Of a stretch of 53,607 nucleotides of DNA, positions 1-53,607 are shown in pieces; positions within the stretch are counted from its first letter, which is position 1; every line of letters begins with the position of its first letter. The notes under the pieces were generated by a model. It was given only the letters and a program-made list of their open reading frames with translations. It was not told the DNA's origin and did not search any database. The position numbers and the translations under genes are program-made. The DNA comes from a virus, in IMG/VR virus record IMGVR_UViG_3300028557_000049, positions 1 to 53,607 of that record; one strand, written 5' to 3'.

Positions 1-2
1 TC

Positions 3-50
3 TTAACTATAAAGTTCCAAAAATCTTTTTAATTCTTTTACTGTTATCAT
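3..50 (-). pseudogene. Short remnant of a second MORN-type gene
   Basis: A 15-codon reading frame begins MITVKELKRF and stops at the window edge. The start of the gene at 691 reads MITLHQIKEF, and the roughly 80 bases upstream (promoter and leader) are also clearly alike between the two. This looks like a tandem paralogue that is truncated or frameshifted after 15 codons. The window edge prevents a check for a continuation in another frame. Confidence 0.35.
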
Positions 51-73
51 AGTATTTGTTTTTTAGTATAAGA

Positions 74-105
74 CAAAGGTAATTCTATTATTTTAGAATA
101 CCAAA
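74..105 (-). promoter_or_regulatory. Bacteroidota-type promoter
   Basis: On the minus strand TTTGG and TACCTTTG are separated by 19 bases, upstream of the short frame starting at 50. Near-duplicate of the promoter at 715-746. Confidence 0.75.
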
Positions 106-137
106 TACTTTAACACATATTTTTAATTAATATGCCG

Positions 138-179
138 GTAAAATAAAATATGGATAAGTTAATATTAACTTATCCATAT
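138..179 (-). terminator. Terminator hairpin after the MORN gene
   Basis: Positions 148-179 form a perfect 32-base palindrome (two 16-base arms), giving a long hairpin. On the minus strand it is followed by TTTATTTTA, as in an intrinsic terminator. It lies about 30 bases past the stop of the MORN gene at 206. Its AT-rich stem and flanks could also work on the plus strand. Confidence 0.7.
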
Positions 180-205
180 CCAACACTAGATAACACTAAA
201 ATACA

Positions 206-691
206 TTAACTTATTCTCTCTCCATTCTTATACGTAAATTCTCTATACAACTGTCCGTTCTCATACCAACTACGATATAATCCATCTATCTTTCCATTCT
301 TATACGTATATTCTACTCTCAACTGTCCGTCCTCATACCACATACGATATAATCCATCTAACTCTCCATTCTTAAACGTACATTCTACTCTCAACTGTCC
401 GTTATCATACCACCAACGATATAATCCATCTATCTTTCCATTCTTATACGTACATTGTACTTCCAACTGTCCGTTAGAATTCCATTGTTTAGCAATATGA
501 TTTGCTTTACTTTCAATATAGTTTATATCTATAGTTAAACCATTTTCTTCTAACCAAGATATATTACCTAATACTGTTTGCCATGCACTTAATTCATCGT
601 TCAATTCAATGAATTGAATAAAGTTATTTAATTGTGCTGAACAAGCATTATGCTTAATAGCAAATTCTTTGATTTGGTGTAGTGTTATCAT
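206..691 (-). CDS. MORN-repeat (YwqK-like) protein
   Basis: A 161-residue protein with about 65 unique N-terminal residues and then four tandem repeats of about 24 residues built on WYxNGQLxxExTYKNGKxDG (residues about 70-158). This is the MORN_2 pattern. The repeats are also visible in the DNA between 215 and 480. The family is common in Bacteroidota as a beta-hairpin scaffold of no fixed biochemical role; some members are annotated as antitoxins without proof. The start at 691 follows its own promoter. A truncated relative lies at 12875-13201 and a remnant at 3-50. The function is unknown. Confidence 0.8.
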   Translation of the reverse strand: MITLHQIKEFAIKHNACSAQLNNFIQFIELNDELSAWQTVLGNISWLEENGLTIDINYIESKANHIAKQWNSNGQLEVQCTYKNGKIDGLYRWWYDNGQLRVECTFKNGELDGLYRMWYEDGQLRVEYTYKNGKIDGLYRSWYENGQLYREFTYKNGERIS

Positions 692-714
692 ACTGTTTAT
701 CTTTTAGTATAAGA

Positions 715-746
715 CAAAGGTAAGTATAATATTTTAGAATAGCAAA
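715..746 (-). promoter_or_regulatory. Bacteroidota-type promoter of the MORN gene
   Basis: TTTGC-N19-TACCTTTG on the minus strand, about 25 bases upstream of the start at 691. Confidence 0.8.
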
Positions 747-753
747 TACTTTA

Positions 754-945
754 TCACATATTTTTTTTACGCTCATTAATTATATGTTTTTTCCAATCAT
801 TAAATGATAAAGGTTTATCATTTACATTAATAGTTGATTGTATTCCACTTGCTATTTTTACTTCTGAAATATAACCTTTAAGGTTACGCTCAAATATTAA
901 ACCTAACAAATTAATGTTGTAATTTATTTTATTGAAAACTGGCAT
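754..945 (-). CDS. Small unknown protein, 63 aa
   Basis: A 63-residue, lysine- and asparagine-rich protein ending PLSFNDWKKHIINERKKNM. No motif is recognised. It starts 12 bases after the stop of the gene ending at 957 and has no promoter of its own, so it is probably the second gene of the transcript begun at 1535-1566. No signal peptide or membrane segment. Confidence 0.6.
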   Translation of the reverse strand: MPVFNKINYNINLLGLIFERNLKGYISEVKIASGIQSTINVNDKPLSFNDWKKHIINERKKNM

Positions 946-956
946 ATCTATTATAT

Positions 957-1514
957 TTAAAATTTTATATTTTTAAATGCTTCATCCACTATATCATCAA
1001 CTTCTTCTTGATTAAAGTGTCCTTCAATAATCAAATTATCAATTATATCTTCCTTATTAAATAAGTAAGAAAGACTATCTATTGTTTCACCATCTTCATC
1101 TTCAACAAGATAATAATAAACTTCACCGTTTAACCATTTACTAAATAATTCAACCTCATTACGCATATAAGTCTTGATACGTTCAATACGTTCAGGTGTT
1201 AATTTCTTCCAACCAAATTCTTTACGTATAACATTTTTAGGTGCAAAAATATAACCTAACTGTCCACTATCCCACGAACAATTAAAACCTGTTGTGTTAA
1301 GGGCTATTCCACCATGTTCGTAAAGATATATAGGTAATTCAATGTTATCATTACCACACTTTGCAAGATATTCAGCATGAAGTGAACGATAACCACCCTC
1401 AGCTTGCACATCACCTCTAACATTCCTATGTGCTGAAAAAATCTTGGTATAATGGTCGCTATATGTTCTTGGACTTTCACAATCTTGGTCGTAACCAATA
1501 ATTAACTTTCTCAT
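957..1514 (-). CDS. Conserved phage/mobile-element protein of unknown function
   Basis: 185 residues from MRKLIIGYDQ. The stretch LPIYLYEHGGIALNTTGFNC and the following WDSGQLGYIFAPK are, from memory, the hallmark of an uncharacterised family widespread on phages and conjugative elements. The C-terminus is acidic. An in-frame extension to 1607 is possible but rejected: it would overlap another gene (1568-1711) and run through this gene's own promoter at 1535-1566. A role in host interaction is only a guess from its mobile-element distribution. Confidence 0.75.
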   Translation of the reverse strand: MRKLIIGYDQDCESPRTYSDHYTKIFSAHRNVRGDVQAEGGYRSLHAEYLAKCGNDNIELPIYLYEHGGIALNTTGFNCSWDSGQLGYIFAPKNVIRKEFGWKKLTPERIERIKTYMRNEVELFSKWLNGEVYYYLVEDEDGETIDSLSYLFNKEDIIDNLIIEGHFNQEEVDDIVDEAFKNIKF

Positions 1515-1534
1515 AATCCGTTTGTTTGATAATG

Positions 1535-1566
1535 CTAAGATAAGCAAAAGAAACGAGACTACCAAA
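1535..1566 (-). promoter_or_regulatory. Promoter, TATCTTAG variant
   Basis: TTTGG-N19-TATCTTAG on the minus strand, 21 bases upstream of the start at 1514. It fixes that start and lies partly inside the 3' end of the gene at 1568-1711. Confidence 0.7.
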
Positions 1567-1567
1567 T

Positions 1568-1711
1568 TTATTTTATTGGTATAATCTGATAACGGGAAGT
1601 AATACACTCACGTACATATTGCTTGGCAGCTGCTATGCTGTCAAATTCACCAAAGTTAAGCATCTTATACTTCGTGCTTACCCATAGGTTACATCTTATT
1701 GGTTTGCTCAT
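1568..1711 (-). CDS. Small basic protein, 47 aa
   Basis: A 47-residue reading frame beginning MSKPIRCNLWVSTKYKM and ending IIPIK. It starts one base after the stop of the gene at 1713, so the two look translationally coupled. The pattern NFGEFDSIAAAKQYVRE resembles a short helix. The family is unknown. It was found by reading the gap, and its tight coupling and protein-like composition support it. Confidence 0.6.
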   Translation of the reverse strand: MSKPIRCNLWVSTKYKMLNFGEFDSIAAAKQYVRECITSRYQIIPIK

Positions 1712-1712
1712 C

Positions 1713-1955
1713 TTAGTTAACTTTTATTGTGCCTTGAGTTATTGCCAATGCACCCATAAAGAAATGCTCCATTTCCTTATAATCCCTGAATGCTGTTAGG
1801 ATATCAATCGCAGAGCTTTTTAATTCTCTAGCTACCGCAAAACGAATATTAGCACCCTTATTTGCTGAATAAATGAATAGCGTTTCATCTTTGCTAATTA
1901 ATCTCAAATATTCAGTTAAACTAGCTTTTTTCTGTGCATCAGTTAATCTTGCCAT
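1713..1955 (-). CDS. Small helical protein, 80 aa
   Basis: 80 residues beginning MARLTDAQKKASLTEYLRLI, predicted mostly helical, with no membrane segment. Not a recognised family. It is the first gene after the promoter at 1987-2018 and is followed immediately by the 47-residue gene. Confidence 0.65.
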   Translation of the reverse strand: MARLTDAQKKASLTEYLRLISKDETLFIYSANKGANIRFAVARELKSSAIDILTAFRDYKEMEHFFMGALAITQGTIKVN

Positions 1956-1986
1956 TAGTCCATTTGTTTTTGGTTAATTGATACGT

Positions 1987-2018
1987 CAAAGATAAGGAAA
2001 GGATTTGACAATTCCAAA
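1987..2018 (-). promoter_or_regulatory. Promoter with conserved leader
   Basis: TTTGG-N19-TATCTTTG. The leader reads ATCAATTAACCAAAAACA, shared with the promoters at 5745 and 7042 and more loosely at 3568. Confidence 0.8.
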
Positions 2019-2035
2019 CCCTTTCCCCATTTATT

Positions 2036-2488
2036 TTATTCAACAAAATTTGGCTTGATTTGAGTATACCCTTCGGGCTTATTGCCTTCAATGCTTATTA
2101 CATCTCTAGCCCATATGCCAACGTATTCTTTACCAGATTCACCATAGAAATCTCCCCCACCCTGACCATTTCCCTCACAGGTAAGCAATGGCAAAGGGTG
2201 TATGCGCCAACCATCTATGCTCCTAGCTACTCTTTGTTTATCCACATATTCCTTTTTGGTGTGGTTAACAATATAACGACCTTCACGTAACCCTACCGAT
2301 TGGTTTGGTTGTACTTTCGTATCTATCTCACATAAATTGTATGTGTTTTCCTCTTGACCTTCCAATGGGTCGGCATAGTCACCAGCCCAAACAACGCTAC
2401 TAGGATTATTTAAAATAAGCCGTTCAAAAGACCTCACAAAAGGATTACGCATCCATGAATGATTCATTAGCTTTAATCCGTTGGCCAT
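2036..2488 (-). CDS. Conserved unknown protein, probably 5' frameshifted
   Basis: 150 residues from MANGLKLMNHSWMRN, including VVWAGDYADP, a stretch that looks conserved in phage proteins of unknown function. The frame stays open and protein-like upstream to about 2579 (GVKTIGQYYKPVILADDKT and on) but has no start codon there. An ATG at 2594, correctly placed behind the promoter at 2622-2653, opens with MRAYPKG in a different frame and stops after 8 codons. A single-base shift in the AAAAGGG run near 2577-2583 would join them into a protein of about 183 residues. So the real gene probably spans 2036-2594, with a frameshift that is genuine, programmed or a base-calling error. Confidence 0.7.
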   Translation of the reverse strand: MANGLKLMNHSWMRNPFVRSFERLILNNPSSVVWAGDYADPLEGQEENTYNLCEIDTKVQPNQSVGLREGRYIVNHTKKEYVDKQRVARSIDGWRIHPLPLLTCEGNGQGGGDFYGESGKEYVGIWARDVISIEGNKPEGYTQIKPNFVE

Positions 2489-2621
2489 ATCGTGAGAATA
2501 AACCCACGCATTAACGGTTGTCTTGTCATCAGCTAAAATTACTGGCTTGTAGTACTGTCCGATAGTTTTAACGCCCTTTTGGGTACGCCCTCATTTTTTA
2601 GTTAATAAAATATTTACAATA

Positions 2622-2653
2622 CAAAGATAAAACAAAAAAACCAGACTAGCAAA
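2622..2653 (-). promoter_or_regulatory. Bacteroidota-type promoter
   Basis: TTTGC-N19-TATCTTTG, 28 bases upstream of the ATG at 2594. Confidence 0.75.
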
Positions 2654-2669
2654 TAATCTGGCTTTTTAT

Positions 2670-2927
2670 TTATTGAAAATCTTCAATTGAAACGGCACAT
2701 AATTCATTGATACGATAACCAAACTTATTTAACACATCAAACAAATTGGCATCGTTATCCAAATGGGTATAATAATCTTCTTCAAGACCAATAGATAACG
2801 TCATCTCTATGAAATATTTACTTGTAGTATACAAGTTTTTCGTAAAGATACGCAAGTCTTCAAGGCTGCCATATAATATCGGCCTTAAGCCATCATTCAA
2901 TTCATATACAATTATGCTTGTTTTCAT
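2670..2927 (-). CDS. Small unknown protein, 85 aa
   Basis: 85 residues, acidic, beginning MKTSIIVYELNDG. Mixed alpha/beta by eye, with no recognised motif, signal peptide or membrane segment. A single-gene unit behind the promoter at 2947-2978. Confidence 0.6.
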   Translation of the reverse strand: MKTSIIVYELNDGLRPILYGSLEDLRIFTKNLYTTSKYFIEMTLSIGLEEDYYTHLDNDANLFDVLNKFGYRINELCAVSIEDFQ

Positions 2928-2946
2928 ACGCTTATTATTTAGAATG

Positions 2947-2978
2947 CTAAGTTAAGTATTATTATTGAGATTACCAAA
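2947..2978 (-). promoter_or_regulatory. Promoter, TAACTTAG variant
   Basis: TTTGG-N19-TAACTTAG on the minus strand. Weaker -7 box, but the spacing and the TTTGG box are exact. Confidence 0.6.
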
Positions 2979-3539
2979 TCATTTGATTTTTTCTTCGGCA
3001 ATTATACGCTTTAGTTTATCCACATAGCTTATATCCTCAGCATAGTTTTGTTTTAGATAAACAAAATAATCTGATTCAGTCTTTACATCATTGAGATATT
3101 GCGCTTGGTAAAACGCATAATCAACAACAGACTCTTGCCACGTCTCATAATACGCATGACCATTTTCCTCACCCTTATTCGTTGTTGGTCGCTTCTTAGC
3201 TACCTTCATTCCAAAAAGATTATTATTGGTCTTGAATATCTTGCTATTAAAGTTTCCACTTTCAAGCTTTGCTTGTGCATATATTATATGCGGAAATCTT
3301 ATATTCAATTCAAGCAAATATGACTTAAGCTTTGGTGGACTAAATGCCTTTTCCTTAAGAGATTCATTTATAATAATCATCTTGGTTTCTTGGCTAATCA
3401 ATCGAATATCATCCGTTCTATTAATTAAAATAGATAGGGTTATGCCCATCGTAATAATGATAACTACCACCAACCCAATTAGGATTGATAGCGTTATATT
3501 CTTATATTGTATTGATTGCTTATCGTAACGATATATCAT
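2979..3539 (-). CDS. Membrane-anchored N-acetylglucosaminidase (lysozyme-like)
   Basis: 186 residues. A single transmembrane helix at about residues 15-38 is followed by a linker and a glucosaminidase-type domain (about 65-186): AQAKLESGNFNSKIF carries the catalytic Glu (residue 93), followed by NNLFGMKV and YETWQESVVDYAFYQ, as in the Glucosaminidase (PF01832) family. Such enzymes cut the glycan strands of peptidoglycan. With an N-terminal signal anchor the domain would face the periplasm, which suits a lysis or wall-remodelling role, but it is also a fold used by host cells. It is a monocistronic unit behind the promoter at 3568-3599. No holin or spanin is seen next to it. Confidence 0.85.
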   Translation of the reverse strand: MIYRYDKQSIQYKNITLSILIGLVVVIIITMGITLSILINRTDDIRLISQETKMIIINESLKEKAFSPPKLKSYLLELNIRFPHIIYAQAKLESGNFNSKIFKTNNNLFGMKVAKKRPTTNKGEENGHAYYETWQESVVDYAFYQAQYLNDVKTESDYFVYLKQNYAEDISYVDKLKRIIAEEKIK

Positions 3540-3567
3540 GTAGTTCTTTTTTGGTTAATTTATAATG

Positions 3568-3599
3568 CTAAGATAAGCATAATAATCCAGACTTCCAAA
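3568..3599 (-). promoter_or_regulatory. Promoter of the glucosaminidase gene
   Basis: TTTGG-N19-TATCTTAG. The leader contains AATTAACCAAAAAA as in neighbouring units. Confidence 0.7.
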
Positions 3600-3601
3600 T
3601 T

Positions 3602-3811
3602 CTAAGCATTTATTTTTCGCTTGCTTGAATCTTTTACTACATTAATTAATTTAGCAAATAGCTCCTCATACATACCTTCATTGATTGGCTTGAGCCAATC
3701 AAAGTCATCAAGTGTCTTTAGGTCTTTAGAATCCTTCGTGCCTAATCGTATACCCCTAATATCATTGTCAATACGCTTAATTAATACATCTTCAAGAGTC
3801 TGTCTCGCCAT
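3602..3811 (-). CDS. Small unknown protein, 69 aa
   Basis: 69 residues beginning MARQTLEDVLIKRID. Strongly charged with a basic tail (KDSSKRKINA). Likely helical; no family recognised. No clear promoter is seen upstream: the nearest feature is the terminator hairpin of the GP88 gene, so it may be expressed by read-through. Confidence 0.55.
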   Translation of the reverse strand: MARQTLEDVLIKRIDNDIRGIRLGTKDSKDLKTLDDFDWLKPINEGMYEELFAKLINVVKDSSKRKINA

Positions 3812-3854
3812 ATGGGTTTATATTTTAGTTAATTTAAAAATCCTAATTCATATT

Positions 3855-3885
3855 AAAGAAAAACCCCACCATTTTCATAGTGGGG
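3855..3885 (-). terminator. Intrinsic terminator after the GP88 gene
   Basis: CCCCAC (3864-3869) pairs with GTGGGG (3880-3885) around a 10-base loop, and on the minus strand the stem is followed by TTTTTCTTT. It lies 28 bases past the stop of the gene ending at 3913. This is the clearest intrinsic terminator in the window. Confidence 0.85.
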
Positions 3886-3912
3886 AATCTCCAGCATCTA
3901 ACCAAAAATACT

Positions 3913-4776
3913 TTATTTGAATAATTCAACCACTTGTTCAGGTGTTGAATTCTTATCGCTCAACGAATAAATCGAAACTACCAAATCTTTTTTAACCTTT
4001 TTATAGGCCTTGGTTAATCTAGTCGATATGCTTTGCGTTCGTATCGCAAACCCACTACTAAACGCTAATGCATTATTAGCACCCTTACCAGTCATTTTCT
4101 TGTATTTCAAGCCACATACCACGCCACCTCGTTTATCTAAGAATCTTAGGTCGTCAGCATCCGCATTAATTACTTCATAACCCTCATAGGCTAGGGGCAA
4201 TGCATCAAATACCATTGCGGTATTGATACCCCTACTTAGCAATTCTATTGCCTTATCATGATTGGTTTCACTACGGCTAAACGTAAGGTGATAATTGCTA
4301 GGTAAAGCCTTATCAAAACGAGTATAGTTTTTAGTATAATCGTAAAATTGCACATCAGGAAATACCTCAAAGATATTCTTATTATCAAATATCTTAAACT
4401 TTTCCCATGTAATATCTGTAGTACCATTCAAGCGAAATACAGGTATCGCATTACCCTCATGCTTCTTGATTGCCTTGGCAATTTCAGCCTTAAGTTGGTG
4501 CAAAAATTCTACCCTATTAGATAGAAAGTATTCAGACTTGTTACGTCTACCTTGTTGTACACTAGTAAACATACCACCATTGCCACTACCTACTAGACAA
4601 CTTGCAGCACAACCACTACTGGCATGACTACATAGATTAATACCCTTGCTATTATCACGAAATGAACTCATGTAAAGGATATACGTTATATAAGGCAAAC
4701 CAAATGTAGCATCATTGGTTTTTAGCGATTTAATGGTTTTTGCATTGTTAGTGGTTAACAGTATTTGTCTTTTCAT
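3913..4776 (-). CDS. GP88-family phage protein
   Basis: 287 residues from MKRQILLTTN. The order of motifs, YITYILYMSS, then NLCSHASSGCAASCL, then FRLNGTTDITWEKF, then FYDYTKNY, then YHLTFSRSETNHDKA, then VFDALPLAYEGYEVINADADDLRFLD, is what I associate with the GP88 family (PF17338) found in many phages and of unknown function. The clustered cysteines suggest metal or cofactor binding. A longer frame starting with TTG at 4803 is rejected because that TTG is part of the -7 box. A 28-codon stub of a second GP88 gene lies at 5627-5713 beyond a homing endonuclease, so this intact copy may have arrived with the endonuclease (see findings). Confidence 0.8.
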   Translation of the reverse strand: MKRQILLTTNNAKTIKSLKTNDATFGLPYITYILYMSSFRDNSKGINLCSHASSGCAASCLVGSGNGGMFTSVQQGRRNKSEYFLSNRVEFLHQLKAEIAKAIKKHEGNAIPVFRLNGTTDITWEKFKIFDNKNIFEVFPDVQFYDYTKNYTRFDKALPSNYHLTFSRSETNHDKAIELLSRGINTAMVFDALPLAYEGYEVINADADDLRFLDKRGGVVCGLKYKKMTGKGANNALAFSSGFAIRTQSISTRLTKAYKKVKKDLVVSIYSLSDKNSTPEQVVELFK

Positions 4777-4800
4777 AATAGTGTTTTTGGTTTGATGTTT

Positions 4801-4832
4801 CAAAGATAATTATTCTTTTTGTAATTACCAAA
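4801..4832 (-). promoter_or_regulatory. Promoter of the intact GP88 gene
   Basis: TTTGG-N19-TATCTTTG, 25 bases upstream of the ATG at 4776. Confidence 0.8.
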
Positions 4833-4892
4833 TGTTTTTTACGATTAGGGTAAATTATTTACATTTTCGGGTTTTAACACATATTTATTAAT

Positions 4893-5630
4893 ATGAAAAA
4901 TAAAACAACCAAAAAACTAACAACAATAGATTTTGTTGAACGAGCCAAAATAATACATAACGATAAATATGATTATAGTTTATCCACATATGTTACCACA
5001 CATATTAAGGTTAAAATAATTTGTCCAATACATGGTGTGTTTGAACAATCACCACATAACCACTTAGCTGGTTTCAATTGTAAACAATGTAGTTCTGAAA
5101 ATACTGGTATTGAAAGAAGAGTAAAATTAATTGATTTTATTTCACAAGCAAATTTAATGCATAATAATTATTATGATTATTCTTTAGTTGAATATGTATC
5201 AGCCATAGAAAAGGTGGATATAGTTTGCCCAATACATGGTGTATTTAAACAAAAACCTAACGCACATATTGGACAAAAACAAGGTTGTCCAAGTTGTTAT
5301 CATCAAAAAATGAAAGATAATGGTGGAACGTGGTCGGCCATTGCTTGGCATAACACTGGCATCAAATCTAAAAATTTTGATGGGTTTAAATTATATGTAA
5401 TTCGATGCTTCAATGAAAATGAAGAATTCATAAAGATAGGTAAAACGTTTAATAAATTAAAAAAACGATTTAGTCAAATACCTTATAAATACGAAATAAT
5501 AAAAACCATAACATCAGAAAATGGTGAATATATTCATGAATTGGAAAAAAGGGTTAAACGTAAATATAATAAACATACATATTTACCTAAAACTAAGTTT
5601 GGTGGAATGTATGAATGTTTTAAAGTTTAG
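4893..5630 (+). CDS. GIY-YIG-type homing endonuclease with DUF723-like zinc modules
   Basis: 245 residues on the plus strand, against the local gene direction. Two similar modules (about residues 18-66 and 83-131) each carry CPIHGVFxQ-P-H and a later CxxC, as in the DUF723 zinc-binding repeats of homing endonucleases. The C-terminal part (about 165-245), LYVIRCFNENEEFIKIGKTF then a basic stretch, resembles a GIY-YIG/T5orf172 nuclease domain. No Bacteroidota-type promoter lies upstream on its strand. It sits between an intact GP88 gene and a GP88 stub, and its stop codon abuts the stub's breakpoint. A nuclease with this DNA-binding layout would be expected to cut GP88 genes lacking the insertion; that is inference. 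Confidence 0.8.
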   Translation: MKNKTTKKLTTIDFVERAKIIHNDKYDYSLSTYVTTHIKVKIICPIHGVFEQSPHNHLAGFNCKQCSSENTGIERRVKLIDFISQANLMHNNYYDYSLVEYVSAIEKVDIVCPIHGVFKQKPNAHIGQKQGCPSCYHQKMKDNGGTWSAIAWHNTGIKSKNFDGFKLYVIRCFNENEEFIKIGKTFNKLKKRFSQIPYKYEIIKTITSENGEYIHELEKRVKRKYNKHTYLPKTKFGGMYECFKV

Positions 5631-5713
5631 ATATACGTTATATATCCCAACTTTTCACCCTTGATAGTCTTAGCATTGTTGGTTGATAGTAAAGGCTTGC
5701 GCTTAATTTCCAT
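5627..5713 (-). pseudogene. 5' stub of a second GP88 gene
   Basis: Translates as MEIKRKPLLSTNNAKTIKGE then KLGYITYI and stops. The intact GP88 protein has MKRQILLTTNNAKTIKS and later LPYITYIL, so this is the first 28 codons of a diverged GP88 copy. It breaks off within a GATATACGTTATATA sequence shared by the two copies (about 4679-4693 and 5630-5644), exactly where the oppositely oriented endonuclease ends. It retains its own promoter (5745-5776). Confidence 0.85.
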
Positions 5714-5744
5714 GGCTGTAATTGTTTTGGGTTAATTGATGCTT

Positions 5745-5776
5745 CAAAGATAATACATTAATTCGAGATTTCCAAA
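5745..5776 (-). promoter_or_regulatory. Promoter left in front of the GP88 stub
   Basis: TTTGG-N19-TATCTTTG, with the conserved ATCAATTAACCCAAAACA leader. It now drives only a 28-codon stub and antisense RNA of the endonuclease. Confidence 0.8.
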
Positions 5777-6148
5777 TTAACTTTCAATTATTTCCTCTAA
5801 TCCGAAGTATTTTTTTATCTCATTTGCTTTTTCTAAGCCTTGTGTTGTAAGACCATTCTCATCCCAATTATCCACTTCATCATGCAATTTTTGCACCCTT
5901 GACAAAAATGATATACCTAATGCTTGTAATTCCTGTGGTAATAAATCAAAGACACCTTCATTATCAATAGCAGTATCTTCAAAATTATCAAGCCTTAAAC
6001 ATAGTTCTTTTGGTAGATGCCTACCAATAGCGCAGCCATCATAATACGAACACGTATATCTATCTCCTGTATTAACTCCACGATTCGTAGAATTAAAGTG
6101 CTTAATAGTATCTTCCAAAAAGGCCAATTGTAATTTAGATGTTTCCAT
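5777..6148 (-). CDS. Unknown protein, 123 aa
   Basis: 123 residues from METSKLQLAFLEDTIKHF. It contains CSYYDGCAIGRHLPKELC and a later helical, acidic region ending in LEEIIES. The cysteine-containing motif with GCAIGR recurs, from memory, in uncharacterised phage and plasmid proteins. Monocistronic unit behind the promoter at 6174-6205. Confidence 0.65.
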   Translation of the reverse strand: METSKLQLAFLEDTIKHFNSTNRGVNTGDRYTCSYYDGCAIGRHLPKELCLRLDNFEDTAIDNEGVFDLLPQELQALGISFLSRVQKLHDEVDNWDENGLTTQGLEKANEIKKYFGLEEIIES

Positions 6149-6173
6149 AGCTGTAATTGTTTTGTTGATACGT

Positions 6174-6205
6174 CAAAGATAAGTAATAATATTCAAACCA
6201 CCAAA
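6174..6205 (-). promoter_or_regulatory. Bacteroidota-type promoter
   Basis: TTTGG-N19-TATCTTTG, 26 bases upstream of the start at 6148. Confidence 0.8.
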
Positions 6206-6220
6206 TTAAATCATTGGTTT

Positions 6221-7012
6221 TTATCTCGATTCAATTTTAGTTAATTTAAACTTGGGAAATAGCTTTTTGATTTCAGATTGCTTTAATACCCCAAACCTAT
6301 CAAAACCCTCCAAGCATAATTTATTATCTGAAATAATCTTATCAACAATCGCTTGTTGCTCATCACGACTTATGGTTATCAAAGACCTGTCATGATTGCC
6401 CAAATAATATGGATTAACCGTTTCAATGGCATCACCATAATATGCGGTAATATATGCCTTAGCATCAACAGGTTTTAAATATGGTAACTCCTTAACATCA
6501 TAAGAATTCATTTCTTGCTTATATATATTCATAAAGCAATACTTGTTTTCCACCAAGTCAATAATCGTTATACCATCATTGTTGTCCTCAATGGTAAAAT
6601 CATTACGAATTTCGGGGTTGATACCATTAAGATACCAAGAAGAACCAATGCCAGCATTAACAAATGAATTATTAGTTGCTTGATAATTCATTATAAAACC
6701 AATCGCTGTGGTTATCTTTTCAATTGAATTAAAATCATTATTATAACCACCCGTTGTAAACGGACACTTATAAGAACCATACTTTTCAGTACCATCTTTA
6801 TGTGAAGTCTCAAATTGAGAACCAAATTCTAATAAACGCATTGCGTTAACTATTGCTGAACGACCATATAACCATTGGTTATAATAAACAAGTATAGTAT
6901 ACTTACTAGTACCTAATTCACTAACAGCTTTTTTCTTTTCAGCTACCGATTCAAAACGTAGGTAATTAACTGGATTAAGTATCCTTACGAAAATTTGATG
7001 TCTCTGTCCCAT
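6221..7012 (-). CDS. Conserved viral protein of unknown function (MGQRHQ family)
   Basis: 263 residues beginning MGQRHQIFVRILNP, with VYYNQWLYGRSAIVNAMRLL (about 41-61). This opening is one I associate with an uncharacterised family in phages and large DNA viruses. Mixed alpha/beta, no signal or membrane segment; the C-terminus is basic. Monocistronic behind the promoter at 7042-7073, in a run of single-gene units that looks like an early region. Confidence 0.7.
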   Translation of the reverse strand: MGQRHQIFVRILNPVNYLRFESVAEKKKAVSELGTSKYTILVYYNQWLYGRSAIVNAMRLLEFGSQFETSHKDGTEKYGSYKCPFTTGGYNNDFNSIEKITTAIGFIMNYQATNNSFVNAGIGSSWYLNGINPEIRNDFTIEDNNDGITIIDLVENKYCFMNIYKQEMNSYDVKELPYLKPVDAKAYITAYYGDAIETVNPYYLGNHDRSLITISRDEQQAIVDKIISDNKLCLEGFDRFGVLKQSEIKKLFPKFKLTKIESR

Positions 7013-7041
7013 AGCATTTGTGTTTTGGTTAATTGATGCTT

Positions 7042-7073
7042 CAAAGATAATACATTAATTCGAGACTTCCAAA
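7042..7073 (-). promoter_or_regulatory. Promoter with conserved leader
   Basis: TTTGG-N19-TATCTTTG. The leader ATCAATTAACCAAAACA matches those of the promoters at 1987 and 5745. Confidence 0.8.
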
Positions 7074-7091
7074 TAAATCAGAAATTAAATC

Positions 7092-7244
7092 TTAAAGACC
7101 AACCAACTCTTTAAACTTCTCATTACTAATAGCCTTACAACCATCTGTAGTATGTACATAATAACCAGTCTCAGTCCTATATATTAAACCAAGCAATTTA
7201 GAACCCTCTAATGGCGCAAATAGATATGTTTCAAGTACCCTCAT
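7092..7244 (-). CDS. Small unknown protein, 50 aa
   Basis: 50 residues beginning MRVLETYLFAPLEGSKLLGL and ending EKFKELVGL. A protein-like composition and a TATCTTTG box at 7273-7280 (the -33 box is poor), with a leader containing TTTAACTAAAAG, support it. It is the last minus-strand gene before the gene-free region. Family unknown. Confidence 0.6.
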   Translation of the reverse strand: MRVLETYLFAPLEGSKLLGLIYRTETGYYVHTTDGCKAISNEKFKELVGL

Positions 7245-7313
7245 GTGTATTTCTTTTAGTTAAACGATACCCCAAAGATAAACATAATAATCCGAATAAA
7301 AAAATCTATTTTA

Positions 7314-7345
7314 TTTGGTAGTCTCATTTCTTTTACTTATCTTTA
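7314..7345 (+). promoter_or_regulatory. Forward promoter 1 of the gene-free region
   Basis: TTTGG-N19-TATCTTTA on the plus strand. It points away from the local genes into the folded RNA at 7349-7426. Confidence 0.7.
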
Positions 7346-7348
7346 CAT

Positions 7349-7440
7349 CGTTGTTATAGAAAGACAACGGGTTGGTAGTCGAAAGCTACCCAGAGGGTAT
7401 ACTCCAACCTGGCTTTTAGTGTACCCATATATAAATTAAT
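7349..7440 (+). ncRNA. Candidate structured small RNA with pseudoknot
   Basis: The start site expected from the promoter at 7314-7345 is about 7350. From there the sequence folds compactly. CGTTGT (7349-7354) pairs with ACAACG (7364-7369). GGTAG (7374-7378) pairs with CTACC (7386-7390). GGGTATAC (7395-7402) pairs with GTGTACCC (7419-7426). GGTTGG (7370-7375) can pair with CCAACC (7404-7409), which lies in the loop of the previous stem, making a pseudoknot that competes with the second hairpin. An AT-rich hairpin (about 7430-7448) could end it. No reading frame is present. No known RNA family is recognised; it does not have tRNA-like ends, so it is not a tmRNA. Confidence 0.5.
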
Positions 7441-7456
7441 TAAATTTATCCATGTA

Positions 7457-7488
7457 TTTGGTAATACTAATCTTATTACCTACCTTTA
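7457..7488 (+). promoter_or_regulatory. Forward promoter 2 of the gene-free region
   Basis: TTTGG-N19-TACCTTTA on the plus strand. No gene follows on that strand. Confidence 0.65.
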
Positions 7489-7542
7489 CATCTCATTTAA
7501 TTTAATACCCCAAATATAAGGATTAATTAAATACAGGTATTA

Positions 7543-7574
7543 TTTGGTAATCTGGATTATTATTCCTATCTTTG
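7543..7574 (+). promoter_or_regulatory. Forward promoter 3 of the gene-free region
   Basis: TTTGG-N19-TATCTTTG on the plus strand, a perfect match. Only frames of 10 codons or fewer follow closely. Confidence 0.75.
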
Positions 7575-7872
7575 TACTTCAATTATCTAACGCTAATAAT
7601 AGCCTATGTGAATGAAATTAACTAAAATATCTCTTATATGACACATATTAAATATATGTAGTGTCCACCCTATATCCATACTCGTTATGGTTATGGGGAT
7701 TCTGTGTTTATGGGTATAAATTATCTAATATTTTTTTTATGGTATAATATCTTATACTGCTTTTGTGGCTATCTCAGGATATGAATCCTATTCATATAAT
7801 AGGGGATTTCTATGTCATATTTCAAGTATCCTTTTATTTCATATCAAAAACGAATCATATTCCCAGTATTTA

Positions 7873-7898
7873 CCACTTCTTCCCACTTCTCTCCACTT
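7873..7898. repeat. Three CCACTT repeats at 10-bp period
   Basis: CCACTT occurs at 7873, 7883 and 7893, each separated by 4 bases, so all three lie on the same face of the helix (AAGTGG on the minus strand). Such phased repeats are typical of protein-binding iterons or cooperative operators. The binding protein is unknown. Confidence 0.5.
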
Positions 7899-8005
7899 AT
7901 TTCAAAAAAGCCCAAACGTGCTAACGTAGGTACAATATTTATCCTATAATATACAAAGCCATGTATATCAAGGTATTATAAATATGTCTTTAGGGCTGGC
8001 GTACC

Positions 8006-8025
8006 ATGTACACAAATGTGTACAT
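8006..8025. repeat. 20-bp palindrome, copy 1
   Basis: ATGTACACAAATGTGTACAT, 9-bp arms around AA, one base past the stop of the gene at 8027. Identical to 8290-8309 and nearly identical to 23241-23260. Confidence 0.8.
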
Positions 8026-8026
8026 A

Positions 8027-8227
8027 TTACCATGATTTCTTATTAACTAAATTTAGCAGATTATATACCAGTGCTGCATCATATTCTTGCTTAGATATTA
8101 CATCGACACAAGTATCCTTACCTCCAGCATAAGCTAGGCTAAAACGTCCATCATTTAATTCAGCGTAGGTAAGATGATAATCTATATCTATAAAATAAAT
8201 CTTAAAGGCTTTTTTAATTAATTTCAT
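8027..8227 (-). CDS. Small unknown protein, 66 aa
   Basis: 66 residues beginning MKLIKKAFKIYFIDIDYHLT, including YAELNDGRFSLAYAGGKD. Mixed beta by eye, no membrane segment or family recognised. It has no promoter of the window's main type directly upstream and is probably read from the unit starting at 8740. A 20-bp palindrome lies just beyond its stop. Confidence 0.55.
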   Translation of the reverse strand: MKLIKKAFKIYFIDIDYHLTYAELNDGRFSLAYAGGKDTCVDVISKQEYDAALVYNLLNLVNKKSW

Positions 8228-8289
8228 ATTATTCTTTATTATAATATACTTGGGGCCGATGTGCGGCTACGCCATCTAACATCGTACCG

Positions 8290-8309
8290 ATGTACACAAA
8301 TGTGTACAT
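8290..8309. repeat. 20-bp palindrome, copy 2
   Basis: Identical to copy 1 (8006-8025). Its last base is shared with the stop codon of the gene at 8309-8716. Just beyond it (8257-8284) CGATGT and ACATCG form another inverted repeat. Confidence 0.8.
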
Positions 8310-8716
8310 CATAGTGATTTTTGGTTAGTGGTTTTAAGCCAATTATAAATTTTATCAGCTTTATCGGTAAAGTAGCTTAATTCATAACGTATACTATTAT
8401 CCATAGCTACAGCCAATTTAAGGCACTCTAATCTAAGATTAACATCTTTATCGCTAACTTCTACCTTATTTGGGTTATCGTTGGTTAGCGTGGTTGTTTC
8501 ACCCCATTCAGATAACTCTTGTGGTGTTGGTGTGTATGGTTCAAAATCTGTTATATCAAGGTCGTCCATAAATTCTCCTACTTGCCACAACGAACCTTCG
8601 ACAGTTTTTGCTATTCCTTCAAAATATCTATTGCTATCTTTTTGATAGCCAACAAATTGCACCTTTAGACCTTGGTTGCCTTTATACTTATAATACTTCT
8701 TATAATACTTGTTCAT
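8309..8716 (-). CDS. Unknown protein, 135 aa
   Basis: 135 residues. The tyrosine/lysine-rich start (MNKYYKKYYKYKGNQGLKVQ) leads into a small beta-rich segment (about 15-50) and a helical C-terminus. Not a recognised family. It follows the promoter at 8740-8771 and ends in the second 20-bp palindrome. Confidence 0.6.
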   Translation of the reverse strand: MNKYYKKYYKYKGNQGLKVQFVGYQKDSNRYFEGIAKTVEGSLWQVGEFMDDLDITDFEPYTPTPQELSEWGETTTLTNDNPNKVEVSDKDVNLRLECLKLAVAMDNSIRYELSYFTDKADKIYNWLKTTNQKSL

Positions 8717-8739
8717 TGGTTATTGGTTATTGGTTTATA

Positions 8740-8771
8740 CAAAGATACATTATTTATTGGTTATTTCAATA
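8740..8771 (-). promoter_or_regulatory. Promoter, weak -33 box
   Basis: TATTG-N19-TATCTTTG on the minus strand, 24 bases upstream of the start at 8716. Confidence 0.5.
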
Positions 8772-8796
8772 GGTTTAGGGGGTAACGGCTTATTGT

Positions 8797-9003
8797 TTAA
8801 AGTCTGTTGTATTCCCCTAATTTAGTTCTGTGACAGATAGTGCACTTGTATTTTTTGCAATACCAAGGTTTTGGGCAGTTAAAATTAAAAATAGTGTCAA
8901 AATGCTCCCATTTGTGCTTACAGTGGTTAAACTTCCATGTCGGATAGTAGCTTACTAAAGCGCCTATTAACACGATTAATGCAATTACGATTAATAATCC
9001 CAT
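8797..9003 (-). CDS. Small membrane protein with Cys/His cluster, 68 aa
   Basis: One N-terminal transmembrane helix (about residues 2-20, LLIVIALIVLIGALVSYYP) and a cytoplasmic or periplasmic tail with HCKHKWEHF, NCPKPWYCKKYKCTICHRTK. The CxxC and other Cys/His residues suggest zinc binding. The pattern is familiar from small phage membrane proteins of unknown role. It is the last gene of a closely packed group (10298 to 8797). Confidence 0.6.
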   Translation of the reverse strand: MGLLIVIALIVLIGALVSYYPTWKFNHCKHKWEHFDTIFNFNCPKPWYCKKYKCTICHRTKLGEYNRL

Positions 9004-9063
9004 AACTATTGGTTGTTTAGTTGTTCCTCAATTTTACTTAAAATAACTTTAGTATTATTGAGG

Positions 9064-9414
9064 TCATGGCTTTAGCTTTTCTATTTTAATTAGCATTTCC
9101 GCTTTTTTTTGCTGAAAATTAGGATTTTGGCTAGCTATCCTATCCGCAAAATCAATATCTACATCTATCAACTGGGATTTGGCTAGAAAATCGTTTTTGG
9201 TATAAATTATTGTAGGGTAGTTAGGGTAAGTGTCAATCGTTGAGTTATCTACCTCAATTGCATAACCAAGTTTATTTATCTCTATTTCTTGCTTATCACT
9301 TAACCTGTAAGGGGTTTTCATTTTCATGACCTCATCTTCATTAAGTGCAAGTAGCACAGAAGTCGCCTTATACTGTTCTTTGTTTGCCAATGGCAATTCG
9401 TTATATTTTTTCAT
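9064..9414 (-). CDS. Unknown protein, 116 aa
   Basis: 116 residues beginning MKKYNELPLANKEQYKATSV, charged, largely helical at the C-terminus (QKKAEMLIKIEKLKP). The start overlaps the previous stop as ATGA, so translation is coupled. No family recognised. Just after its stop (9006-9063) lies a start-less protein-like frame, VILSKIEEQLNNQ, which may be the rest of another small gene. Confidence 0.65.
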   Translation of the reverse strand: MKKYNELPLANKEQYKATSVLLALNEDEVMKMKTPYRLSDKQEIEINKLGYAIEVDNSTIDTYPNYPTIIYTKNDFLAKSQLIDVDIDFADRIASQNPNFQQKKAEMLIKIEKLKP

Positions 9415-9608
9415 GCAAAGTAGTTTTTAAGCACCTCTGGGAAGTGCTTGGTTAGAATTTCTATTGCTTTTTGGGCGGTTTGTTTTGATTTAAAAATCAC
9501 ACCTGATGGTTGTATGCCAATACAATCATACAAATTAACAGTATCACCACATTTACCCATTACCCACGCTTTACCATTTAAAAAATCGGCTACCCAATCA
9601 CCGTTCAA
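9411..9608 (-). CDS. Unknown protein, 65+ aa, probably 5' frameshifted
   Basis: The open frame (NGDWVADFLNGKAWVMGK and on) starts only with a TTG at 9608. Immediately upstream, an ATG at 9658 overlaps the previous stop as ATGA and encodes MSIITELETLLNK before a stop at 9617-9619. Moving back one base there gives VAKELNGDWVADF, a natural continuation. The gene is therefore probably 9411-9658 (about 82 residues) with a -1 shift near 9617-9630, either genuine, programmed or a base-calling error. Function unknown. Confidence 0.6.
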   Translation of the reverse strand: MNGDWVADFLNGKAWVMGKCGDTVNLYDCIGIQPSGVIFKSKQTAQKAIEILTKHFPEVLKNYFA

Positions 9609-9654
9609 CTCTTTGGCTACTTATTTAGTAGCGTTTCCAGTTCGGTTATGATGC

Positions 9655-9843
9655 TCATGATTTAATGAAGAAGTATGCGGAAAACAAACAGGCTATAAAA
9701 AACACAATCCCCAATAGCCATATTATTGCATTTTCTCCAACTAAAGCCCAAAAGCAATACCCAATACCTACTATCATTGCAATTATTCCAACAAAACCTA
9801 CAAACAGTAGTATCGCAAGTCCAAATATTTTAAGTGCTTTCAT
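9655..9843 (-). CDS. Small two-helix membrane protein, 62 aa
   Basis: 62 residues, almost entirely two hydrophobic helices (about 5-30 and 38-59) with short loops (GENAIIW). Basic residues at both ends. Could be a small inner-membrane protein; a holin role would be speculation because no endolysin is adjacent. Coupled to its neighbours by a 1-base gap upstream and an ATGA overlap downstream. Confidence 0.65.
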   Translation of the reverse strand: MKALKIFGLAILLFVGFVGIIAMIVGIGYCFWALVGENAIIWLLGIVFFIACLFSAYFFIKS

Positions 9844-9844
9844 A

Positions 9845-9919
9845 TTAGTTGTCTTTAGTAGCGTTAATCATTTCTGCGCTTGATTTAAGTATCTTATCCA
9901 AGTAATCTCTACTGCCCAT
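9845..9919 (-). CDS. Possible 24-residue protein
   Basis: MGSRDYLDKILKSSAEMINA then TKDN. It overlaps the end of the gene at 9909 by 11 bases and ends one base before the next start, so it fits the tight operon. An amphipathic helix is likely. Too short to be sure that it is expressed. Confidence 0.35.
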   Translation of the reverse strand: MGSRDYLDKILKSSAEMINATKDN

Positions 9920-10298
9920 TTGAGTGGTAGGGTGCCATACCCATTTCACTGATTACGTAAATTTCACCTCTCTTTACTTGACCACTAAATAAATCCATTG
10001 GTGCTTTATAACCTATTATTTTCTTATCGCTCATTTCTTCTTTTTTTAAAATATCCATAAACTCTTTAGCTGTAAATACTTTTGGATTGTTCTCAAAATC
10101 GTTAATATGCAACCAAACATTAGTGCCATAATAACTACTATTACCATCATAACCATAATAATAATTTCTATCATACCCGTCCCAGTTATAACCATACTGC
10201 TCATTTAACCAACTAAGGTAGTCTTTAAATTCCGCAGAATCATCATTTTTAACTAAAAAATATTTAAATGGTAGTTGTTCTTTTGTCTTTAGTTTCAT
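9909..10298 (-). CDS. Unknown protein, 129 aa, tyrosine/glycine-rich
   Basis: 129 residues from MKLKTKEQLPFKYFLVKNDD. The centre (about 34-60) is rich in Tyr, Gly, Asn and Trp (GYDRNYYYGYDGNSSYYGTN); the rest is a compact alpha/beta segment. No family recognised. First gene of the group running down to 8797, behind the promoter at 10318-10349. Confidence 0.6.
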   Translation of the reverse strand: MKLKTKEQLPFKYFLVKNDDSAEFKDYLSWLNEQYGYNWDGYDRNYYYGYDGNSSYYGTNVWLHINDFENNPKVFTAKEFMDILKKEEMSDKKIIGYKAPMDLFSGQVKRGEIYVISEMGMAPYHSNGQ

Positions 10299-10317
10299 GG
10301 TGTTTGATTTGTTTCAG

Positions 10318-10349
10318 TAAAGGTAGATAAAATTATTGATTATTGCAAG
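10318..10349 (-). promoter_or_regulatory. Promoter overlapping the upstream gene's end
   Basis: CTTGC-N19-TACCTTTA on the minus strand, partly inside the 3' end of the gene at 10333. Confidence 0.5.
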
Positions 10350-10581
10350 CCTTTTTCCAAAAGGAATCTATCTCATCGAAAAATTCTCCATCCCACTCCT
10401 TATCTTTGTGGATTTCTTGAAACTCATCAGTAAGTTCTTTTGCAAGTTCATACATACCGCCACGTCCTTGCTGTTCATATCTTCGTGTCACAAAATCCTT
10501 GGTATTATAATCTAATAAGGATTCTGCTATCCTCATATTTATCTCAAAGTAGGTTTCTAGGTATTCTTCATCCATTTCCAT
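10333..10581 (-). CDS. Small acidic protein, 82 aa
   Basis: 82 residues, very acidic (MEMDEEYLETYFEINMRIAE), predicted all-helical. An acidic, DNA-mimic-like composition is noticeable but unproven. No family recognised. Behind its own promoter at 10614-10645. Confidence 0.6.
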   Translation of the reverse strand: MEMDEEYLETYFEINMRIAESLLDYNTKDFVTRRYEQQGRGGMYELAKELTDEFQEIHKDKEWDGEFFDEIDSFWKKACNNQ

Positions 10582-10613
10582 CGTTGCGTAGTTTAGTTTT
10601 TAATTATCCTATT

Positions 10614-10645
10614 GTAAAGGTAAGAATATTTTTCCGAAATACCTA
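10614..10645 (-). promoter_or_regulatory. Promoter, imperfect boxes
   Basis: TTAGG-N19-TACCTTTA on the minus strand, overlapping the 3' end of the gene at 10643. Confidence 0.45.
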
Positions 10646-11008
10646 ATTTAATAGTTCAACAAACTCAGAATAGTAATTATACACATCTAAGTAACCACTA
10701 CTATGGCCATGTTCCCATGCAAGGTTAAATAGCTTGTCTACTTTAGGGTTATCTGTTACCCCAAAATCCTCAGCCAAGTCCTGTTTAAACTGTAAGAATA
10801 ACCTATTGTCCTCATTTCTGTAATGATTTACCGCTAAGTTATACTCATTTTTAAGCCTTATTTCAGTAGCTTCTCTTTCTTCCCTTACTTGTAGTAGAGT
10901 ACCTGTAAAAGTACCCATTGCTTCATCAATGTCCTTTGTTGTAGGTTTTGAAGGGTAAGGTAGTTTGTTGGTATATTGGTTATTTTGTATGTTTTCGTAA
11001 ACGTCCAT
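10643..11008 (-). CDS. Helical protein, 121 aa
   Basis: 121 residues. The middle (about 40-90), VREEREATEIRLKNEYNLA and on, looks like a coiled coil, and the C-terminus (WEHGHSSGYLDVYNYYSEF) resembles a short helical domain with His/Gly. A phage family with this GHSxGY pattern is familiar but has no known function. Behind the promoter at 11031-11062. Confidence 0.65.
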   Translation of the reverse strand: MDVYENIQNNQYTNKLPYPSKPTTKDIDEAMGTFTGTLLQVREEREATEIRLKNEYNLAVNHYRNEDNRLFLQFKQDLAEDFGVTDNPKVDKLFNLAWEHGHSSGYLDVYNYYSEFVELLN

Positions 11009-11030
11009 GTCTTTTTGGTTTTTTGTATAT

Positions 11031-11062
11031 CAAAGGTAAGAATATTATTTCAAATAACCAAA
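11031..11062 (-). promoter_or_regulatory. Bacteroidota-type promoter
   Basis: TTTGG-N19-TACCTTTG, 23 bases upstream of the start at 11008. Confidence 0.8.
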
Positions 11063-11070
11063 TTAATGTT

Positions 11071-11676
11071 CTATAAATCTTTTCTATTTACGTCATAAAA
11101 ATAATTATTGGTATCTTCACTCATCCACCTACTGCTTATTTCACAAGAAAGGATTTCTGTATCTACCTTTTGTGACTTAGCTAATTCTGGGGTAAGTTCT
11201 TTGGTAACAAAATTGGTATCGGCCCAGAGTATTCTATTATTTGGTTGACAAAGCAGATAACCATCATCTGATAGAAGTACATGACCACATTTATAATCTG
11301 TTGGGTCATTTGAAAAAGCATTATTAAACCAATCGATAGTAAACAAATATTTAGCCCATATCTTAGTTTGGTCTTTAAGAATTACTTGGCATCTATTTAA
11401 TAATTGATATTGTATTATATTTGCATCATAGCCAAAGCAATCCCATAATTGTTTAAAATCGTGAGGTATATCTTTATCGCTAATTTCGACAAAGATTTCG
11501 CTAAGGGGTATCCTAGAGCGATGTATACCATGTTCTGTTAGTACATGGAAGGTAAGTATCTTATTAGGCAATGATTGTACGGCATGAGCAATACAAAAGT
11601 ACCATTGATTGCTATCAGCCTTGGTGAAGTATGATTCACGAACATAGCATTTAAAATGTGGTATGTTATAGTTCAT
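11071..11676 (-). CDS. Unknown protein, 201 aa
   Basis: 201 residues from MNYNIPHFKCYVRESYFTKA. Mixed alpha/beta, with paired Trp and Cys residues (DSNQWYFCIAHAVQSL). I recognise no domain. It ends the group of genes 12009, 11881 and 11676, which follow each other with overlaps or a short gap, so they are likely co-transcribed. Confidence 0.6.
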   Translation of the reverse strand: MNYNIPHFKCYVRESYFTKADSNQWYFCIAHAVQSLPNKILTFHVLTEHGIHRSRIPLSEIFVEISDKDIPHDFKQLWDCFGYDANIIQYQLLNRCQVILKDQTKIWAKYLFTIDWFNNAFSNDPTDYKCGHVLLSDDGYLLCQPNNRILWADTNFVTKELTPELAKSQKVDTEILSCEISSRWMSEDTNNYFYDVNRKDL

Positions 11677-11683
11677 ATTTAAT

Positions 11684-11881
11684 TTATAATAGTTCTTTTG
11701 GGTATGGTGCAGTTTTGATTTCTAAATTATCTATCATACCTGAAAGATAACACAACCTACGCTGCCTATCGCACATATCCCTAGCGTATTGGTTGATAGC
11801 TTCAATACACTTATTATAGGCATCATCTGAATCATTTTCTGAATCACGAAAATAATCATTTAGTATTTCCTCTGGTGTCAT
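11684..11881 (-). CDS. Small acidic protein, 65 aa
   Basis: 65 residues, acidic start (MTPEEILNDYFRDSENDSDD), a likely helical centre and two cysteines (CDRQRRLCYL). No family recognised. The start codon overlaps the stop of the gene at 11878 (ATGA), so translation is coupled. Confidence 0.6.
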   Translation of the reverse strand: MTPEEILNDYFRDSENDSDDAYNKCIEAINQYARDMCDRQRRLCYLSGMIDNLEIKTAPYPKELL

Positions 11882-12009
11882 TTCGTTTCGTTTAATAGGT
11901 TGGGTTTTATTAATTCAATTTTTAAACAGCTAAAACAAACTAAGTCTTCTCCTTGTTGGTAAAGAGCACTACATTTCATACCACATTGGTCACAAGGTAA
12001 TTCTTTCAT
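11878..12009 (-). CDS. Small zinc-ribbon protein, 43 aa
   Basis: 43 residues beginning MKELPCDQCGMKCSALYQQG and containing a second pair LVCFSCLK. The CxxC...CxxC pattern is a minimal zinc ribbon of the kind found in small phage regulators or RNA polymerase-binding proteins. It is coupled to the next gene by an ATGA overlap. Confidence 0.6.
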   Translation of the reverse strand: MKELPCDQCGMKCSALYQQGEDLVCFSCLKIELIKPNLLNETK

Positions 12010-12045
12010 ATTGTTTTATCTTTTGGTTTTAATATTTAACTAGGG

Positions 12046-12426
12046 TCAATCAAAACTAGAACCACTATCAAAACTAGAACCGCTGTCATAGCTTGAGCTA
12101 TCACTGCTATACGAGGTGGTATCGTTACTAGTATAATCTGAATTGGTAGAATGATTATCATCATGTGAATTTCCTTCCCAATGGTGATTGATAGTTGGGG
12201 TTTCTTGCCTATAAGAATCTTGATTGGCTTGGTATATGGGGCTTAACGGGTTCCAAGGGTTGGTTAAATCAGATATTAAATCATCATTATTCGTATTCGA
12301 ACGTTGGTAACCGCTTGGTGAAGCATTTCTTGAAATTGGTTGCTTTACTGGTGTTTTTGGGTTAATGATGGGTCTTGGGGTTTCTTTCTTTTTGAATAGA
12401 AACTCTAGGAATTTAGTAATTTTCAT
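12046..12426 (-). CDS. Low-complexity Ser/Asp/Tyr-tailed protein, 126 aa
   Basis: A basic start (MKITKFLEFLFKKKETPRP) is followed by a Pro/Asn-rich linker and a C-terminus almost wholly of Ser, Asp, Tyr and Thr, ending SYDSGSSFDSGSSFD. The tail is encoded by near-identical short DNA repeats at 12046-12110. Such disordered acidic tails occur in Bacteroidota proteins ending in GSSFDSGSS-like motifs. No catalytic domain; function unknown. Confidence 0.6.
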   Translation of the reverse strand: MKITKFLEFLFKKKETPRPIINPKTPVKQPISRNASPSGYQRSNTNNDDLISDLTNPWNPLSPIYQANQDSYRQETPTINHHWEGNSHDDNHSTNSDYTSNDTTSYSSDSSSYDSGSSFDSGSSFD

Positions 12427-12521
12427 TTGCTTATTTTTTTAAGGGTTAGTGGTTATTGTTTAGTTCATTAAATGTACGATAATTAATTGACACTACAAAG
12501 GATATACCCCTGTTTTTCTTT

Positions 12522-12812
12522 TTACAATGATAATAAATTACTAAAACCAACAACTCTCCATGCTACTTCTTCTTTACCATAGTATTTTTCAATAGTGTGT
12601 ACAAGTTCATAAGCACTATCAATATTAACCATTGTAATAAACTTGTAATTTTTAAACAAGTTATCTTTGTAAAAATTCTGTTCTTCTGTGGATAAACCTA
12701 TCCACCAATCACTAGAGTTATTTCTTAGTATGTGTTTTTCTGTCATTTTACATTTATTAAAGTTCTCATTAACAATAAGTATTATTGTGCCAATTAGAAA
12801 ACGTTCATCCAT
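12522..12812 (-). CDS. Unknown protein, 96 aa
   Basis: 96 residues from MDERFLIGTIILIVNENFNK. Contains SSDWWIGLSTEEQNFYKDNL and a helical C-terminus. No family recognised. The hydrophobic N-terminus is short and broken by charged residues, so no clear membrane helix. Behind the promoter at 12830-12861. Confidence 0.55.
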   Translation of the reverse strand: MDERFLIGTIILIVNENFNKCKMTEKHILRNNSSDWWIGLSTEEQNFYKDNLFKNYKFITMVNIDSAYELVHTIEKYYGKEEVAWRVVGFSNLLSL

Positions 12813-12829
12813 TTTCTAATTATTGTGTT

Positions 12830-12861
12830 ACAAAGGTACTAAAAATATTTCAGACTACCAA
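12830..12861 (-). promoter_or_regulatory. Bacteroidota-type promoter
   Basis: TTTGG-N19-TACCTTTG, 18 bases upstream of the start at 12812. Confidence 0.8.
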
Positions 12862-12874
12862 ACATGGAATAGTA

Positions 12875-13201
12875 TTATTTATCACTTATTAATACACCCT
12901 CGTTGTTCCAAGCTCTTCTGGGAACAACCTCCACACCATCTATATAAATACATTCATCCCATAGCCCACCATTACAATACCATGAACGAAATAAGTCATT
13001 TAGCTTACTATCCTTATAGTTTTTTTCAAAAGATAATTGACCATTCGTATACCATGAACGATATAATCCATTTAGCTTACCATCCTTATACGTTTCTTCA
13101 ATAGCTAATTGACCATTAGAATACCATTGACGATATAACCGTTCAACAGAAATTAGACAAAGTTGCCTATACCCAATTTCACGTTTTCTTGTATCATCCA
13201 A
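12875..13201 (-). pseudogene. 5'-truncated MORN-repeat gene beside the IS607-like element
   Basis: About 108 residues with three or four MORN_2 repeats (YRQWYSNGQLAIEETYKDGK and two more), then a non-repeat tail ending NNEGVLISDK. There is no in-frame ATG: the frame opens only with TTG at 13201 after a stop at about 13209-13211, and the roughly 65-residue N-terminal part seen in the relative at 206-691 is missing. The upstream break is where the transposon end and the TnpB gene begin, so an insertion probably removed the 5' end and the promoter. Confidence 0.6.
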
Positions 13202-13204
13202 CCA

Positions 13205-13258
13205 TATCTAACACAACCATTGCTAGTTATATCCCAATAGAGGGTTGTCCTCAAGCTT
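13205..13258 (-). ncRNA. Candidate omega RNA / element end downstream of TnpB
   Basis: TnpB proteins use a guide RNA made from the end of tnpB and the element's right end. Here the short stretch after the tnpB stop contains GGACAACC then GGTTGT, an inverted repeat (13243-13248 with 13213-13218) enclosing 24 bases, and then enters the truncated MORN gene. Position and hairpin fit an omega RNA scaffold ending at the element boundary, with the guide read from the MORN gene. This is inferred from layout only. Confidence 0.4.
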
Positions 13259-14431
13259 TCATTCCATTGCTGGAACTGATTCGGGCAAACGTTGCCCTAT
13301 CATATTATATAATCTCATTCCCTCATGCTCAATATTAAGCGCAGCATTCTCATCCCTGTCTATAATCAATCCACATCCCTCACAGATAAACTCCCTGTCA
13401 GCTAATGTCAAGTTAACATTCTTCCAACCACAACATGAACATGTCTTACTGCTCGGATAAAACCTGTCAACAAACATCACTTCCCTTCCATGCCAAGCTG
13501 ATTTATATTCAATCTGTCTTCGCATCTCGCCTAGACTTAATTCTTGAATAGCTTTCGCCAATTTATGATTTTTAAGCATTCCACTTACATTCAAATCTTC
13601 CAGACAGATAACTTGGTTTTCGTTAACCAATCTGGTTGTGATATTATGAAGAAAATCATTCTTTTGATTTTTTATTTTCTCATGTAACCTTGCTAATTTA
13701 ATCTTAGCTTTATACCTGTTATTACTTCCTTTTTGTTTTTTAGAAAGCCTTTTTTGTAATCTAATCAGTTTTTCTTCTGATGTTCTTATCCACTTAGGGT
13801 TATCAATGGTTTCACCATTCGATAATGTAAGAAGTGTCTTGATTCCAAGGTCAATACCAACTGAATGATTAACTGGTTCATTCATTACACGAAGCAAATC
13901 ACCATCAATCAAGATGCTTGCATAATAATGACCACATTTCTTTCTTATTATTGTTATTGATTTGATTCCTGTTTTGTTCTTATACAAATAATCCTTATCC
14001 CGTTTGCTACATTCAAAATTAATACCATTAATTGTTTTAGTTAAATTTAACTTAGATTGAACCTCATCAAATGTTTTGCTTGCAACAGCCTCTTGTGGGA
14101 ATCTTGCTTTCTGTTCATCATGCTTTGATTTGAATTTAGGAAAACCTCTACCTTGTTTAAAGAAGTTCTTATAAGCCGTTTCAAGGTTAATGATTGATTG
14201 TTTAAGAACCTTTGTATTATGTTCTTTCAGCCATTCATAATCATTACGTAGATTACCATGAAAATACTTTCCAAGGTCAGAGAATGAAGTATTTGATTTA
14301 TCCGTTTCGTAACGTTGTTTCTTATAAGCAAGCGATTGATTAAAGACAAATCGATAAGAACCCAAGAGTGAGTTAATTCTCATCTCTTGGCTCTTATTCG
14401 GGTATAATCTAATCTTAATCGCTTTTAACAT
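13259..14431 (-). CDS. tnpB: TnpB RNA-guided nuclease of an IS605/IS607 element
   Basis: 390 residues. N-terminal OrfB/HTH region (about 1-50), then the RuvC-like core with all three acidic residues in their usual settings: D194 in GIDLGIKTLLTLS, E278 in VICLEDLNVSGM and D360 in LIIDRDENAALNI. A zinc ribbon (C331/C334 and C350/C353) lies between the last two. TnpB cuts DNA guided by an omega RNA and helps its element persist. Length and motifs are complete, so it should be active. Its start overlaps the stop of a cargo gene (TAATG), which ties its translation to that operon. Confidence 0.93.
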   Translation of the reverse strand: MLKAIKIRLYPNKSQEMRINSLLGSYRFVFNQSLAYKKQRYETDKSNTSFSDLGKYFHGNLRNDYEWLKEHNTKVLKQSIINLETAYKNFFKQGRGFPKFKSKHDEQKARFPQEAVASKTFDEVQSKLNLTKTINGINFECSKRDKDYLYKNKTGIKSITIIRKKCGHYYASILIDGDLLRVMNEPVNHSVGIDLGIKTLLTLSNGETIDNPKWIRTSEEKLIRLQKRLSKKQKGSNNRYKAKIKLARLHEKIKNQKNDFLHNITTRLVNENQVICLEDLNVSGMLKNHKLAKAIQELSLGEMRRQIEYKSAWHGREVMFVDRFYPSSKTCSCCGWKNVNLTLADREFICEGCGLIIDRDENAALNIEHEGMRLYNMIGQRLPESVPAME

Positions 14432-14949
14432 TAAAAATCTTTTGTTACTATTTTATTACCATTCCAAACAATAACTCTATACGCTTTAGAAAAAATCATA
14501 TTACCATATTCATTTTGAGCCTTATAACTCCACGTAATACATAATTCATTTCCACTAGTAAAGAAAATTAAACCATTTGATTCTGTTATCGGAGTGAAAC
14601 TTTCTTTATTTTTTAAATATAAAGTAGTCATCCATTGTGATGCTAGGCATTGGTTATATAAAAATATTTCTATGTGAGGATTTTTATTAAAAAATTGTAT
14701 CATTTCTTTGTTGGCAACAGTATCAGAAAATGTTTCAATATCCCATTGTTTAAACATATCACTTTGTGTTAGTTTAAATACTGTACTATCATCTATATTA
14801 AAAGTAACAGGTATTTCAACTCCTAATCCATTTGTAAAAACAGTATGAAATTTACCATTTTTAATGTAAACTTCAGTTGGTTTTGTTTGGGCTAAAAGAC
14901 TAGCAAATATAAAAACATTAATTGTAAATAATAAAAATAATTTTTTCAT
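14431..14949 (-). CDS. Secreted protein, cargo of the IS607-like element
   Basis: 172 residues from MKKLFLLFTINVFIFASLLAQ, a Sec signal peptide with cleavage after LLAQ. The frame is open further upstream (to 15042), but the signal peptide fixes the start at 14949. The mature part is beta-rich (VYIKNGKFHTVFTNGLGVEI) with CITWSYKAQNEYGNM near the end; no domain recognised. It would act in the periplasm or outside. It is the last cargo gene and its stop overlaps the tnpB start. Confidence 0.7.
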   Translation of the reverse strand: MKKLFLLFTINVFIFASLLAQTKPTEVYIKNGKFHTVFTNGLGVEIPVTFNIDDSTVFKLTQSDMFKQWDIETFSDTVANKEMIQFFNKNPHIEIFLYNQCLASQWMTTLYLKNKESFTPITESNGLIFFTSGNELCITWSYKAQNEYGNMIFSKAYRVIVWNGNKIVTKDF

Positions 14950-14980
14950 AAAATTGTGGTTTTGGTTTGTTAATAATAAT

Positions 14981-15334
14981 TTAAAATAATAATTCGATTT
15001 GCCCATTCTGAGATATGAATTGAATTGGGGTTTCAACTTCAATAGTCAGAGCGTAATCTGGTGTTGTAACAATAGTAGCTCCAAAACTATAAAGTGTATC
15101 GTTATTTTGTTTAACAAGTACGCTATCTCCTTTATAAAAAAACTCTGGTTTTACATCACCGTTATTTATTTGGAAAAATGCATAACGATATGTTATGGTA
15201 TCATTGTCTGGCACTTCAATTATATGATTATAATCCCACACAACTGATGTCCTTTCAATAAGATGATTATCTTTTTGACAAGACGAAATGATAAGCGTTG
15301 CTATGATAGCCAATAAGAAAAATAATTGTTTCAT
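14981..15334 (-). CDS. Lipoprotein, cargo of the IS607-like element
   Basis: 117 residues. Signal MKQLFFLLAIIATLIISSCQ with lipobox ISSC and then QKD, the Bacteroidota pattern that favours outer-membrane lipoproteins. The signal is nearly identical to that of the lipoprotein at 15999-16268, implying common origin. The mature part is beta-rich, with no domain recognised. Second to last in the cargo operon. Confidence 0.75.
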   Translation of the reverse strand: MKQLFFLLAIIATLIISSCQKDNHLIERTSVVWDYNHIIEVPDNDTITYRYAFFQINNGDVKPEFFYKGDSVLVKQNNDTLYSFGATIVTTPDYALTIEVETPIQFISQNGQIELLF

Positions 15335-15360
15335 AAAATTATTAATTTAGATTTAGCGTT

Positions 15361-15969
15361 TTACCAGTCATTTTGGGTAGTGCTATTCATCGCTTTATGT
15401 AATGAATTTATTGAAGAGTTAATATATTGTTCGATAGCTGGTTTAACTTCTTCATTCCATATTTTTTTATTTAAAACCATTTTAGCGCATACTGGTTCAC
15501 TATTACGTAAATCACCATAACAATATTCTTTACCATAATAGTGACTAAAGGAGCCTGTTGGATTACCAGCTAACTTAGCTCCAGAACTAGTATATACTTG
15601 ATAACAATGCGTAGTTGGTTTAATTATTAATTTGTATTTATTATCCTTACAATATAAAGCCAAACTAAACCATATTCTATGTTTCCACATTTGGCCCATT
15701 GTTTTGGTATTAATAACAAAATTACCTTTAATAAATAACTGATTATTAACTTCATCTAAATTTCTAGTTGCATCTTCAAAAGAAACAAATACATCAGCAA
15801 AGTACATTCTCGCATTTCCAAATAGCGTTTTAGCATCAGTATTAGGTACATCAACTAAACTAACATATTCTATTTCACCGTTTTCATTCTTAGGCCAATT
15901 ATTATCATAATTCTGAGTATATGATGATAATGAATAAAATAAAATTGTAATAATAAAAATAATTTTCAT
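15361..15969 (-). CDS. Secreted DUF4468-like protein, cargo of the IS607-like element
   Basis: 202 residues with a signal peptide (MKIIFIITILFYSLSSYTQ, cleaved near residue 18). The central part (NARMYFADVFVSFEDATRNL, then LFIKGNFVIN, then WFSLALYCKDNKYKLII) has the layout of DUF4468-type proteins of Bacteroidota, small periplasmic proteins with a TBP-like fold; the match is by eye. The end carries GSFSHYYGKEYCYGD. Third gene of the cargo operon. Confidence 0.65.
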   Translation of the reverse strand: MKIIFIITILFYSLSSYTQNYDNNWPKNENGEIEYVSLVDVPNTDAKTLFGNARMYFADVFVSFEDATRNLDEVNNQLFIKGNFVINTKTMGQMWKHRIWFSLALYCKDNKYKLIIKPTTHCYQVYTSSGAKLAGNPTGSFSHYYGKEYCYGDLRNSEPVCAKMVLNKKIWNEEVKPAIEQYINSSINSLHKAMNSTTQNDW

Positions 15970-15998
15970 AATTTTAATTTAAAGTGTTTAAAATAATT

Positions 15999-16268
15999 TT
16001 ACCATTGTGGTTGGTTAGTCACACATACTCTATCACCAATAAAATTGTTTAACCAAAAAGTATAATCACAACAAAATACTTTATAATTACCACTACAGTC
16101 ATTTTTAATTGTTAAAGTATAACAAGATGTTATTTCATCATCAGTTATAATACCACAATTACATTGTTGATTAGAACCAATACCATTCACATCATCGTCT
16201 AATTCATCTTTTTGACAAGACGAAATGATAAGCGTTGCCATTATAGCAAATAAGAATAATTTTTTCAT
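15999..16268 (-). CDS. Cysteine-rich lipoprotein, cargo of the IS607-like element
   Basis: 89 residues. Signal MKKLFLFAIMATLIISSCQK (lipobox ISSC), then an acidic linker (DELDDDVNGIG) and a compact part with six cysteines (QQCNCGI, TSCYTL, NDCSG, VFCCDY, RVCVT). Likely disulfide-bonded and surface-exposed. First gene of the cargo operon, with its own promoter at 16305-16336. Confidence 0.75.
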   Translation of the reverse strand: MKKLFLFAIMATLIISSCQKDELDDDVNGIGSNQQCNCGIITDDEITSCYTLTIKNDCSGNYKVFCCDYTFWLNNFIGDRVCVTNQPQW

Positions 16269-16304
16269 AAAATTGTGTTTTTTTGTTTGTTAATTAATAT
16301 TCTA

Positions 16305-16336
16305 CAAAGGTAATAATTCTTTTTGTAACGACCAAA
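16305..16336 (-). promoter_or_regulatory. Promoter of the cargo operon
   Basis: TTTGG-N19-TACCTTTG, placed directly after the recombinase stop, so the cargo is expressed independently of the recombinase. Confidence 0.8.
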
Positions 16337-16337
16337 T

Positions 16338-16958
16338 TTATTTAGCATTATTTTTCTCTTTTCTTCTCTTTGCACTACGCTTACCATACAGCTTTCCACT
16401 GAAACTAGCCATCAACATCATGATGTCATTAACTAACTCCTCTTCCTCACTCACGTCTACATTGTTCTCCACCTTCTCAATCTCAACACCATAACTGTTG
16501 AAGAACTTCTCTATCAAGTTATATTGAAATCTTGTTAATCTGTCCTTATGTTCAATAACAACTTTTTCAATCTTGCCAGCTATTACCAAATCAAGTAGCT
16601 TAACAAACCCATTTCTAGTGTCTGACAGACCAGAACCAACATCTTTGATGATATGGTCCACTTGGTACTTTTTCTTCGCACAGTGCTCACTTAAACGCTG
16701 TGATTGCCTATCTAAATCTCCCTTGGCTTTCTGCTCATGGGATGAAACTCTTGAATATGTACAAATTGGTTTCTTTATAACCTTAACAGGTAAATAGACC
16801 TTCATATACTTATCAATATCGTCTTGAAGGTATCTCCTGTGGCCACCAACAGTTTTAATGGCTTTAAGCGTACCTTCATCGTCCCACCTACGTAGTGTCT
16901 TGGTTGAGACGGATAACAGACTTGCAGCTTCCTTAATTGTTATAAGTTTACTGCTCAT
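16338..16958 (-). CDS. tnpA: IS607-type serine recombinase (TnpA)
   Basis: 206 residues. An N-terminal MerR-like helix-turn-helix (residues 5-50, TIKEAASLLSVSTKTLRRWD then GGHRRY) is followed by a small serine-recombinase domain: TYSRVSS with catalytic Ser 69, DRQSQRL, VVIEHKDRLTRFQYNL. This HTH-first order defines IS607 transposases. The end is basic (KRSAKRRKEKNNAK). Residues needed for catalysis are present. It overlaps the previous gene by 11 bases and is separated from tnpB by the cargo operon. Confidence 0.93.
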   Translation of the reverse strand: MSSKLITIKEAASLLSVSTKTLRRWDDEGTLKAIKTVGGHRRYLQDDIDKYMKVYLPVKVIKKPICTYSRVSSHEQKAKGDLDRQSQRLSEHCAKKKYQVDHIIKDVGSGLSDTRNGFVKLLDLVIAGKIEKVVIEHKDRLTRFQYNLIEKFFNSYGVEIEKVENNVDVSEEEELVNDIMMLMASFSGKLYGKRSAKRRKEKNNAK

Positions 16959-17178
16959 CGTTTTCGTCCTTTAATATATTGTCTAGGTGACTTATTATTG
17001 TTGATTGAGATTTGTCCAATATTATCTGGAATTCCTCAACCGTAATGTCCTCATCCAATTCAAAAGTATGAGGGTATATATCACCATTATCAAGCTCGAA
17101 CTCGGTCTTGCTTACTCTAATAACAGTGAATTTCTTTTTTTCTAATTGTGACATAATTGTTGTTAGTTTCTTTTTCAT
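16948..17178 (-). CDS. Small unknown protein upstream of the recombinase
   Basis: 76 residues (68 if started at the internal Met at 17154), acidic at the C-terminus (LDNILKDENDEQ). Begins MKKKLTTIMSQLEKKKFTVI. The stop overlaps the tnpA start by 11 bases, so the two are translated together. No family recognised; an accessory or regulatory role in transposition is possible from the position only. Confidence 0.55.
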   Translation of the reverse strand: MKKKLTTIMSQLEKKKFTVIRVSKTEFELDNGDIYPHTFELDEDITVEEFQIILDKSQSTIISHLDNILKDENDEQ

Positions 17179-17260
17179 ATATAAATATACAGAAGTTTCA
17201 TAAAAGATACAATATTGTAAAAATATTTCTAAGATTGCCTAATTTTTTATTAGCAGTTGG

Positions 17261-17626
17261 TCAACCCTCAATAGTCACATACAATAATATGAAAAACCAA
17301 CAAAGGACCCCTACTAAAAAGATTTGTCCAAACGGCTTGATACTTAAATCTATTGGTACAAACAACCATACTACAACAAATATCATATGACTAATGGCTA
17401 TTATTGTCATATAGGCACCCATACTCAAGCCAATTCTTTCACCCCATGTTGTTTTATCAAATCTAGTAAGAAATAAACCTATAAATGATAATAAACTTAG
17501 TGGTATAATCAATATCCACATTAATACCAACCGCCAAAAATATGGACAAAGATTGGTGGGCATTTTATCTTGGTTGTAGAACCAGCGATAAAGCCTTGCT
17601 ACTAGTGTTGTTGAGCTTAAGTTCAT
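17261..17626 (-). CDS. Multi-pass membrane protein, 121 aa
   Basis: 121 residues with three hydrophobic helices (about 31-52, 68-90 and 100-119) and a conserved-looking entry segment MPTNLCPYFWRLVLMWILII. From memory, this opening occurs in unnamed phage membrane proteins. No catalytic motif. It is followed by the IS607-like region and probably belongs to the operon starting at 18157. Confidence 0.65.
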   Translation of the reverse strand: MNLSSTTLVARLYRWFYNQDKMPTNLCPYFWRLVLMWILIIPLSLLSFIGLFLTRFDKTTWGERIGLSMGAYMTIIAISHMIFVVVWLFVPIDLSIKPFGQIFLVGVLCWFFILLYVTIEG

Positions 17627-17648
17627 AATATTCTGATATTTTAGTTAA

Positions 17649-17852
17649 TTAGTGCCAACGTTTTTTTAATTCAGCTTCAGTACCTAGTGTTTTAGGAAAG
17701 CTATCAACTATTTTCCATTCTAGTGTAAATACGTCAAATTGCATCTTCAGATTACATCTTTTACAAATACATTTGTTTGGTAATGATGGGAAATTGTATC
17801 GAAAATTATGGCCAAATAATTTACAAAACATTCTTATAATTTTACTTCCCAT
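17649..17852 (-). CDS. Small Cys-rich protein, 67 aa
   Basis: 67 residues. LPNKCICKRCNLKM has a CxCxxC cluster, and with MFCKLFGHNF at the start this could be a small zinc site. The last part is basic and Trp-containing. It overlaps the end of the gene at 17834 by 19 bases. Function unknown. Confidence 0.55.
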   Translation of the reverse strand: MGSKIIRMFCKLFGHNFRYNFPSLPNKCICKRCNLKMQFDVFTLEWKIVDSFPKTLGTEAELKKRWH

Positions 17853-18157
17853 TTGATATATTTTGGGTGTATATACTTAGGAATCGTTGATGATACGACA
17901 TCTTTAATCGAATCATTGGTAGTGTTCATAGTGAACACATCAACCACTTCTACTTCTACCAATTCATCATATACGCCCACGGTACGTACCTTGGTAAAGA
18001 TATCATACTTTACGGTTTGAATACCATCATTCGATGTTCCAAAGGATAGACTATCACAGTATATTCCAATGTCACCTTTTTCTATGGGTATTATTGGCTT
18101 AAACCATGACTTGAACCATACGATGATGGCTATTTGATTTAAAGAATCATTTCTCAT
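17834..18157 (-). CDS. Unknown protein, 107 aa
   Basis: 107 residues, beta-rich by eye (KGDIGIYCDSLSFGTSNDGI, ELVEVEVVDVFTM). The start at 18157 is placed by the promoter at 18182-18213. No domain recognised, no signal peptide. Confidence 0.6.
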   Translation of the reverse strand: MRNDSLNQIAIIVWFKSWFKPIIPIEKGDIGIYCDSLSFGTSNDGIQTVKYDIFTKVRTVGVYDELVEVEVVDVFTMNTTNDSIKDVVSSTIPKYIHPKYIKWEVKL

Positions 18158-18181
18158 AAGTAGTTATTTATTTTGTTGATA

Positions 18182-18213
18182 CAAAGGTAAGCAATTATTT
18201 TGAAACTACCAAA
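18182..18213 (-). promoter_or_regulatory. Bacteroidota-type promoter
   Basis: TTTGG-N19-TACCTTTG, 25 bases upstream of the start at 18157. Confidence 0.8.
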
Positions 18214-18225
18214 CTTTTTCTAGCT

Positions 18226-18450
18226 TTAATAATTTATACGGTTATTAAGTTCCATCCCAGATATCTTATAGCCTAGTTGTTTATAATCTTCGATTAATTG
18301 ATTGTGTTCACCCATAAGCTTAAGGTTTTCTTCATTATACTCATATACCCTTAGGCTAGATAATCTGCGCCCATCATACATCTTGGTCTTTTCTGGGAGT
18401 TCAACTACCTTCATTGGAAAATCCCAATATAGCTTTAGAATTACTTTCAT
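18226..18450 (-). CDS. Small unknown protein, 74 aa
   Basis: 74 residues from MKVILKLYWDFPMKVVELPE. The start at 18450 overlaps the stop of the gene at 18447 (ATGA); a longer frame from 18486 would invade that gene. Charged, likely alpha/beta. No family recognised. Confidence 0.6.
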   Translation of the reverse strand: MKVILKLYWDFPMKVVELPEKTKMYDGRRLSSLRVYEYNEENLKLMGEHNQLIEDYKQLGYKISGMELNNRINY

Positions 18451-18836
18451 ATTTGAATATGTTTTGATATTAATTCTTCTATACAAGCCAATTCAGCTTC
18501 CTCGTATGTTGGTCTAATATATTTTAATCTATCATCACCAAATAAACGAATGGTGGATGCGATACGTTCATCGTTATCCTTAAAGGTATGCCAAGCATAA
18601 CCTTCATCTACCTTGCTAATCTCTGAATCAGTATTATGTACCTGTCTAAACCATTTAAAGGCTTGCTGATATGTAGCGGCTGCAATAGGATTAAATTCTG
18701 TTTGCCTTTTATGGTGTGGGAAAACCAAATCAAACCCACCATAAGCATTAGAACAATACACAGCAAAACAATCTTCTTTAAACCCTAAACCCTCTATTGA
18801 TTTAGCCTCTTTTGGTCGTAAGAATAAATCTTCCAT
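18447..18836 (-). CDS. Conserved phage protein of unknown function, 129 aa
   Basis: 129 residues. The stretch AATYQQAFKWFRQVHNTDSE followed by YAWHTF resembles a small uncharacterised family seen in phages and plasmids of Bacteroidota; this is from memory. Helical and acidic at the C-terminus. It begins one base after the stop of the DUF262 gene, in the operon started at 19767. Confidence 0.6.
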   Translation of the reverse strand: MEDLFLRPKEAKSIEGLGFKEDCFAVYCSNAYGGFDLVFPHHKRQTEFNPIAAATYQQAFKWFRQVHNTDSEISKVDEGYAWHTFKDNDERIASTIRLFGDDRLKYIRPTYEEAELACIEELISKHIQI

Positions 18837-18837
18837 A

Positions 18838-19767
18838 TTATTTTAAGTTAATACTTCTTACAAAATCAATATGCTCTTTGCTCATAGGTGTGCCAGCGTG
18901 ATTAAGTGTAAGAAAATTATCTAATATATCTTCATCAGTGGCAGACTCATCCATTTCACCATAAGCTAGGTTTGGATAAGCCATAAACCTACGCTGTGCA
19001 TCAGTAGATAAGTCGTTCCAATAATTACCATGTAGGTCGGGAAACTTGTTCTCACAAAAATCTATAATAGCGTTAAACCTTTGCTTACCATCAACACAAT
19101 CAAAACCATAACCAACACCAAACTCACGTTCTGCTTCTTGTAGTCTCTTAAAAGAATTGTACCTAAACAAGAATTTACCTATCTCAATACCTTGGTAAAT
19201 ACTTTCAATGAGTAATTGTTTCTGCTCTAGTGTCCAAACAAGACCACGTTGAAAATGATGCTTGTTACCTTCCTTGTCTTTTACATAAGGGTCAAAATTA
19301 ACCCTAAATCCCCAATCATCACTATCATCAAAATTAAGCCTGTTTTTACTTCTCTTGTACCCTGCTTTAAATAATAGGCTGGATAAGTCTTGATTATAGA
19401 AGTTTATTCTGCGTTTTTCTTTACCAAAAGGATTATTACCACACTCGTAGGTTGTAGGTGATATATAAGCATTGGAAACCACTGCTATGGTTTGGTATTG
19501 TTTTGGAAAGTAAGTTTTCACAACATCCTTTAATTCAGTAGGAATCCTTGTGCTTTGATAATCAATATGTACATCACCATTTTCCAATTTATACACATCA
19601 CCCTCTAACCTGAATACCTGTGGAACGGTAGTGGTTATGGTTTCTTTCTTTTTACCCCTACCAACGGTTTCGGTTTTGGTTGTATCGTAGTTTATAACTA
19701 CACTAACCTTATCACCTATCTCAATAGGTTTAGCTAGTTTGGCTTCTATTTGTTCTTGCTTGTTCAT
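18838..19767 (-). CDS. DUF262 (GmrSD N-terminal / ParB-like) protein
   Basis: 309 residues from MNKQEQIEAKL. The C-terminal half (about 170-300) has FQRGLVWTLEQKQLLIESIY, then IGKFLFR, then CVDGKQRFNAIIDFCENKFP, the hallmarks of DUF262, the ParB/Srx-like nucleotide-binding domain of GmrS. In GmrSD this domain hydrolyses a nucleotide and works with an HNH (DUF1524) nuclease that cuts modified phage DNA. Here no DUF1524 follows, and the first 120 residues are a different, beta-rich region. Phages carry such solo DUF262 genes; a decoy or regulator of host defence is one option. The promoter at 19772-19803 places the start. Confidence 0.8.
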   Translation of the reverse strand: MNKQEQIEAKLAKPIEIGDKVSVVINYDTTKTETVGRGKKKETITTTVPQVFRLEGDVYKLENGDVHIDYQSTRIPTELKDVVKTYFPKQYQTIAVVSNAYISPTTYECGNNPFGKEKRRINFYNQDLSSLLFKAGYKRSKNRLNFDDSDDWGFRVNFDPYVKDKEGNKHHFQRGLVWTLEQKQLLIESIYQGIEIGKFLFRYNSFKRLQEAEREFGVGYGFDCVDGKQRFNAIIDFCENKFPDLHGNYWNDLSTDAQRRFMAYPNLAYGEMDESATDEDILDNFLTLNHAGTPMSKEHIDFVRSINLK

Positions 19768-19771
19768 ATGA

Positions 19772-19803
19772 CAAAGGTACATAATTATTTTGAAACTACC
19801 AAA
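19772..19803 (-). promoter_or_regulatory. Promoter inside the 3' end of the HNH gene
   Basis: TTTGG-N19-TACCTTTG. Its -33 box is made from the last codons of the HNH gene (19785-20240), so the HNH gene ends exactly on its neighbour's promoter. Confidence 0.8.
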
Positions 19804-20240
19804 TATGGCTTAACATATTTTAAAAACTCTTCAACCCCCATATCACCTTTTTTACTGTTACATTTGCTACAACACACACAGACGTTAGATTCATCGAACA
19901 CACCACCACCCTTACTAATAGGAATTATATGGTCAATAGTGGCCATCATATTATGTGGAACTTTCATACCGTTAAATTCTATTCGTAAGTTAGACTTTTT
20001 ACAATAGCAACAAGTTAACTTACCATCTTTCTTTAACTTACGCTTCAGAAAGTTCCTAGAAAAGGATATCTTACGCATCTTGCCAGAAAATGATTTTACA
20101 TTGGTTTCATCGTTATCGAAATAATGCTTTTTAAGTAGAACATATGATGCATATGTATTAGGTTCAGATACCTCAAAGTATATCTTATCGACATACTTGG
20201 TACTACCGCTACTGCTGCTATAAATTACCTTGTGTATCAT
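19785..20240 (-). CDS. HNH endonuclease
   Basis: 151 residues from MIHKVIYSSSSGSTKYVDKI. The HNH/zinc core lies at about 85-140: LTCCYCKKSN, then TIDHIIPISKGGG, then NVCVCCSKCNSKKGD, with both CxxC pairs and the His/Asn residues. The start at 20240 follows the promoter at 20259-20290; an upstream extension to 20339 would run through that promoter. It is probably a free-standing homing-type nuclease, because it is small, has its own promoter and abuts the next promoter. Confidence 0.85.
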   Translation of the reverse strand: MIHKVIYSSSSGSTKYVDKIYFEVSEPNTYASYVLLKKHYFDNDETNVKSFSGKMRKISFSRNFLKRKLKKDGKLTCCYCKKSNLRIEFNGMKVPHNMMATIDHIIPISKGGGVFDESNVCVCCSKCNSKKGDMGVEEFLKYVKPYLVVSK

Positions 20241-20258
20241 AACGCTAGATTTAGAACA

Positions 20259-20290
20259 CAAAGGTAAATAATAAAAAGGATAAAACCAAA
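20259..20290 (-). promoter_or_regulatory. Promoter of the HNH gene
   Basis: TTTGG-N19-TACCTTTG, 19 bases upstream of the start at 20240. Confidence 0.8.
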
Positions 20291-20304
20291 TCTGAGTTAA
20301 GGTT

Positions 20305-20694
20305 TTATATGAAATAGGTTTGTAAGGCTTTATAAACATCTCTGAGATGCTTCTTATTCTCGTATACTGCCATGAATGTGCCTAGGGGTTTTTGTGTGAT
20401 AAATAACGTTCTAGCGAAGTAATTATCAACAAAGAATCTTGATTGACAAGGCTCAAGGATATCGGCATAATCAGCGTCTGAGGTAATTAACCCACATATC
20501 CAACCCTTCTTGGTCTTTTTAAGCAACACATATGGGTGACGAAATATCTCGTGCATAAACACATCACCAACAAGATATTCTGAAGGCTTTGTCTTAGAAC
20601 CAATACTTGGCAAACATGATACCCAAGATAAAATAACTTCTTTATCTAGGGTCTTGCTTTCGTTAATCTTTTTAGTTAAAATAACCTTATCCAT
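20305..20694 (-). CDS. Unknown phage protein, 129 aa
   Basis: 129 residues. The middle, YLVGDVFMHEIFRHPYVLLK then GWICGLITSDADYADILEPC and SRFFVDNYFARTLF, looks like a compact beta-barrel (vaguely PemK/SH3-like), but this is only an impression. No catalytic motif. A TACCTTTG box lies at 20716-20723 upstream without a good -33 box. Confidence 0.55.
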   Translation of the reverse strand: MDKVILTKKINESKTLDKEVILSWVSCLPSIGSKTKPSEYLVGDVFMHEIFRHPYVLLKKTKKGWICGLITSDADYADILEPCQSRFFVDNYFARTLFITQKPLGTFMAVYENKKHLRDVYKALQTYFI

Positions 20695-20715
20695 AACTTA
20701 TTTTGTTTTAGAATA

Positions 20716-20723
20716 CAAAGGTA
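20716..20723 (-). promoter_or_regulatory. Promoter -7 box only
   Basis: TACCTTTG on the minus strand, 22 bases upstream of the start at 20694. The expected -33 position (20743-20747) does not match well. Confidence 0.4.
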
Positions 20724-20735
20724 AAACAAATAATT

Positions 20736-21065
20736 CTACTGGATTTCGAATAATGGTATGGCTTCCATAACTCTATACTTCGATGTCACCGCTTGTTTAT
20801 CAAGGTTACGGTTAAAGTTTAATAGCAGCATTAATTCAAATGCTTCAGCATAGTCAATCGACTTAACGTTATGGCTAAGCGATATTCCGTTGCCATCATC
20901 CAATAATGATATACGTTCTTCACCTCTTACTGATTCTGTCCATGTATGGCTATGTGATAGCGATAGAGTTATTTCTGTGCCTATATTGGTATCCTTTACA
21001 GTAATATCATATTCGTGCTCACCATCTTCGTTTAAAACGATAAATGTTTTATTATTTAATCTCAT
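20736..21065 (-). CDS. Unknown beta-rich protein, 109 aa
   Basis: 109 residues. The N-terminal half alternates hydrophobic and polar residues (HEYDITVKDTNIGTEITLSL), a beta-sandwich-like pattern, and the C-terminal half is helical. No family recognised. Third gene of the unit that begins at 22076, judging from short gaps. Confidence 0.55.
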   Translation of the reverse strand: MRLNNKTFIVLNEDGEHEYDITVKDTNIGTEITLSLSHSHTWTESVRGEERISLLDDGNGISLSHNVKSIDYAEAFELMLLLNFNRNLDKQAVTSKYRVMEAIPLFEIQ

Positions 21066-21086
21066 TCTACTTTATTTTAAAACATG

Positions 21087-21389
21087 TTAATTTAAACAAT
21101 ACATAAAATTATGACCATCAATTTCTGGTGAAATAAACATATTTGCTTCGTGGTACTCAATTGCATCATTTAAAACCTTAATGTTTAAGTCTAGATAGAA
21201 CAATTGTTCGTCTATTTCAGACATAATATTTTTGCTGAAGGTTGGCAAACTTTCATCTGACATCTCTACTAAATTATTCTGTAATTCAGTATTTATATCT
21301 ATTAGTGTTTGAACCATCTCACAAATTTCATAGAGACTAAGGTTATTAACCACGTCAGATAAAGATAACAAGCTAGTATTTAGTTTCAT
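21087..21389 (-). CDS. Helical unknown protein, 100 aa
   Basis: 100 residues from MKLNTSLLSLSDVVNNLSLY. Acidic and mostly helical (EMVQTLIDINTELQNNLVEM), possibly coiled coil. No family recognised. Only 10 bases separate it from the gene ending at 21399. Confidence 0.55.
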   Translation of the reverse strand: MKLNTSLLSLSDVVNNLSLYEICEMVQTLIDINTELQNNLVEMSDESLPTFSKNIMSEIDEQLFYLDLNIKVLNDAIEYHEANMFISPEIDGHNFMYCLN

Positions 21390-21398
21390 ATGTTAGTT

Positions 21399-22076
21399 TT
21401 AGTAAGGTGTGTGATTCTTTTTATAATTCTCAATATTCCATCTTATTTTTTCTTGATGATAAGCTTCTGCTTCACGTTCATCTTTAAGCGTTGTTATTTC
21501 ATTAACCCAACCTAAATTATTGCTAGTTACCTCACGGCTAACAACGAACCCGATAAACCCTATAAGTATAATAAACAAATATGTTATACCCATATTACCA
21601 CCTATTTTATTCGTTATATCTACTTTTTGTGTAGTACTTAGGTCATCATAATCACATTTCATGTCAGTATATGGTTTTAATATATAATCTTGTATTAGAC
21701 TACCGAAGGTCATTAGTACAAGACTTATTAATAACGAAATAATGTTTGCTGAGACGAACCAATTAATAGCAGCCTCATCAAAAAATATTTTCGTTGCTCT
21801 CAAGCATAGCCAGCCATGATTAAAATCATATAATACATAAGCTGATATCAAACCAGCTATTACATACATGACTCTAGCTCGTATATGGCCTGTAAATAGT
21901 AATAACAACACTATCAATGGCGATAAGGCGCTTAACACGATTAATCCAAATATGAATGGAACCATCCATCTACCAAACTCCAGTGTCGCAAGCGTATCAT
22001 AATCCCATTCTTCAACTCTAATATTACCCTTAGAGTCCATACCGCCTTTTAAAACGTTTCTAGGTTTAAATTCCAT
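21399..22076 (-). CDS. Four-helix membrane protein, 225 aa
   Basis: 225 residues with hydrophobic helices at about 37-62, 68-88, 103-127 and 160-178, an acidic N-terminus (RNVLKGGMDSKGNIRVEEWD) and a charged C-terminal tail. It would sit in the inner membrane. No transporter or enzyme motif is recognised. First gene behind the promoter at 22098-22129. Confidence 0.65.
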   Translation of the reverse strand: MEFKPRNVLKGGMDSKGNIRVEEWDYDTLATLEFGRWMVPFIFGLIVLSALSPLIVLLLLFTGHIRARVMYVIAGLISAYVLYDFNHGWLCLRATKIFFDEAAINWFVSANIISLLISLVLMTFGSLIQDYILKPYTDMKCDYDDLSTTQKVDITNKIGGNMGITYLFIILIGFIGFVVSREVTSNNLGWVNEITTLKDEREAEAYHQEKIRWNIENYKKNHTPY

Positions 22077-22097
22077 AATAATTATTGGTTTGTTATG

Positions 22098-22129
22098 TAA
22101 AGGTACACAAAATAAACGAAACTTACAAA
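22098..22129 (-). promoter_or_regulatory. Promoter, near-consensus
   Basis: TTTGT-N19-TACCTTTA, 22 bases upstream of the start at 22076. Confidence 0.6.
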
Positions 22130-22136
22130 CTATGGG

Positions 22137-22709
22137 TTATCTTTTTTTCAATAACGATGCTAATTTGTTGTTTAGCATTGTAATTGTTGACCTAATAATA
22201 CGATATTCCTCATCAGTATAGATTGGGGTTTCAGTTAACATATCGTTTATAAGCCTGTCACTCAACTTAACATAAGTATTCTTTAAGTCGTTAACCGATA
22301 AGGCTGTTAATTGTGCGTTGGTCATTACACCATCTTGATTTGTAACATCATTCATAATAGCAGCCTTGCCATAACGTCTTGGTAGAACTTTTTCTACCTT
22401 ATTCTTAGTGGGAACTGAGTTAGGGGTAACCGATACTGGTTCGGTAGTTGCATTCATATTTTTACGTAGGTATTCATACCTATTAATAAGACTGTCCTTA
22501 GTTAGGACTACCTTATCAAATATGTTACGAACCAAGTTCGTTGTGGCTAAGCTAAGATTACCTTCTTTTGCTTGTGCTATTAATAAGGTAATAGGTACTT
22601 GAACCTCGCTGGTGAATATGGATTTTAAATCCTCATCATCTTGAATAAGAATCAAGGCTGCGGCCTCATTAAATTCTACTTCTTTTATTATTTCGATGTT
22701 AGTGCTCAT
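22137..22709 (-). CDS. Unknown helical protein, 190 aa
   Basis: 190 residues. The N-terminal half is helical and acidic, followed by a Pro/Thr-rich linker (about 92-110, TTEPVSVTPNSVPTKNKVEK) and a second helical domain ending LNNKLASLLKKR. The two-domain layout suggests a bridging or DNA-binding protein, but no family is recognised. Behind the promoter at 22734-22765. Confidence 0.6.
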   Translation of the reverse strand: MSTNIEIIKEVEFNEAAALILIQDDEDLKSIFTSEVQVPITLLIAQAKEGNLSLATTNLVRNIFDKVVLTKDSLINRYEYLRKNMNATTEPVSVTPNSVPTKNKVEKVLPRRYGKAAIMNDVTNQDGVMTNAQLTALSVNDLKNTYVKLSDRLINDMLTETPIYTDEEYRIIRSTITMLNNKLASLLKKR

Positions 22710-22733
22710 ATGCTCTCGCTTTTAGTACAATAG

Positions 22734-22765
22734 CAAAGGTAAGTAATTAATTCGATAAAACCAAA
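22734..22765 (-). promoter_or_regulatory. Bacteroidota-type promoter
   Basis: TTTGG-N19-TACCTTTG, 25 bases upstream of the start at 22709. Confidence 0.8.
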
Positions 22766-22786
22766 TAAAGCTAAAAAAACTTTTTA

Positions 22787-22818
22787 CTTGGAAATGTCAT
22801 TTTAATTACTTACCTTTG
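22787..22818 (+). promoter_or_regulatory. Forward promoter antisense to the sigma-factor operon
   Basis: CTTGG-N19-TACCTTTG on the plus strand. Transcription from it would run antisense through the gene at 22844 and the sigma-factor gene. Confidence 0.65.
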
Positions 22819-22843
22819 TAAGCTGATTCTAGTACATATAGGG

Positions 22844-23176
22844 TTAATTCTTCGTATTTAGGTACGAAGCAGGGTTGTTAATTACCTTCATAATGGTTCC
22901 CAGTTCTTCGTCATTGAATTGATACAGACCACCTTCTTCATTTTTTTCCCTACGCAATTTTTTGGAAAACAAAGACCTATCGGTAGCATTATCAGAACTA
23001 CCAAGGCCAGCAGCTGCCATTACTTGGTTAGCCTTTAGCATAGTACCATCTAATTTACGCTGAATTTCGGCATAATCCTTCTCGGTATTTTTATTTTTTT
23101 TTCCAGTCTTTTTATCTTCCCCCTCAGTTACGTTTAACGATTCTCTGAGTATTGCTTTAATAATATTTTTTTCCAT
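22844..23176 (-). CDS. Unknown protein, 110 aa, last gene of the sigma/SmpB operon
   Basis: 110 residues from MEKNIIKAILRESLNVTEGE, then a Lys-rich stretch (DKKTGKKNKNTEKDYAEIQR), then helices. No family is recognised, though this opening is typical of small proteins in virion-gene neighbourhoods of large phages. It lies 85 bases past the sigma-factor stop and the third 20-bp palindrome; a forward promoter faces it. Confidence 0.6.
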   Translation of the reverse strand: MEKNIIKAILRESLNVTEGEDKKTGKKNKNTEKDYAEIQRKLDGTMLKANQVMAAAGLGSSDNATDRSLFSKKLRREKNEEGGLYQFNDEELGTIMKVINNPASYLNTKN

Positions 23177-23240
23177 TTGTTTTGGTTCTTACTAATAAAT
23201 ATCTAAATTATTACAGAAAAACATATAGATTACGACTAAC

Positions 23241-23260
23241 ATGTACACAAATGTGTACTT
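23241..23260. repeat. 20-bp palindrome, copy 3
   Basis: ATGTACACAAATGTGTACTT: matches copies at 8006 and 8290 except for one base. It lies one base past the sigma-factor stop codon. Confidence 0.75.
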
Positions 23261-23261
23261 A

Positions 23262-24155
23262 TTAATACATGATATATGATGGTATTTCATTGCGTAATAT
23301 TAGTAATGATTTATCTCGTATCTGTCTAACCATTTCACGACTAATATCATATTCTTCAGATAAATCTGAAAGGCTTCTAGGTATATTACCATCTAAGCCA
23401 TATAAGGCAGACATAATCTTACGATTTCTAGGTTTAAGCTTATCTAACCCAATTGAAATTTGATTCTTAAGGTCTCTGTAATTGATGTCGTAATCTGTCG
23501 GTTTAAATATTGATTCATCGGATATGGTATCTAGCAACGTAGTGCCGTTAGTCTCATCAATTTCAGAATCCAAAGATGCAACGTTATATGTATTGAACAT
23601 AGATATATTATTATATTCTTCTATGGTCCTTATTTCTTTATCATCTGATTCTTTTTTTGTTTCAGCATTATAGGAATAAAACATTTCATCTGGTGTAACT
23701 TGGCGATTATGGGTTTGTTCAAATTCCCTCATCTTTTTAGTAAATTTCGCTAATTCATTAACCCTATTAGCTGGTAAGTGTACCAAGCGACCATAGTTTA
23801 ATATGTGTTCCATTATAGTCTTACGAATCCAAAATACTGCATACGAGATAAACTTGTTACCAGTAGTTGGGTCAAACTTATGTGCGGCATTTATTAATCC
23901 AATATTCCCTTCATTTACCAAGTCATTCAATGGGTGTTGCGTGTTTGCGTATTGCTTGGCAACGCTAACGACAAAACGTAAATTTCGTTTAACTAACTCA
24001 TCAAGTGCCTTGTTATCACCATTACTAGCCTTGATAGCACAAGCCATCTCCTGTTCTGGAGTAAAGGCTTTTATCGATGATATCTCCTTTAGATAAGACT
24101 GAAAAGCCTCTGTATCTAGGGCAGTTATTCTATTTTGAATTTTAAACTTCCTCAT
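23262..24155 (-). CDS. Sigma-70 family sigma factor (primary-like)
   Basis: 297 residues. Region 1.2/2 (about 16-120): SYLKEISSIKAFTPEQEMAC, NLRFVVSVAKQYANTQHPLN, DLVNEGNIGLINAAHKFDP, ISYAVFWIRKTIMEHI. Region 3 (about 120-160) and region 4 (about 236-292): KPRNRKIMSALYGLDG, then SLSDLSEEYDISREMVRQIR, the helix-turn-helix for the -33 box. It lacks region 1.1 and is close in length to the roughly 290-residue housekeeping sigma of Bacteroidota. A phage sigma of this type would redirect host RNA polymerase. Because the window's promoters match the host form, it probably recognises the same or a slightly altered sequence; this is inference. It is translated from the operon started at 24977-25008, downstream of smpB. 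Confidence 0.93.
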   Translation of the reverse strand: MRKFKIQNRITALDTEAFQSYLKEISSIKAFTPEQEMACAIKASNGDNKALDELVKRNLRFVVSVAKQYANTQHPLNDLVNEGNIGLINAAHKFDPTTGNKFISYAVFWIRKTIMEHILNYGRLVHLPANRVNELAKFTKKMREFEQTHNRQVTPDEMFYSYNAETKKESDDKEIRTIEEYNNISMFNTYNVASLDSEIDETNGTTLLDTISDESIFKPTDYDINYRDLKNQISIGLDKLKPRNRKIMSALYGLDGNIPRSLSDLSEEYDISREMVRQIRDKSLLILRNEIPSYIMY

Positions 24156-24187
24156 AATCTATCTTGTTTTATATTGTTTCGTTATAA

Positions 24188-24631
24188 TTAAATCTTTCGC
24201 TTTAGGTCTCTTTCTAAATCCTTATTCTTAAGCGTTTCTCGCTTGTCATAAGTCTTTTTACCTTTAGCCAAACCAATTTCAAACTTAATGAAGCCAGTAT
24301 CAGACAATAGGATAGCTAGAGGAACTATTGTTAGCCCTTTTTGCTTTACTTTATCCGATAAATCGCTGATTTCCTTTTTTGTTAGTAATAGTTTACGCTC
24401 CCTAAGTGGGTCATGGTTATAATATTTACCCCCTTGCTTGTGTTCGGACACATGCATATTTCTTATAAATACTTCAGAATTAGTAATAACACAAAATGCT
24501 TCCGTTATATTAACGTTATTTGCCTTAATTGACTTGACCTCAGTACCCTTCAACTGAATACCAGCAACGTATGTTTCAAGTATCTGATACTCATAATATG
24601 CCTTACGATTATTCGTTATTTGCTTGCTCAT
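24188..24631 (-). CDS. smpB: SsrA-binding protein SmpB
   Basis: 147 residues matching SmpB along its length: NRKAYYEYQILETYVAGIQL, GTEVKSIK, then IRNMHVSEHKQGGKYYNHDP, RERKLLLTKKEI, GLTIVPLAILLSDTGFIKFE, and GLAKGKKTYDKRETLK. SmpB carries tmRNA into stalled ribosomes for trans-translation. The C-terminal tail (KDLERDLKRKI) is slightly shorter than in cellular proteins but keeps basic residues. No tmRNA gene is visible in the window. It lies between a small membrane protein gene and the sigma factor in one operon, and RNase R, the usual partner in trans-translation, lies about 4 kb away. Confidence 0.93.
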   Translation of the reverse strand: MSKQITNNRKAYYEYQILETYVAGIQLKGTEVKSIKANNVNITEAFCVITNSEVFIRNMHVSEHKQGGKYYNHDPLRERKLLLTKKEISDLSDKVKQKGLTIVPLAILLSDTGFIKFEIGLAKGKKTYDKRETLKNKDLERDLKRKI

Positions 24632-24668
24632 CGTAATTATGTTTTTTTAATTGTGTTAACCTTACCAA

Positions 24669-24953
24669 TTATTCATGGGTATCCTTAGTGACCAAATTAA
24701 CTAAGATACTATCACCAAGCTTATGTTTATTGCTGGTTAAGTATAGTGTTGGACCGTACTTGGTATGATAGGTCCAAATAGTATCAGGTACGAAGGTATA
24801 TTTACATCTAGTACTAACCGAATCAATTACTACCAATTCAGTCTTACTCTTTATCTTAGGTGTAAATCTATTATTTAAACATAACGATATCCACATAATA
24901 TAGATTATGGAAAAGATAATTAATAAACTAAAAATTATACGATTAAGTGTCAT
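24669..24953 (-). CDS. Small single-pass membrane protein, 94 aa
   Basis: 94 residues with an N-terminal transmembrane helix (about 6-27, IIFSLLIIFSIIYIMWISLC), followed by a beta-rich part (TELVVIDSVSTRCKYTFVPD). It would have its C-terminal part in the periplasm. No domain recognised. It leads the operon with smpB and the sigma factor behind the promoter at 24977-25008. Confidence 0.6.
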   Translation of the reverse strand: MTLNRIIFSLLIIFSIIYIMWISLCLNNRFTPKIKSKTELVVIDSVSTRCKYTFVPDTIWTYHTKYGPTLYLTSNKHKLGDSILVNLVTKDTHE

Positions 24954-24976
24954 AGCCTATATCATTTTTGCTTTTG

Positions 24977-25008
24977 TAAAGGTAATGAATTTTTCTAGAA
25001 AAACAAAA
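24977..25008 (-). promoter_or_regulatory. Promoter of the smpB/sigma operon
   Basis: TTTTG-N19-TACCTTTA on the minus strand. A near-consensus start for the genes 24953, 24631, 24155 and 23176. Confidence 0.6.
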
Positions 25009-25021
25009 AGATTTGGAAAAT

Positions 25022-25423
25022 TTATTTTAAATCCAGTGAATTACGTTCTTCCTCGGTAAGCTTAGCTAAAGCTATGTCCCTTAATTCTTTTTTAGCAGCT
25101 TTAGCTAACTCAGCTGATATTCTGGCATTATCAGCGGCCTCATGTTCTTCCCACCAATCAGCCAGTCTACGAGATGCAGGTACCTTAGCATTATACACTA
25201 CCTTATCAAAGGTTTCTGCATCTAGCTTACGTAACTCAGAACATAGTTCAGCTACCCACCTATCACCCTCTGATTTATCAAAATATATATCTTTACTAGC
25301 CTTAATTAAGGCACCTGTACGTGGTTTTTCTATTACTGAGTAAAGATAAACTAGGTTATTAACCGTATCTTTAATTTGTTGTTCATAACCAGTTGGTTCC
25401 ATGTAATCACTTCTACATCCCAT
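25022..25423 (-). CDS. Conserved phage protein of unknown function (MGCRSDYM family)
   Basis: 133 residues. The opening MGCRSDYMEPTGYEQQIKD and the later ASRRLADWWEEHEAADNARI form a pattern I recall from many phage genomes without known function. Helical, with an alanine-rich C-terminus (SAELAKAAKKELRDIALAKL). Last gene of the operon that starts at 27968. Confidence 0.65.
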   Translation of the reverse strand: MGCRSDYMEPTGYEQQIKDTVNNLVYLYSVIEKPRTGALIKASKDIYFDKSEGDRWVAELCSELRKLDAETFDKVVYNAKVPASRRLADWWEEHEAADNARISAELAKAAKKELRDIALAKLTEEERNSLDLK

Positions 25424-25447
25424 AATACTTTATTTTTATATTGTTAA

Positions 25448-26164
25448 TTAATCATATTTAAATGACCCAACTTTTAGATTTGAACCATCGATTATTAAGT
25501 ACTGGTTTATATCACCAAGACAATCAATCATTACCAAATTTTCTTTAAATCTAATGTGACTAACATTGGTGTGGCCGACAATACATGTAATACCTTCAAC
25601 CATATCGTCCAATAATGCTTCTGGTCTAACCCAAATTGGTGTCTGTGTAATATCATTACCAGTAGAGCTAGCATACTCACCAGCTGTAAATTTAAATACA
25701 TTTGGTTTATAATAGAACAAATCATTAATTTCATCTACAAATGTATCATTAACCAATGGATATGATTCTAAGTTAGCGCTAGCCCATGTCTTAGTTATTC
25801 CAGCATGACTAATAAAATAGGTATCTACAAGATAACACATTTGTAATAGACCATCTCTGATAGCTGCGTTTATTTCCTCACCAAAGCTAATCGCATAGGC
25901 AGCTTGATAGCCAGAATATGTTTCACCAACTCCATTGATATAATGAAAATCATGATTACCTGTTAGTAAGATTACCTTTTCTGGGTATGCTTTTTTAAAG
26001 GCTATGATATCTCTGAAGTTTTCTAATTGTTGTTGACCAGTAATATTGGGGCCTCTGGAATCAAAATAATCACCAATAAACACCCATTTGTCAACGGATG
26101 AATCAGTTATTATCTTTTCCCAAGATTTTCTACCATGTATATCACCTATGATACCTATCCTCAT
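25448..26164 (-). CDS. Calcineurin-like metallophosphoesterase
   Basis: 238 residues with the full motif series: GDIHGRK (7-13), GDYFDSRGP (31-39), GNHDFHY (about 69-75), SHAGITK and VGHTNVSHI near the C-terminus. This is a PPP/calcineurin-type phosphoesterase, with two metals bound by these residues. Phage members (for example lambda phosphatase) remove protein or nucleotide phosphates; the substrate here is unknown. It precedes a conserved unknown gene at the end of the 27968-25022 operon. Confidence 0.85.
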   Translation of the reverse strand: MRIGIIGDIHGRKSWEKIITDSSVDKWVFIGDYFDSRGPNITGQQQLENFRDIIAFKKAYPEKVILLTGNHDFHYINGVGETYSGYQAAYAISFGEEINAAIRDGLLQMCYLVDTYFISHAGITKTWASANLESYPLVNDTFVDEINDLFYYKPNVFKFTAGEYASSTGNDITQTPIWVRPEALLDDMVEGITCIVGHTNVSHIRFKENLVMIDCLGDINQYLIIDGSNLKVGSFKYD

Positions 26165-26174
26165 ATTCTAATTT

Positions 26175-26420
26175 TTAACAACGATAAATTCTACCACCAC
26201 CCTGATATGTAAGGTCAGATACCTTGGGTCCGTTTTGACCAGTTGAAACGTCAGTTTCTGGTGCCTCCTTAACTGGTTCTTCAATCTTATCAGCAACATG
26301 CTCAAATAGGTTAAATAACCTATTCTTAATGACATTGGTCTTAGATATATTGAAGCCATCTTCACCAACCGCCTCGATGTAGCCATCAAGCCACACAACA
26401 AATGTTTGTAGTTTATCCAT
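26175..26420 (-). CDS. Small unknown protein, paralogue of the next gene
   Basis: 81 residues. The N-terminal part FVVWLDGYIEAVGEDGFNIS aligns with FIYWLNGFFELSEKDKPLSV of the gene at 26424, and both are followed by a helix (VIKNRLFNLFEHV; KIKNHLKLVFLHEI). Both end in a short segment with a terminal Cys. The pair probably arose by tandem duplication; this helical domain is seen in phages, function unknown. Confidence 0.6.
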   Translation of the reverse strand: MDKLQTFVVWLDGYIEAVGEDGFNISKTNVIKNRLFNLFEHVADKIEEPVKEAPETDVSTGQNGPKVSDLTYQGGGRIYRC

Positions 26421-26423
26421 GTC

Positions 26424-26693
26424 TTAACACTTAACGATTAAAGATGTCGTTTGAGTTGGTATACTTTCAGGTTTATTAATGTTTAAACCACTTAATGGGT
26501 GTTTACCATCATGAATATTTTGAAAAATGGTCCGAACCTCTAAATTATCAGAATACGATGGGTCAATTTCATGAAGAAATACTAACTTTAAGTGATTCTT
26601 AATTTTCTGTACTTGTTCAACGCTTAACGGCTTATCTTTTTCAGATAATTCAAAAAATCCGTTTAACCAGTATATAAATTGGTCGCTTTTCAT
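26424..26693 (-). CDS. Small unknown protein, tandem paralogue
   Basis: 89 residues from MKSDQFIYWLNGFFELSEKD. Same helical domain as the gene at 26175 (see there). The C-terminus contains a short acidic-to-polar linker, ending PTQTTSLIVKC. Separated by only 3 bases from its paralogue. Confidence 0.6.
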   Translation of the reverse strand: MKSDQFIYWLNGFFELSEKDKPLSVEQVQKIKNHLKLVFLHEIDPSYSDNLEVRTIFQNIHDGKHPLSGLNINKPESIPTQTTSLIVKC

Positions 26694-26713
26694 TGTGTTT
26701 AGTTTTATATTAA

Positions 26714-26881
26714 TTAGTTAGTTATCTCAGTAATCAAGGCATCAACAGATGAGGCTTCTAGTACACCGACTGCCTTAGCTCGGCCACCATTAAAAAAAAC
26801 CATGTATTGGTCTCTAGGTATACCATACCAAGTATTGGTATACGTGTTATACCACAATATGTAATCATGTAAATTTTCCAT
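26714..26881 (-). CDS. Small unknown protein, 55 aa
   Basis: 55 residues beginning MENLHDYILWYNTYTNTWYG, then IPRDQYMVFFNGGRAKAVGV. Its length, composition and position 20 bases from the next gene support it, although it is below the size usually called. No family recognised. Confidence 0.65.
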   Translation of the reverse strand: MENLHDYILWYNTYTNTWYGIPRDQYMVFFNGGRAKAVGVLEASSVDALITEITN

Positions 26882-26904
26882 TTTATATTTTTATATTTAA
26901 ATTA

Positions 26905-27567
26905 TTATTTTTTAACCAAGTTAATCGTAATAGGGTCATTAACCATATCATAGTGATAATCCAAAACGGATGCATTAATTAGGTTAACATCACCCATTCT
27001 AGCAATACCATACCCCTCATGTATATGTCCCGATACATGTAACCGCAAATCACTTAAGGTCTTCACCCTATCCAGTAAGTTAGGGCAACCAGCTAGGTCA
27101 CCTCTAACAGTTGCATCAAGATATCCATATACAGGCCCGTGTGTAATCAAGATTTCTGTGTCATTAGGTATCAAATCCCAATGCTTAATGATATCTTTAC
27201 TATTACGATTAAAAGCCCAATTATAGAACCATGGCTGCACTGGACTACCCCATATCTTAAAGCCTTCTATTTCAATACCAGAATCATTAAGATATGTAAT
27301 GCTTGGGTATTCAGCAAGCAATGCATCTATTTCATATTCTGGTGCACGTTCAAAAAAGAAATCATGATTACCAGCAATTAATATCTTATACTTATATGGT
27401 AGCTTAGAAAACCAATCTAGAAAATCACGTATTTCAGATTTATTTCCCCGTCCACTAATATCACCAGCGTGAATAATCATATCGATTTTACCATCTTCAT
27501 TATTAATTAAATGTGATGGTATTTCTAGGTGTTTTGTGTGAGTATCTGAGATACAAATTATTTCCAT
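26905..27567 (-). CDS. MPPED-like metallophosphoesterase
   Basis: 220 residues. Motifs in order: ISDTHTKHLEIP (6-17), IHAGDISGRG (about 33-42), IAGNHDFFFE (about 65-74), ILITHGPVYGYLD and HVSGHIHEGYG. The spacing and the IPSHL stretch resemble the MPPED1/MPPED2 (239FB) group of metallophosphodiesterases. Substrates are unknown in phages. Its stop lies near a promoter-less 55-residue gene, and it overlaps the coiled-coil gene at 27558 by 10 bases. Confidence 0.85.
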   Translation of the reverse strand: MEIICISDTHTKHLEIPSHLINNEDGKIDMIIHAGDISGRGNKSEIRDFLDWFSKLPYKYKILIAGNHDFFFERAPEYEIDALLAEYPSITYLNDSGIEIEGFKIWGSPVQPWFYNWAFNRNSKDIIKHWDLIPNDTEILITHGPVYGYLDATVRGDLAGCPNLLDRVKTLSDLRLHVSGHIHEGYGIARMGDVNLINASVLDYHYDMVNDPITINLVKK

Positions 27568-27968
27568 ATATCTAATAGTATTTTACCGTTACGCAATAAC
27601 TTCTCAAATTGCCAAGGTAAATAGTCTTGGTGGTGTTGCATATAGGTTTCTCGCTTAAGGTTATCATTTAATGATGTACCAAAGTCAGACTCAACCGATT
27701 CCACTTCCACCATTAAATCTGATACCTCACGTTCTAATGAAGGTATTTCATCATTTAGGTCTGAAATTTCATCTTCATAATCATCGATACCACGACCATC
27801 ATTTAATATTGCATATAAAATATCACGCTCTTCTTCGAGTAAATAAACCAATGACTGCTCGTTACCCTTATTAAGGATATCCTCAGTAAGTCGCTTCGTG
27901 TTACTAAAGTTATCGTCTAGAAACTTAGCCAATAGTTCTTGAAAGCTTTTAAATTCTGTATCGGTCAT
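27558..27968 (-). CDS. Coiled-coil protein, 136 aa
   Basis: 136 residues. The centre (about 60-95), DEISDLNDEIPSLEREVSDL and on, is a clear coiled coil with heptad leucines; the flanks are helical too. Acidic. No family recognised. It is the first gene behind the promoter at 27984-28015. Confidence 0.6.
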   Translation of the reverse strand: MTDTEFKSFQELLAKFLDDNFSNTKRLTEDILNKGNEQSLVYLLEEERDILYAILNDGRGIDDYEDEISDLNDEIPSLEREVSDLMVEVESVESDFGTSLNDNLKRETYMQHHQDYLPWQFEKLLRNGKILLDIWK

Positions 27969-27983
27969 TAAGATTGGTTTTTA

Positions 27984-28015
27984 CAAAGGTACTAAATATT
28001 TTCGAGACTAACAAA
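27984..28015 (-). promoter_or_regulatory. Promoter of the 27968-25022 operon
   Basis: TTTGT-N19-TACCTTTG, 16 bases upstream of the start at 27968. Confidence 0.7.
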
Positions 28016-28020
28016 CATTT

Positions 28021-28464
28021 TTAAAAATTTCTCATAGCTTTTTCTGATGCTAAGTATATATTTTCTTGATACCATTTACGATAACTATGTAAACAGTAAT
28101 CTTTAATAGATTTTCCATATGGTATGCCATACGCTTCACCAAAATTTTCTTTAATATCGGTAATCCTAATTTTACCATACTTACTATGAACTACCTCCCA
28201 ATTACTTTGCCCTAATACTAACGTACAATCGTTAAAAAATACATTAATTTCATTGGTGATAATACATGTATTATGTGATAACCATTTTTTATATATAGTA
28301 TCTAACTCTTTAGTACCATTAAATATGATATGTAACTCATTATGTATATTATAACACTTAGAACCATGTCTACTACCAACCTCAAAACTATTTGTCTTTG
28401 GGTTATATTCAGTAATTAGAAAGTTACGATTTAAGTATTTAAATACTATTTCCTCGTCTGTCAT
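28021..28464 (-). CDS. Unknown protein, 147 aa, downstream of RNase R
   Basis: 147 residues. The start overlaps the RNase R stop by 4 bases, so translation is coupled. Mixed alpha/beta with many aromatic residues (TIYKKWLSHNTCIITNEINV; YCLHSYRKWYQENIYLASEK). No family recognised. Confidence 0.6.
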   Translation of the reverse strand: MTDEEIVFKYLNRNFLITEYNPKTNSFEVGSRHGSKCYNIHNELHIIFNGTKELDTIYKKWLSHNTCIITNEINVFFNDCTLVLGQSNWEVVHSKYGKIRITDIKENFGEAYGIPYGKSIKDYCLHSYRKWYQENIYLASEKAMRNF

Positions 28465-30386
28465 AATGTCATTAAGGCCAAATTAATATTTTTCTTGGCA
28501 ACATCAACAGATTTAACTATAACCATAACTTCATCACCAAGTCTTATTATCTTACCACTACTGCTCTTAACCAAATAGTTAGCAACATCAACGGTATATG
28601 ATTCACCATTGATATCAGATAAACGAACCAATCCTTCACATCGATTCTCTTTTATTTCGATGAACAAGCCGTAATCTGTAACTGATGTTACAATACCAGT
28701 ATAAACACGATTAACTCGTTCTAATATATACACGCACTGCATATACTTAATCGAATCTCGCTCGGCCTTTTGAGACTTACGTTCACGCTCAGATAAATAG
28801 TTACACTTGGTATCTAATTTATCTAACTTAACGTTGTTCTTATTAGATTGATATGTATACAATAACCTATGTACCATTACATCTGGATACCTACGAATAG
28901 GTGATGTAAAATGGGTATAATCCTTAAAGCCAAGACCATAATGGCCCACATTATGAGTTCTATAGTCAGCCTTTTGCATTGTTCTTACCACCAAGTTATT
29001 GATAATATCTTCCTCTGGTGTATCCTTTACATCAATCAATAATTGATTAAGAGATTTAGTTATAGCAGCTGAATCCTCAATCTTAATATCATATCCAAAT
29101 TGCTTGATATAATCCTTAAGTTGATTCAATTTTTCTTCACTAGGTTTATCATGCGCACGATTAACCATCGGAAGTCCCTTAGAATTAATGAATTGAGCTA
29201 CATGTCTGTTGGCTAATAACATAAACTCTTCAATCAATTTATTTGAGTCTTTAGAAGACTTAAATAATATGTCAACTGGCTTGTTATTCTCATCCAATTT
29301 GAATCGAACTTCATGCTTATCAAATGATATAGAACCCTTACCTAAGCGAACCTTACGCATCTTCTTAGCCATCTTATCCAAGATAAGAACAGCACTGGTA
29401 AGTTGCATATCTAAAATAGGGTCACCAGTATTTAGTTTAGGTAATCTAGTCTCTATTACTTCTTGAGCTTCCTCATAGGTAAACCTATGGTCAGAATTAA
29501 TAACGGTTCTACCAAACCATTCATCTGTCACGTGGCCATTTTGGTCCAATTTAAAGACCGCTGAGAAGCATAGCTTATCTTCCAATGGTCTTAATGAACA
29601 AAGGCCATTAGATAGCCTTTCTGGAAGCATAGGCACACATCTATCAACTAGATACACGCTGGTACCTCTAGCATAAGCTTCTTTATCCAATTCTGTATCT
29701 GGACGTAAATAATATGATACATCGGCAATATGTATACCAACCTCTAATATTCCATCAATAAATTGAACGGATAATGCATCATCGAAATCCTTTGCATCAG
29801 CTGGGTCAATCGTGAAGGTTAATACATGACGCATATCTCTACGCTTATCTATTTCAACCTGTGTGATAACATCTGAAATTGCTTCAGATTCATCTAAGAC
29901 ATCAATAGAAAACTCATATGGTAGGTTGTATTCCTCTAGAATGCTATGTATTTCTGTTTCGTGTTCACCAGAATTACCAATGATACGTATGACCTCACCA
30001 TTAGGGTTCTTAGCGTTATCTTTCCATTCAGTTAATCTAATGACTACCTTTTGTCCATCAGTAGAACCAAGCAATTTATTCTTTGGTATAAAGAAATCTG
30101 TTGATAGCTTGCTGCTAAGTGGTACAAAGAACGCATGACGTTCAGATATTTGTATCGTACCAATAAACTCAGTCTTGAACCGAGTTACTATCTCAATTAC
30201 CTCACCTTCAAGTGCTCGTTCCCTTCCTTCAAGGACTCGAATCTTTACGATGTCAAGGTGCAATGCTTTATTAACGTTGTTCTTGTTAATGTAAATGTCT
30301 TTAGGTATATCTGGACTCACTAAATAAGCGGAACCGCTTACATTCATACTCAACTTACCTTCAATTATATCTCCTAATTCTATCAT
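28461..30386 (-). CDS. rnr: RNase R / RNase II family exoribonuclease
   Basis: 641 residues from MIELGDIIEG. Cold-shock (OB) segments occupy about 1-135. The catalytic RNB domain (about 185-520) has FTIDPADAKDFDDALSV with its acidic residues, GIHIADVSYYLRPDTELDKE, YARGTSVYLVDRCVPMLPER, and YTHFTSPIRRYPDVMVHRLL. An S1 domain follows (GIVTSVTDYGLFIEIKENRC). The enzyme degrades structured RNA 3' to 5' and in bacteria is recruited by SmpB-tmRNA to nonstop mRNA. It is shorter than cellular RNase R (lacks the N-terminal HTH and the Lys-rich tail). A GTG start at 30410 is possible but the ATG at 30386 better fits the upstream stop at 30397. Confidence 0.9.
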   Translation of the reverse strand: MIELGDIIEGKLSMNVSGSAYLVSPDIPKDIYINKNNVNKALHLDIVKIRVLEGRERALEGEVIEIVTRFKTEFIGTIQISERHAFFVPLSSKLSTDFFIPKNKLLGSTDGQKVVIRLTEWKDNAKNPNGEVIRIIGNSGEHETEIHSILEEYNLPYEFSIDVLDESEAISDVITQVEIDKRRDMRHVLTFTIDPADAKDFDDALSVQFIDGILEVGIHIADVSYYLRPDTELDKEAYARGTSVYLVDRCVPMLPERLSNGLCSLRPLEDKLCFSAVFKLDQNGHVTDEWFGRTVINSDHRFTYEEAQEVIETRLPKLNTGDPILDMQLTSAVLILDKMAKKMRKVRLGKGSISFDKHEVRFKLDENNKPVDILFKSSKDSNKLIEEFMLLANRHVAQFINSKGLPMVNRAHDKPSEEKLNQLKDYIKQFGYDIKIEDSAAITKSLNQLLIDVKDTPEEDIINNLVVRTMQKADYRTHNVGHYGLGFKDYTHFTSPIRRYPDVMVHRLLYTYQSNKNNVKLDKLDTKCNYLSERERKSQKAERDSIKYMQCVYILERVNRVYTGIVTSVTDYGLFIEIKENRCEGLVRLSDINGESYTVDVANYLVKSSSGKIIRLGDEVMVIVKSVDVAKKNINLALMTL

Positions 30387-30396
30387 ATTATACGGT

Positions 30397-30918
30397 TTAG
30401 TGATTTCCACTAATAATTACATTAATCTTGAAGTCTTTAAGCCTTCCACTTAAACACTGTTGCTTACCCCATTCTTCAAACTTCGGTATGTGGTCTAACC
30501 TATCATCAGAAAGTTCCACCACCTCAACCGTAGGATATTTATCAAGCAAGCTATTAAGCGTATTTATCTTAACAACATCGGTACTACCACCAGTATTAAA
30601 GTGATACTCGTCAAAATGAAGATTCTTAGAATCCAAGACCCTCTTAACCAAGTCACCCAATTTTGACATACGACCAGTCAACAATACCGTTAGGGTATTA
30701 GGATTAGCTCTTTCTCGTTGATAATCAGCCACAACATGGTCAACCACTGGCATATCGAAGATATCAATATCCAAAGAGTCAGCTTGACCCCACCATCCCT
30801 TATGTGGCCATTCTTGGCCAGTCTTAGCCTTATAGGTTATACGACCCTCATCTGGTAGAGGTGTATTTACTATCGTCCCGTCAAAATCCACGACATATAA
30901 TTTAGTTATCGTTGCCAT
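30397..30918 (-). CDS. HAD-fold phosphatase, Swiss Army Knife RNA-repair type
   Basis: 173 residues from MATITKLYVV. HAD motif I is VVDFDGTIVNTPLPDEG, then KGWWGQADSLDID, motif II/III region LLTGRMSKLGDLV, and motif IV ELSDDRLDHIPKFEEW. The WW and TGR pattern is that of HAD_SAK_1, a phosphatase domain found in viral RNA-repair proteins. An in-frame extension to 30966 is rejected because it overlaps the preceding gene. Two other HAD genes occur at 49370 and 49807. Confidence 0.8.
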   Translation of the reverse strand: MATITKLYVVDFDGTIVNTPLPDEGRITYKAKTGQEWPHKGWWGQADSLDIDIFDMPVVDHVVADYQRERANPNTLTVLLTGRMSKLGDLVKRVLDSKNLHFDEYHFNTGGSTDVVKINTLNSLLDKYPTVEVVELSDDRLDHIPKFEEWGKQQCLSGRLKDFKINVIISGNH

Positions 30919-31117
30919 TAGTTTCTTGTTTAATTCTATTAAATAGTTTATTATATTTAGGACCATCTAAGGCGACCCTACATTTAAAATCACCCCAATT
31001 TTCTTTAAATAGAGCAATTTCGCCAAAACAATGATGTGGAGTTTGTACAGCATCTTTAATACAACGCCAGATAAAACTAAAAAACCACCAGATATATATT
31101 ACTTTAAACCTAGCCAT
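30902..31117 (-). CDS. Small membrane-associated protein, 71 aa
   Basis: 71 residues with a short aromatic N-terminal helix (KVIYIWWFFSFIWRCIKDAV), suited to membrane association, and a charged C-terminus. It overlaps the genes on both sides, so the four genes down to RNase R form one transcript. No family recognised. Confidence 0.55.
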   Translation of the reverse strand: MARFKVIYIWWFFSFIWRCIKDAVQTPHHCFGEIALFKENWGDFKCRVALDGPKYNKLFNRIKQETNGNDN

Positions 31118-31425
31118 TTCTTTATCTTAATTAAGAGATTATCTTCAGCTTTTTCAACCATTAAAGCACCCATTATGCGCTTGGTGGCCGAACCAATCAA
31201 TAGCTTGGTTATCGGGCCGTGCGAGTTTATCGTTTGCCTCAAGGCACCACTAATCTTACGAGACTCAGCAGTTCTTTTCCTGTTTAGTTTTTCAATACTA
31301 GATAAGTTATCTTTTTGGTATTCATCGAATACCTCTAGAATACCTTCAATATCATTGGTTAAGACCAGAGTCTCTAGTCTGGTTCTTAATTTATTACGCC
31401 TAGTATTTATCCAAATAATTTTCAT
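31099..31425 (-). CDS. Unknown basic helical protein, 108 aa
   Basis: 108 residues, basic and helical (KIIWINTRRNKLRTRLETLV; MVEKAEDNLLIKIKKWLGLK). No family recognised. It starts the RNase R operon behind the promoter at 31431-31462. Confidence 0.6.
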   Translation of the reverse strand: MKIIWINTRRNKLRTRLETLVLTNDIEGILEVFDEYQKDNLSSIEKLNRKRTAESRKISGALRQTINSHGPITKLLIGSATKRIMGALMVEKAEDNLLIKIKKWLGLK

Positions 31426-31430
31426 TGTTA

Positions 31431-31462
31431 CAAAGGTACTAATTTAATTTAACAGTTGCAAG
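31431..31462 (-). promoter_or_regulatory. Promoter of the RNase R operon
   Basis: CTTGC-N19-TACCTTTG, just upstream of the start at 31425, past a region of short hairpins beyond the TnpB gene. Confidence 0.7.
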
Positions 31463-31499
31463 TTTTATCCCTGTTTAGTTTTATTGGTTTAAAACTTCA

Positions 31500-31552
31500 A
31501 TAGTTACTAATTCTTAGGAAATTTAATGAAATTAACCTTCCTTTAATTAATT
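31500..31552 (-). ncRNA. Hairpin next to the TnpB stop, possible omega RNA end
   Basis: After the TnpB stop, GGAAGG-TTAAT-TTCATTAAATTTCC forms a hairpin with TTAAT/ATTAA arms. Its position suits the scaffold end of an omega RNA. No clear element end or target-site match is visible. Offered only as a location to test. Confidence 0.3.
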
Positions 31553-32725
31553 TTATTGGTTAGAGAGACTATAAACACCTCTATTATGAATATTGATGCT
31601 GGCGTTTACGTCAGCATCATTTTCATAACCACAGACAATACAATTAAAGGCTTCGCCTTTTCTATTGTTTTTATCTATATGACCACATGCGGAGCATGTT
31701 TGTGATGTATATGCTGGTGAAACCTTCACCAGATTAATTCCATATTCATCAGTAATTCTTTCTAATTTAAGTATAGTCTTAGTATAAGACCATCTTTGTA
31801 TTTTATTATTAAAATATTTTTTACCGGTTTTAACTGATTTTAGATCTTCTATAATTAAATCCTTTATATTATTTAATGGTAATTCATTACATATTTTGTT
31901 AATTTCATTATCCCTATGGGATAATGCTTTTTTAAATGCTTTACTACCTTGTTTCTTTCTACTTATTTTATTGTATATTTCAGTTAATTCACCATTATAT
32001 TTATTTCCATTATTATCACATAAGAGTTTATTATAACCCATATCCAATCCTAATGAAGAACCTTCGGTTCTTTTATTAGGATTTTCTTTAAACCATATTA
32101 AACTTATGTAATAATCATTATTAACTTTTCTAATCTGAATATTATTTCTTAAATTAAATCCTTCAGATAATAATTTATTAGAATGTTTATGATTATTTAA
32201 TGGAATATTAATTTGCAATGCTCTAGTACCTTTATCATTAAAATAAGGTAGCTTAAGATTAATAAAAGAATTAAAATGATTACCTGATTTTATATTAAAG
32301 AATCTTTCATCTAAATTAATAGATAAATTATTTAGATTAGGTATTTTAAAATATTTAGATTTAATAATAGATTTAAGATTTAGATTACTATATTTTATTT
32401 TAATAAATGAAGAATCAGGATGATTCTTCATCATATATGAATATATTTTTTTATAGTTATTATATCTTTTTTTATTAGCTTTATCTAATTGACTTCTTAT
32501 TATAGAAGATGCTTGTTTATAAATTAATTGTTTATATCTACTATGGTTAATAGTTTCAGATGGTAAATCTTTAGAGGATAAATTAATTTTAAGTGGTAAT
32601 ATTCCATCTATTATATAATTCATATAAGTTAATAAATCAGACTTATAATCAATAAATAATTTATCGAGGGAAGCAAGCTTCCCTTGATTACAATTTTTGA
32701 TTATATGTTTAGATGATTTAATCAT
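31553..32725 (-). CDS. TnpB-like RNA-guided nuclease, divergent
   Basis: 390 residues. Catalytic residues are all present: D228 in SLGLDMGYNKLL, E293 in DLIIEDLKSV, and D372 in NDADVNASINIH, with a zinc ribbon from C344/C347 and C362/C365. The N-terminal half (about 1-220) shares little with the TnpB at 13259 and is very rich in Asn, Ile and Lys, so it may have been in the phage for long or come from a different source. No transposase gene is next to it; instead an RHH gene overlaps its start. It could be a stand-alone homing-type nuclease rather than part of a transposon. Confidence 0.85.
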   Translation of the reverse strand: MIKSSKHIIKNCNQGKLASLDKLFIDYKSDLLTYMNYIIDGILPLKINLSSKDLPSETINHSRYKQLIYKQASSIIRSQLDKANKKRYNNYKKIYSYMMKNHPDSSFIKIKYSNLNLKSIIKSKYFKIPNLNNLSINLDERFFNIKSGNHFNSFINLKLPYFNDKGTRALQINIPLNNHKHSNKLLSEGFNLRNNIQIRKVNNDYYISLIWFKENPNKRTEGSSLGLDMGYNKLLCDNNGNKYNGELTEIYNKISRKKQGSKAFKKALSHRDNEINKICNELPLNNIKDLIIEDLKSVKTGKKYFNNKIQRWSYTKTILKLERITDEYGINLVKVSPAYTSQTCSACGHIDKNNRKGEAFNCIVCGYENDADVNASINIHNRGVYSLSNQ

Positions 32726-32879
32726 TTATGATTAATTTACCATTTAAATCTTTTTCTATTAATAATCTAATTCGCTCAGACATATTAAAATTATTATTTT
32801 TGCAATAAGATTTATATTCTAGTTTAGAATTAGGTTCAATTCTAATATTAATATCATTAATTTTTTTTATTTTGTCCAT
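32718..32879 (-). CDS. Ribbon-helix-helix protein, 53 aa, upstream of TnpB
   Basis: 53 residues beginning MDKIKKINDINIRIEPNSKL, where INIRIEP is the ribbon strand, then two helices (EYKSYCKNNNFNMSERIRLL). This is the RHH (CopG/Arc/MetJ) fold pattern. It overlaps the TnpB start by 8 bases, so they are co-translated. The gene is shorter than usual cut-offs and was found by reading the gap. It could repress the operon or assist the nuclease in binding DNA. Confidence 0.7.
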   Translation of the reverse strand: MDKIKKINDINIRIEPNSKLEYKSYCKNNNFNMSERIRLLIEKDLNGKLIIND

Positions 32880-32969
32880 ACTTATAAATATATCATAAAA
32901 TCACAAAAAACATCTTTTTTTAAAAAAAAATGAAAATTTACTTTGAAATTTCATTTAAAAACCTTATTT

Positions 32970-33632
32970 TTAAGTTATAAATACAATACTACTTGGTGGG
33001 ATATTTTCGTGAGTGTATACTCCACCGTCAAATTGTGTGTCCATTAAAAAAACATTTTTCAAATCCTTTGTTTTTATTCTTAACATTACAGGCTCTTTAA
33101 TAAAGTCACCACCTAAAAATAACCCCATGATTTCATTAGCAGCATCTAAGTTTTTTGCTAAATAAATTCTTTCTGGATGATACCCGATTTTTGATTTTGT
33201 CTTTGGGGTTAAGCCAATTTTTAAGATTTTAGGTAAATTAACTTTTTCTGTTACATGATATAAATAATCATCAATGTCAAATGTCCTTAAATCAAATTTT
33301 GGTTCAAATCTTACACTACTAATAATATCATTTTTACCAACCTTTGTGGTAGAGGTACCATCATCAAGATAATATGCAGAAATAAAATAACCCATGTTAT
33401 TCATAAACTTAAATAGGTTATCATGGTTGGTGTTTCTATAAATAAAATACACTATAATCGTTTTATAATCCTTATAGACTTTGACTCTATAAATGTTACC
33501 CATAAACTTCTGGATATAATTTACAGTATAATCCAAGCTATGAGTCATAGTTAAACCTTCACCTAGATATTGTTTCTCTTCTGCTCTATTCAAGAATTCT
33601 TTAACTTTGTACTTGATAAATTTATCTAACAT
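32970..33632 (-). CDS. ADP-ribosyltransferase-like / KptA-like protein
   Basis: 220 residues. The C-terminal half (about 115-220) reads DDYLYHVTEKVNLPKILKIG, then YHPERIYLAKNLDAANEIMG, then GVYTHENIPPSSIVFI. The YHVT start, the IYLA strand and the late YTxxxIPPxxI are reminiscent of the ADP-ribosyltransferase fold (Tpt1/KptA and DarT-like enzymes), which uses NAD. The N-terminal half is basic and mixed. The exact catalytic residues cannot be assigned by eye. Phages use such enzymes to modify host proteins or RNA. Behind the promoter at 33689-33720, as a single-gene unit. Confidence 0.6.
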   Translation of the reverse strand: MLDKFIKYKVKEFLNRAEEKQYLGEGLTMTHSLDYTVNYIQKFMGNIYRVKVYKDYKTIIVYFIYRNTNHDNLFKFMNNMGYFISAYYLDDGTSTTKVGKNDIISSVRFEPKFDLRTFDIDDYLYHVTEKVNLPKILKIGLTPKTKSKIGYHPERIYLAKNLDAANEIMGLFLGGDFIKEPVMLRIKTKDLKNVFLMDTQFDGGVYTHENIPPSSIVFIT

Positions 33633-33688
33633 AACGTTTTATTAATAAATATTATAGAAACACAAATTGATTTAATTTTTAGTTGCTA

Positions 33689-33720
33689 CAAAGGTACTAA
33701 TTTATTCTTAATTTTCCAAA
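33689..33720 (-). promoter_or_regulatory. Promoter of the ART-like gene
   Basis: TTTGG-N19-TACCTTTG, 57 bases upstream of the start at 33632. Confidence 0.75.
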
Positions 33721-33725
33721 TTATT

Positions 33726-34082
33726 CTACATATTCATCCTCGTACTAGCAGTATATGCGTAATCCATACAAAATGATGTCTCTATGGGTTCTTCATCTAA
33801 AATTCTCCGAATCGCTTCCATAACAGGTAATTTATCTGTTACCAACCAATAAAACTCCAAGTCAACATCTGGTCGTATATTGCTGCCCCAATTATCAACA
33901 TATAACCTAGCATCTTCCTCAGTAATAACGAATAAACGAACTAGTTCGTTTATTAATTTAACTGAATATACAGGCCTAACATATCGACTAGTATCACCAA
34001 TTAAATAAACACCATCATTACCAACCGAACTCCTACGAATTTCAAAATTTTTACTTAGATAAGACTGTACATATTTTTCCAT
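33726..34082 (-). CDS. Unknown protein, 118 aa
   Basis: 118 residues from MEKYVQSYLSKNFEIRRSSV. A TTG start two codons upstream is possible but the ATG is preferred. Compact alpha/beta by eye (VYLIGDTSRYVRPVYSVKLI), acidic in the middle. No family recognised. It has no promoter: the IF-3 stub directly upstream shows that it once followed the IF-3 gene in the same operon. Confidence 0.6.
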   Translation of the reverse strand: MEKYVQSYLSKNFEIRRSSVGNDGVYLIGDTSRYVRPVYSVKLINELVRLFVITEEDARLYVDNWGSNIRPDVDLEFYWLVTDKLPVMEAIRRILDEEPIETSFCMDYAYTASTRMNM

Positions 34083-34119
34083 GTACAATTATACTATCAG
34101 TAATATATTATGTCAAGGT

Positions 34120-34311
34120 TTATTTTTTAAAGGGTTTTATCGTGACGAACATTCTTTTACCCTCAAGCTTTGGCATGGCTTCAGCTACACCATATTCTTC
34201 AAGGTCAACCAATAGCTTTAAGATTAATGTCTCACCCTTGGTTACGTGAATCATTTCACGCCCCTTAAATTGCATTGAAATCTTAACCTTTTTAATAAAA
34301 ATCTTGTTTAA
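34120..34311 (-). pseudogene. 3' stub of a second IF-3 gene
   Basis: The frame reads KVKISMQFKGREMIHVTKGE, then LLVDLEEYGVAEAMPKLEGK and RMFVTIKPFKK stop. The intact IF-3 (35124-35618) has KIKLSMEFKGREMLFTDKGM, then ELDKFGVAEGMPKLEGKKII. It is thus the last 55 to 60 codons of a diverged IF-3 gene. Similarity stops near 34290, and a TAG closes the frame upstream at 34315-34317. The RHH+HNH cassette lies between it and the intact IF-3. An ATG at 34275 could still give a C-terminal domain fragment. Confidence 0.9.
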
Positions 34312-34357
34312 ATACTATTTTTTCTAATTTACCATATATTTATAATAAAAAAATATT

Positions 34358-34495
34358 ATGGCACGACCTAAATTATTAAAAGACGAAAAAAAGATAAAAC
34401 TTAGTATAACATTATCTAAAGATGTTAATTTAATATTAGAAAAATTAACAAAAAATAAATCTAAATTTATTGAGGAATTAATTAAAAATTTATAA
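34358..34495 (+). CDS. Ribbon-helix-helix protein, 45 aa, upstream of the HNH gene
   Basis: 45 residues on the plus strand: MARPKLLKDEKKIKLSITLS, then a helix (KDVNLILEKLTKNKSKFIEE). KIKLSITL is the ribbon strand of an RHH fold. Its stop lies 3 bases before the HNH start, so they form a two-gene cassette against the local direction. Found by reading the gap; too short for usual cut-offs. The same RHH-then-nuclease order is seen at 32718-32879/TnpB. Confidence 0.7.
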   Translation: MARPKLLKDEKKIKLSITLSKDVNLILEKLTKNKSKFIEELIKNL

Positions 34496-34498
34496 AAT

Positions 34499-35134
34499 AT
34501 GACACCAGAAGAGAAAATACAACATAGAAAAGAATATAATACAAAATGGCGTGAAGCTAATAAAGAACGCATTAAAAAAGAAGCAGCTGAACGCAGTAGA
34601 TTATGGTATAATGAAAATAAAGACAAAGCTAAAGAAACACAAAGAAAATACTATCAAGATAATATCGATAGTTTTAAAAATAAAAGTAAAAATTATCGTG
34701 TAAATAATTCAGATAAAATAAAAGAATATCAAAAAAATTATAGAAAAAACAATAATGAAAAACGAAACGAATATAATAAAAATAGACGATTAAATGACCC
34801 ACTATATAAGCTAACAACAAATATTAGGTCAAGCATTAATCAAGCTTTTAGAAGAAATTCATACACTAAAAAATCAAAAACTGCTGAAATATTAGGTTGT
34901 ACTTTTGATGAATTTAAACAACATCTAGAATCTAGATTTGAATCATGGATGACATGGGATAATCATGGATTGTACAACGGTGAATTAAATTACGGTTGGG
35001 ATATTGACCATATGATTCCATTAAGTAGTGTAAAAACGGAAAAAGAATTGATTAAATTATGTCACTTCACCAATATCAAACCGTTATGTAGTCGCATAAA
35101 TAGAGATATTAAAAAAAATACATTTATTTCTTAG
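34499..35134 (+). CDS. HNH homing-type endonuclease next to IF-3
   Basis: 211 residues on the plus strand. Residues 1-110 are a Lys/Asn/Arg-rich helical stretch with repeats (YRVNNSDKIKEYQKNYRKNN), typical of DNA-contacting arms. The HNH core is at about 165-205: YGWDIDHMIPLSSVKTEKEL, then LCHFTNIKPLCSRINRDIKK. Its last 11 bases overlap the IF-3 stop on the other strand. It separates the intact IF-3 from the IF-3 stub. Free-standing HNH genes of this size are common homing genes in phages. Confidence 0.88.
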   Translation: MTPEEKIQHRKEYNTKWREANKERIKKEAAERSRLWYNENKDKAKETQRKYYQDNIDSFKNKSKNYRVNNSDKIKEYQKNYRKNNNEKRNEYNKNRRLNDPLYKLTTNIRSSINQAFRRNSYTKKSKTAEILGCTFDEFKQHLESRFESWMTWDNHGLYNGELNYGWDIDHMIPLSSVKTEKELIKLCHFTNIKPLCSRINRDIKKNTFIS

Positions 35135-35618
35135 AAATTGGTTTAAGATATCCAATAATTTTTTTACCTTCAAGCTTTGGCATTCCTTCCGCAACGCCAA
35201 ATTTATCTAATTCTAATATAAATTTAAGTATAACTTCCATACCTTTATCGGTAAACAACATCTCACGGCCTTTAAATTCCATTGAAAGTTTTATCTTATG
35301 GCCAATCTTAAGAAAATTTTCAGCATGTTTAATTCGATAATCTAAATCATTTTGTCCAATTTTATAAGAAAGTTTGATTTCCTTAGTGTTTAAGGTTTTT
35401 TGTTTTTGTTGTTTATTTTGATTGTAAACATATTTTTCATAATTCATAATCTTGCATACAGGTGGCTGAGCATTTGGATTTATAAGTACCAAATCCATAT
35501 CTTGAGACTCAGCCATCGTTAGAGCTTCTGATAATGGCATAATACCTACATCTGAAATCCTAACGTCAGTCCCACGAATTTCCTTATTGATTAAGTGTTG
35601 TTTTTTACTCTTTTGCAT
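35124..35618 (-). CDS. infC: Translation initiation factor IF-3
   Basis: 164 residues, full length for IF-3. N-terminal domain: INKEIRGTDVRISDV, EALTMAESQDMDLVLINPNA, PPVCKIMNYEKYVYNQNKQQ. C-terminal domain: TKEIKLSYKIGQNDLDYRIK, then SMEFKGREMLF and FGVAEGMPKLEGKKIIGYL. IF-3 binds the 30S subunit, keeps 50S away and checks the start codon and initiator tRNA, so a phage copy could bias initiation towards phage mRNA. It starts with ATG directly after the previous stop (no gap), in the operon begun at 38872. Its base composition is more AT-rich than that of the stub at 34120-34311. It is expected to be functional. Confidence 0.93.
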   Translation of the reverse strand: MQKSKKQHLINKEIRGTDVRISDVGIMPLSEALTMAESQDMDLVLINPNAQPPVCKIMNYEKYVYNQNKQQKQKTLNTKEIKLSYKIGQNDLDYRIKHAENFLKIGHKIKLSMEFKGREMLFTDKGMEVILKFILELDKFGVAEGMPKLEGKKIIGYLKPISKK

Positions 35619-36095
35619 TTATATTAATGATTTTATTTTTTTAATAACTTCTTCAATGGTATTAACTTGTGTTACATCATACATCTCACAAACAATATCA
35701 ACGTTCCCCTTGCGCCAAAATGGTTCAGGACAGCATACAATAAGCTTACCACTACTAGCGTATAATCCAAGCTCTAATAGTGATATTGGTGACTTGGTGT
35801 TTGGGTCGAAGTACATTATAATAATATCAGCCACTTCTAGTCCCAATAGTTCCCATAGAACTTGTTGTCTAAACTCTGGATTGGTGGCCTTTTGCTCCCA
35901 AGATGAATCCCAATCACTACGCCTTGGGTTGAGAAACTGAATCTTTTCATCTTCAAGTGCCTTGATAATGTCTTGCTGCCAATCACTAGCCTTCCCACTA
36001 TCTGGTAAACCAATACTACCACCTAAGAAAATTGATGTATAACCATCCTTCTTTGTATGGGTATTCGGTGCTTGTATTTCAATTGCTTTTTTCAT
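35619..36095 (-). CDS. Nucleoside 2-deoxyribosyltransferase-like protein
   Basis: 158 residues. SIFLGGSIGLPDSGKASDWQ, then FLNPRRSDWDSSW, then QVLWELLGLEVADIIIMYFD, and SPISLLELGLYASSGKLIVC fit the Nuc_deoxyrib_tr2 family, including the acidic residue in SLLELGLY. The family is linked to cleavage or exchange of the base-sugar bond of nucleosides or nucleotides; the substrate here is unknown. It directly precedes IF-3. Confidence 0.8.
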   Translation of the reverse strand: MKKAIEIQAPNTHTKKDGYTSIFLGGSIGLPDSGKASDWQQDIIKALEDEKIQFLNPRRSDWDSSWEQKATNPEFRQQVLWELLGLEVADIIIMYFDPNTKSPISLLELGLYASSGKLIVCCPEPFWRKGNVDIVCEMYDVTQVNTIEEVIKKIKSLI

Positions 36096-36096
36096 A

Positions 36097-36288
36097 TTAA
36101 TTTAAGTTATAACCATTTGGTTCATTATCATCGTAGTATCCATCATCATCGTCCTCATTGGAAATAATGATGTTCTCGATAATCTCATCAAGTTCATCTA
36201 ATACGTTTATTTCTAATTTGCCATTGGCATCATTATATTCAAGGGTAATAACGTATTCACCCATTATTATTTTCTTGTTTAGTTTCAT
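36097..36288 (-). CDS. Small acidic protein, 63 aa
   Basis: 63 residues with a long acidic stretch (SNEDDDDGYYDDNEPNGYNL) after a beta-like N-terminus (MGEYVITLEYNDANGKLEIN). No family recognised. It lies one base upstream of the deoxyribosyltransferase-like gene and 11 bases past the AAA ATPase stop. Confidence 0.6.
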   Translation of the reverse strand: MKLNKKIIMGEYVITLEYNDANGKLEINVLDELDEIIENIIISNEDDDDGYYDDNEPNGYNLN

Positions 36289-36299
36289 AATACCTATAT

Positions 36300-37307
36300 T
36301 TATTTATAAGTATCATTCTTTTGTATAAAGGTTTTAACCTTAAGTTTTCTAGTCTTATCATTTTTGATGACCTCAATTGAATCTTCGCTTATAACCCTAG
36401 TAATTTCACCAAAATGAGACCAACCGTCCTCAAATTCCATTTCAATATGTTTATCCATAAATGGTGGAATCACGCTCAGACTAGTACTACTACGAACCTT
36501 TAATACATATTCATCATCTATTTCTTCATAAACCTCGTGACCAATTAAATTTTTCCGTACATTAAATACATCAGCAAAGTATTCTGGACCTTCATTATAC
36601 ATATTTACCTCAGCTAAGATACTTTTAACAATATCAACCGTTATAAAGTTTAATTGTGAAATGAAAAGAATGGTTTCTTCCTTAAGTGCTGTATTGATTA
36701 ATAAATCATCAACAATTTCCTCAATAACACTTGGTGTTAAGTCGCTAAACTCTTTCAAATAACGAACACGACTTGGACGTTGCAATAAATTTTCGTCAAT
36801 TCGTAATTCATTGGTGGTTAAAATAAAAACACGTCTAAATTCTGAATTAAGTGCACCATCCATAATCGTTAACAAATCATGTGATTTATTAAAAATCTTT
36901 TCATATTCATCAACAAATACCGTTATATTCTGTGGAATTGAATTCAAAAATTCGGTAACGCCTAGATAATTTTCAGATACCAATATAATTGGCTGGTTTA
37001 ATTGATTGGCAATTAATTTCGAGGATACGGTTTTTCCTGTACCCTTAAGTCCATTCAATAATATACCAATATTACCATATGTTGTATTGGTATATGTGTG
37101 AACCACACGATTAATTAATTTGGTTTCTAGACCATATATCTTATAATTAAAATCAAATTTATCCGAAACCTTAGTTAGGTATAATCCAGTTATATCCGAA
37201 TAGTTAACTTGATAAACCACATTATCTAACCTCTCAAGGCTTGGTTGTTTTTCTTGTAAAAATAATGCATTTTCACTACCAGACCAAATCATTTTTACCT
37301 TGCTCAT
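36300..37307 (-). CDS. AAA+ ATPase
   Basis: 335 residues. A single AAA+ domain (about 60-215) has Walker A NGLKGTGKTVSSK, Walker B ITVFVDEYEKIF, sensor 1 VFILTTNE and an arginine-finger region LLQRPSRVRYLKEF. The N-terminal 60 residues and the C-terminal 120 are less defined; the latter has FEDGWSHFGEITRVISEDSI, a beta-barrel-like stretch. It resembles chaperone-like AAA proteins (Bcs1/CbxX group) of large phages. Target unknown. In the operon begun at 38872. Confidence 0.85.
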   Translation of the reverse strand: MSKVKMIWSGSENALFLQEKQPSLERLDNVVYQVNYSDITGLYLTKVSDKFDFNYKIYGLETKLINRVVHTYTNTTYGNIGILLNGLKGTGKTVSSKLIANQLNQPIILVSENYLGVTEFLNSIPQNITVFVDEYEKIFNKSHDLLTIMDGALNSEFRRVFILTTNELRIDENLLQRPSRVRYLKEFSDLTPSVIEEIVDDLLINTALKEETILFISQLNFITVDIVKSILAEVNMYNEGPEYFADVFNVRKNLIGHEVYEEIDDEYVLKVRSSTSLSVIPPFMDKHIEMEFEDGWSHFGEITRVISEDSIEVIKNDKTRKLKVKTFIQKNDTYK

Positions 37308-37309
37308 AT

Positions 37310-37555
37310 TTACTTATTTTCGTTGATTAATTTTTCTTTTTCTTTTCTTGTTAATTGCTTTATTCTATATTCCTCTTTGCTAGCTAAGCTACGGTCTATA
37401 GCTTCAAAGCTAACCATAAGTCTTACGGGCCTTCGTACACGTGTGTATTTGGCTCCAGTTCCATTATTATGTGCCAGTATTCGCTTTTCTAAGTCGTTGG
37501 TTATACCAGTATAATATGTCCCATCATTACACTCTAAGATGTATACGAACCACAT
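37310..37555 (-). CDS. GIY-YIG domain protein, UPF0213/YhbQ type
   Basis: 81 residues: WFVYILECNDGTYYTGITND, then LEKRILAHNNGTGAKYTR and SKEEYRIKQLTRKEKEKLI. This is the compact GIY-YIG nuclease domain of the YhbQ type, with the two tyrosines, the Arg and the Glu (in KEEYRIK) present. Cellular YhbQ proteins act on DNA damage; unlike the homing genes in this window it runs with the operon, so it is more likely a phage enzyme than a mobile gene. Overlaps the Nudix stop as TAATG. Confidence 0.85.
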   Translation of the reverse strand: MWFVYILECNDGTYYTGITNDLEKRILAHNNGTGAKYTRVRRPVRLMVSFEAIDRSLASKEEYRIKQLTRKEKEKLINENK

Positions 37556-38004
37556 TATTTACCAGCAATTATTTCTTTGATTCTAGGTATACACATGGCT
37601 TGGGTTTCATGCAACAAGTTAATTGATTCGTCTAACCCAACCCACATCCAGTTGTCCATCTCAGGGAAACCACCACGTTCTGGTGAAACAAAAGAATTAC
37701 ACTTCAAATCAAACTTTGACCAATCAAGTGTACCAGAGTTTCGTTCTAATAATAGAAATGGGTGAAGTATCTTCTTCTTGGTGGTATACTCAACCGAATC
37801 CAATTGACGTAAGCCATTGGTTTCTAATATCCTAATATTACATTCTTCATACGTTTCACGTATGGCAGCTTCTATAAGCGTTTCGCCAGTATCTAATCGA
37901 CCCTTGGGTATTGACCAAAAGTCTGGCTTATGATTTGTTGGATGACAAACCAATAACTTATTACTATTGTTAACTAAAAATATACCAGCACATATAGCTT
38001 TCAT
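37555..38004 (-). CDS. Nudix hydrolase
   Basis: 149 residues from MKAICAGIFLVNNSNKLLVC. The Nudix box is GRLDTGETLIEAAIRETYEE followed by CNI, matching Gx5Ex7REUxEExGU except for Cys instead of Gly near the end. Length and fold fit MutT-like pyrophosphohydrolases. Starting at 38004 gives one-base spacing to the upstream stop. Substrates could include nucleotides, ADP-ribose or dinucleotide polyphosphates. A second Nudix gene is at 52088. Confidence 0.88.
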   Translation of the reverse strand: MKAICAGIFLVNNSNKLLVCHPTNHKPDFWSIPKGRLDTGETLIEAAIRETYEECNIRILETNGLRQLDSVEYTTKKKILHPFLLLERNSGTLDWSKFDLKCNSFVSPERGGFPEMDNWMWVGLDESINLLHETQAMCIPRIKEIIAGK

Positions 38005-38005
38005 A

Positions 38006-38350
38006 TTATAGTAGTTTTGTTCCAGCAGTATAAACACTTAAACTTAAAGCGACTTCACCTGATGGTTTTTCACCAACTAGTATCATCGCTTGACTCTCAA
38101 CACCTTTTATCATAGTTGGTTCTAGATTTGTAATGAATGGGAATAACCCACCCACAAAATCTAATGCTTTATGTGTCTTACCTAAGTTGGTAAATACCGT
38201 GCGAACATCTCCATCACCAAAGTCTACGGTTAATTTTAAGCCATAGCTCTTTGGAACTAACTCAGCATCAGTTACCATACCAATCTTTATTGATAATTGC
38301 TTCTCTATTTCTAGGAAATCAATAAAGCTTATTTGTTCTTTTGTTTCCAT
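38006..38350 (-). CDS. tRNA-binding OB-fold protein (CsaA/MetRS-beta type)
   Basis: 114 residues. IKIGMVTDAELVPKSYGLKL, VFTNLGKTHKALDFVGG and SQAMILVGEKPSGEVALSLS match the tRNA_bind (PF01588) OB-fold domain found in CsaA, YtpR and the C-terminus of MetRS. It probably binds tRNA, including perhaps initiator tRNA. In an operon with IF-3, this suggests a role in translation, but it is inference. CsaA-like proteins also act as chaperones. Confidence 0.75.
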   Translation of the reverse strand: METKEQISFIDFLEIEKQLSIKIGMVTDAELVPKSYGLKLTVDFGDGDVRTVFTNLGKTHKALDFVGGLFPFITNLEPTMIKGVESQAMILVGEKPSGEVALSLSVYTAGTKLL

Positions 38351-38359
38351 AATTATATT

Positions 38360-38872
38360 TTAATCTTCTTCTACTTCTTCTGGTAAGATACCCAACCATG
38401 GTTTCTTCTCCATTTTAAATCTTAAATTTTCCTTAGCAAGTACTATATTAAAGTACTTCTTTACGCCTGTTATTTCTTCACCAAGCCATGATGGTTTAAC
38501 CCAACTATTCATGGCTTCTATGCTTTCAAATTCAACCTCACAAAACTTCATATCATTTGGGAAGGTATCAATATCATAATGATACTGACCATCTTTAAAC
38601 GTAGCTCTGAGTTTTTCAAGGGTTAGTGTTAACTTATTATATATTTCGTGTCCTTCAGCCATTGGAATTTCATACTCAAACTCATCCCTAATAATATCCT
38701 CAGTAAACTTAATACCTATAACAGCATTATTATCTGTAAGTCTTATTCTAACTTGTTTATCTTTCTCAGCTAGGAGATAACCTTGTTTAATTTTGTAAAT
38801 CCTATAACTACCAGTTATTGGTACTTCAATATCAGAATTTAATAAAAACTTACGTTCAATTTCTTTACCCAT
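38360..38872 (-). CDS. CYTH-domain triphosphatase
   Basis: 170 residues. EIERKFLLNS (4-13), then KDKQVRIRLTDNNAVIGIKF, EFEYEIPMAEG, KLRATF and CEVEFESIEAM show the alternating acidic and basic residues of a CYTH tunnel. Such enzymes hydrolyse triphosphates (thiamine triphosphate, tripolyphosphate) or RNA 5' triphosphates; the substrate is unknown. It begins the operon that runs through IF-3 and starts behind the promoter at 38902-38933. Confidence 0.88.
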   Translation of the reverse strand: MGKEIERKFLLNSDIEVPITGSYRIYKIKQGYLLAEKDKQVRIRLTDNNAVIGIKFTEDIIRDEFEYEIPMAEGHEIYNKLTLTLEKLRATFKDGQYHYDIDTFPNDMKFCEVEFESIEAMNSWVKPSWLGEEITGVKKYFNIVLAKENLRFKMEKKPWLGILPEEVEED

Positions 38873-38901
38873 CTTAAGTGGATTGATTTTTAGTAATCAT
38901 A

Positions 38902-38933
38902 CAAAGGTACTAAATTATCTTGAGATAAACAAA
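38902..38933 (-). promoter_or_regulatory. Promoter of the CYTH-to-IF-3 operon
   Basis: TTTGT-N19-TACCTTTG, 30 bases upstream of the start at 38872. Confidence 0.7.
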
Positions 38934-38957
38934 CCTTTTAAAAAAGTATTCACTTTT

Positions 38958-40547
38958 TTATTTAAATGTCGTAAACTCATTATTAATGAAGTTAATGTGT
39001 TGTGCACGTCCATCATTATGAATTATAACATGGCTTTGTAACCAAGTACTTGGCCCTTGATTGTAACCGACACGTAAGTGTGTGCTGGTACCAACAGCCA
39101 AAGCACCGTCCTTACGTCCAGGTGAATGGTAGTGTCCAACAACAATCTTGGTATTTAATTTTCTAAATTGCAATAAAGAACCACGACTTCCATTCGAACC
39201 AAAATCACCGTGTTGTCCAAGTTCAAAGCCACCCTTAACCTTATATGATGCACTTCTGTTAAGTGAAATAAAGTTAGGGTATTGTTTCTTAATCAACGCT
39301 GGTATTACACCTATTACGTTAGATGGGTCTGAACCATATTGTTCAAGCAATATATCCGATAATTGCATATACAATCTAGCGTTTTTAAAGCTTGGTTGTT
39401 TTTTCCAATCTTCGTTCTTAAGCCATCTATCCAAGAAATCATCGTGATTACTTCTAACAATAACAACGTTCTTAAATTTTTCAAAGCTCTTTAAACCATT
39501 CATCATGGTATCCAATTCCTTACCCAAGTCATTGGTGCCATTCATCTCTTTACCATATTGGATAAATGGGTCTTTCATTTGGTGGTGTGAAATTGAATCA
39601 CCATCGAATACGTCATGTAAGATTACATGGTTAGGCTTAATGTCGTTCATCAATTTAAGCGTCTCATCAATAACCCCTTGGTCATGGTGACCGAAGTGTA
39701 TATCACCCAATATGATAGCTTCCATTGAAGTTACTCGGCTAACCTTACCTGATTCTACATGGTAATATAAATCATTAAAGTTACCTGTCTTATCATCAGC
39801 AGTTACTTGTCTAACAAAGAAGGTTTTTTTATCCTTTATCTCAACAACAACAAAGCCAAAGGTATGATGAAATTCGCCCTTCTTACCAGCCTTAGAATCC
39901 GTATAATTCTTAAGCGTAACTGCACCAGTTGATAGCATCATCTTTGGCTTGCTATTTTCAAGGACTGGTATCATTTCAAGTTGCACTCTTGGCGAACCGA
40001 AGATACATGAATTAATACCGCTAAGTCCTTCTAAGCCAGACATTGGATTAATTGCTGTTGGTTGTATCTTGACATCAGACATAATCGAAACATATTCGTG
40101 TATATCATGTCTATTCGCATCAGCATACTTCATTATTTCATCAGCCCAGACTTCTTCATTTTTTTGTTCGGCTGTAAATACGGATGTCGGATTCTTATAT
40201 CGACCAAGAATGATATGTATATCAGCATCAATTTCCTTGGCATAAGCTTCAATATTCTCATAAAAACCCTTATGAACCTTTGTATTGTTCTGTCCAAAGG
40301 TGATTATAAACCTTTTTTTGGTTTTATCAAACTTGCGCTCTTTGGCCTTGGCATATTGTTCTGGTTCTACCTCTGGCTTACTTTTAAGCTTTAGTTTTTC
40401 ACTGACCCATTTACGTATAGTACGTTCACTAACACCAAATTCATCACCAAGCATTGCCGCTTTCTTTTCCCAAGGTTGCCCATTATCATCTTGGTAAACA
40501 TCAATTAAGCGTTGTTTTTGTTTTTCAGTTAATTCTTTAAACTTCAT
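38958..40547 (-). CDS. HTH-metallophosphoesterase, possible T5 A1-like DNase
   Basis: 529 residues. An N-terminal HTH (about 5-55, LIDVYQDDNGQPWEKKAAML then GVSERTIRKWVSEK) is followed by a middle domain (about 75-275, including KIQPTAINPMSGLEGLSGIN) and a calcineurin-like domain (from about 275): AIILGDIHFGHHDQG, VILHDVFDGDSISHHQMKDP, IVRSNHDDFLDRW, GQHGDFGSNGS and VVGHYHSPG. The architecture resembles, by recollection, the phage T5 A1 pre-early protein, linked to destruction of host DNA. If so this would be a host-DNA-degrading enzyme; otherwise a phosphodiesterase of unknown target. A monocistronic unit with a promoter at 40581-40612. Confidence 0.75.
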   Translation of the reverse strand: MKFKELTEKQKQRLIDVYQDDNGQPWEKKAAMLGDEFGVSERTIRKWVSEKLKLKSKPEVEPEQYAKAKERKFDKTKKRFIITFGQNNTKVHKGFYENIEAYAKEIDADIHIILGRYKNPTSVFTAEQKNEEVWADEIMKYADANRHDIHEYVSIMSDVKIQPTAINPMSGLEGLSGINSCIFGSPRVQLEMIPVLENSKPKMMLSTGAVTLKNYTDSKAGKKGEFHHTFGFVVVEIKDKKTFFVRQVTADDKTGNFNDLYYHVESGKVSRVTSMEAIILGDIHFGHHDQGVIDETLKLMNDIKPNHVILHDVFDGDSISHHQMKDPFIQYGKEMNGTNDLGKELDTMMNGLKSFEKFKNVVIVRSNHDDFLDRWLKNEDWKKQPSFKNARLYMQLSDILLEQYGSDPSNVIGVIPALIKKQYPNFISLNRSASYKVKGGFELGQHGDFGSNGSRGSLLQFRKLNTKIVVGHYHSPGRKDGALAVGTSTHLRVGYNQGPSTWLQSHVIIHNDGRAQHINFINNEFTTFK

Positions 40548-40580
40548 TTTAATTATTTAAACACTTTCGTTATTATGTTG

Positions 40581-40612
40581 CAAAGATACTATTAATATCT
40601 CAGACTTGCAAG
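40581..40612 (-). promoter_or_regulatory. Promoter of the large metallophosphoesterase gene
   Basis: CTTGC-N19-TATCTTTG, 34 bases upstream of the start at 40547. The TATC form of the -7 box is otherwise mainly found in the first 9 kb. Confidence 0.7.
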
Positions 40613-40706
40613 TAAAAACCCTTATATTTTGATACTTGGTATCAAGCCATAGAAATACTCTATTTCTTCAGCAAGTTTTATATATGTTTTTTTATTTTTA
40701 TTTATC

Positions 40707-42233
40707 TTAGGCTGTTATTTTATCTAAAAAATCTAACTTAGACAACTTAGCATTTCTCTCGTTTTCAATTTCAGCTTCCAAATTCTGAATTAATTGACCA
40801 ACATTAGGAAGTCTAGTAACAACATTATTTAGACCACTAATTTCTTCTATTTCTGGAATACCATTTACTAATGTTGAAGAAATAATGTCTTCAGATGGGT
40901 TAAAACCATAATCCCGTAACTCGGTGATTAATTGAACAAAATTTTCTTTATCATCAGCATTACTGTGAACCACATTTGGAACGATGATATACGCATAAGG
41001 TTTATTAAAATTGGTTAAATCGTCAAACTTCAAATCACCAGAAGTAAGTTTTTCCCTATCTTCGCTATCAAGTCTAGCAGCTCTACCAAATGTTTGTAAA
41101 AACTTAGACTTGTTAAGTGTTCTAAGTGGTAATATACCAGTAAAACCAGATACATCAATACCCTCGGCCATTGTATCATAATGTAAAACTATAATACGTT
41201 TTAAGTTATCTTTTCCATCTTTTTTAAGTCGTTTAAGAAAGTCTTGTCTTCTAACTTTTTCACCATTGATATCATTACCAATTTCCTCTCTAGATGCAAC
41301 AGCATAAACATCAACACCATTAGCTCGTAACGTCAAGTATTGTGGGCTTGCTAAAAAGTTTTGAATATCTTGGGTTCCTTTAACTGATATTAAAATCTTA
41401 GGGTTAACTTTGGTTAACGTATGAGCGTGTTGTAAAAACGCCTCATATATAATCTTACTAAGACTAAGATTATAATCATCAGTTGAATATACTCCATCCG
41501 TGTTGACAAAGTGAAGTCTAGGTCTAACCATTTTTCCTAATTCAATAGCTTCTCTAGGTGTCATACTATAAAGAATTTCACCATACAACCCTCTATTATT
41601 CATTCCACGACCCCTATCTGATGGTGTATGTATGGTAGTAGCGGTGAAGAAATAACTTCTAGTTGTTTTAAGCGTATTCAGTATATCATGAAACTGTTCT
41701 TGAACCAAATAATGCGCCTCATCAGATAAAACTATTGATATCGGTTGTTTATATAACTCTAAAGCAATTTGAATCTTATCAGCTGAATTATATGTTGAAA
41801 AGAATATCAAAGGCAACTCTTGTTGTTTTGATTTATCAACCATAGCCCTAATCCCATCGATATTAGTGCCTGAACCAATTTCAGAGAATGGGATACTAAA
41901 GCCATGCTCATTTGCTTCAAGTCTTATTTCTTCCAATTCAGATTCATCCGTTTTACCACCAGAATGAACAAACATATATCTAGCTTCAACACCACCTGAT
42001 GTTAAAAAAGAATAAACTTCTTTAAACAACTGAAACGATAAAAGAATCCTAGGTACGTTGATAACGTATATCCTAAATTGATACGGGTTTAACTCTATAT
42101 CATTGGCTATGATAGCCGCTTGGATATATGTTTTTCCTGTACCTGTTGGTAAACACACAATACCTTTGTTATTATAAAAGGTTTTTGTTGTTGCTTCTTT
42201 TTGATACTCGTATAATCTTTCTAATACACTCAT
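40707..42233 (-). CDS. DEAD/DEAH helicase of the restriction-enzyme type
   Basis: 508 residues of superfamily 2 helicase: Walker A CLPTGTGKT (27-36), DEAH 171-174 in VLSDEAHYL, motif III FFTATTIHT (about 195-203), and motif VI FLQTFGRAARLD (about 378-388). The layout is that of ResIII-type translocases of type I/III and related restriction systems. The C-terminus is a coiled coil (QNLEAEIENERNAKLSKLDF) with no nuclease domain. It follows the nuclease-like gene by one base and ends the five-gene operon with the methyltransferase. A start-less 28-codon frame follows in another frame (40620-40705). Confidence 0.87.
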   Translation of the reverse strand: MSVLERLYEYQKEATTKTFYNNKGIVCLPTGTGKTYIQAAIIANDIELNPYQFRIYVINVPRILLSFQLFKEVYSFLTSGGVEARYMFVHSGGKTDESELEEIRLEANEHGFSIPFSEIGSGTNIDGIRAMVDKSKQQELPLIFFSTYNSADKIQIALELYKQPISIVLSDEAHYLVQEQFHDILNTLKTTRSYFFTATTIHTPSDRGRGMNNRGLYGEILYSMTPREAIELGKMVRPRLHFVNTDGVYSTDDYNLSLSKIIYEAFLQHAHTLTKVNPKILISVKGTQDIQNFLASPQYLTLRANGVDVYAVASREEIGNDINGEKVRRQDFLKRLKKDGKDNLKRIIVLHYDTMAEGIDVSGFTGILPLRTLNKSKFLQTFGRAARLDSEDREKLTSGDLKFDDLTNFNKPYAYIIVPNVVHSNADDKENFVQLITELRDYGFNPSEDIISSTLVNGIPEIEEISGLNNVVTRLPNVGQLIQNLEAEIENERNAKLSKLDFLDKITA

Positions 42234-42234
42234 T

Positions 42235-42822
42235 TTATTTGGTGTTAATACTGTTAACTATTTCTCTTACCTTATCCCAAAATACCATATTATTATCCAA
42301 TAATACTTTGAAGTCTTTATAACCGAAACACCTTACCTTACCCTTGAACATTTCTTGGTCAGTATAGAAATGCAATCCTTCTGCGGTTGTAAATACAAAA
42401 TGTCTATAGTTCTTCGTATTAGTATTATCTGATACAACATTATATGTCAACATACCATCAGAGAATAAGTTGCTTAAATGGTCTGTATTTGCTGTTAACA
42501 GCGTTTGTGTATTGGTTCGGTATTTAACTTGAACAACACTTGGTTGATTAAGAATATTTACCCCAACACCATCAACACCATTATCATTTACTTGATTTGG
42601 AATATAATTGTATACCCCAACTCTGTTATCAACTGGATGTAATGATAAGAACACTTCAACAAAAAATTCAAAACCATCACCCAAATATCTTTGAACTTCA
42701 TAACGCAATGGGTCAATAATCGCTTGTTTCTCAAGATTGTTCATAAATCTTGAAAATTTATTTACATTAGCAAATAACGCTGGTAAATCATGACATTTGG
42801 TTTTAAAATTATGATGTATCAT
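42235..42822 (-). CDS. PD-(D/E)XK nuclease-like protein
   Basis: 195 residues from MIHHNFKTKCHDLPALFANV. FEFFVEVFLSLHP (E52 or E56), then NDNGVDGVGVN (D84), then SVVQVKYR (Q98, K100) fit the E...D...QxK core of the Mrr-like restriction endonuclease fold. The rest is alpha/beta. The start is at 42822; the frame is open to 42855 but overlaps the previous gene. It sits between the two small genes and the helicase, a usual position for the cutting subunit of a restriction system. Confidence 0.75.
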   Translation of the reverse strand: MIHHNFKTKCHDLPALFANVNKFSRFMNNLEKQAIIDPLRYEVQRYLGDGFEFFVEVFLSLHPVDNRVGVYNYIPNQVNDNGVDGVGVNILNQPSVVQVKYRTNTQTLLTANTDHLSNLFSDGMLTYNVVSDNTNTKNYRHFVFTTAEGLHFYTDQEMFKGKVRCFGYKDFKVLLDNNMVFWDKVREIVNSINTK

Positions 42823-42826
42823 ATTA

Positions 42827-43048
42827 TTAATTAATATTAAATCCTTGTACCTCAAGGCTTAAAATTTTGTTGTTAAGTTGTTCTTCTGGCAATTGATTCC
42901 AAAATTTAATCATTTCACGAGTTTCATAATATATGTCAAACTCTTCCATATCTGAAACATCTTGTTGCGTTAATTGTGTTTCTTGATGAAGAAATGTATG
43001 TCCTATTTCAATCATTACTTCTTGGTCTGTTATGTTGATTATATTCAT
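42827..43048 (-). CDS. Small acidic protein of the methyltransferase operon, 73 aa
   Basis: 73 residues, acidic and helical (ITDQEVMIEIGHTFLHQETQ, DMEEFDIYYETREMIKFWNQ). The start overlaps the previous stop (ATGA), so translation is coupled. Possibly a small subunit or inhibitor of the nuclease-helicase pair; unknown. Confidence 0.6.
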   Translation of the reverse strand: MNIINITDQEVMIEIGHTFLHQETQLTQQDVSDMEEFDIYYETREMIKFWNQLPEEQLNNKILSLEVQGFNIN

Positions 43049-43338
43049 ATCTTTTTTTGTTTTATCAAGGTGATTTTTGTTGTTTTTTTAACAATTTGTT
43101 CTAAAGATGAAAACGTTGAGGTAGTTATCATTCCATTATCAAGCTTAATTATAGCCAAATCTTGTATGAAACACTTATAATCAATGGTTCTATCATAGAA
43201 CTCTAGTCCTAATAAAGTTACCATTGGTTTATCTCTTAAGAAGAGATTTCTAAATCTATCATTAACATTTGGTTTTAAAACATAACCAAATTCTAATAAC
43301 TCCTTTAAGGTTATCGCTTCCTGTGTTTTTAGTACCAT
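43045..43338 (-). CDS. Small unknown protein of the methyltransferase operon, 97 aa
   Basis: 97 residues from MVLKTQEAITLKELLEFGYV, beta-rich with a basic end (TKITLIKQKKI). No family recognised. It lies 66 bases past the methyltransferase stop and may have a weak internal promoter (a TACCTTTA box at 43386-43393 without a -33 box). Confidence 0.6.
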   Translation of the reverse strand: MVLKTQEAITLKELLEFGYVLKPNVNDRFRNLFLRDKPMVTLLGLEFYDRTIDYKCFIQDLAIIKLDNGMITTSTFSSLEQIVKKTTKITLIKQKKI

Positions 43339-43403
43339 TTCTTATATATTTGATTAATTTAAAAAATCTTTCCAAAAATCTTTTCTAAAGGTAGCTATTA
43401 TAT

Positions 43404-44867
43404 TCAATAATATTTTGGGATTACTTTCTCTATAAACGCCATTTCTTCTTGACTTAAATTAAAATTAGAATAAAGTTTTTTATCTGTCCATTCTTGTGTA
43501 AAATCTAACCACGGTGTCAATGCTAATTCACCTCTGTGTAAATTACCGTTATTTTTATAAATTGATAGGCAAAATCTAACAAAATTTGTTTTTATATAAC
43601 CTAAGAAATTTCTAGCTTCAACTTCACTTGCAAAAGATACTGGTTGTTGTTTAGATTCCAAACTAATTTCTAAATCTTTAGTTACCATTGTATAAAAATC
43701 ATCTACTAACATATCACTATCCATACCTAAACCTAATTTATTAGTATCCTTAACGTGTCCTCTAATTTGTGCTAAATTAACGAAATATGTTTTATCTTCT
43801 TGTGTTTTAATAATTTTATTTAAATTATTATCTTTACATAATTCAATTAGTTTATTTTTTAATTTTGGATACACATCAACGTTACTAAACTTATTAATAT
43901 CATCCGTATTATCATAAACCAATTCAACACCATTTATTCTGTCGATACATTTGATACCAGTATGGGTTTGGTTTTTATTAATATACGTAATAACACACGG
44001 TACAAATAAAGATATACCAAAAACACCATTACCATTAAACAACTCAATACTAATCAAATCGTCTTTAACTAATTCTTTGGTTGAGGTGAATTTTTTTTGA
44101 ATATTTTTTTCATCTATTAACCAAGTTGATGGATGAATACATAAGGTGATATCAGAAATTTCGTGAGATTTTTTAATAAAAGCCATATCCAACATTTGGT
44201 TATATGGTGGGTTCATAACCACAATATCAAATTTATCAACACCCCAAACATCGTTACAATGGTTATCAAACTTATCGTCTAAGAAACTACCATTATAAAT
44301 GTTAATACTATATTCATCTTTTGGGTCGAAGCTAACCAAATACAAGAAACAATTTTTACTTTGTAATTCGGAAACATAAATCATATTTTCCATGATATAT
44401 TTATATCTTTGGTCATCTGATTCGAATATATCTAATCCAACCATCAATCTTTCAACAATACAAGCGATAAAAATACCAGTTCCAGTTGAATTGTCTAACC
44501 ACTTTAAATTAGGGTTAGACCAAACATCTTTAGGTAATTTATTAAGAATTTTTTGTACTAATTCCACTGGTGTCTGAACTTCACCATGTTGCTTGCGCTC
44601 AAAATCACCAACTTTAACATATTCACGAAGCATTTCGACAAGATGTTTAATATAATCAGTCTTTGAAATGTTGTTATCATTAATTTTATTGTAGATTTTC
44701 ATAAACAATCCTCTATCTTTATCCAAGATGGATAATATACCAATCCTTTTTTTATCAATTGGTAAGCCTTGCAATTTAGTTTTTAATGTTGAATCTAAGC
44801 CAGCGACTTCTTCAATCATCATTGCGTCAATAAGGTTTTCGAATTGTTGGTTTTTTGCGAACGTCAT
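43404..44867 (-). CDS. N6-adenine DNA methyltransferase (Eco57I-like)
   Basis: 487 residues from MTFAKNQQFENLIDAMMIEE. The catalytic core has motif X region GEVQTPVELVQKIL (95-108), motif I LDNSTGTGIFIACI (124-137), and motif IV VVMNPPYNQM (217-226). The C-terminus (LTPWLDFTQEWTDKKLYSNF then LSQEEMAFIEKVI) resembles the Eco57I-type restriction-modification family. Methylates adenine in DNA. A longer in-frame start at 44921 is rejected because it runs through the promoter at 44891-44922. First gene of an operon with a nuclease-like and a helicase gene. Confidence 0.88.
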   Translation of the reverse strand: MTFAKNQQFENLIDAMMIEEVAGLDSTLKTKLQGLPIDKKRIGILSILDKDRGLFMKIYNKINDNNISKTDYIKHLVEMLREYVKVGDFERKQHGEVQTPVELVQKILNKLPKDVWSNPNLKWLDNSTGTGIFIACIVERLMVGLDIFESDDQRYKYIMENMIYVSELQSKNCFLYLVSFDPKDEYSINIYNGSFLDDKFDNHCNDVWGVDKFDIVVMNPPYNQMLDMAFIKKSHEISDITLCIHPSTWLIDEKNIQKKFTSTKELVKDDLISIELFNGNGVFGISLFVPCVITYINKNQTHTGIKCIDRINGVELVYDNTDDINKFSNVDVYPKLKNKLIELCKDNNLNKIIKTQEDKTYFVNLAQIRGHVKDTNKLGLGMDSDMLVDDFYTMVTKDLEISLESKQQPVSFASEVEARNFLGYIKTNFVRFCLSIYKNNGNLHRGELALTPWLDFTQEWTDKKLYSNFNLSQEEMAFIEKVIPKYY

Positions 44868-44890
44868 GTTGTATTTGTTTGGTGATGTTA

Positions 44891-44922
44891 CAAAGGTAAT
44901 ACTTATTTCTGTAACCACCAAA
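44891..44922 (-). promoter_or_regulatory. Promoter of the methyltransferase/helicase operon
   Basis: TTTGG-N19-TACCTTTG, 24 bases upstream of the start at 44867. Confidence 0.8.
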
Positions 44923-44959
44923 TAATAATGGATTTATAATACCCTTAGTTAAAATTTTT

Positions 44960-45088
44960 TTATAATCTAGTAATAATATAGGAAAATAGAATCAGATTTA
45001 CTAACCAATCTAATTCACTTGGTGGTATTGCGATATATAACAATACTACTAGTAAATCGACCACAAACCTAAAATCTTTCTTATCCAT
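44960..45088 (-). CDS. Small membrane protein, 42 aa
   Basis: 42 residues. MDKKDFRFVVDLLVVLLYIA is a start with a hydrophobic helix, and a second short hydrophobic stretch follows (LVNLILFSYIITRL), so probably a hairpin or one long helix. It has its own good promoter (45111-45142), which supports it although it is short. Function unknown; small membrane proteins are often lysis- or superinfection-related. Confidence 0.6.
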   Translation of the reverse strand: MDKKDFRFVVDLLVVLLYIAIPPSELDWLVNLILFSYIITRL

Positions 45089-45110
45089 TGTTAAGGTTAT
45101 TATTATGATG

Positions 45111-45142
45111 CAAAGGTAAGGGATAATTTTTAAACTACCAAA
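45111..45142 (-). promoter_or_regulatory. Promoter of the 42-residue gene
   Basis: TTTGG-N19-TACCTTTG, 23 bases upstream of the start at 45088, directly after the LAGLIDADG gene. Confidence 0.8.
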
Positions 45143-45152
45143 GATTTGTTAA

Positions 45153-45998
45153 TTATTTTTTTATTTGTTTGAAAATTTCATGTTTTCTATTCAAACAAAG
45201 TTTAGAATTAGAATATAAAAAATCATAAACCTTCTCTATTTGATTCGACCCTTTAACAGTTATAGTAACAATACCATTATCTCTATCTTTATGTCTTACT
45301 TCAAATGATGAATTAACATCTAATTCTTTTTTAAATACGTTGGCAACTTCTTTTAAGAAGACTCCATTACCAGTAAGTGTAAACTTGTGATAATATTTAT
45401 CATATTGATTTCCGTTTTTATCTTTTCTAGAATCACGAATAATACCAATATAACCATCACCATCAAAATAACCACGAATAAAACCACTATATAGATTAGT
45501 ATCTAACCATTTCGGGAAACTTAAAGTAAACGTTTTATTTGGATGACAACCATGTTTAATTAGTTTTTCAGTAATGTTTTTATTACATATTCTAATACCA
45601 ACAGTGTCTTCTCTATTCCCACCTCTTTTATCTTTATATAAAAATAATGGTTTATTAACGTGTATTAATTTATTTAGTCTTTCAAGGATTTCTCTATCGC
45701 TTTCTTTCAAGGCTAAAACTACCATGTTTTTGTTAGTCTTAACATTTCCATCTGCATATAAGAACCCTAAAAAATAAGCTTTTTCATCAGTATCAATAAC
45801 ATCAAAAAAATCTTCATGTATTTCAAATTTTCGATTAACTTCACTTAAAGGTCTTAACTTAATACCTCTTCGTTTAATTAAATCTCTAACTGATGATTCA
45901 GCTCTCTCATATTTTTTACTTAATTCTTTAATGGATGCGCCATCTAAATATAGTGTAACCAAATCAATTTTTTCTACGTCTGTAAGTGTCTTTTTCAT
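45153..45998 (-). CDS. LAGLIDADG homing endonuclease
   Basis: 281 residues from MKKTLTDVEKIDLVTLYLDG, which is a helix-turn-helix (about 1-45) like those of resolvases. The two LAGLIDADG motifs are FLGFLYADG (76-84) and GFIRGYFDGDG (172-182), each ending in the catalytic Asp. The frame is open to 46058, but that would enter the PRPP synthetase gene; the start at 45998 fits. Free-standing and co-directional with prs. No PRPP synthetase stub is seen beyond it, unlike the cases at IF-3 and GP88. Confidence 0.9.
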   Translation of the reverse strand: MKKTLTDVEKIDLVTLYLDGASIKELSKKYERAESSVRDLIKRRGIKLRPLSEVNRKFEIHEDFFDVIDTDEKAYFLGFLYADGNVKTNKNMVVLALKESDREILERLNKLIHVNKPLFLYKDKRGGNREDTVGIRICNKNITEKLIKHGCHPNKTFTLSFPKWLDTNLYSGFIRGYFDGDGYIGIIRDSRKDKNGNQYDKYYHKFTLTGNGVFLKEVANVFKKELDVNSSFEVRHKDRDNGIVTITVKGSNQIEKVYDFLYSNSKLCLNRKHEIFKQIKK

Positions 45999-46051
45999 AA
46001 TATTTATTTTATTTATTAATAAATATCTGGAAAAGAGTAAAAAAACGTATT

Positions 46052-47089
46052 TTAACAATTATTACTCAAAATTTTTTCTAAGCTACTGCTAGAATTAATT
46101 GAAATGATAGCGTATGCTATTTGCTTTGCAAGGCTAATAACCTTGATTTTACTGCGAATTGGGTGGTTTTCTGGAACGTTTAACTCTAAAGAATTACTAA
46201 TAATTAACTGACTTAATTTTGATTTTGAAAGTCTGTCTAAGGCTGGACCAGATAAAATTCCGTGGCTAGCTATCATTCTTACAGATTTCGCACCAGCTTC
46301 TATCAATCCATCAATGGCTCTATCTGCGCTTCCAAAAGTGTCAATCATGTCATCAACTATAATAACGTGTTTATTTTTAACATCACCAATAATAGTAACA
46401 CTTTCAACAAAATTAGCTTTGGTTCGTATTTTATCAATAACCACATAGTTAATCTCCATAGCGTATTTTTCTTTGAGTTTTGTTACCATACGTTTAACTC
46501 TTTTAACACCACCAGCATCACATGAAGATAATACAATTTCTTCGTCAGGGCCGCATAATACAGTTGATTCATTTGCTATTTTAGCAATATCAGCCGCAAA
46601 TACTGTCTTACCCTCAATATGTGTTACTGGTATCTCAAAGAAGCCTTGAATTTGGTCAGCATGTAACTCATATGTTATGATAGCCGTTGCACCACAAGTC
46701 TCAAGAATCTTAGCCATAACCTTAGCACCAATTGGTCCCCTATCTTGGTCTTTTTTGTCCTGGCGAGAGTATGGAAAATATGGTAGTATTACAATTACCT
46801 CACTTGCAGCAGCTCTCTTAGCTGCATCAATAGCTAGGGTTAGCTTAATGATTTCATCACTTGTATTTGGACTACTTAATAGGTATACTCGTTTACCTCG
46901 AACTGTTTCGTTAAAATCAACACAAAGCTCACCATCAGAAAACTTTGCTTTATTCACCGAACCTAACTGAATGTCTTTATAAGAAGAAGGGTTTGGTACC
47001 CTTGTTTGCTGCTGATAATAGTTATATTTGATGATTATTGACTCCGCAAAATCAATACGATTATCGATTGAAAAAAGTATACTATCCAT
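46052..47089 (-). CDS. prs: Ribose-phosphate pyrophosphokinase (PRPP synthetase)
   Basis: 345 residues. The N-terminal segment AKFSDGELCVDFNETVRGKR is followed by the ATP site (YSRQDKKDQDRGPIGAKVMA), the flexible loop and HADQIQGFFEIPVTHIEG, and the PRPP motif IIVDDMIDTFGSADRAIDGL. The enzyme makes PRPP from ribose 5-phosphate and ATP, feeding nucleotide and NAD synthesis; several phages carry it with nicotinamide phosphoribosyltransferase. No such partner is in this window. It has a promoter at 47109-47140 and is followed by a homing endonuclease. Confidence 0.93.
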   Translation of the reverse strand: MDSILFSIDNRIDFAESIIIKYNYYQQQTRVPNPSSYKDIQLGSVNKAKFSDGELCVDFNETVRGKRVYLLSSPNTSDEIIKLTLAIDAAKRAAASEVIVILPYFPYSRQDKKDQDRGPIGAKVMAKILETCGATAIITYELHADQIQGFFEIPVTHIEGKTVFAADIAKIANESTVLCGPDEEIVLSSCDAGGVKRVKRMVTKLKEKYAMEINYVVIDKIRTKANFVESVTIIGDVKNKHVIIVDDMIDTFGSADRAIDGLIEAGAKSVRMIASHGILSGPALDRLSKSKLSQLIISNSLELNVPENHPIRSKIKVISLAKQIAYAIISINSSSSLEKILSNNC

Positions 47090-47108
47090 AGGTTTAATTA
47101 TTTTGCTA

Positions 47109-47140
47109 CAAAGGTACTAAATAATTTTCAGATTACAAAA
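47109..47140 (-). promoter_or_regulatory. Promoter of prs
   Basis: TTTTG-N19-TACCTTTG, 20 bases upstream of the start at 47089. Confidence 0.65.
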
Positions 47141-47212
47141 TTTATTTTTCAAAATACCGAAATTAAATATAATTAACAGCCTTTTCGATATATTTATTTT
47201 TAAATCCATTCT

Positions 47213-48295
47213 ATGTTCATTAAACTCTACGCTGACCTTAAACTTTCGTTTTTTAAAGAATTCTTTAAGCTTGATAAATCAAAAAAAATGATACATTTAT
47301 TCAAGGTTAGAAAGGGTTATGCTGGTGAATATGTTGGACTTGGTGTATCTAGTGACTTGACCAATCAATATCTTCAAGAATTCGGTTTTAATTCTAAATC
47401 ATTTGGCGTAGTTGATGATAATAAGATTGATAAAATACTCCATGATGAGCGTCCAGATTTCTTAATCATCAAGGCATTCTGGGTTAGAAAAGATAAGATA
47501 GAATTATTGGCCAAGAAATATACCAAGACCAAATTTATCATTGTATCGCACTCTAAGCCAACGTTCTTAGCAACTGAAAATAAAGGCTTTGAAAGATTGT
47601 TTGAGGTTCTTGAATTAGCCAACAGATTAGATAATGTATTTCTTGGTTTAAATAACTTAGATTTCTATAATAACTTTGAATTTCTATCTAGAAATGTTGT
47701 TTATGTGCCTAATATCATTCTACCAGAAAATTTCTCCAATAACAAGACCAAAGATGATGTAATTAAGATTGGGTTATTTTGTGCCATTAGACCAATGAAA
47801 AATATACTTAATAGCGCAGTTGCAGCTATTTCAGCTGCTGATATGCTTGGTAAGAAGCTTGAGCTATATGTTATAACCGATAGAGTTGAAATGGGTGGTG
47901 ATATTACACTTAAAAACCTACGTGAGTTATTTGTAAACTTAAACCCAGAATTATTTGAATTGATTGAACTTGGTTGGATGACCCACCCAGAATTTAACGA
48001 ACAAATAAGACACATGGATATTGGTCTGCAAGTTTCATTTACGGAAACACTTAATATTGTAGCTATCGACTTCCTTAATAATAATGTACCAGTCATTACA
48101 GCACCATCAATCAATTGGTCAGCAAAGTTGGCTCAAGCTAATCCAGATGATATCGAAGATATTAAAGCTAAGATAATCTTACATTATAATAATTATTTAG
48201 TTTCTACGATGTCTCAAGGAGTTTCTTATTTGAATCTTATAAATTATAATATTCAAGGTGCTAAACAATATAATAATATATTGAATAAATTATAA
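47213..48295 (+). CDS. GT-B fold glycosyltransferase-like protein
   Basis: 360 residues on the plus strand. GLFCAIRPMKNILNSAVAAI (about 190-210) is the start of a glycosyltransferase group 1 (GT4) Rossmann domain, and SFTETLNIVAIDFLNNNVPV (about 285-305) is its sugar-nucleotide binding EX-like motif. The N-terminal half is a second Rossmann-like domain. It may transfer sugars to DNA bases, virion or host surface; the target is unknown. The only long plus-strand gene outside homing cassettes; no good promoter is found upstream. Confidence 0.75.
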   Translation: MFIKLYADLKLSFFKEFFKLDKSKKMIHLFKVRKGYAGEYVGLGVSSDLTNQYLQEFGFNSKSFGVVDDNKIDKILHDERPDFLIIKAFWVRKDKIELLAKKYTKTKFIIVSHSKPTFLATENKGFERLFEVLELANRLDNVFLGLNNLDFYNNFEFLSRNVVYVPNIILPENFSNNKTKDDVIKIGLFCAIRPMKNILNSAVAAISAADMLGKKLELYVITDRVEMGGDITLKNLRELFVNLNPELFELIELGWMTHPEFNEQIRHMDIGLQVSFTETLNIVAIDFLNNNVPVITAPSINWSAKLAQANPDDIEDIKAKIILHYNNYLVSTMSQGVSYLNLINYNIQGAKQYNNILNKL

Positions 48296-48301
48296 TAAAT
48301 A

Positions 48302-48469
48302 TTATTTTTTATATTTATTAATGTAAAATATTATAATGCTAACGATAATAGCTAAAGTAATTAGCTTTATAGCCCAAGCAATAATATAAAAACTAATAAG
48401 CATTAACTTAAATGTTATTAGTATGAAAACTACAAGTAATAATATAAATCCAAATTTAAAATAATCCAT
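48302..48469 (-). CDS. Small two-helix membrane protein, 55 aa
   Basis: 55 residues: MDYFKFGFILLLVVFILITF, then YIIAWAIKLITLAIIVSIII and a basic end (YINKYKK). Two hydrophobic helices. It starts 3 bases after the stop of the gene at 48473, so is the last gene of the 50442-48302 operon. Found by reading the gap. Function unknown. Confidence 0.6.
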   Translation of the reverse strand: MDYFKFGFILLLVVFILITFKLMLISFYIIAWAIKLITLAIIVSIIIFYINKYKK

Positions 48470-48472
48470 ATA

Positions 48473-48829
48473 CTATTTTTTTTTCCAATTTCTATCATGG
48501 TAACGTGCCTTATACGTTCCTAATTCAAAATGACCATTAAATAATATAATCTCTAAGGCTAGTGGTAACTCGCCAAATAAAATATCCCATTCAGCCTTTT
48601 GTTCTGAAGAATATTCTATCAAGGTATCATGTGTTAATGGGTCAATATCAGTTGGCTTACCATTTAATATCAAATCAATAGCCTCATAAATGTTGTTGCT
48701 ACCGAAGACTGGTGCAATTGAATCACCCTCATCTGCCGTACTAACGATAACGTTATTATCAGTTCTCCAACTTAAATTCTTTAATAAAGAAATATGCTCT
48801 TTCTTTAACTCAAATACTATCGCACTCAT
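48473..48829 (-). CDS. Unknown protein, 118 aa
   Basis: 118 residues from MSAIVFELKKEHISLLKNLS, with GDSIAPVFGSNNIYEAIDLI and LPLALEIILFNGHFELGTYK, ending RDRNWKKK-like. Looks like a small phage protein of unknown function. It begins 3 bases after the gene ending at 48833. Confidence 0.6.
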   Translation of the reverse strand: MSAIVFELKKEHISLLKNLSWRTDNNVIVSTADEGDSIAPVFGSNNIYEAIDLILNGKPTDIDPLTHDTLIEYSSEQKAEWDILFGELPLALEIILFNGHFELGTYKARYHDRNWKKK

Positions 48830-48832
48830 ATT

Positions 48833-49045
48833 TTATTTTTGTTTAAAATCTGTTATTAATTCGTTTACAATATCAGCTAAACCATCAACAGCATCCTTCC
48901 GAATATAGTTCACCTTAACATCATAATTATCCAAGTAATTGACAGGATTAGGGTCTATGTAATAAATATCACATTTTAGATTATAATTCTTAACCTCAAG
49001 TACAATACCTGAAGCTTTATCAAGCCCAGCTCCACTAAATACCAC
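48833..49045 (-). CDS. Sirtuin-like remnant (N-terminal motif joined to C-terminal part)
   Basis: About 70 residues. The start, KKKIVVFSGAGLDKASGI (read in frame from about 49060, no ATG; GTG at 49045), resembles the first NAD-binding motif of Sir2 proteins, VVxTGAGxSxxSGI. The rest, CDIYYIDPNPVNYLDNYDVK then AVDGLADIVNELI, resembles the last 40 residues of phage Sir2 proteins. The intervening roughly 150 residues with the catalytic His and zinc site are absent, as after an in-frame deletion. It is unlikely to deacetylate. Alternatively a small NAD-binding protein. It sits in a conserved-looking operon, so it may still be expressed. Confidence 0.5.
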   Translation of the reverse strand: MVFSGAGLDKASGIVLEVKNYNLKCDIYYIDPNPVNYLDNYDVKVNYIRKDAVDGLADIVNELITDFKQK

Positions 49046-49056
49046 TATTTTCTTTT

Positions 49057-49359
49057 TTATTTGTTATTACCTCCAAGTATTCTTGCTATTAAACGAAATA
49101 TATAAAATAAGCCACCAACAAATCCAAAGTCATACCAAGCACCGTTATTATTTACAGCGTAAATACTAATACTATCATCAAATAGGCTACCAATAAATGA
49201 AAAACCACTTATTAATCCATGCCATGTTCCATACCAGAAACCCAAAACTGGTTCTGTTGGTTCAATACATGCTTGCACATCAATTGAATCTGCACAACCA
49301 GACATTATCATTGTTGCGATTACTAGTATCGCCAGTAAGGGTAATAGATTCCTTTTCAT
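49057..49359 (-). CDS. Small lipoprotein with hydrophobic body
   Basis: 100 residues. The signal MKRNLLPLLAILVIATMIMS is followed by the lipobox MSGC and ADSIDVQACIEPTEPVLGFW. The body (FWYGTWHGLISGFSFIGSLF, then YAVNNNGAWYDFGFVGGLFY) is like small bacterial membrane lipoproteins that I recall as widespread and uncharacterised. Within the operon of HAD genes. Could act in superinfection exclusion, but that is a guess. Confidence 0.7.
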   Translation of the reverse strand: MKRNLLPLLAILVIATMIMSGCADSIDVQACIEPTEPVLGFWYGTWHGLISGFSFIGSLFDDSISIYAVNNNGAWYDFGFVGGLFYIFRLIARILGGNNK

Positions 49360-49369
49360 ATTAGTTTTT

Positions 49370-49804
49370 TTATAACTTATTCTTAGTTTTTAATAATTCT
49401 AACACACCAGCCCAATCTTCTTCACCTGAAAACCCCGATTTATCTTCAAAAAGGACCGACATATATGGCTTCGTATCATAACAACCATAACCTGTAATAT
49501 CTGTAACGACCTCTGGGTTCTCATTAATATACTCAAAATGAATACCATGGTCCTCAAATAATTGCAAGTACTCTTTTCTTTCATGTGGATGTGAACAAGT
49601 ATAAAGTATCATACAGATTTCTGGCATCTGAGTCATCAATTGTAGAGCCTCTACTGAATATGGATAGAAATCCTTTGGCGTATTACCATATTGATAATTT
49701 GGCCTTAAGATTGTTCCGTGGATATCAAAAAAGAAATAACCCTTAACCCAACCACGCTTCTCCTTATCCTCGTAAAATTTATTTATTGCTCTTATTATTG
49801 ACAT
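49370..49804 (-). CDS. HAD-fold phosphatase-like protein
   Basis: 144 residues. FFFDIHGTILRPNYQYGN (about 24-42) is HAD motif I (DxHGT, with His in place of the usual Asp/Glu neighbour), and ICMILYTCSHPHERKEYLQL (about 64-84) is the motif II region. The C-terminus has SVLFEDKSGFSGEEDWAGVL (motif IV-like). The substrate is unknown. Two bases separate it from the second HAD gene. Confidence 0.65.
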   Translation of the reverse strand: MSIIRAINKFYEDKEKRGWVKGYFFFDIHGTILRPNYQYGNTPKDFYPYSVEALQLMTQMPEICMILYTCSHPHERKEYLQLFEDHGIHFEYINENPEVVTDITGYGCYDTKPYMSVLFEDKSGFSGEEDWAGVLELLKTKNKL

Positions 49805-49806
49805 AC

Positions 49807-50442
49807 TTATTGTTTATCGTTAAAGATACTTGAAAATGTTGACTCTGGTAACGTATAATAAGATTTTTTGTAATCAAAACAAACAACTGAACCAAATTTA
49901 TTAATATTGGTTATGTACCATTTCTTTAAATCCCTTACTCTTACATTTATATAACCATCATTGGCAACCCCAAGACTAACAACCTCATTGAGGTCACCCA
50001 ATTTTCTTAGAACTTCTCGCTTTATCTTTTTCTTAGCTAGACCCTTACAACTAATACAATAGATAAATGAATCACCAAATTCTTTTGACATATCCATATC
50101 ATCAATAACAACCCAATCAATATCATTCTTAAATGCATGTGTTGCTAGCCATGCATTTATATCTGCGGCCCGATTATGTATCCCACCATTTGAAGACGGT
50201 ATGTAACCTATTGGACCCTTAGATACCTTAAAGTGCTTGAAGATGTCACGCATCTCTGATAAGGTATAATCATACCTCCAATCAGAAGTAATTATTATCT
50301 CAGCATCTGTTGCTGATAGTATTTCATTTAAGGCTTCTACCGCTAATGGGTCAAAATCTGACGCATCCCACTCATTCGTAGACATACCATTTCCATTGGA
50401 AAGGCATAGGACACCATCTAGGTCAAGGAATATTATCTTCAT
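49807..50442 (-). CDS. HAD-fold phosphatase, Swiss Army Knife type 2
   Basis: 211 residues. IIFLDLDGVLCLS is motif I, EIIITSDWRYDYTLSEMRDI motif II, NRAADINAWLATHAF, and WVVIDDMDM motif IV. The TSDWR and R-x3-I-x-W-L patterns identify HAD_SAK_2, named for viral RNA-repair fusions. The last 80 residues are an extra, beta-rich domain. With the HAD_SAK_1 gene (30397) and the second HAD gene this window has three such phosphatases. It starts the operon behind the promoter at 50447-50478. Confidence 0.8.
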   Translation of the reverse strand: MKIIFLDLDGVLCLSNGNGMSTNEWDASDFDPLAVEALNEILSATDAEIIITSDWRYDYTLSEMRDIFKHFKVSKGPIGYIPSSNGGIHNRAADINAWLATHAFKNDIDWVVIDDMDMSKEFGDSFIYCISCKGLAKKKIKREVLRKLGDLNEVVSLGVANDGYINVRVRDLKKWYITNINKFGSVVCFDYKKSYYTLPESTFSSIFNDKQ

Positions 50443-50446
50443 AAAA

Positions 50447-50478
50447 CAAAGGTACTAATATTTTTCTAGAAAAACAAC
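50447..50478 (-). promoter_or_regulatory. Promoter of the HAD operon
   Basis: GTTGT-N19-TACCTTTG on the minus strand, 5 bases from the start at 50442, so the leader would be nearly absent. Confidence 0.6.
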
Positions 50479-50583
50479 TATCATTGAAGAATATATTCTA
50501 TTGGTGAGTATAAATCTTCCAACCCTATTACAAATGAGACAATAATAATATAAATACCAATTTTTAATTATTCTAATTTATTA

Positions 50584-50835
50584 TTAATCTCTATCAACAC
50601 CCCAATAATTATTTCTGGCCGATAATAACTCTTTTTTATCTACCTTATCGGCTAAATTACTAATTATTTCTTTTGCGTTATCTGCTACCATACTATTATA
50701 CATAATAGAAGTTTGATAAAATTCACCACTAAGATAATTTTTAAATTCACCTTTCTTAAGCGTTATCAGAACCACCCTATCAGCTTTAAATATAGCATAC
50801 ATCAATACTATTTTATCATATATACGTTTAACCAT
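50584..50835 (-). CDS. Unknown protein, 83 aa
   Basis: 83 residues from MVKRIYDKIVLMYAIFKADR, with VVLITLKKGEFKNYL and a helical tail. An upstream TTG start at 50841 is rejected. No family recognised. A TATCTTTG box lies 39 bases upstream (50874-50881) without a good -33 box. Confidence 0.55.
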   Translation of the reverse strand: MVKRIYDKIVLMYAIFKADRVVLITLKKGEFKNYLSGEFYQTSIMYNSMVADNAKEIISNLADKVDKKELLSARNNYWGVDRD

Positions 50836-50873
50836 AATCAACTTTTTTTATTTAATTCACAATGTAATAATTA

Positions 50874-50881
50874 CAAAGATA
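50874..50881 (-). promoter_or_regulatory. Promoter -7 box only
   Basis: TATCTTTG on the minus strand; the expected -33 position lies in the end of the GIY-YIG gene and does not match well. Confidence 0.35.
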
Positions 50882-50886
50882 CTATT

Positions 50887-51540
50887 TTATTTTTTTTTTA
50901 CTTCACTAAGCCTTAACCAATGATAACCACCAGCTGTTTTTTGTCTACCAGACAAACAACTTTGTATATCACCCTTACCCAACCATCGTTTAGCATCATT
51001 TATACTTTTAAAAACTTCACCAGTTTCAACACATTTTATAATTGAATAGACTCTTTTTTCTAGATTAAATTTTTTAGTTTTAAGTTTGTGTTCATCACTT
51101 TGTTTTTTACCCTTATGTGCAACCCGTAACTTTTCTTTAGTTTCATTTGAGTGGTTGTATTCACCAACCTGTCGATAAATTCTATTCTCCCTAGATTTCA
51201 TTTGTTTTGAACGATATTCTTCATTTAACCATAATTCGGTAACTTTCTTTATAATGTTTTCTTTATTGGAAGTAAGACCACCATCACCACCATTTGTTAT
51301 ATTATAACCGATTCTTACATCTGTGGCGTTTAATTTTTCAATCCAATAGATTTCTTTATTGTTAAGTTCAAGTTTAGTTGAACAAACCTCTAAAATTTCT
51401 TTTTTAAAGTTTTTAACGCCATGTTTACTTATCGCTCGTTTAATTAATAAACCAGAACCAAAATAATTATCGTTATTATTAGAGTCTTGCCCTACATAAA
51501 TTTTACCATTAACTAAATTTGTTGTTTTATATATAATCAT
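50887..51540 (-). CDS. GIY-YIG homing endonuclease with NUMOD domains
   Basis: 217 residues from MIIYKTTNLVNGKIYVGQDS, the GIY-YIG signature (IYK...YVG), then LLIKRAISKHGVKNFKKEIL and EIYWIEKLNATDVRIGYNIT. The middle contains NUMOD3-like SNETKEKLRVAHKGKKQSDE, and the end NUMOD1-like YSIIKCVETGEVFKSINDAK, both DNA-binding modules. A frame open to 51588 is rejected. It stands between the macro-domain gene and an unknown gene, with no broken target gene visible. Free-standing homing gene. Confidence 0.9.
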   Translation of the reverse strand: MIIYKTTNLVNGKIYVGQDSNNNDNYFGSGLLIKRAISKHGVKNFKKEILEVCSTKLELNNKEIYWIEKLNATDVRIGYNITNGGDGGLTSNKENIIKKVTELWLNEEYRSKQMKSRENRIYRQVGEYNHSNETKEKLRVAHKGKKQSDEHKLKTKKFNLEKRVYSIIKCVETGEVFKSINDAKRWLGKGDIQSCLSGRQKTAGGYHWLRLSEVKKK

Positions 51541-51622
51541 ATCTGTTGTTTTATATAAATATAAAACAACCATATAAAAAGACAACAATTGGGTTAAAAC
51601 TAATTTATAATCTAAAAATATT

Positions 51623-52072
51623 TTAAGGTACGTAGTTAACTATCGTTACATACTCACCTCGCATCTCTTCCTCAATGATTCGTTCAATAACATTCCAATC
51701 CCCACCAGCCCTTAGACTCCCGATTTTCGGTAAGCCAAATGTTTTTCCACTAAACTTTTCCTTCATTAATTTAAGTGATGAACGCAAGGCATCATAATCT
51801 AGGTCCATTTTACCAACATTCCTACCAGTAAAATTATACATCCCGTACAAGTTTACAACCACAGGCTTGGTGCCTGTAGTATAGCTTATTGTACCTAGTT
51901 TGGCTATGTCACCCTTCTTGGTGGCTAGGTCAACAGTATAAGCTTCTGGAAACTTAGCCTTAATTTGGGGGGCAATGCCTGAACCCATTGTACAAAAACA
52001 GTTTGCGCATTGCGCTATAACATCAAAATCATCGGACATTTTCAATAAATCTCCATCTACATATTTAATCAT
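51623..52072 (-). CDS. Macro-domain ADP-ribose-binding protein
   Basis: 149 residues. VDGDLLKMSDDFDVIAQCAN (5-24), then CTMGSGIAPQIKAKFPEAY, VVNLYGMYNFTGRN, and FGLPKIGSLRAGGDWNVIER. The pattern is that of the TARG1/ALC1-like macrodomains (QCAN, GSGIA, GSLRAGG). Such proteins remove ADP-ribose from proteins or DNA bases, or deacetylate O-acetyl-ADP-ribose. Located with Nudix and NADAR genes in one operon, it suggests removal of host ADP-ribosylation-based defence, an inference. Confidence 0.9.
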   Translation of the reverse strand: MIKYVDGDLLKMSDDFDVIAQCANCFCTMGSGIAPQIKAKFPEAYTVDLATKKGDIAKLGTISYTTGTKPVVVNLYGMYNFTGRNVGKMDLDYDALRSSLKLMKEKFSGKTFGLPKIGSLRAGGDWNVIERIIEEEMRGEYVTIVNYVP

Positions 52073-52087
52073 AATCTTTTTTTTTTA

Positions 52088-52513
52088 TTAATATCTCATT
52101 TGAAACATAGCCAATCTAATGTATTGGTCTGAATCACAGAACATATCTGCTGGTAGGTCCTTGATTGGTACCCAATTCCACCCCTCACATTTCTCTGGTT
52201 CTAGGTTTTTAACCTCCAACAACTCAGAATTTACTCGTTCACCCACAAAAAAAAGCGTTATATAGTGCTTCTTAACGCCATTATATTCGAAGATATCTTC
52301 AGAATGGTCAACCTTATGGTAAGGCCCATCAATCTTAAGACCAGTTTCTTCTAGTAGTTCCCTACGGCAACAATCTTGACAAGATTCACCGAATTCTAAG
52401 TGACCACCAGGTAGGGCCAATAACCCAGCACCATGACTACCCTTACGTTTTCCAACAAGAACTCTATCCTGTTTATCTATGAGTATAACACTCAACCCTA
52501 CCTTAACATCCAT
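52088..52513 (-). CDS. Nudix hydrolase
   Basis: 141 residues. The Nudix box is GGHLEFGESCQDCCRRELLE followed by ETGLKI. The N-terminal VGLSVILIDKQDRVLVGKRK and SHGAGLLALPGG resemble MutT-type/NUDT15-like enzymes that remove diphosphates from nucleotides. It may hydrolyse ADP-ribose from the neighbouring macrodomain reactions or clean nucleotides; unproven. Fifteen bases separate it from the macro-domain gene. Confidence 0.88.
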   Translation of the reverse strand: MDVKVGLSVILIDKQDRVLVGKRKGSHGAGLLALPGGHLEFGESCQDCCRRELLEETGLKIDGPYHKVDHSEDIFEYNGVKKHYITLFFVGERVNSELLEVKNLEPEKCEGWNWVPIKDLPADMFCDSDQYIRLAMFQMRY

Positions 52514-52525
52514 ATTAATACATTT

Positions 52526-52840
52526 TTATAGTACAACCAAGAAGAAATCACCCTTACGTCCTACGATTGGTTCAGCTTGGATATCTTCAAAAGATAAATC
52601 ATGGGCATTTGGATTATTATAGTATACTCCACCTTCTAAATAATCTGATAATGGTTCTAAACAGTCGCCACTTGGGTTGATATGGTCTTCTGTAAGAATT
52701 TCAATTAAAGAAATGGTTTCAGTTTGCTCACCATCTCCAATCATAACTTGAACTGATTCAGATAGAATATCTTCTGATTGTTCGTTTAGAAAATCACGCA
52801 AGTCTCTATACGTTTTTATTTTGATTTCTTTTAAATTCAT
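52526..52840 (-). CDS. Unknown protein, 104 aa
   Basis: 104 residues, strongly acidic, beginning MNLKEIKIKTYRDLRDFLNE. It has a GDCLEPLSDYLEGGVYYNNP stretch and an FFLVVL end. No family recognised. Between the Nudix and NADAR genes and close to both, so co-transcribed. Confidence 0.6.
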   Translation of the reverse strand: MNLKEIKIKTYRDLRDFLNEQSEDILSESVQVMIGDGEQTETISLIEILTEDHINPSGDCLEPLSDYLEGGVYYNNPNAHDLSFEDIQAEPIVGRKGDFFLVVL

Positions 52841-52850
52841 CTTTTTTTGT

Positions 52851-53330
52851 TTAACTATTTTCGATTATTATTTTATCACGAACTCGCATCAATGTAATAC
52901 CAAGCCAGTTTGTTCCTTTCCAAGTAGCTCTATCCCACGCTAATGGGTCAGATTCACGTAAACCGATACCCCAAATACTATCTTCTGGACTGGCCTCAAC
53001 AATCTCAAATTCATCATTTAATAGTTCAAGACGCATATCAGCATTTTGAGTAAACTTGGCATAATTAGCATCAAATACAATCTTACGACAATGAGCTTCC
53101 CAGAGTTCTTTATTGAAGCCCTTAACCTCACGACCAAAAGCCTTTTGAGACCTCGGATTATCCGTACCCATTATCTTAGCGTATGCTACTAAGTCATTAA
53201 ACATAAGAGCCTTCTTAGCCATCATATATTGTTCGCATGAGGTGTATTTTACACCATCAATTACGAAAACCGAAGGACACCATTGGCTGTAGGTTCCACC
53301 CCAAAAAAAAGAAAATCCGTTCTTAACCAT
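52851..53330 (-). CDS. NADAR domain protein (YbiA-like)
   Basis: 159 residues from MVKNGFSFFWGGTYSQWCPS (a start at 53351 would add seven residues and overlap the next gene more). The domain is complete: SCEQYMMAKKALMF, KAFGREVKGFNKELWEAHCR, FDANYAKFTQNADMRLELLN, and IVEASPEDSIWGIGLRESDP, then WKGTNWLGITLMRVR. NADAR proteins act on ADP-ribose derivatives and some reverse guanine ADP-ribosylation of DNA (partner of DarT-type toxins). Next to a TARG1-like macro gene this points to ADP-ribose reversal. Confidence 0.92.
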   Translation of the reverse strand: MVKNGFSFFWGGTYSQWCPSVFVIDGVKYTSCEQYMMAKKALMFNDLVAYAKIMGTDNPRSQKAFGREVKGFNKELWEAHCRKIVFDANYAKFTQNADMRLELLNDEFEIVEASPEDSIWGIGLRESDPLAWDRATWKGTNWLGITLMRVRDKIIIENS

Positions 53331-53607
53331 TATTATCGTTTTTTTCGTCAAGTATTTGTTCTAACTCGTTAAAGATTTTATTATTTCGTTTATTGGCAAT
53401 CTTATCTAACACACTATTAAACTTATTTGATATTAAATTTGGTAACCAAAAATAAAATAATTCAGTAAGCTCTCGATTATGGTCCTTTAAATTTGGTATA
53501 AGGTCATTATAATCAAAATCCTTACTATAATTATTTCTAATATACTTGTCTTTTAATTTTTGTTTTATTTGTAAAACACTATAACCATCCTTAAGGAAGC
53601 GATTAAC
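53323..53607 (-). CDS. Unknown helical protein, 5' end beyond the window
   Basis: 94 residues of a partial gene: VNRFLKDGYSVLQIKQKLKD, then LIPNLKDHNRELTELFYFWL and ending ILDEKNDNNG. Rich in Asn, Lys and Asp; helical. The stop overlaps the NADAR start by 8 bases, so it is part of that operon. No family recognised. The true start lies beyond base 53607. Confidence 0.6.
   Translation of the reverse strand, partial: VNRFLKDGYSVLQIKQKLKDKYIRNNYSKDFDYNDLIPNLKDHNRELTELFYFWLPNLISNKFNSVLDKIANKRNNKIFNELEQILDEKNDNNG

Follow-up and report, generated by a model that had tools for sequence, protein, structure and literature searches.

The GP88 locus

On the minus strand of the window, as we call the whole 53,607-nucleotide stretch of viral DNA analysed here (IMG/VR record IMGVR_UViG_3300028557_000049), lie an intact GP88 gene and the 5' remnant of another, and a gene for a homing-type nuclease occupies the plus strand between them. 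The features are as follows.

3913-4776 (-): intact GP88 gene, 287 aa (PF17338, E=1.3e-41; phrog_1617, E=4.6e-57)
4678-4776 (-): codons 1-33 of that gene, a putatively foreign replacement 5' end with a 7-residue insertion
4678-4692 (-): 15-nt perfect repeat, intact-gene copy, encoding YITYI
4801-4832 (-): promoter of the intact gene, Bacteroidetes-type by its sequence, TTTG-N20-TATCTTTG
4893-5630 (+): homing-type nuclease, 245 aa, with zinc-ribbon repeats (DUF723/DUF4379) and a C-terminal T5orf172 domain (GIY-YIG superfamily)
5394-5582 (+): T5orf172 catalytic domain, residues 168-230 (PF10544, 23.8 bits; curated cut-off, 20)
5627-5713 (-): 5' stub of the former resident GP88 gene, 28 codons of canonical type and a stop made by the junction
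5630-5644 (-): 15-nt perfect repeat, stub copy, flush with the nuclease stop
5745-5776 (-): promoter of the stub, by its sequence again TTTG-N20-TATCTTTG

The stub (5713-5627, minus strand) is translated as MEIKRKPLLSTNNAKTIKGEKLGYITYI followed by a stop, and its TAA (5627-5629) overlaps the TAG of the opposite-strand nuclease (5628-5630). The same promoter form is present at both GP88 copies, and the 15-mer at 5630-5644 and 4678-4692 is GATATACGTTATATA. The first-pass annotation had placed stub, promoters, nuclease and intact gene in just this way, with the break at a sequence common to both copies and coding for YITYI; all of this was borne out, the common sequence amounting to 15 identical nucleotides flush with the nuclease stop, and the anatomy is replicated in an independent contig described below. 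In an all-against-all comparison of the window's reading frames, stub and intact gene are 57.6% identical in amino acid sequence over 33 aligned columns (E=5e-4), and given this value together with the matching position and strand, the similarity is not attributable to chance.

On sequence grounds the nuclease is a member of the T5orf172 branch of the GIY-YIG superfamily, as PF10544 scores above its cut-off and the predicted catalytic residues are conserved (Y168, K181, G183, R192, E218 and E241 are invariant in the aligned relatives). An AlphaFold2 model has a mean pLDDT of 82, and a Foldseek search against the PDB gave no usable match. Elsewhere in the window, a small open reading frame (18226-18486, minus strand) is 36% identical over 42 aa to the catalytic region of the nuclease, and by that similarity is possibly another GIY-YIG protein, perhaps a remnant. 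A group I intron or intein at GP88 was considered and rejected: the gene is contiguous and has its own promoter and start, the nuclease lies on the opposite strand, and an Rfam search of 3500-6300 returned no intron match at E<=1.

Two lineages of GP88 5' end

The 5' ends of the two copies were aligned with those of the best ~80 viral GP88 loci. The stub is of the canonical type, identical to locus L004 at 24 of 28 residues and to L001 at 23 of 26. The intact gene begins MKRQILLTTNNAKTIKSLKTNDATFGLPYITYI, which includes the 7-residue insertion, located a few codons away from the stub break; among these best ~80 relatives the insertion is otherwise found only in L002, with which the window's protein is identical at 25 of 33 positions without a gap. 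By this alignment the two 5' ends are of different GP88 lineages, which divergence between two copies of a single resident gene does not explain by itself.

Where the foreign sequence would give way to the resident sequence in the window is placed by analogy with L013 (below), given that DNA identity to the relatives is ~67% along the entire gene, a level at which the limit cannot be fixed. Maximum-chi-square tests for mosaicism in the window's GP88 were weak (p 0.01-0.6), and its likeness to L002 is not clearly limited to the 5' end. No empty-site sibling of the window was present among the best 80 GP88 loci. A stub beside an intact GP88 gene in the absence of the nuclease, which the first-pass annotation had held to count against its reading, was looked for in nuclease-free GP88 relatives and none was found.

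An occupied and an empty site

The same arrangement occurs in the independent contig L013, which carries a stub (MSYYVPTNLLSTNNAKT), a nuclease 45% identical to that of the window, and an intact GP88 gene. A near-identical sibling, L011 (98% over 1,752 and 1,038 nt farther downstream), has a single uninterrupted GP88 gene and no stub, and nothing related to the GP88 nuclease is present in its 95-kb record. The leader and stub of L013 track L011 almost base for base until the nuclease stop is reached. The intact gene of L013 matches L011 at 37 of 60 positions in the leader and 43 of 60 in the block of first codons (62-72% identical), and from the codon where the stub ends onward at ~95%.

It follows from this alignment that the L013 element comprises the nuclease, a foreign promoter and leader, and ~17 foreign codons at the gene start, the junction with the resident gene lying at AATGCAAAAACTA. 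The L013 insertion is, as far as sequence can tell, clean, and its GP88 body after codon ~17 is resident. An insertion present in one and absent from the other of two near-identical genomes is what is looked for in a homing element, and a foreign end on a resident body, with the native end left as a duplicate, is the arrangement of the fungal mORFs discussed below. The window's two ends belong to separate lineages, and its GP88 body may be resident or may in part have been replaced along with the 5' end. The first-pass annotation had proposed a replacement of the target gene; that a replacement travels with the nuclease is strongly supported, yet where its extent can be resolved, in L013 against L011, it covers only the promoter and first ~17 codons and not the whole gene.

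A proposed mechanism

We consider it probable (roughly 0.75) that a free-standing homing element occupies 4678-5630 and makes its target whole again by means of a diverged replacement end. The sequences themselves show the anatomy, the two lineages of 5' end, the empty site of L011 beside L013, and recurrence at many genes with different nucleases; cleavage, the position of the cut, the mobility of the element and the resistance of its replacement end are what we infer from these comparisons. The element would comprise the gene for the GIY-YIG-superfamily nuclease and, divergently oriented, a promoter, leader and replacement for GP88 codons 1 to ~33. When a coinfecting phage lacks the element, its GP88 gene would be cut by the nuclease near codons 17-33, and repair from the element-bearing genome would copy both the nuclease and the replacement 5' end, the reading frame continuing from the latter into the body of the resident gene. 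The former 5' end would then stay upstream as a stub, terminating where the nuclease terminates. Since the outcome is once more an intact GP88 gene, renewed cutting of the site has to be avoided, and it is thus reasonable to postulate that the replacement end is a different allele around the break. That this end would resist cutting, as the word 'uncleavable' in the first-pass annotation implies, is deduced from divergence at the break, which takes the form of a 7-codon insertion in the window, about 28% of nucleotides in L013, and diverged AT-rich tails in the IF-3 cases described below. The conserved catalytic residues and the absent intron match fit such a mechanism of cleavage and repair.

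A variant in which the nuclease carries an entire replacement GP88 gene, rather than a 5' end, would be in keeping with the window, where the intact gene is not demonstrably chimeric and may resemble L002 beyond the 5' portion as well. We nevertheless regard it as unlikely, because the L013 gene past codon ~17 is resident and L011-like, and because the rest of the resident GP88 gene is missing from the window; the old body must have been either replaced or reused, and reuse is the simpler.

Slightly less probable again is an old tandem duplication of GP88, into the upstream copy of which a nuclease later entered, with loss of the remainder of that copy. The 5' ends have diverged in the manner of an old pair, and in L046 a second complete GP88 gene does lie about 3 kb from the first. 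This history, which the first-pass annotation had itself named as fatal to its proposal, is not compatible with the alignment of L013 and L011, by which such a pair is excluded in L013: the sibling that is 98% identical around the site has one GP88 gene, and duplication plus deletion does not predict a switch from foreign to resident sequence at the very codon where the stub ends. The same flush arrangement, moreover, is found at unrelated genes and at 3' ends.

The IF-3 element

A second case, at the 3' end of the gene for IF-3, had been proposed by the first-pass annotation and proves to be real:

about 34120-34296 (-): 3' stub of the former IF-3 gene, 37% GC against 29% in the intact tail
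34499-35134 (+): HNH-type nuclease at the IF-3 3' end, whose relatives share the signature WDIDHIIPLS...NR
35124-35618 (-): intact IF-3 gene, with an AT-rich, L188-like 3' part

In the window, the best match of the intact tail is L188 (79%); the stub resembles other lineages more, at up to 71%. Another IF-3 case is found in L210, where synteny is the same and the tail is different. In both, GC content is 32-44% over the first third of IF-3 and 20-31% for the remainder, and the stubs (37% in the window, 41% in L210) stand against 24-29% in the intact tails. By these values, replacement at IF-3 has probably covered more than the length of the stub. Upstream of the nuclease lies a small gene for a ribbon-helix-helix-like protein (34358-34495, plus strand, beginning MARPKLLKDEKKIKLSITLSKDV), and a similar one lies ahead of the nuclease in the helicase element of L182 (2825-2998, plus strand, beginning MRNKLEEEKKKVRISLTIDPEI); this protein may repress the nuclease and move together with it.

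Recurrence at other phage genes

The GP88 nuclease and the HNH nuclease at IF-3 each served to collect relatives, and across the sampled loci the combination of stub, nuclease and intact gene was found in 15 cases at 13 target genes (13 of 143 automatically tested nuclease genes and two found otherwise).

GP88 (window, L013): 5' stub; nuclease with T5orf172 and zinc ribbons
IF-3 (window, L210): 3' stub in the window; HNH-like nuclease
Baseplate wedge gene (L089): zinc-ribbon nuclease with another C-terminal domain
gp32-like SSB (L094): leader of ~230 nt and 8 codons duplicated; zinc-ribbon nuclease with another C-terminal domain
gp23 capsid gene (L136): duplication of the final 11 codons with the terminator
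UvdE (L147): stub, nuclease and intact gene
SNF2 helicase (L182): nuclease C-terminus extended in frame by 70 stub codons; zinc-ribbon nuclease with another C-terminal domain
DNA primase (L272): 3' stub that lacks its own start
Three small or uncharacterised genes (L250 twice, L221): in L250a and L221 a 3' stub without a start of its own
L278: stub fused to the nuclease C-terminus
RuvC-like gene (L247): GIY-YIG+NUMOD3 nuclease

That a nuclease travelling with a replacement is a general strategy, as the first-pass annotation had suggested from its two cases, is thereby upheld by L013 with its sibling L011, by L210 and by eleven further genes. At the 5' breaks, perfect repeats flush with the break measure 15 nt in the window, 13 in L013, 31 in L089, 14 in L147 and 8 in L247, which reads as though the resident sequence resumed just inside the break. 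The helicase copies of L182 differ by 21 synonymous and 11 non-synonymous codons out of 71; in L136 and L250b, which tells against the proposed mechanism, the two copies are nearly identical, with no recoding visible within the duplicated part.

Several of these loci have peculiarities of their own. The displaced 3' stub is fused in frame to the nuclease C-terminus in L136 (4866-5459), L182 (2995-3894) and L278 (3387-4103), and these nucleases use the stub as their own tail and stop codon. The SNF2 helicase of L182 (43-2772) also contains an intein (PF14890), such that two homing strategies meet in one gene. L250, which is the contig of GP88 locus L004, has two stub-leaving HNH elements within 3 kb (3429-4088 and 5245-5895); one more HNH gene related to these, the third, lies at 6908.

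That the 28-aa stub peptide or a regulatory transcript is under selection is very improbable, as recency alone suffices to explain the retained promoter, start codon and in-frame stop, the stubs of L250a, L272 and L221 are 3' ends without their own start, and those of L136, L182 and L278 are fused to the nuclease.

Controls

A statistic on flanking repeats, when run on control open reading frames, picked up many leader repeats and tandem paralogues, and a stricter stub criterion was adopted instead; the calls of the repeat statistic at L103, L116 and L134 were rejected as mis-set ORF ends, and those at L106/L108 as low complexity. The one automated stub criterion was applied to 143 nuclease genes and 340 control ORFs. 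It flagged 14 of the former, 13 being real stubs and the other, L126, being rejected as a paralogue of the nuclease domain; L094, found through its leader repeat, is additional to this count. Five of the 340 controls were flagged, four being tandem paralogues (the 'insert' being the second copy) and one a true stub, L247, which adjoins a GIY-YIG+NUMOD3 homing nuclease that the nuclease queries had missed. Free stubs are thus found at 10/143 nuclease genes and 1/340 controls (p=3e-5), and p=0.003 when the window, L013 and L210 are left out, these having prompted the search or been reached via GP88 or IF-3. About 90% of the tested nuclease genes have no stub, a point against the proposed mechanism. 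Nor was a stub found at the related nucleases of the isolate phages examined: Vibrio K389, Salmonella 64795_sal3, Pseudanabaena PA-SR01, Klebsiella KP13-7, Flavobacterium elemoA, elemoB and Fpv3, Escherichia Bas82 and Pseudomonas phi1.

These counts bear upon the notion that illegitimate recombination set an inactive or unrelated nuclease beside a duplicated gene start, the nuclease not being the cause. Short perfect repeats at the junctions (8-31 nt) do resemble joining by microhomology. True stubs, however, occur at nuclease genes and at no other controls, the sole control stub itself flanking a nuclease, and the catalytic residues are conserved across the nuclease relatives; we hold this account to be quite improbable.

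Genomic context

A megablast search of the window's first 20 kb against isolate phages gave no match. Relatives of GP88, IF-3 and the HNH nuclease occur together on contigs of 124-368 kb (L001/L194, L005/L210, L006/L130/L188, L007/L202 and L020/L189), and given this co-occurrence the window probably derives, as a fragment, from one of the large Bacteroidota phages in this group. Two TnpB/OrfB-like genes (31553-32725, and 13259-14431 on the minus strand), about 25% identical to one another, are also present in the window. In L109 and L289, several neighbouring genes have a common short N-terminal motif, M-x-K-x-I-R-L-T-E-x-D-L-x-R-I, which is perhaps a common targeting or packaging peptide; similar short motifs are seen in L234.

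Discussion

The closest parallel to these elements lies in fungal mitochondria, where mORFs with a duplicated C-terminus are described for atp6 of Allomyces macrogynus and for atp6, atp9, cox2 and nad3 of Glomus sp. (PMC3630166). In the parts of that account available to us, an endonuclease gene is inserted together with a foreign, diverged gene end, the native end is the far-side duplicate, and a hybrid gene is restored; these cases are mitochondrial, employ LAGLIDADG or GIY-YIG nucleases, and concern C-terminal ends only (PMC3630166). The phage elements, in contrast, employ GIY-YIG, HNH and other zinc-ribbon nucleases, affect both 5' and 3' ends, and at 5' ends bring their own promoter. The resemblance is one of mechanism, by analogy, and the nuclease classes differ.

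Among phage nucleases, SegF, SegG and MobE of T4 are likewise free-standing and located beside a presumed target gene, and intronless homing in T4, as is proposed here, proceeds through repair of a double-strand break in which the neighbouring sequence is co-converted (PMC2988022). Unlike the GP88 nuclease, they lie between genes with cleavage sites at least hundreds of bp off, and the sections consulted describe no stub of the target gene (PMC2988022). The T5orf172 homing endonuclease genes (HEGs) of ICP1 and its relatives, with CapR/DUF723/DUF4379 zinc fingers, have the same architecture as the GP88 nuclease and border essential genes; neither a replacement end nor a stub is described in the excerpts of that source (PMC10448857). 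In mobE within nrdA of Aeh1 and mobA within gene 60 of T4, a nuclease gene also sits inside an essential phage gene, but according to the available extracts the gene remains split and the two polypeptides assemble. In the elements reported here, the gene is complete, and all that is lost is a single short end.

The HomeR drive is said to carry a recoded rescue of its target. It shares with the phage elements a homing nuclease aimed at an essential gene, and, as far as the portion of the report at hand goes, is an engineered CRISPR drive in Drosophila (PMC7968924), whereas the phage element is natural and its resistance putative. No phage description of an anatomy of stub plus replacement end was found in the open-access literature. 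The replacement-end logic is known from fungal mitochondria, and its occurrence in phages, which is recurrent and testable, is apparently new within that literature.

We lean towards the broader view that phages, including large Bacteroidota phages, host a widespread natural class of 'home-and-rescue' elements, in which several unrelated kinds of nuclease would have converged on carrying diverged 5' or 3' ends of their target genes. Each stub would approximately mark the site of cleavage, so that target sites would be predictable from sequence. If this is true, such elements constitute a natural counterpart to engineered drives with recoded rescue and a third route, besides introns and inteins, by which a homing nuclease may reside in a conserved phage gene without killing it. 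They would invade coding sequence in the absence of either device and drive the replacement of gene ends in conserved phage genes, and ultimately would account for gene-end mosaicism and for short gene stubs in phage genomes.

Follow-up and report, generated by a model that had tools for sequence, protein, structure and literature searches.

A predicted family of small structured RNAs behind a promoter without a gene in a phage of Bacteroidota type

Introduction

What is made from three promoters that no gene follows? The window, by which the whole 53.6-kb virus record analysed here is meant, carries three plus-strand TTTGG-N19 sites at 7314, 7457 and 7543, present exactly as a first-pass annotation had described them, and that annotation took them for well-formed promoters of small RNAs. 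Its description of the setting was borne out as well. The flanking genes are all read from the minus strand: 6221-7012 and, at 7092-7244, a frame of 50 aa come before the promoters, and 8027-8227 comes after them. Only tiny plus-strand frames were found between the promoters and 8030, the longest having 45 aa from an ATG start (7812-7949) and 53-54 aa from TTG or GTG. No plus-strand ATG frame of more than 45 aa lies wholly downstream of the promoters.

Phage small RNAs are known mostly from phages of Enterobacteria and from those of a few other hosts. The window represents part of a phage genome whose relatives are large phages of the Bacteroidota type. For a conserved 529-aa protein encoded at 38958-40547, which PHROG calls 'DNA transfer protein', 80 relatives in viral contigs were kept, some on contigs longer than 300 kb; the 50 relatives searched below were mostly the longest, and all may be fragments. 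Gene order is common to the window and three related phages, designated G007, G037 and G021. No relatives were obtained through the neighbour gene 6221-7012. Two window genes, 13259-14431 and 31553-32725, match transposases (PHROG 506).

The three promoters

The pattern TTTGG-N19-TAnCTTT[AG] occurs on the plus strand of the whole window at the three positions only and on the minus strand at 16 sites, against a chance expectation of 0.03 sites per strand (mean of 60 Markov-shuffled copies). All 16 minus-strand sites end in the consensus G. Promoter 3 ends in it too, whereas promoters 1 and 2 end in A, so that the description as well-formed holds fully for the third site and falls one base short for the other two. 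The Bacteroidota primary-sigma promoter consensus, described for Flavobacterium in PMC6847099, is TTTG/TANNTTTG, with TTTG at -33 and TAnnTTTG at -7 in a fixed spacing. Promoter 3 fits this fully and promoters 1 and 2 fit it except for the final A. Promoter 1 is predicted to be of the host Bacteroidota sigma-factor type.

The sites belong to one direct-repeat family (7312-7349, 7455-7492 and 7541-7578), the second and third repeats being 74% and 68% identical to the first. The promoter arrangement is divergent, because a degenerate promoter-like site is found on the opposite strand just ahead of promoter 1 (Table 1). A ATACCCCAAAnATAA repeat at 7267-7281 and 7505-7519, by which the minus-strand promoter-like end is apparently doubled between promoters 1 and 3, suggests a putative tandem duplication of a divergent promoter region.

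Table 1. Positions of promoters, predicted RNAs and repeats in the window
Feature	Positions	Strand	Sequence or basis
Promoter-like site, degenerate	~7273-7305	-	76% complementary to promoter 3; ahead of the 50-aa frame 7092-7244
Promoter 1	7314-7345	+	TTTGG-N19-TATCTTTA; exact pattern match
RNA1, member of the new RNA family	7348-7413	+	R2 match, R1 match, fold z -2.9
P1, 5' hairpin of RNA1	7348-7370	+	Fold; own-pair energy against permuted pairs, z -6.3 (80 members)
P3 hairpin of RNA1	7374-7390	+	GGUAGU-CGAAA-GCUACC; fold; family covariation, permutation z -16
Conserved core	7395-7405	+	GGGUAUACUCC; family mostly GAGUAGACUCC; no variation at the UA-ACUCC columns among 83 seeds
Promoter 2	7457-7488	+	TTTGG-N19-TACCTTTA; exact pattern match
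Promoter 3	7543-7574	+	TTTGG-N19-TATCTTTG; exact pattern match
RNA3 hairpins (predicted)	7640-7698	+	GACAC...GUGUC, then CCCUAU...AUGGGG; folds; same layout and order in syntenic G007 (L119:4965-5060)
Repeats	7872-7934	+	ACCACTT/CCCACTT/TCCACTT and CGTGCTAACGTAGGTACA; common to G037 and G021 at similar core distance

An RNA family downstream of promoter 1

Promoters without a following frame were scanned for in nine related records and the window, and the stretch downstream of promoter 1 was found to resemble stretches in G007, G021 and G037, in which a hairpin right after the promoter is followed by a second hairpin and then by GTAGACTCC or GTATACTCC. A pattern of the promoter plus GAGTAGACTCC retrieved 53 stretches from viral contigs and none from a genome collection with one genome per species for 84,980 species, and a pattern of the window hairpin gave 0 matches in viral contigs. 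By our count the pattern contigs number 38, of which 36 entered the record search with model R1 and two, G021 and G037, belong to the set of relatives. From 73 pattern members, L193:2596 and L163:3596 were dropped, and for the MAFFT alignment L180:5165 also.

The family is laid out as a 5' hairpin (P1), ACGGG, a strongly covarying hairpin (P3) and an almost invariant core. The usual core, GAGUAGACUCC, was counted in 79 of 90 copies, a figure inflated because the search pattern demanded this core for most loci. In a gap-free set of 19 copies, the pairs of P3 and the core gave a covariation of 0.327 compared with 0.157 after shuffling, a value reached by none of 500 shuffles, and every double change in this set falls in P3. 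P3 and three core pairs in 83 copies without the window gave 0.392 against 0.201 (again 0 of 500), and the same structure slid along the alignment gave 0.06-0.09. Furthermore, the energies of arms with their own partners beat 200 of 200 permutations for both P1 and P3 in the 80 members with a readable promoter. We have high confidence that this is a real RNA family; its promoter, its two hairpins, its core and its occurrence in multiple copies are computational observations.

As for the alignments, A1 (63 of 71 references) misplaced short hairpins and so was not used for counts; A2 holds 19 of the 71 references, picked for equal hairpin length, and A4 holds 83 of 87 rows, four partial rows being left out. 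A MAFFT alignment of 70 members yielded no RNAalifold structure. A helix from the 5' end to the tail was rejected by the permutation test, as was one from ACGGG to the tail, though pair counting had looked suggestive for the latter. A GAG/CUC mini-hairpin was without compensatory change, and a general tail pattern, fitting just 27 of 90 members, is not claimed. The copies at L180:3606-3679, L175:276 and L205:5447 contain an inserted hairpin and, after it, AGACTCC once more, which looks like a duplication of the core.

Two models were used on the window, R1 with 19 seeds and R2 with 83, the window being left out of the seeds. R2 gave a sole match at 7367-7413 (28.5 bits, E 3.5e-6) and R1 a sole match of 16.4 bits (E 0.035), E-values that are rough because the calibration was short; both matches lie directly 3' of promoter 1. 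Under the narrow model R1 the window copy is weak, with E 0.67 in a search of 1.03 Mb. Both hairpins and a core of the UA[G/U]ACUCC type are present in the window. Its UAUA core recurs in copies of G007 and G031, the G031 copy having a 5' hairpin sequence like that of the window and one of the G007 copies being situated 0.8 kb past the homologue of window gene 3913-4803.

The RNA1 transcript probably spans about 7349-7430, as predicted from the sequence. A pattern for intrinsic terminators (a G+C-rich hairpin followed by a T run) gave 0 hits in 7200-8100, which makes read-through antisense to 8027-8716 possible. A palindrome, TGTACACAAATGTGTACA, occurs at window positions 8007-8024, 8291-8308 and 23242-23259, the third copy with one mismatch, where 0.04 matches would be expected with up to 3 mismatches. 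It stands each time 0-2 bases past the stop of a minus-strand gene, is found also in G007, G037 and other relatives, and may be a hairpin that marks the transcript end but has no T run.

Distribution and neighbours of the family

R1 matched 31 of the 36 pattern-selected records at E 0.01, with up to 10 copies per record. With R2 at E 0.05, matches were obtained in 6 of the 50 relatives, and no record had more than 13 copies (13 in G021, 9 in G037, 5 in G007 and 1 each in G031, G035 and G038), the counts for G007, G021 and G037 including seeds in part. The G035 match looks weak because its locus has neither a promoter nor an ACTCC core. Nothing was matched by R2 in 30 Bacteroidota genomes, with up to 150 candidates scored per genome. 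When DNA similarity to 7345-7760 was sought in the 50 relatives, the best matches were of the promoter only. Blast of single copies matched the promoter region and no RNA core in GenBank phages, and gave nothing useful in plasmids.

A promoter-like box stands just upstream in 28 of 28 copies from G037, G021, G007 and the window, 16 of them by the strict pattern, while random positions carry such a box in 3.3% (strict) and 9.2% (strict or relaxed) of cases; in this count, as in that of GTAGACTCC, some upstream promoters pass the relaxed pattern only. The distance from the -7 box to ACGGG is 13-24 nt in 16 copies, and the window likewise has a promoter-like box at 13-24 nt before ACGGG. G037 contains GTAGACTCC 9 times and G021 contains it 10 times, always within family copies, where 0.6 and 0.1 occurrences are expected.

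Among the 90 copies, the 3' neighbour is oriented opposite to the RNA in 47, in the same direction in 34, and is absent within the locus in 9. Both neighbours are opposite in 42 of the 90, as they are in the window, and 12 of the 90 share sequence with a frame of 50 aa or more. The largest cluster of similar neighbour proteins comprises 8 of 248, so that no gene stands out as a partner. In G007, G037 and G021 an RNA copy keeps its place relative to neighbours or repeats.

Promoters 2 and 3 and the conserved island

The 56 nt between promoters 2 and 3 (7490-7545) fold no better than their shuffles (z +0.2), and promoter 2 more likely serves as an additional start of the promoter-3 RNA than as the source of an RNA of its own. 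A further structured RNA, the predicted RNA3, is thus probably made from promoters 2 and 3 together. In G007 the RNA3 hairpins follow the second promoter of that phage and have inner pairs changed, in a comparison of two sequences only. Against shuffles, the window fold reached z -1.0 for the hairpin pair, -1.8 for the whole and -3.0 for a shorter cut (7576-7700), compared with -4.2 (pair) and -4.1 (whole) in G007. A match to the RNA3 pattern in L381 looks like chance.

The earlier claim of small RNAs from all three promoters is supported in part. It is well supported at promoter 1 by a covarying structured family and moderately at promoter 3 by two hairpins and one syntenic phage, and it finds no conserved RNA at promoter 2.

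The island is conserved as a unit, because the hairpins recur in G007 while the repeats and CGTGCTAAnGnAGGTACA lie at near-constant distance in G037 and G021. The spacing between the RNA copy, the repeats and CGTGCTAAnGnAGGTACA hardly differs among the window, G037 and G021, and the core lies at -521, -549 and -521, respectively, relative to CGTGCTAA. As judged by eye, 8 of 11 stretches with the CGTGCTAA pattern were unrelated, coding-like sequence. The repeat block stands beside an RNA copy at window 7872-7934, L149:9504-9570 and L130:17734. At this block G037 and G021 carry GTTCCACGTGGAAC-like palindromes, which we take to resemble parS and which are absent from the window. In G007 a frame that by eye resembles an HNH endonuclease (L119:5095-5514) splits the conserved non-coding island; in the window, a plus-strand gene for an HNH endonuclease (4893-5630) is located at a distance of 1.7 kb.

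Proposed action of RNA1

A model is proposed in which promoter 1 would give a stand-alone RNA of roughly 80 nt, beginning with the 5' hairpin and passing through the ACGGG linker to the second hairpin, and displaying the near-invariant GUA[G/U]ACUCC. Phages would carry several diverged family copies, each with its own promoter, and the RNA would act in trans during infection. Its core would be bound by a host or phage protein, either as a decoy or within an RNA-protein complex, with no pairing to a target RNA, and the several copies could raise the RNA dose or broaden specificity. The whole explanation, namely a trans-acting family RNA from promoter 1 with a protein-bound core and RNA3 from promoters 2 and 3, is given an even chance of being right. 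Among its parts, action in trans seems fairly likely, and the core as a protein-binding site, a view drawn mainly from absent complements, is put at slightly under even. A trans-acting RNA with a protein-read core is favoured because complements are missing or rare and because of the stand-alone layout. Up to 13 promoter-driven copies, a near-invariant core and strongly varying hairpins argue for a shared binding partner under selection. A more speculative extension, which we regard as doubtful, is that the multi-copy RNAs titrate or reprogramme a host protein, such as a defence or RNA-processing factor, through GUA[G/U]ACUCC, the copies having diversified in an arms race.

Base-pairing small RNAs, too, are usually short and stand-alone and expose a conserved core, so that the core or a hairpin loop might instead pair in trans with host or phage mRNA. 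Such antisense action is unlikely, since in G037 and G021 neither the core 9-mer nor its complement occurs outside family copies, the rRNA loci examined in three Bacteroidota genomes showed no core complement, and GGAGTMTACTC gave 3 matches in 12 Flavobacteriaceae genomes (candidate hosts) against 14 for the reversed control, by our sums.

The hairpins begin right at the promoter, with ACGGG close behind the -7 box, and RNA1, like HK022 putRNA, would be a structured RNA with which a phage transcript opens. HK022 putRNA is a phage nascent RNA that binds polymerase (PMC9378689), and by this precedent the family hairpins might act in cis, modifying RNA polymerase to read on past pauses and terminators. 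However, putRNA acts in cis on early-gene transcription (PMC9378689), whereas there is often nothing for a family RNA to read into, because its 3' neighbour frequently faces the opposite way. The same orientation holds in the window, where RNA1 does not lie upstream of and in line with genes that it would serve, and a putRNA-like role is considered distinctly unlikely.

The near-fixed spacing of RNA copy, repeats and CGTGCTAAnGnAGGTACA in three phages, together with the palindromes in the G037 and G021 islands, would also suit a replication or partition region whose tandem promoters make primer or activating RNAs. In none of G037, G021, G007 and the window does the GC skew turn at the island, further copies of the RNA family lie dispersed across tens of kilobases elsewhere, and the window is without the palindrome, all of which renders this very unlikely. 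That the sites are chance resemblances or relics giving no transcripts is highly improbable: the final G of the consensus is missing from sites 1 and 2, but almost no site is expected by chance and a conserved RNA family lies directly downstream.

Relation to known RNAs

Like the phage-encoded small RNAs covered by a review (PMC12197685), the members of this family would be short, non-coding and phage-transcribed, but they are unlike them in that one phage carries several diverged copies built around a common core; no mention of Bacteroidota-type phages was found in that review by the terms searched. The family is previously uncatalogued, with no Rfam match. Rfam 15 at the gathering score gave no match in the window, L166, L202 or L185, and in 7280-8300 and L166, L175, L204, L176 and L194 it gave only weak, chance-level matches away from family copies. 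No paper on such an RNA family was found, most subscription-journal papers and bioRxiv preprints lying outside the literature searched, and RNA terms retrieved nothing on it in the available parts of PMC12363816, PMC9723584 and PMC7162821. The family supplies a ready search model, as well as a short RNA bait for a partner in Flavobacterium-type hosts. In two related phages a tmRNA (tag GNDFVVSENFL.EAACSFAGELAVA) stands behind a promoter of the same type, at L112:1885-2241 and L123:16534-16890.
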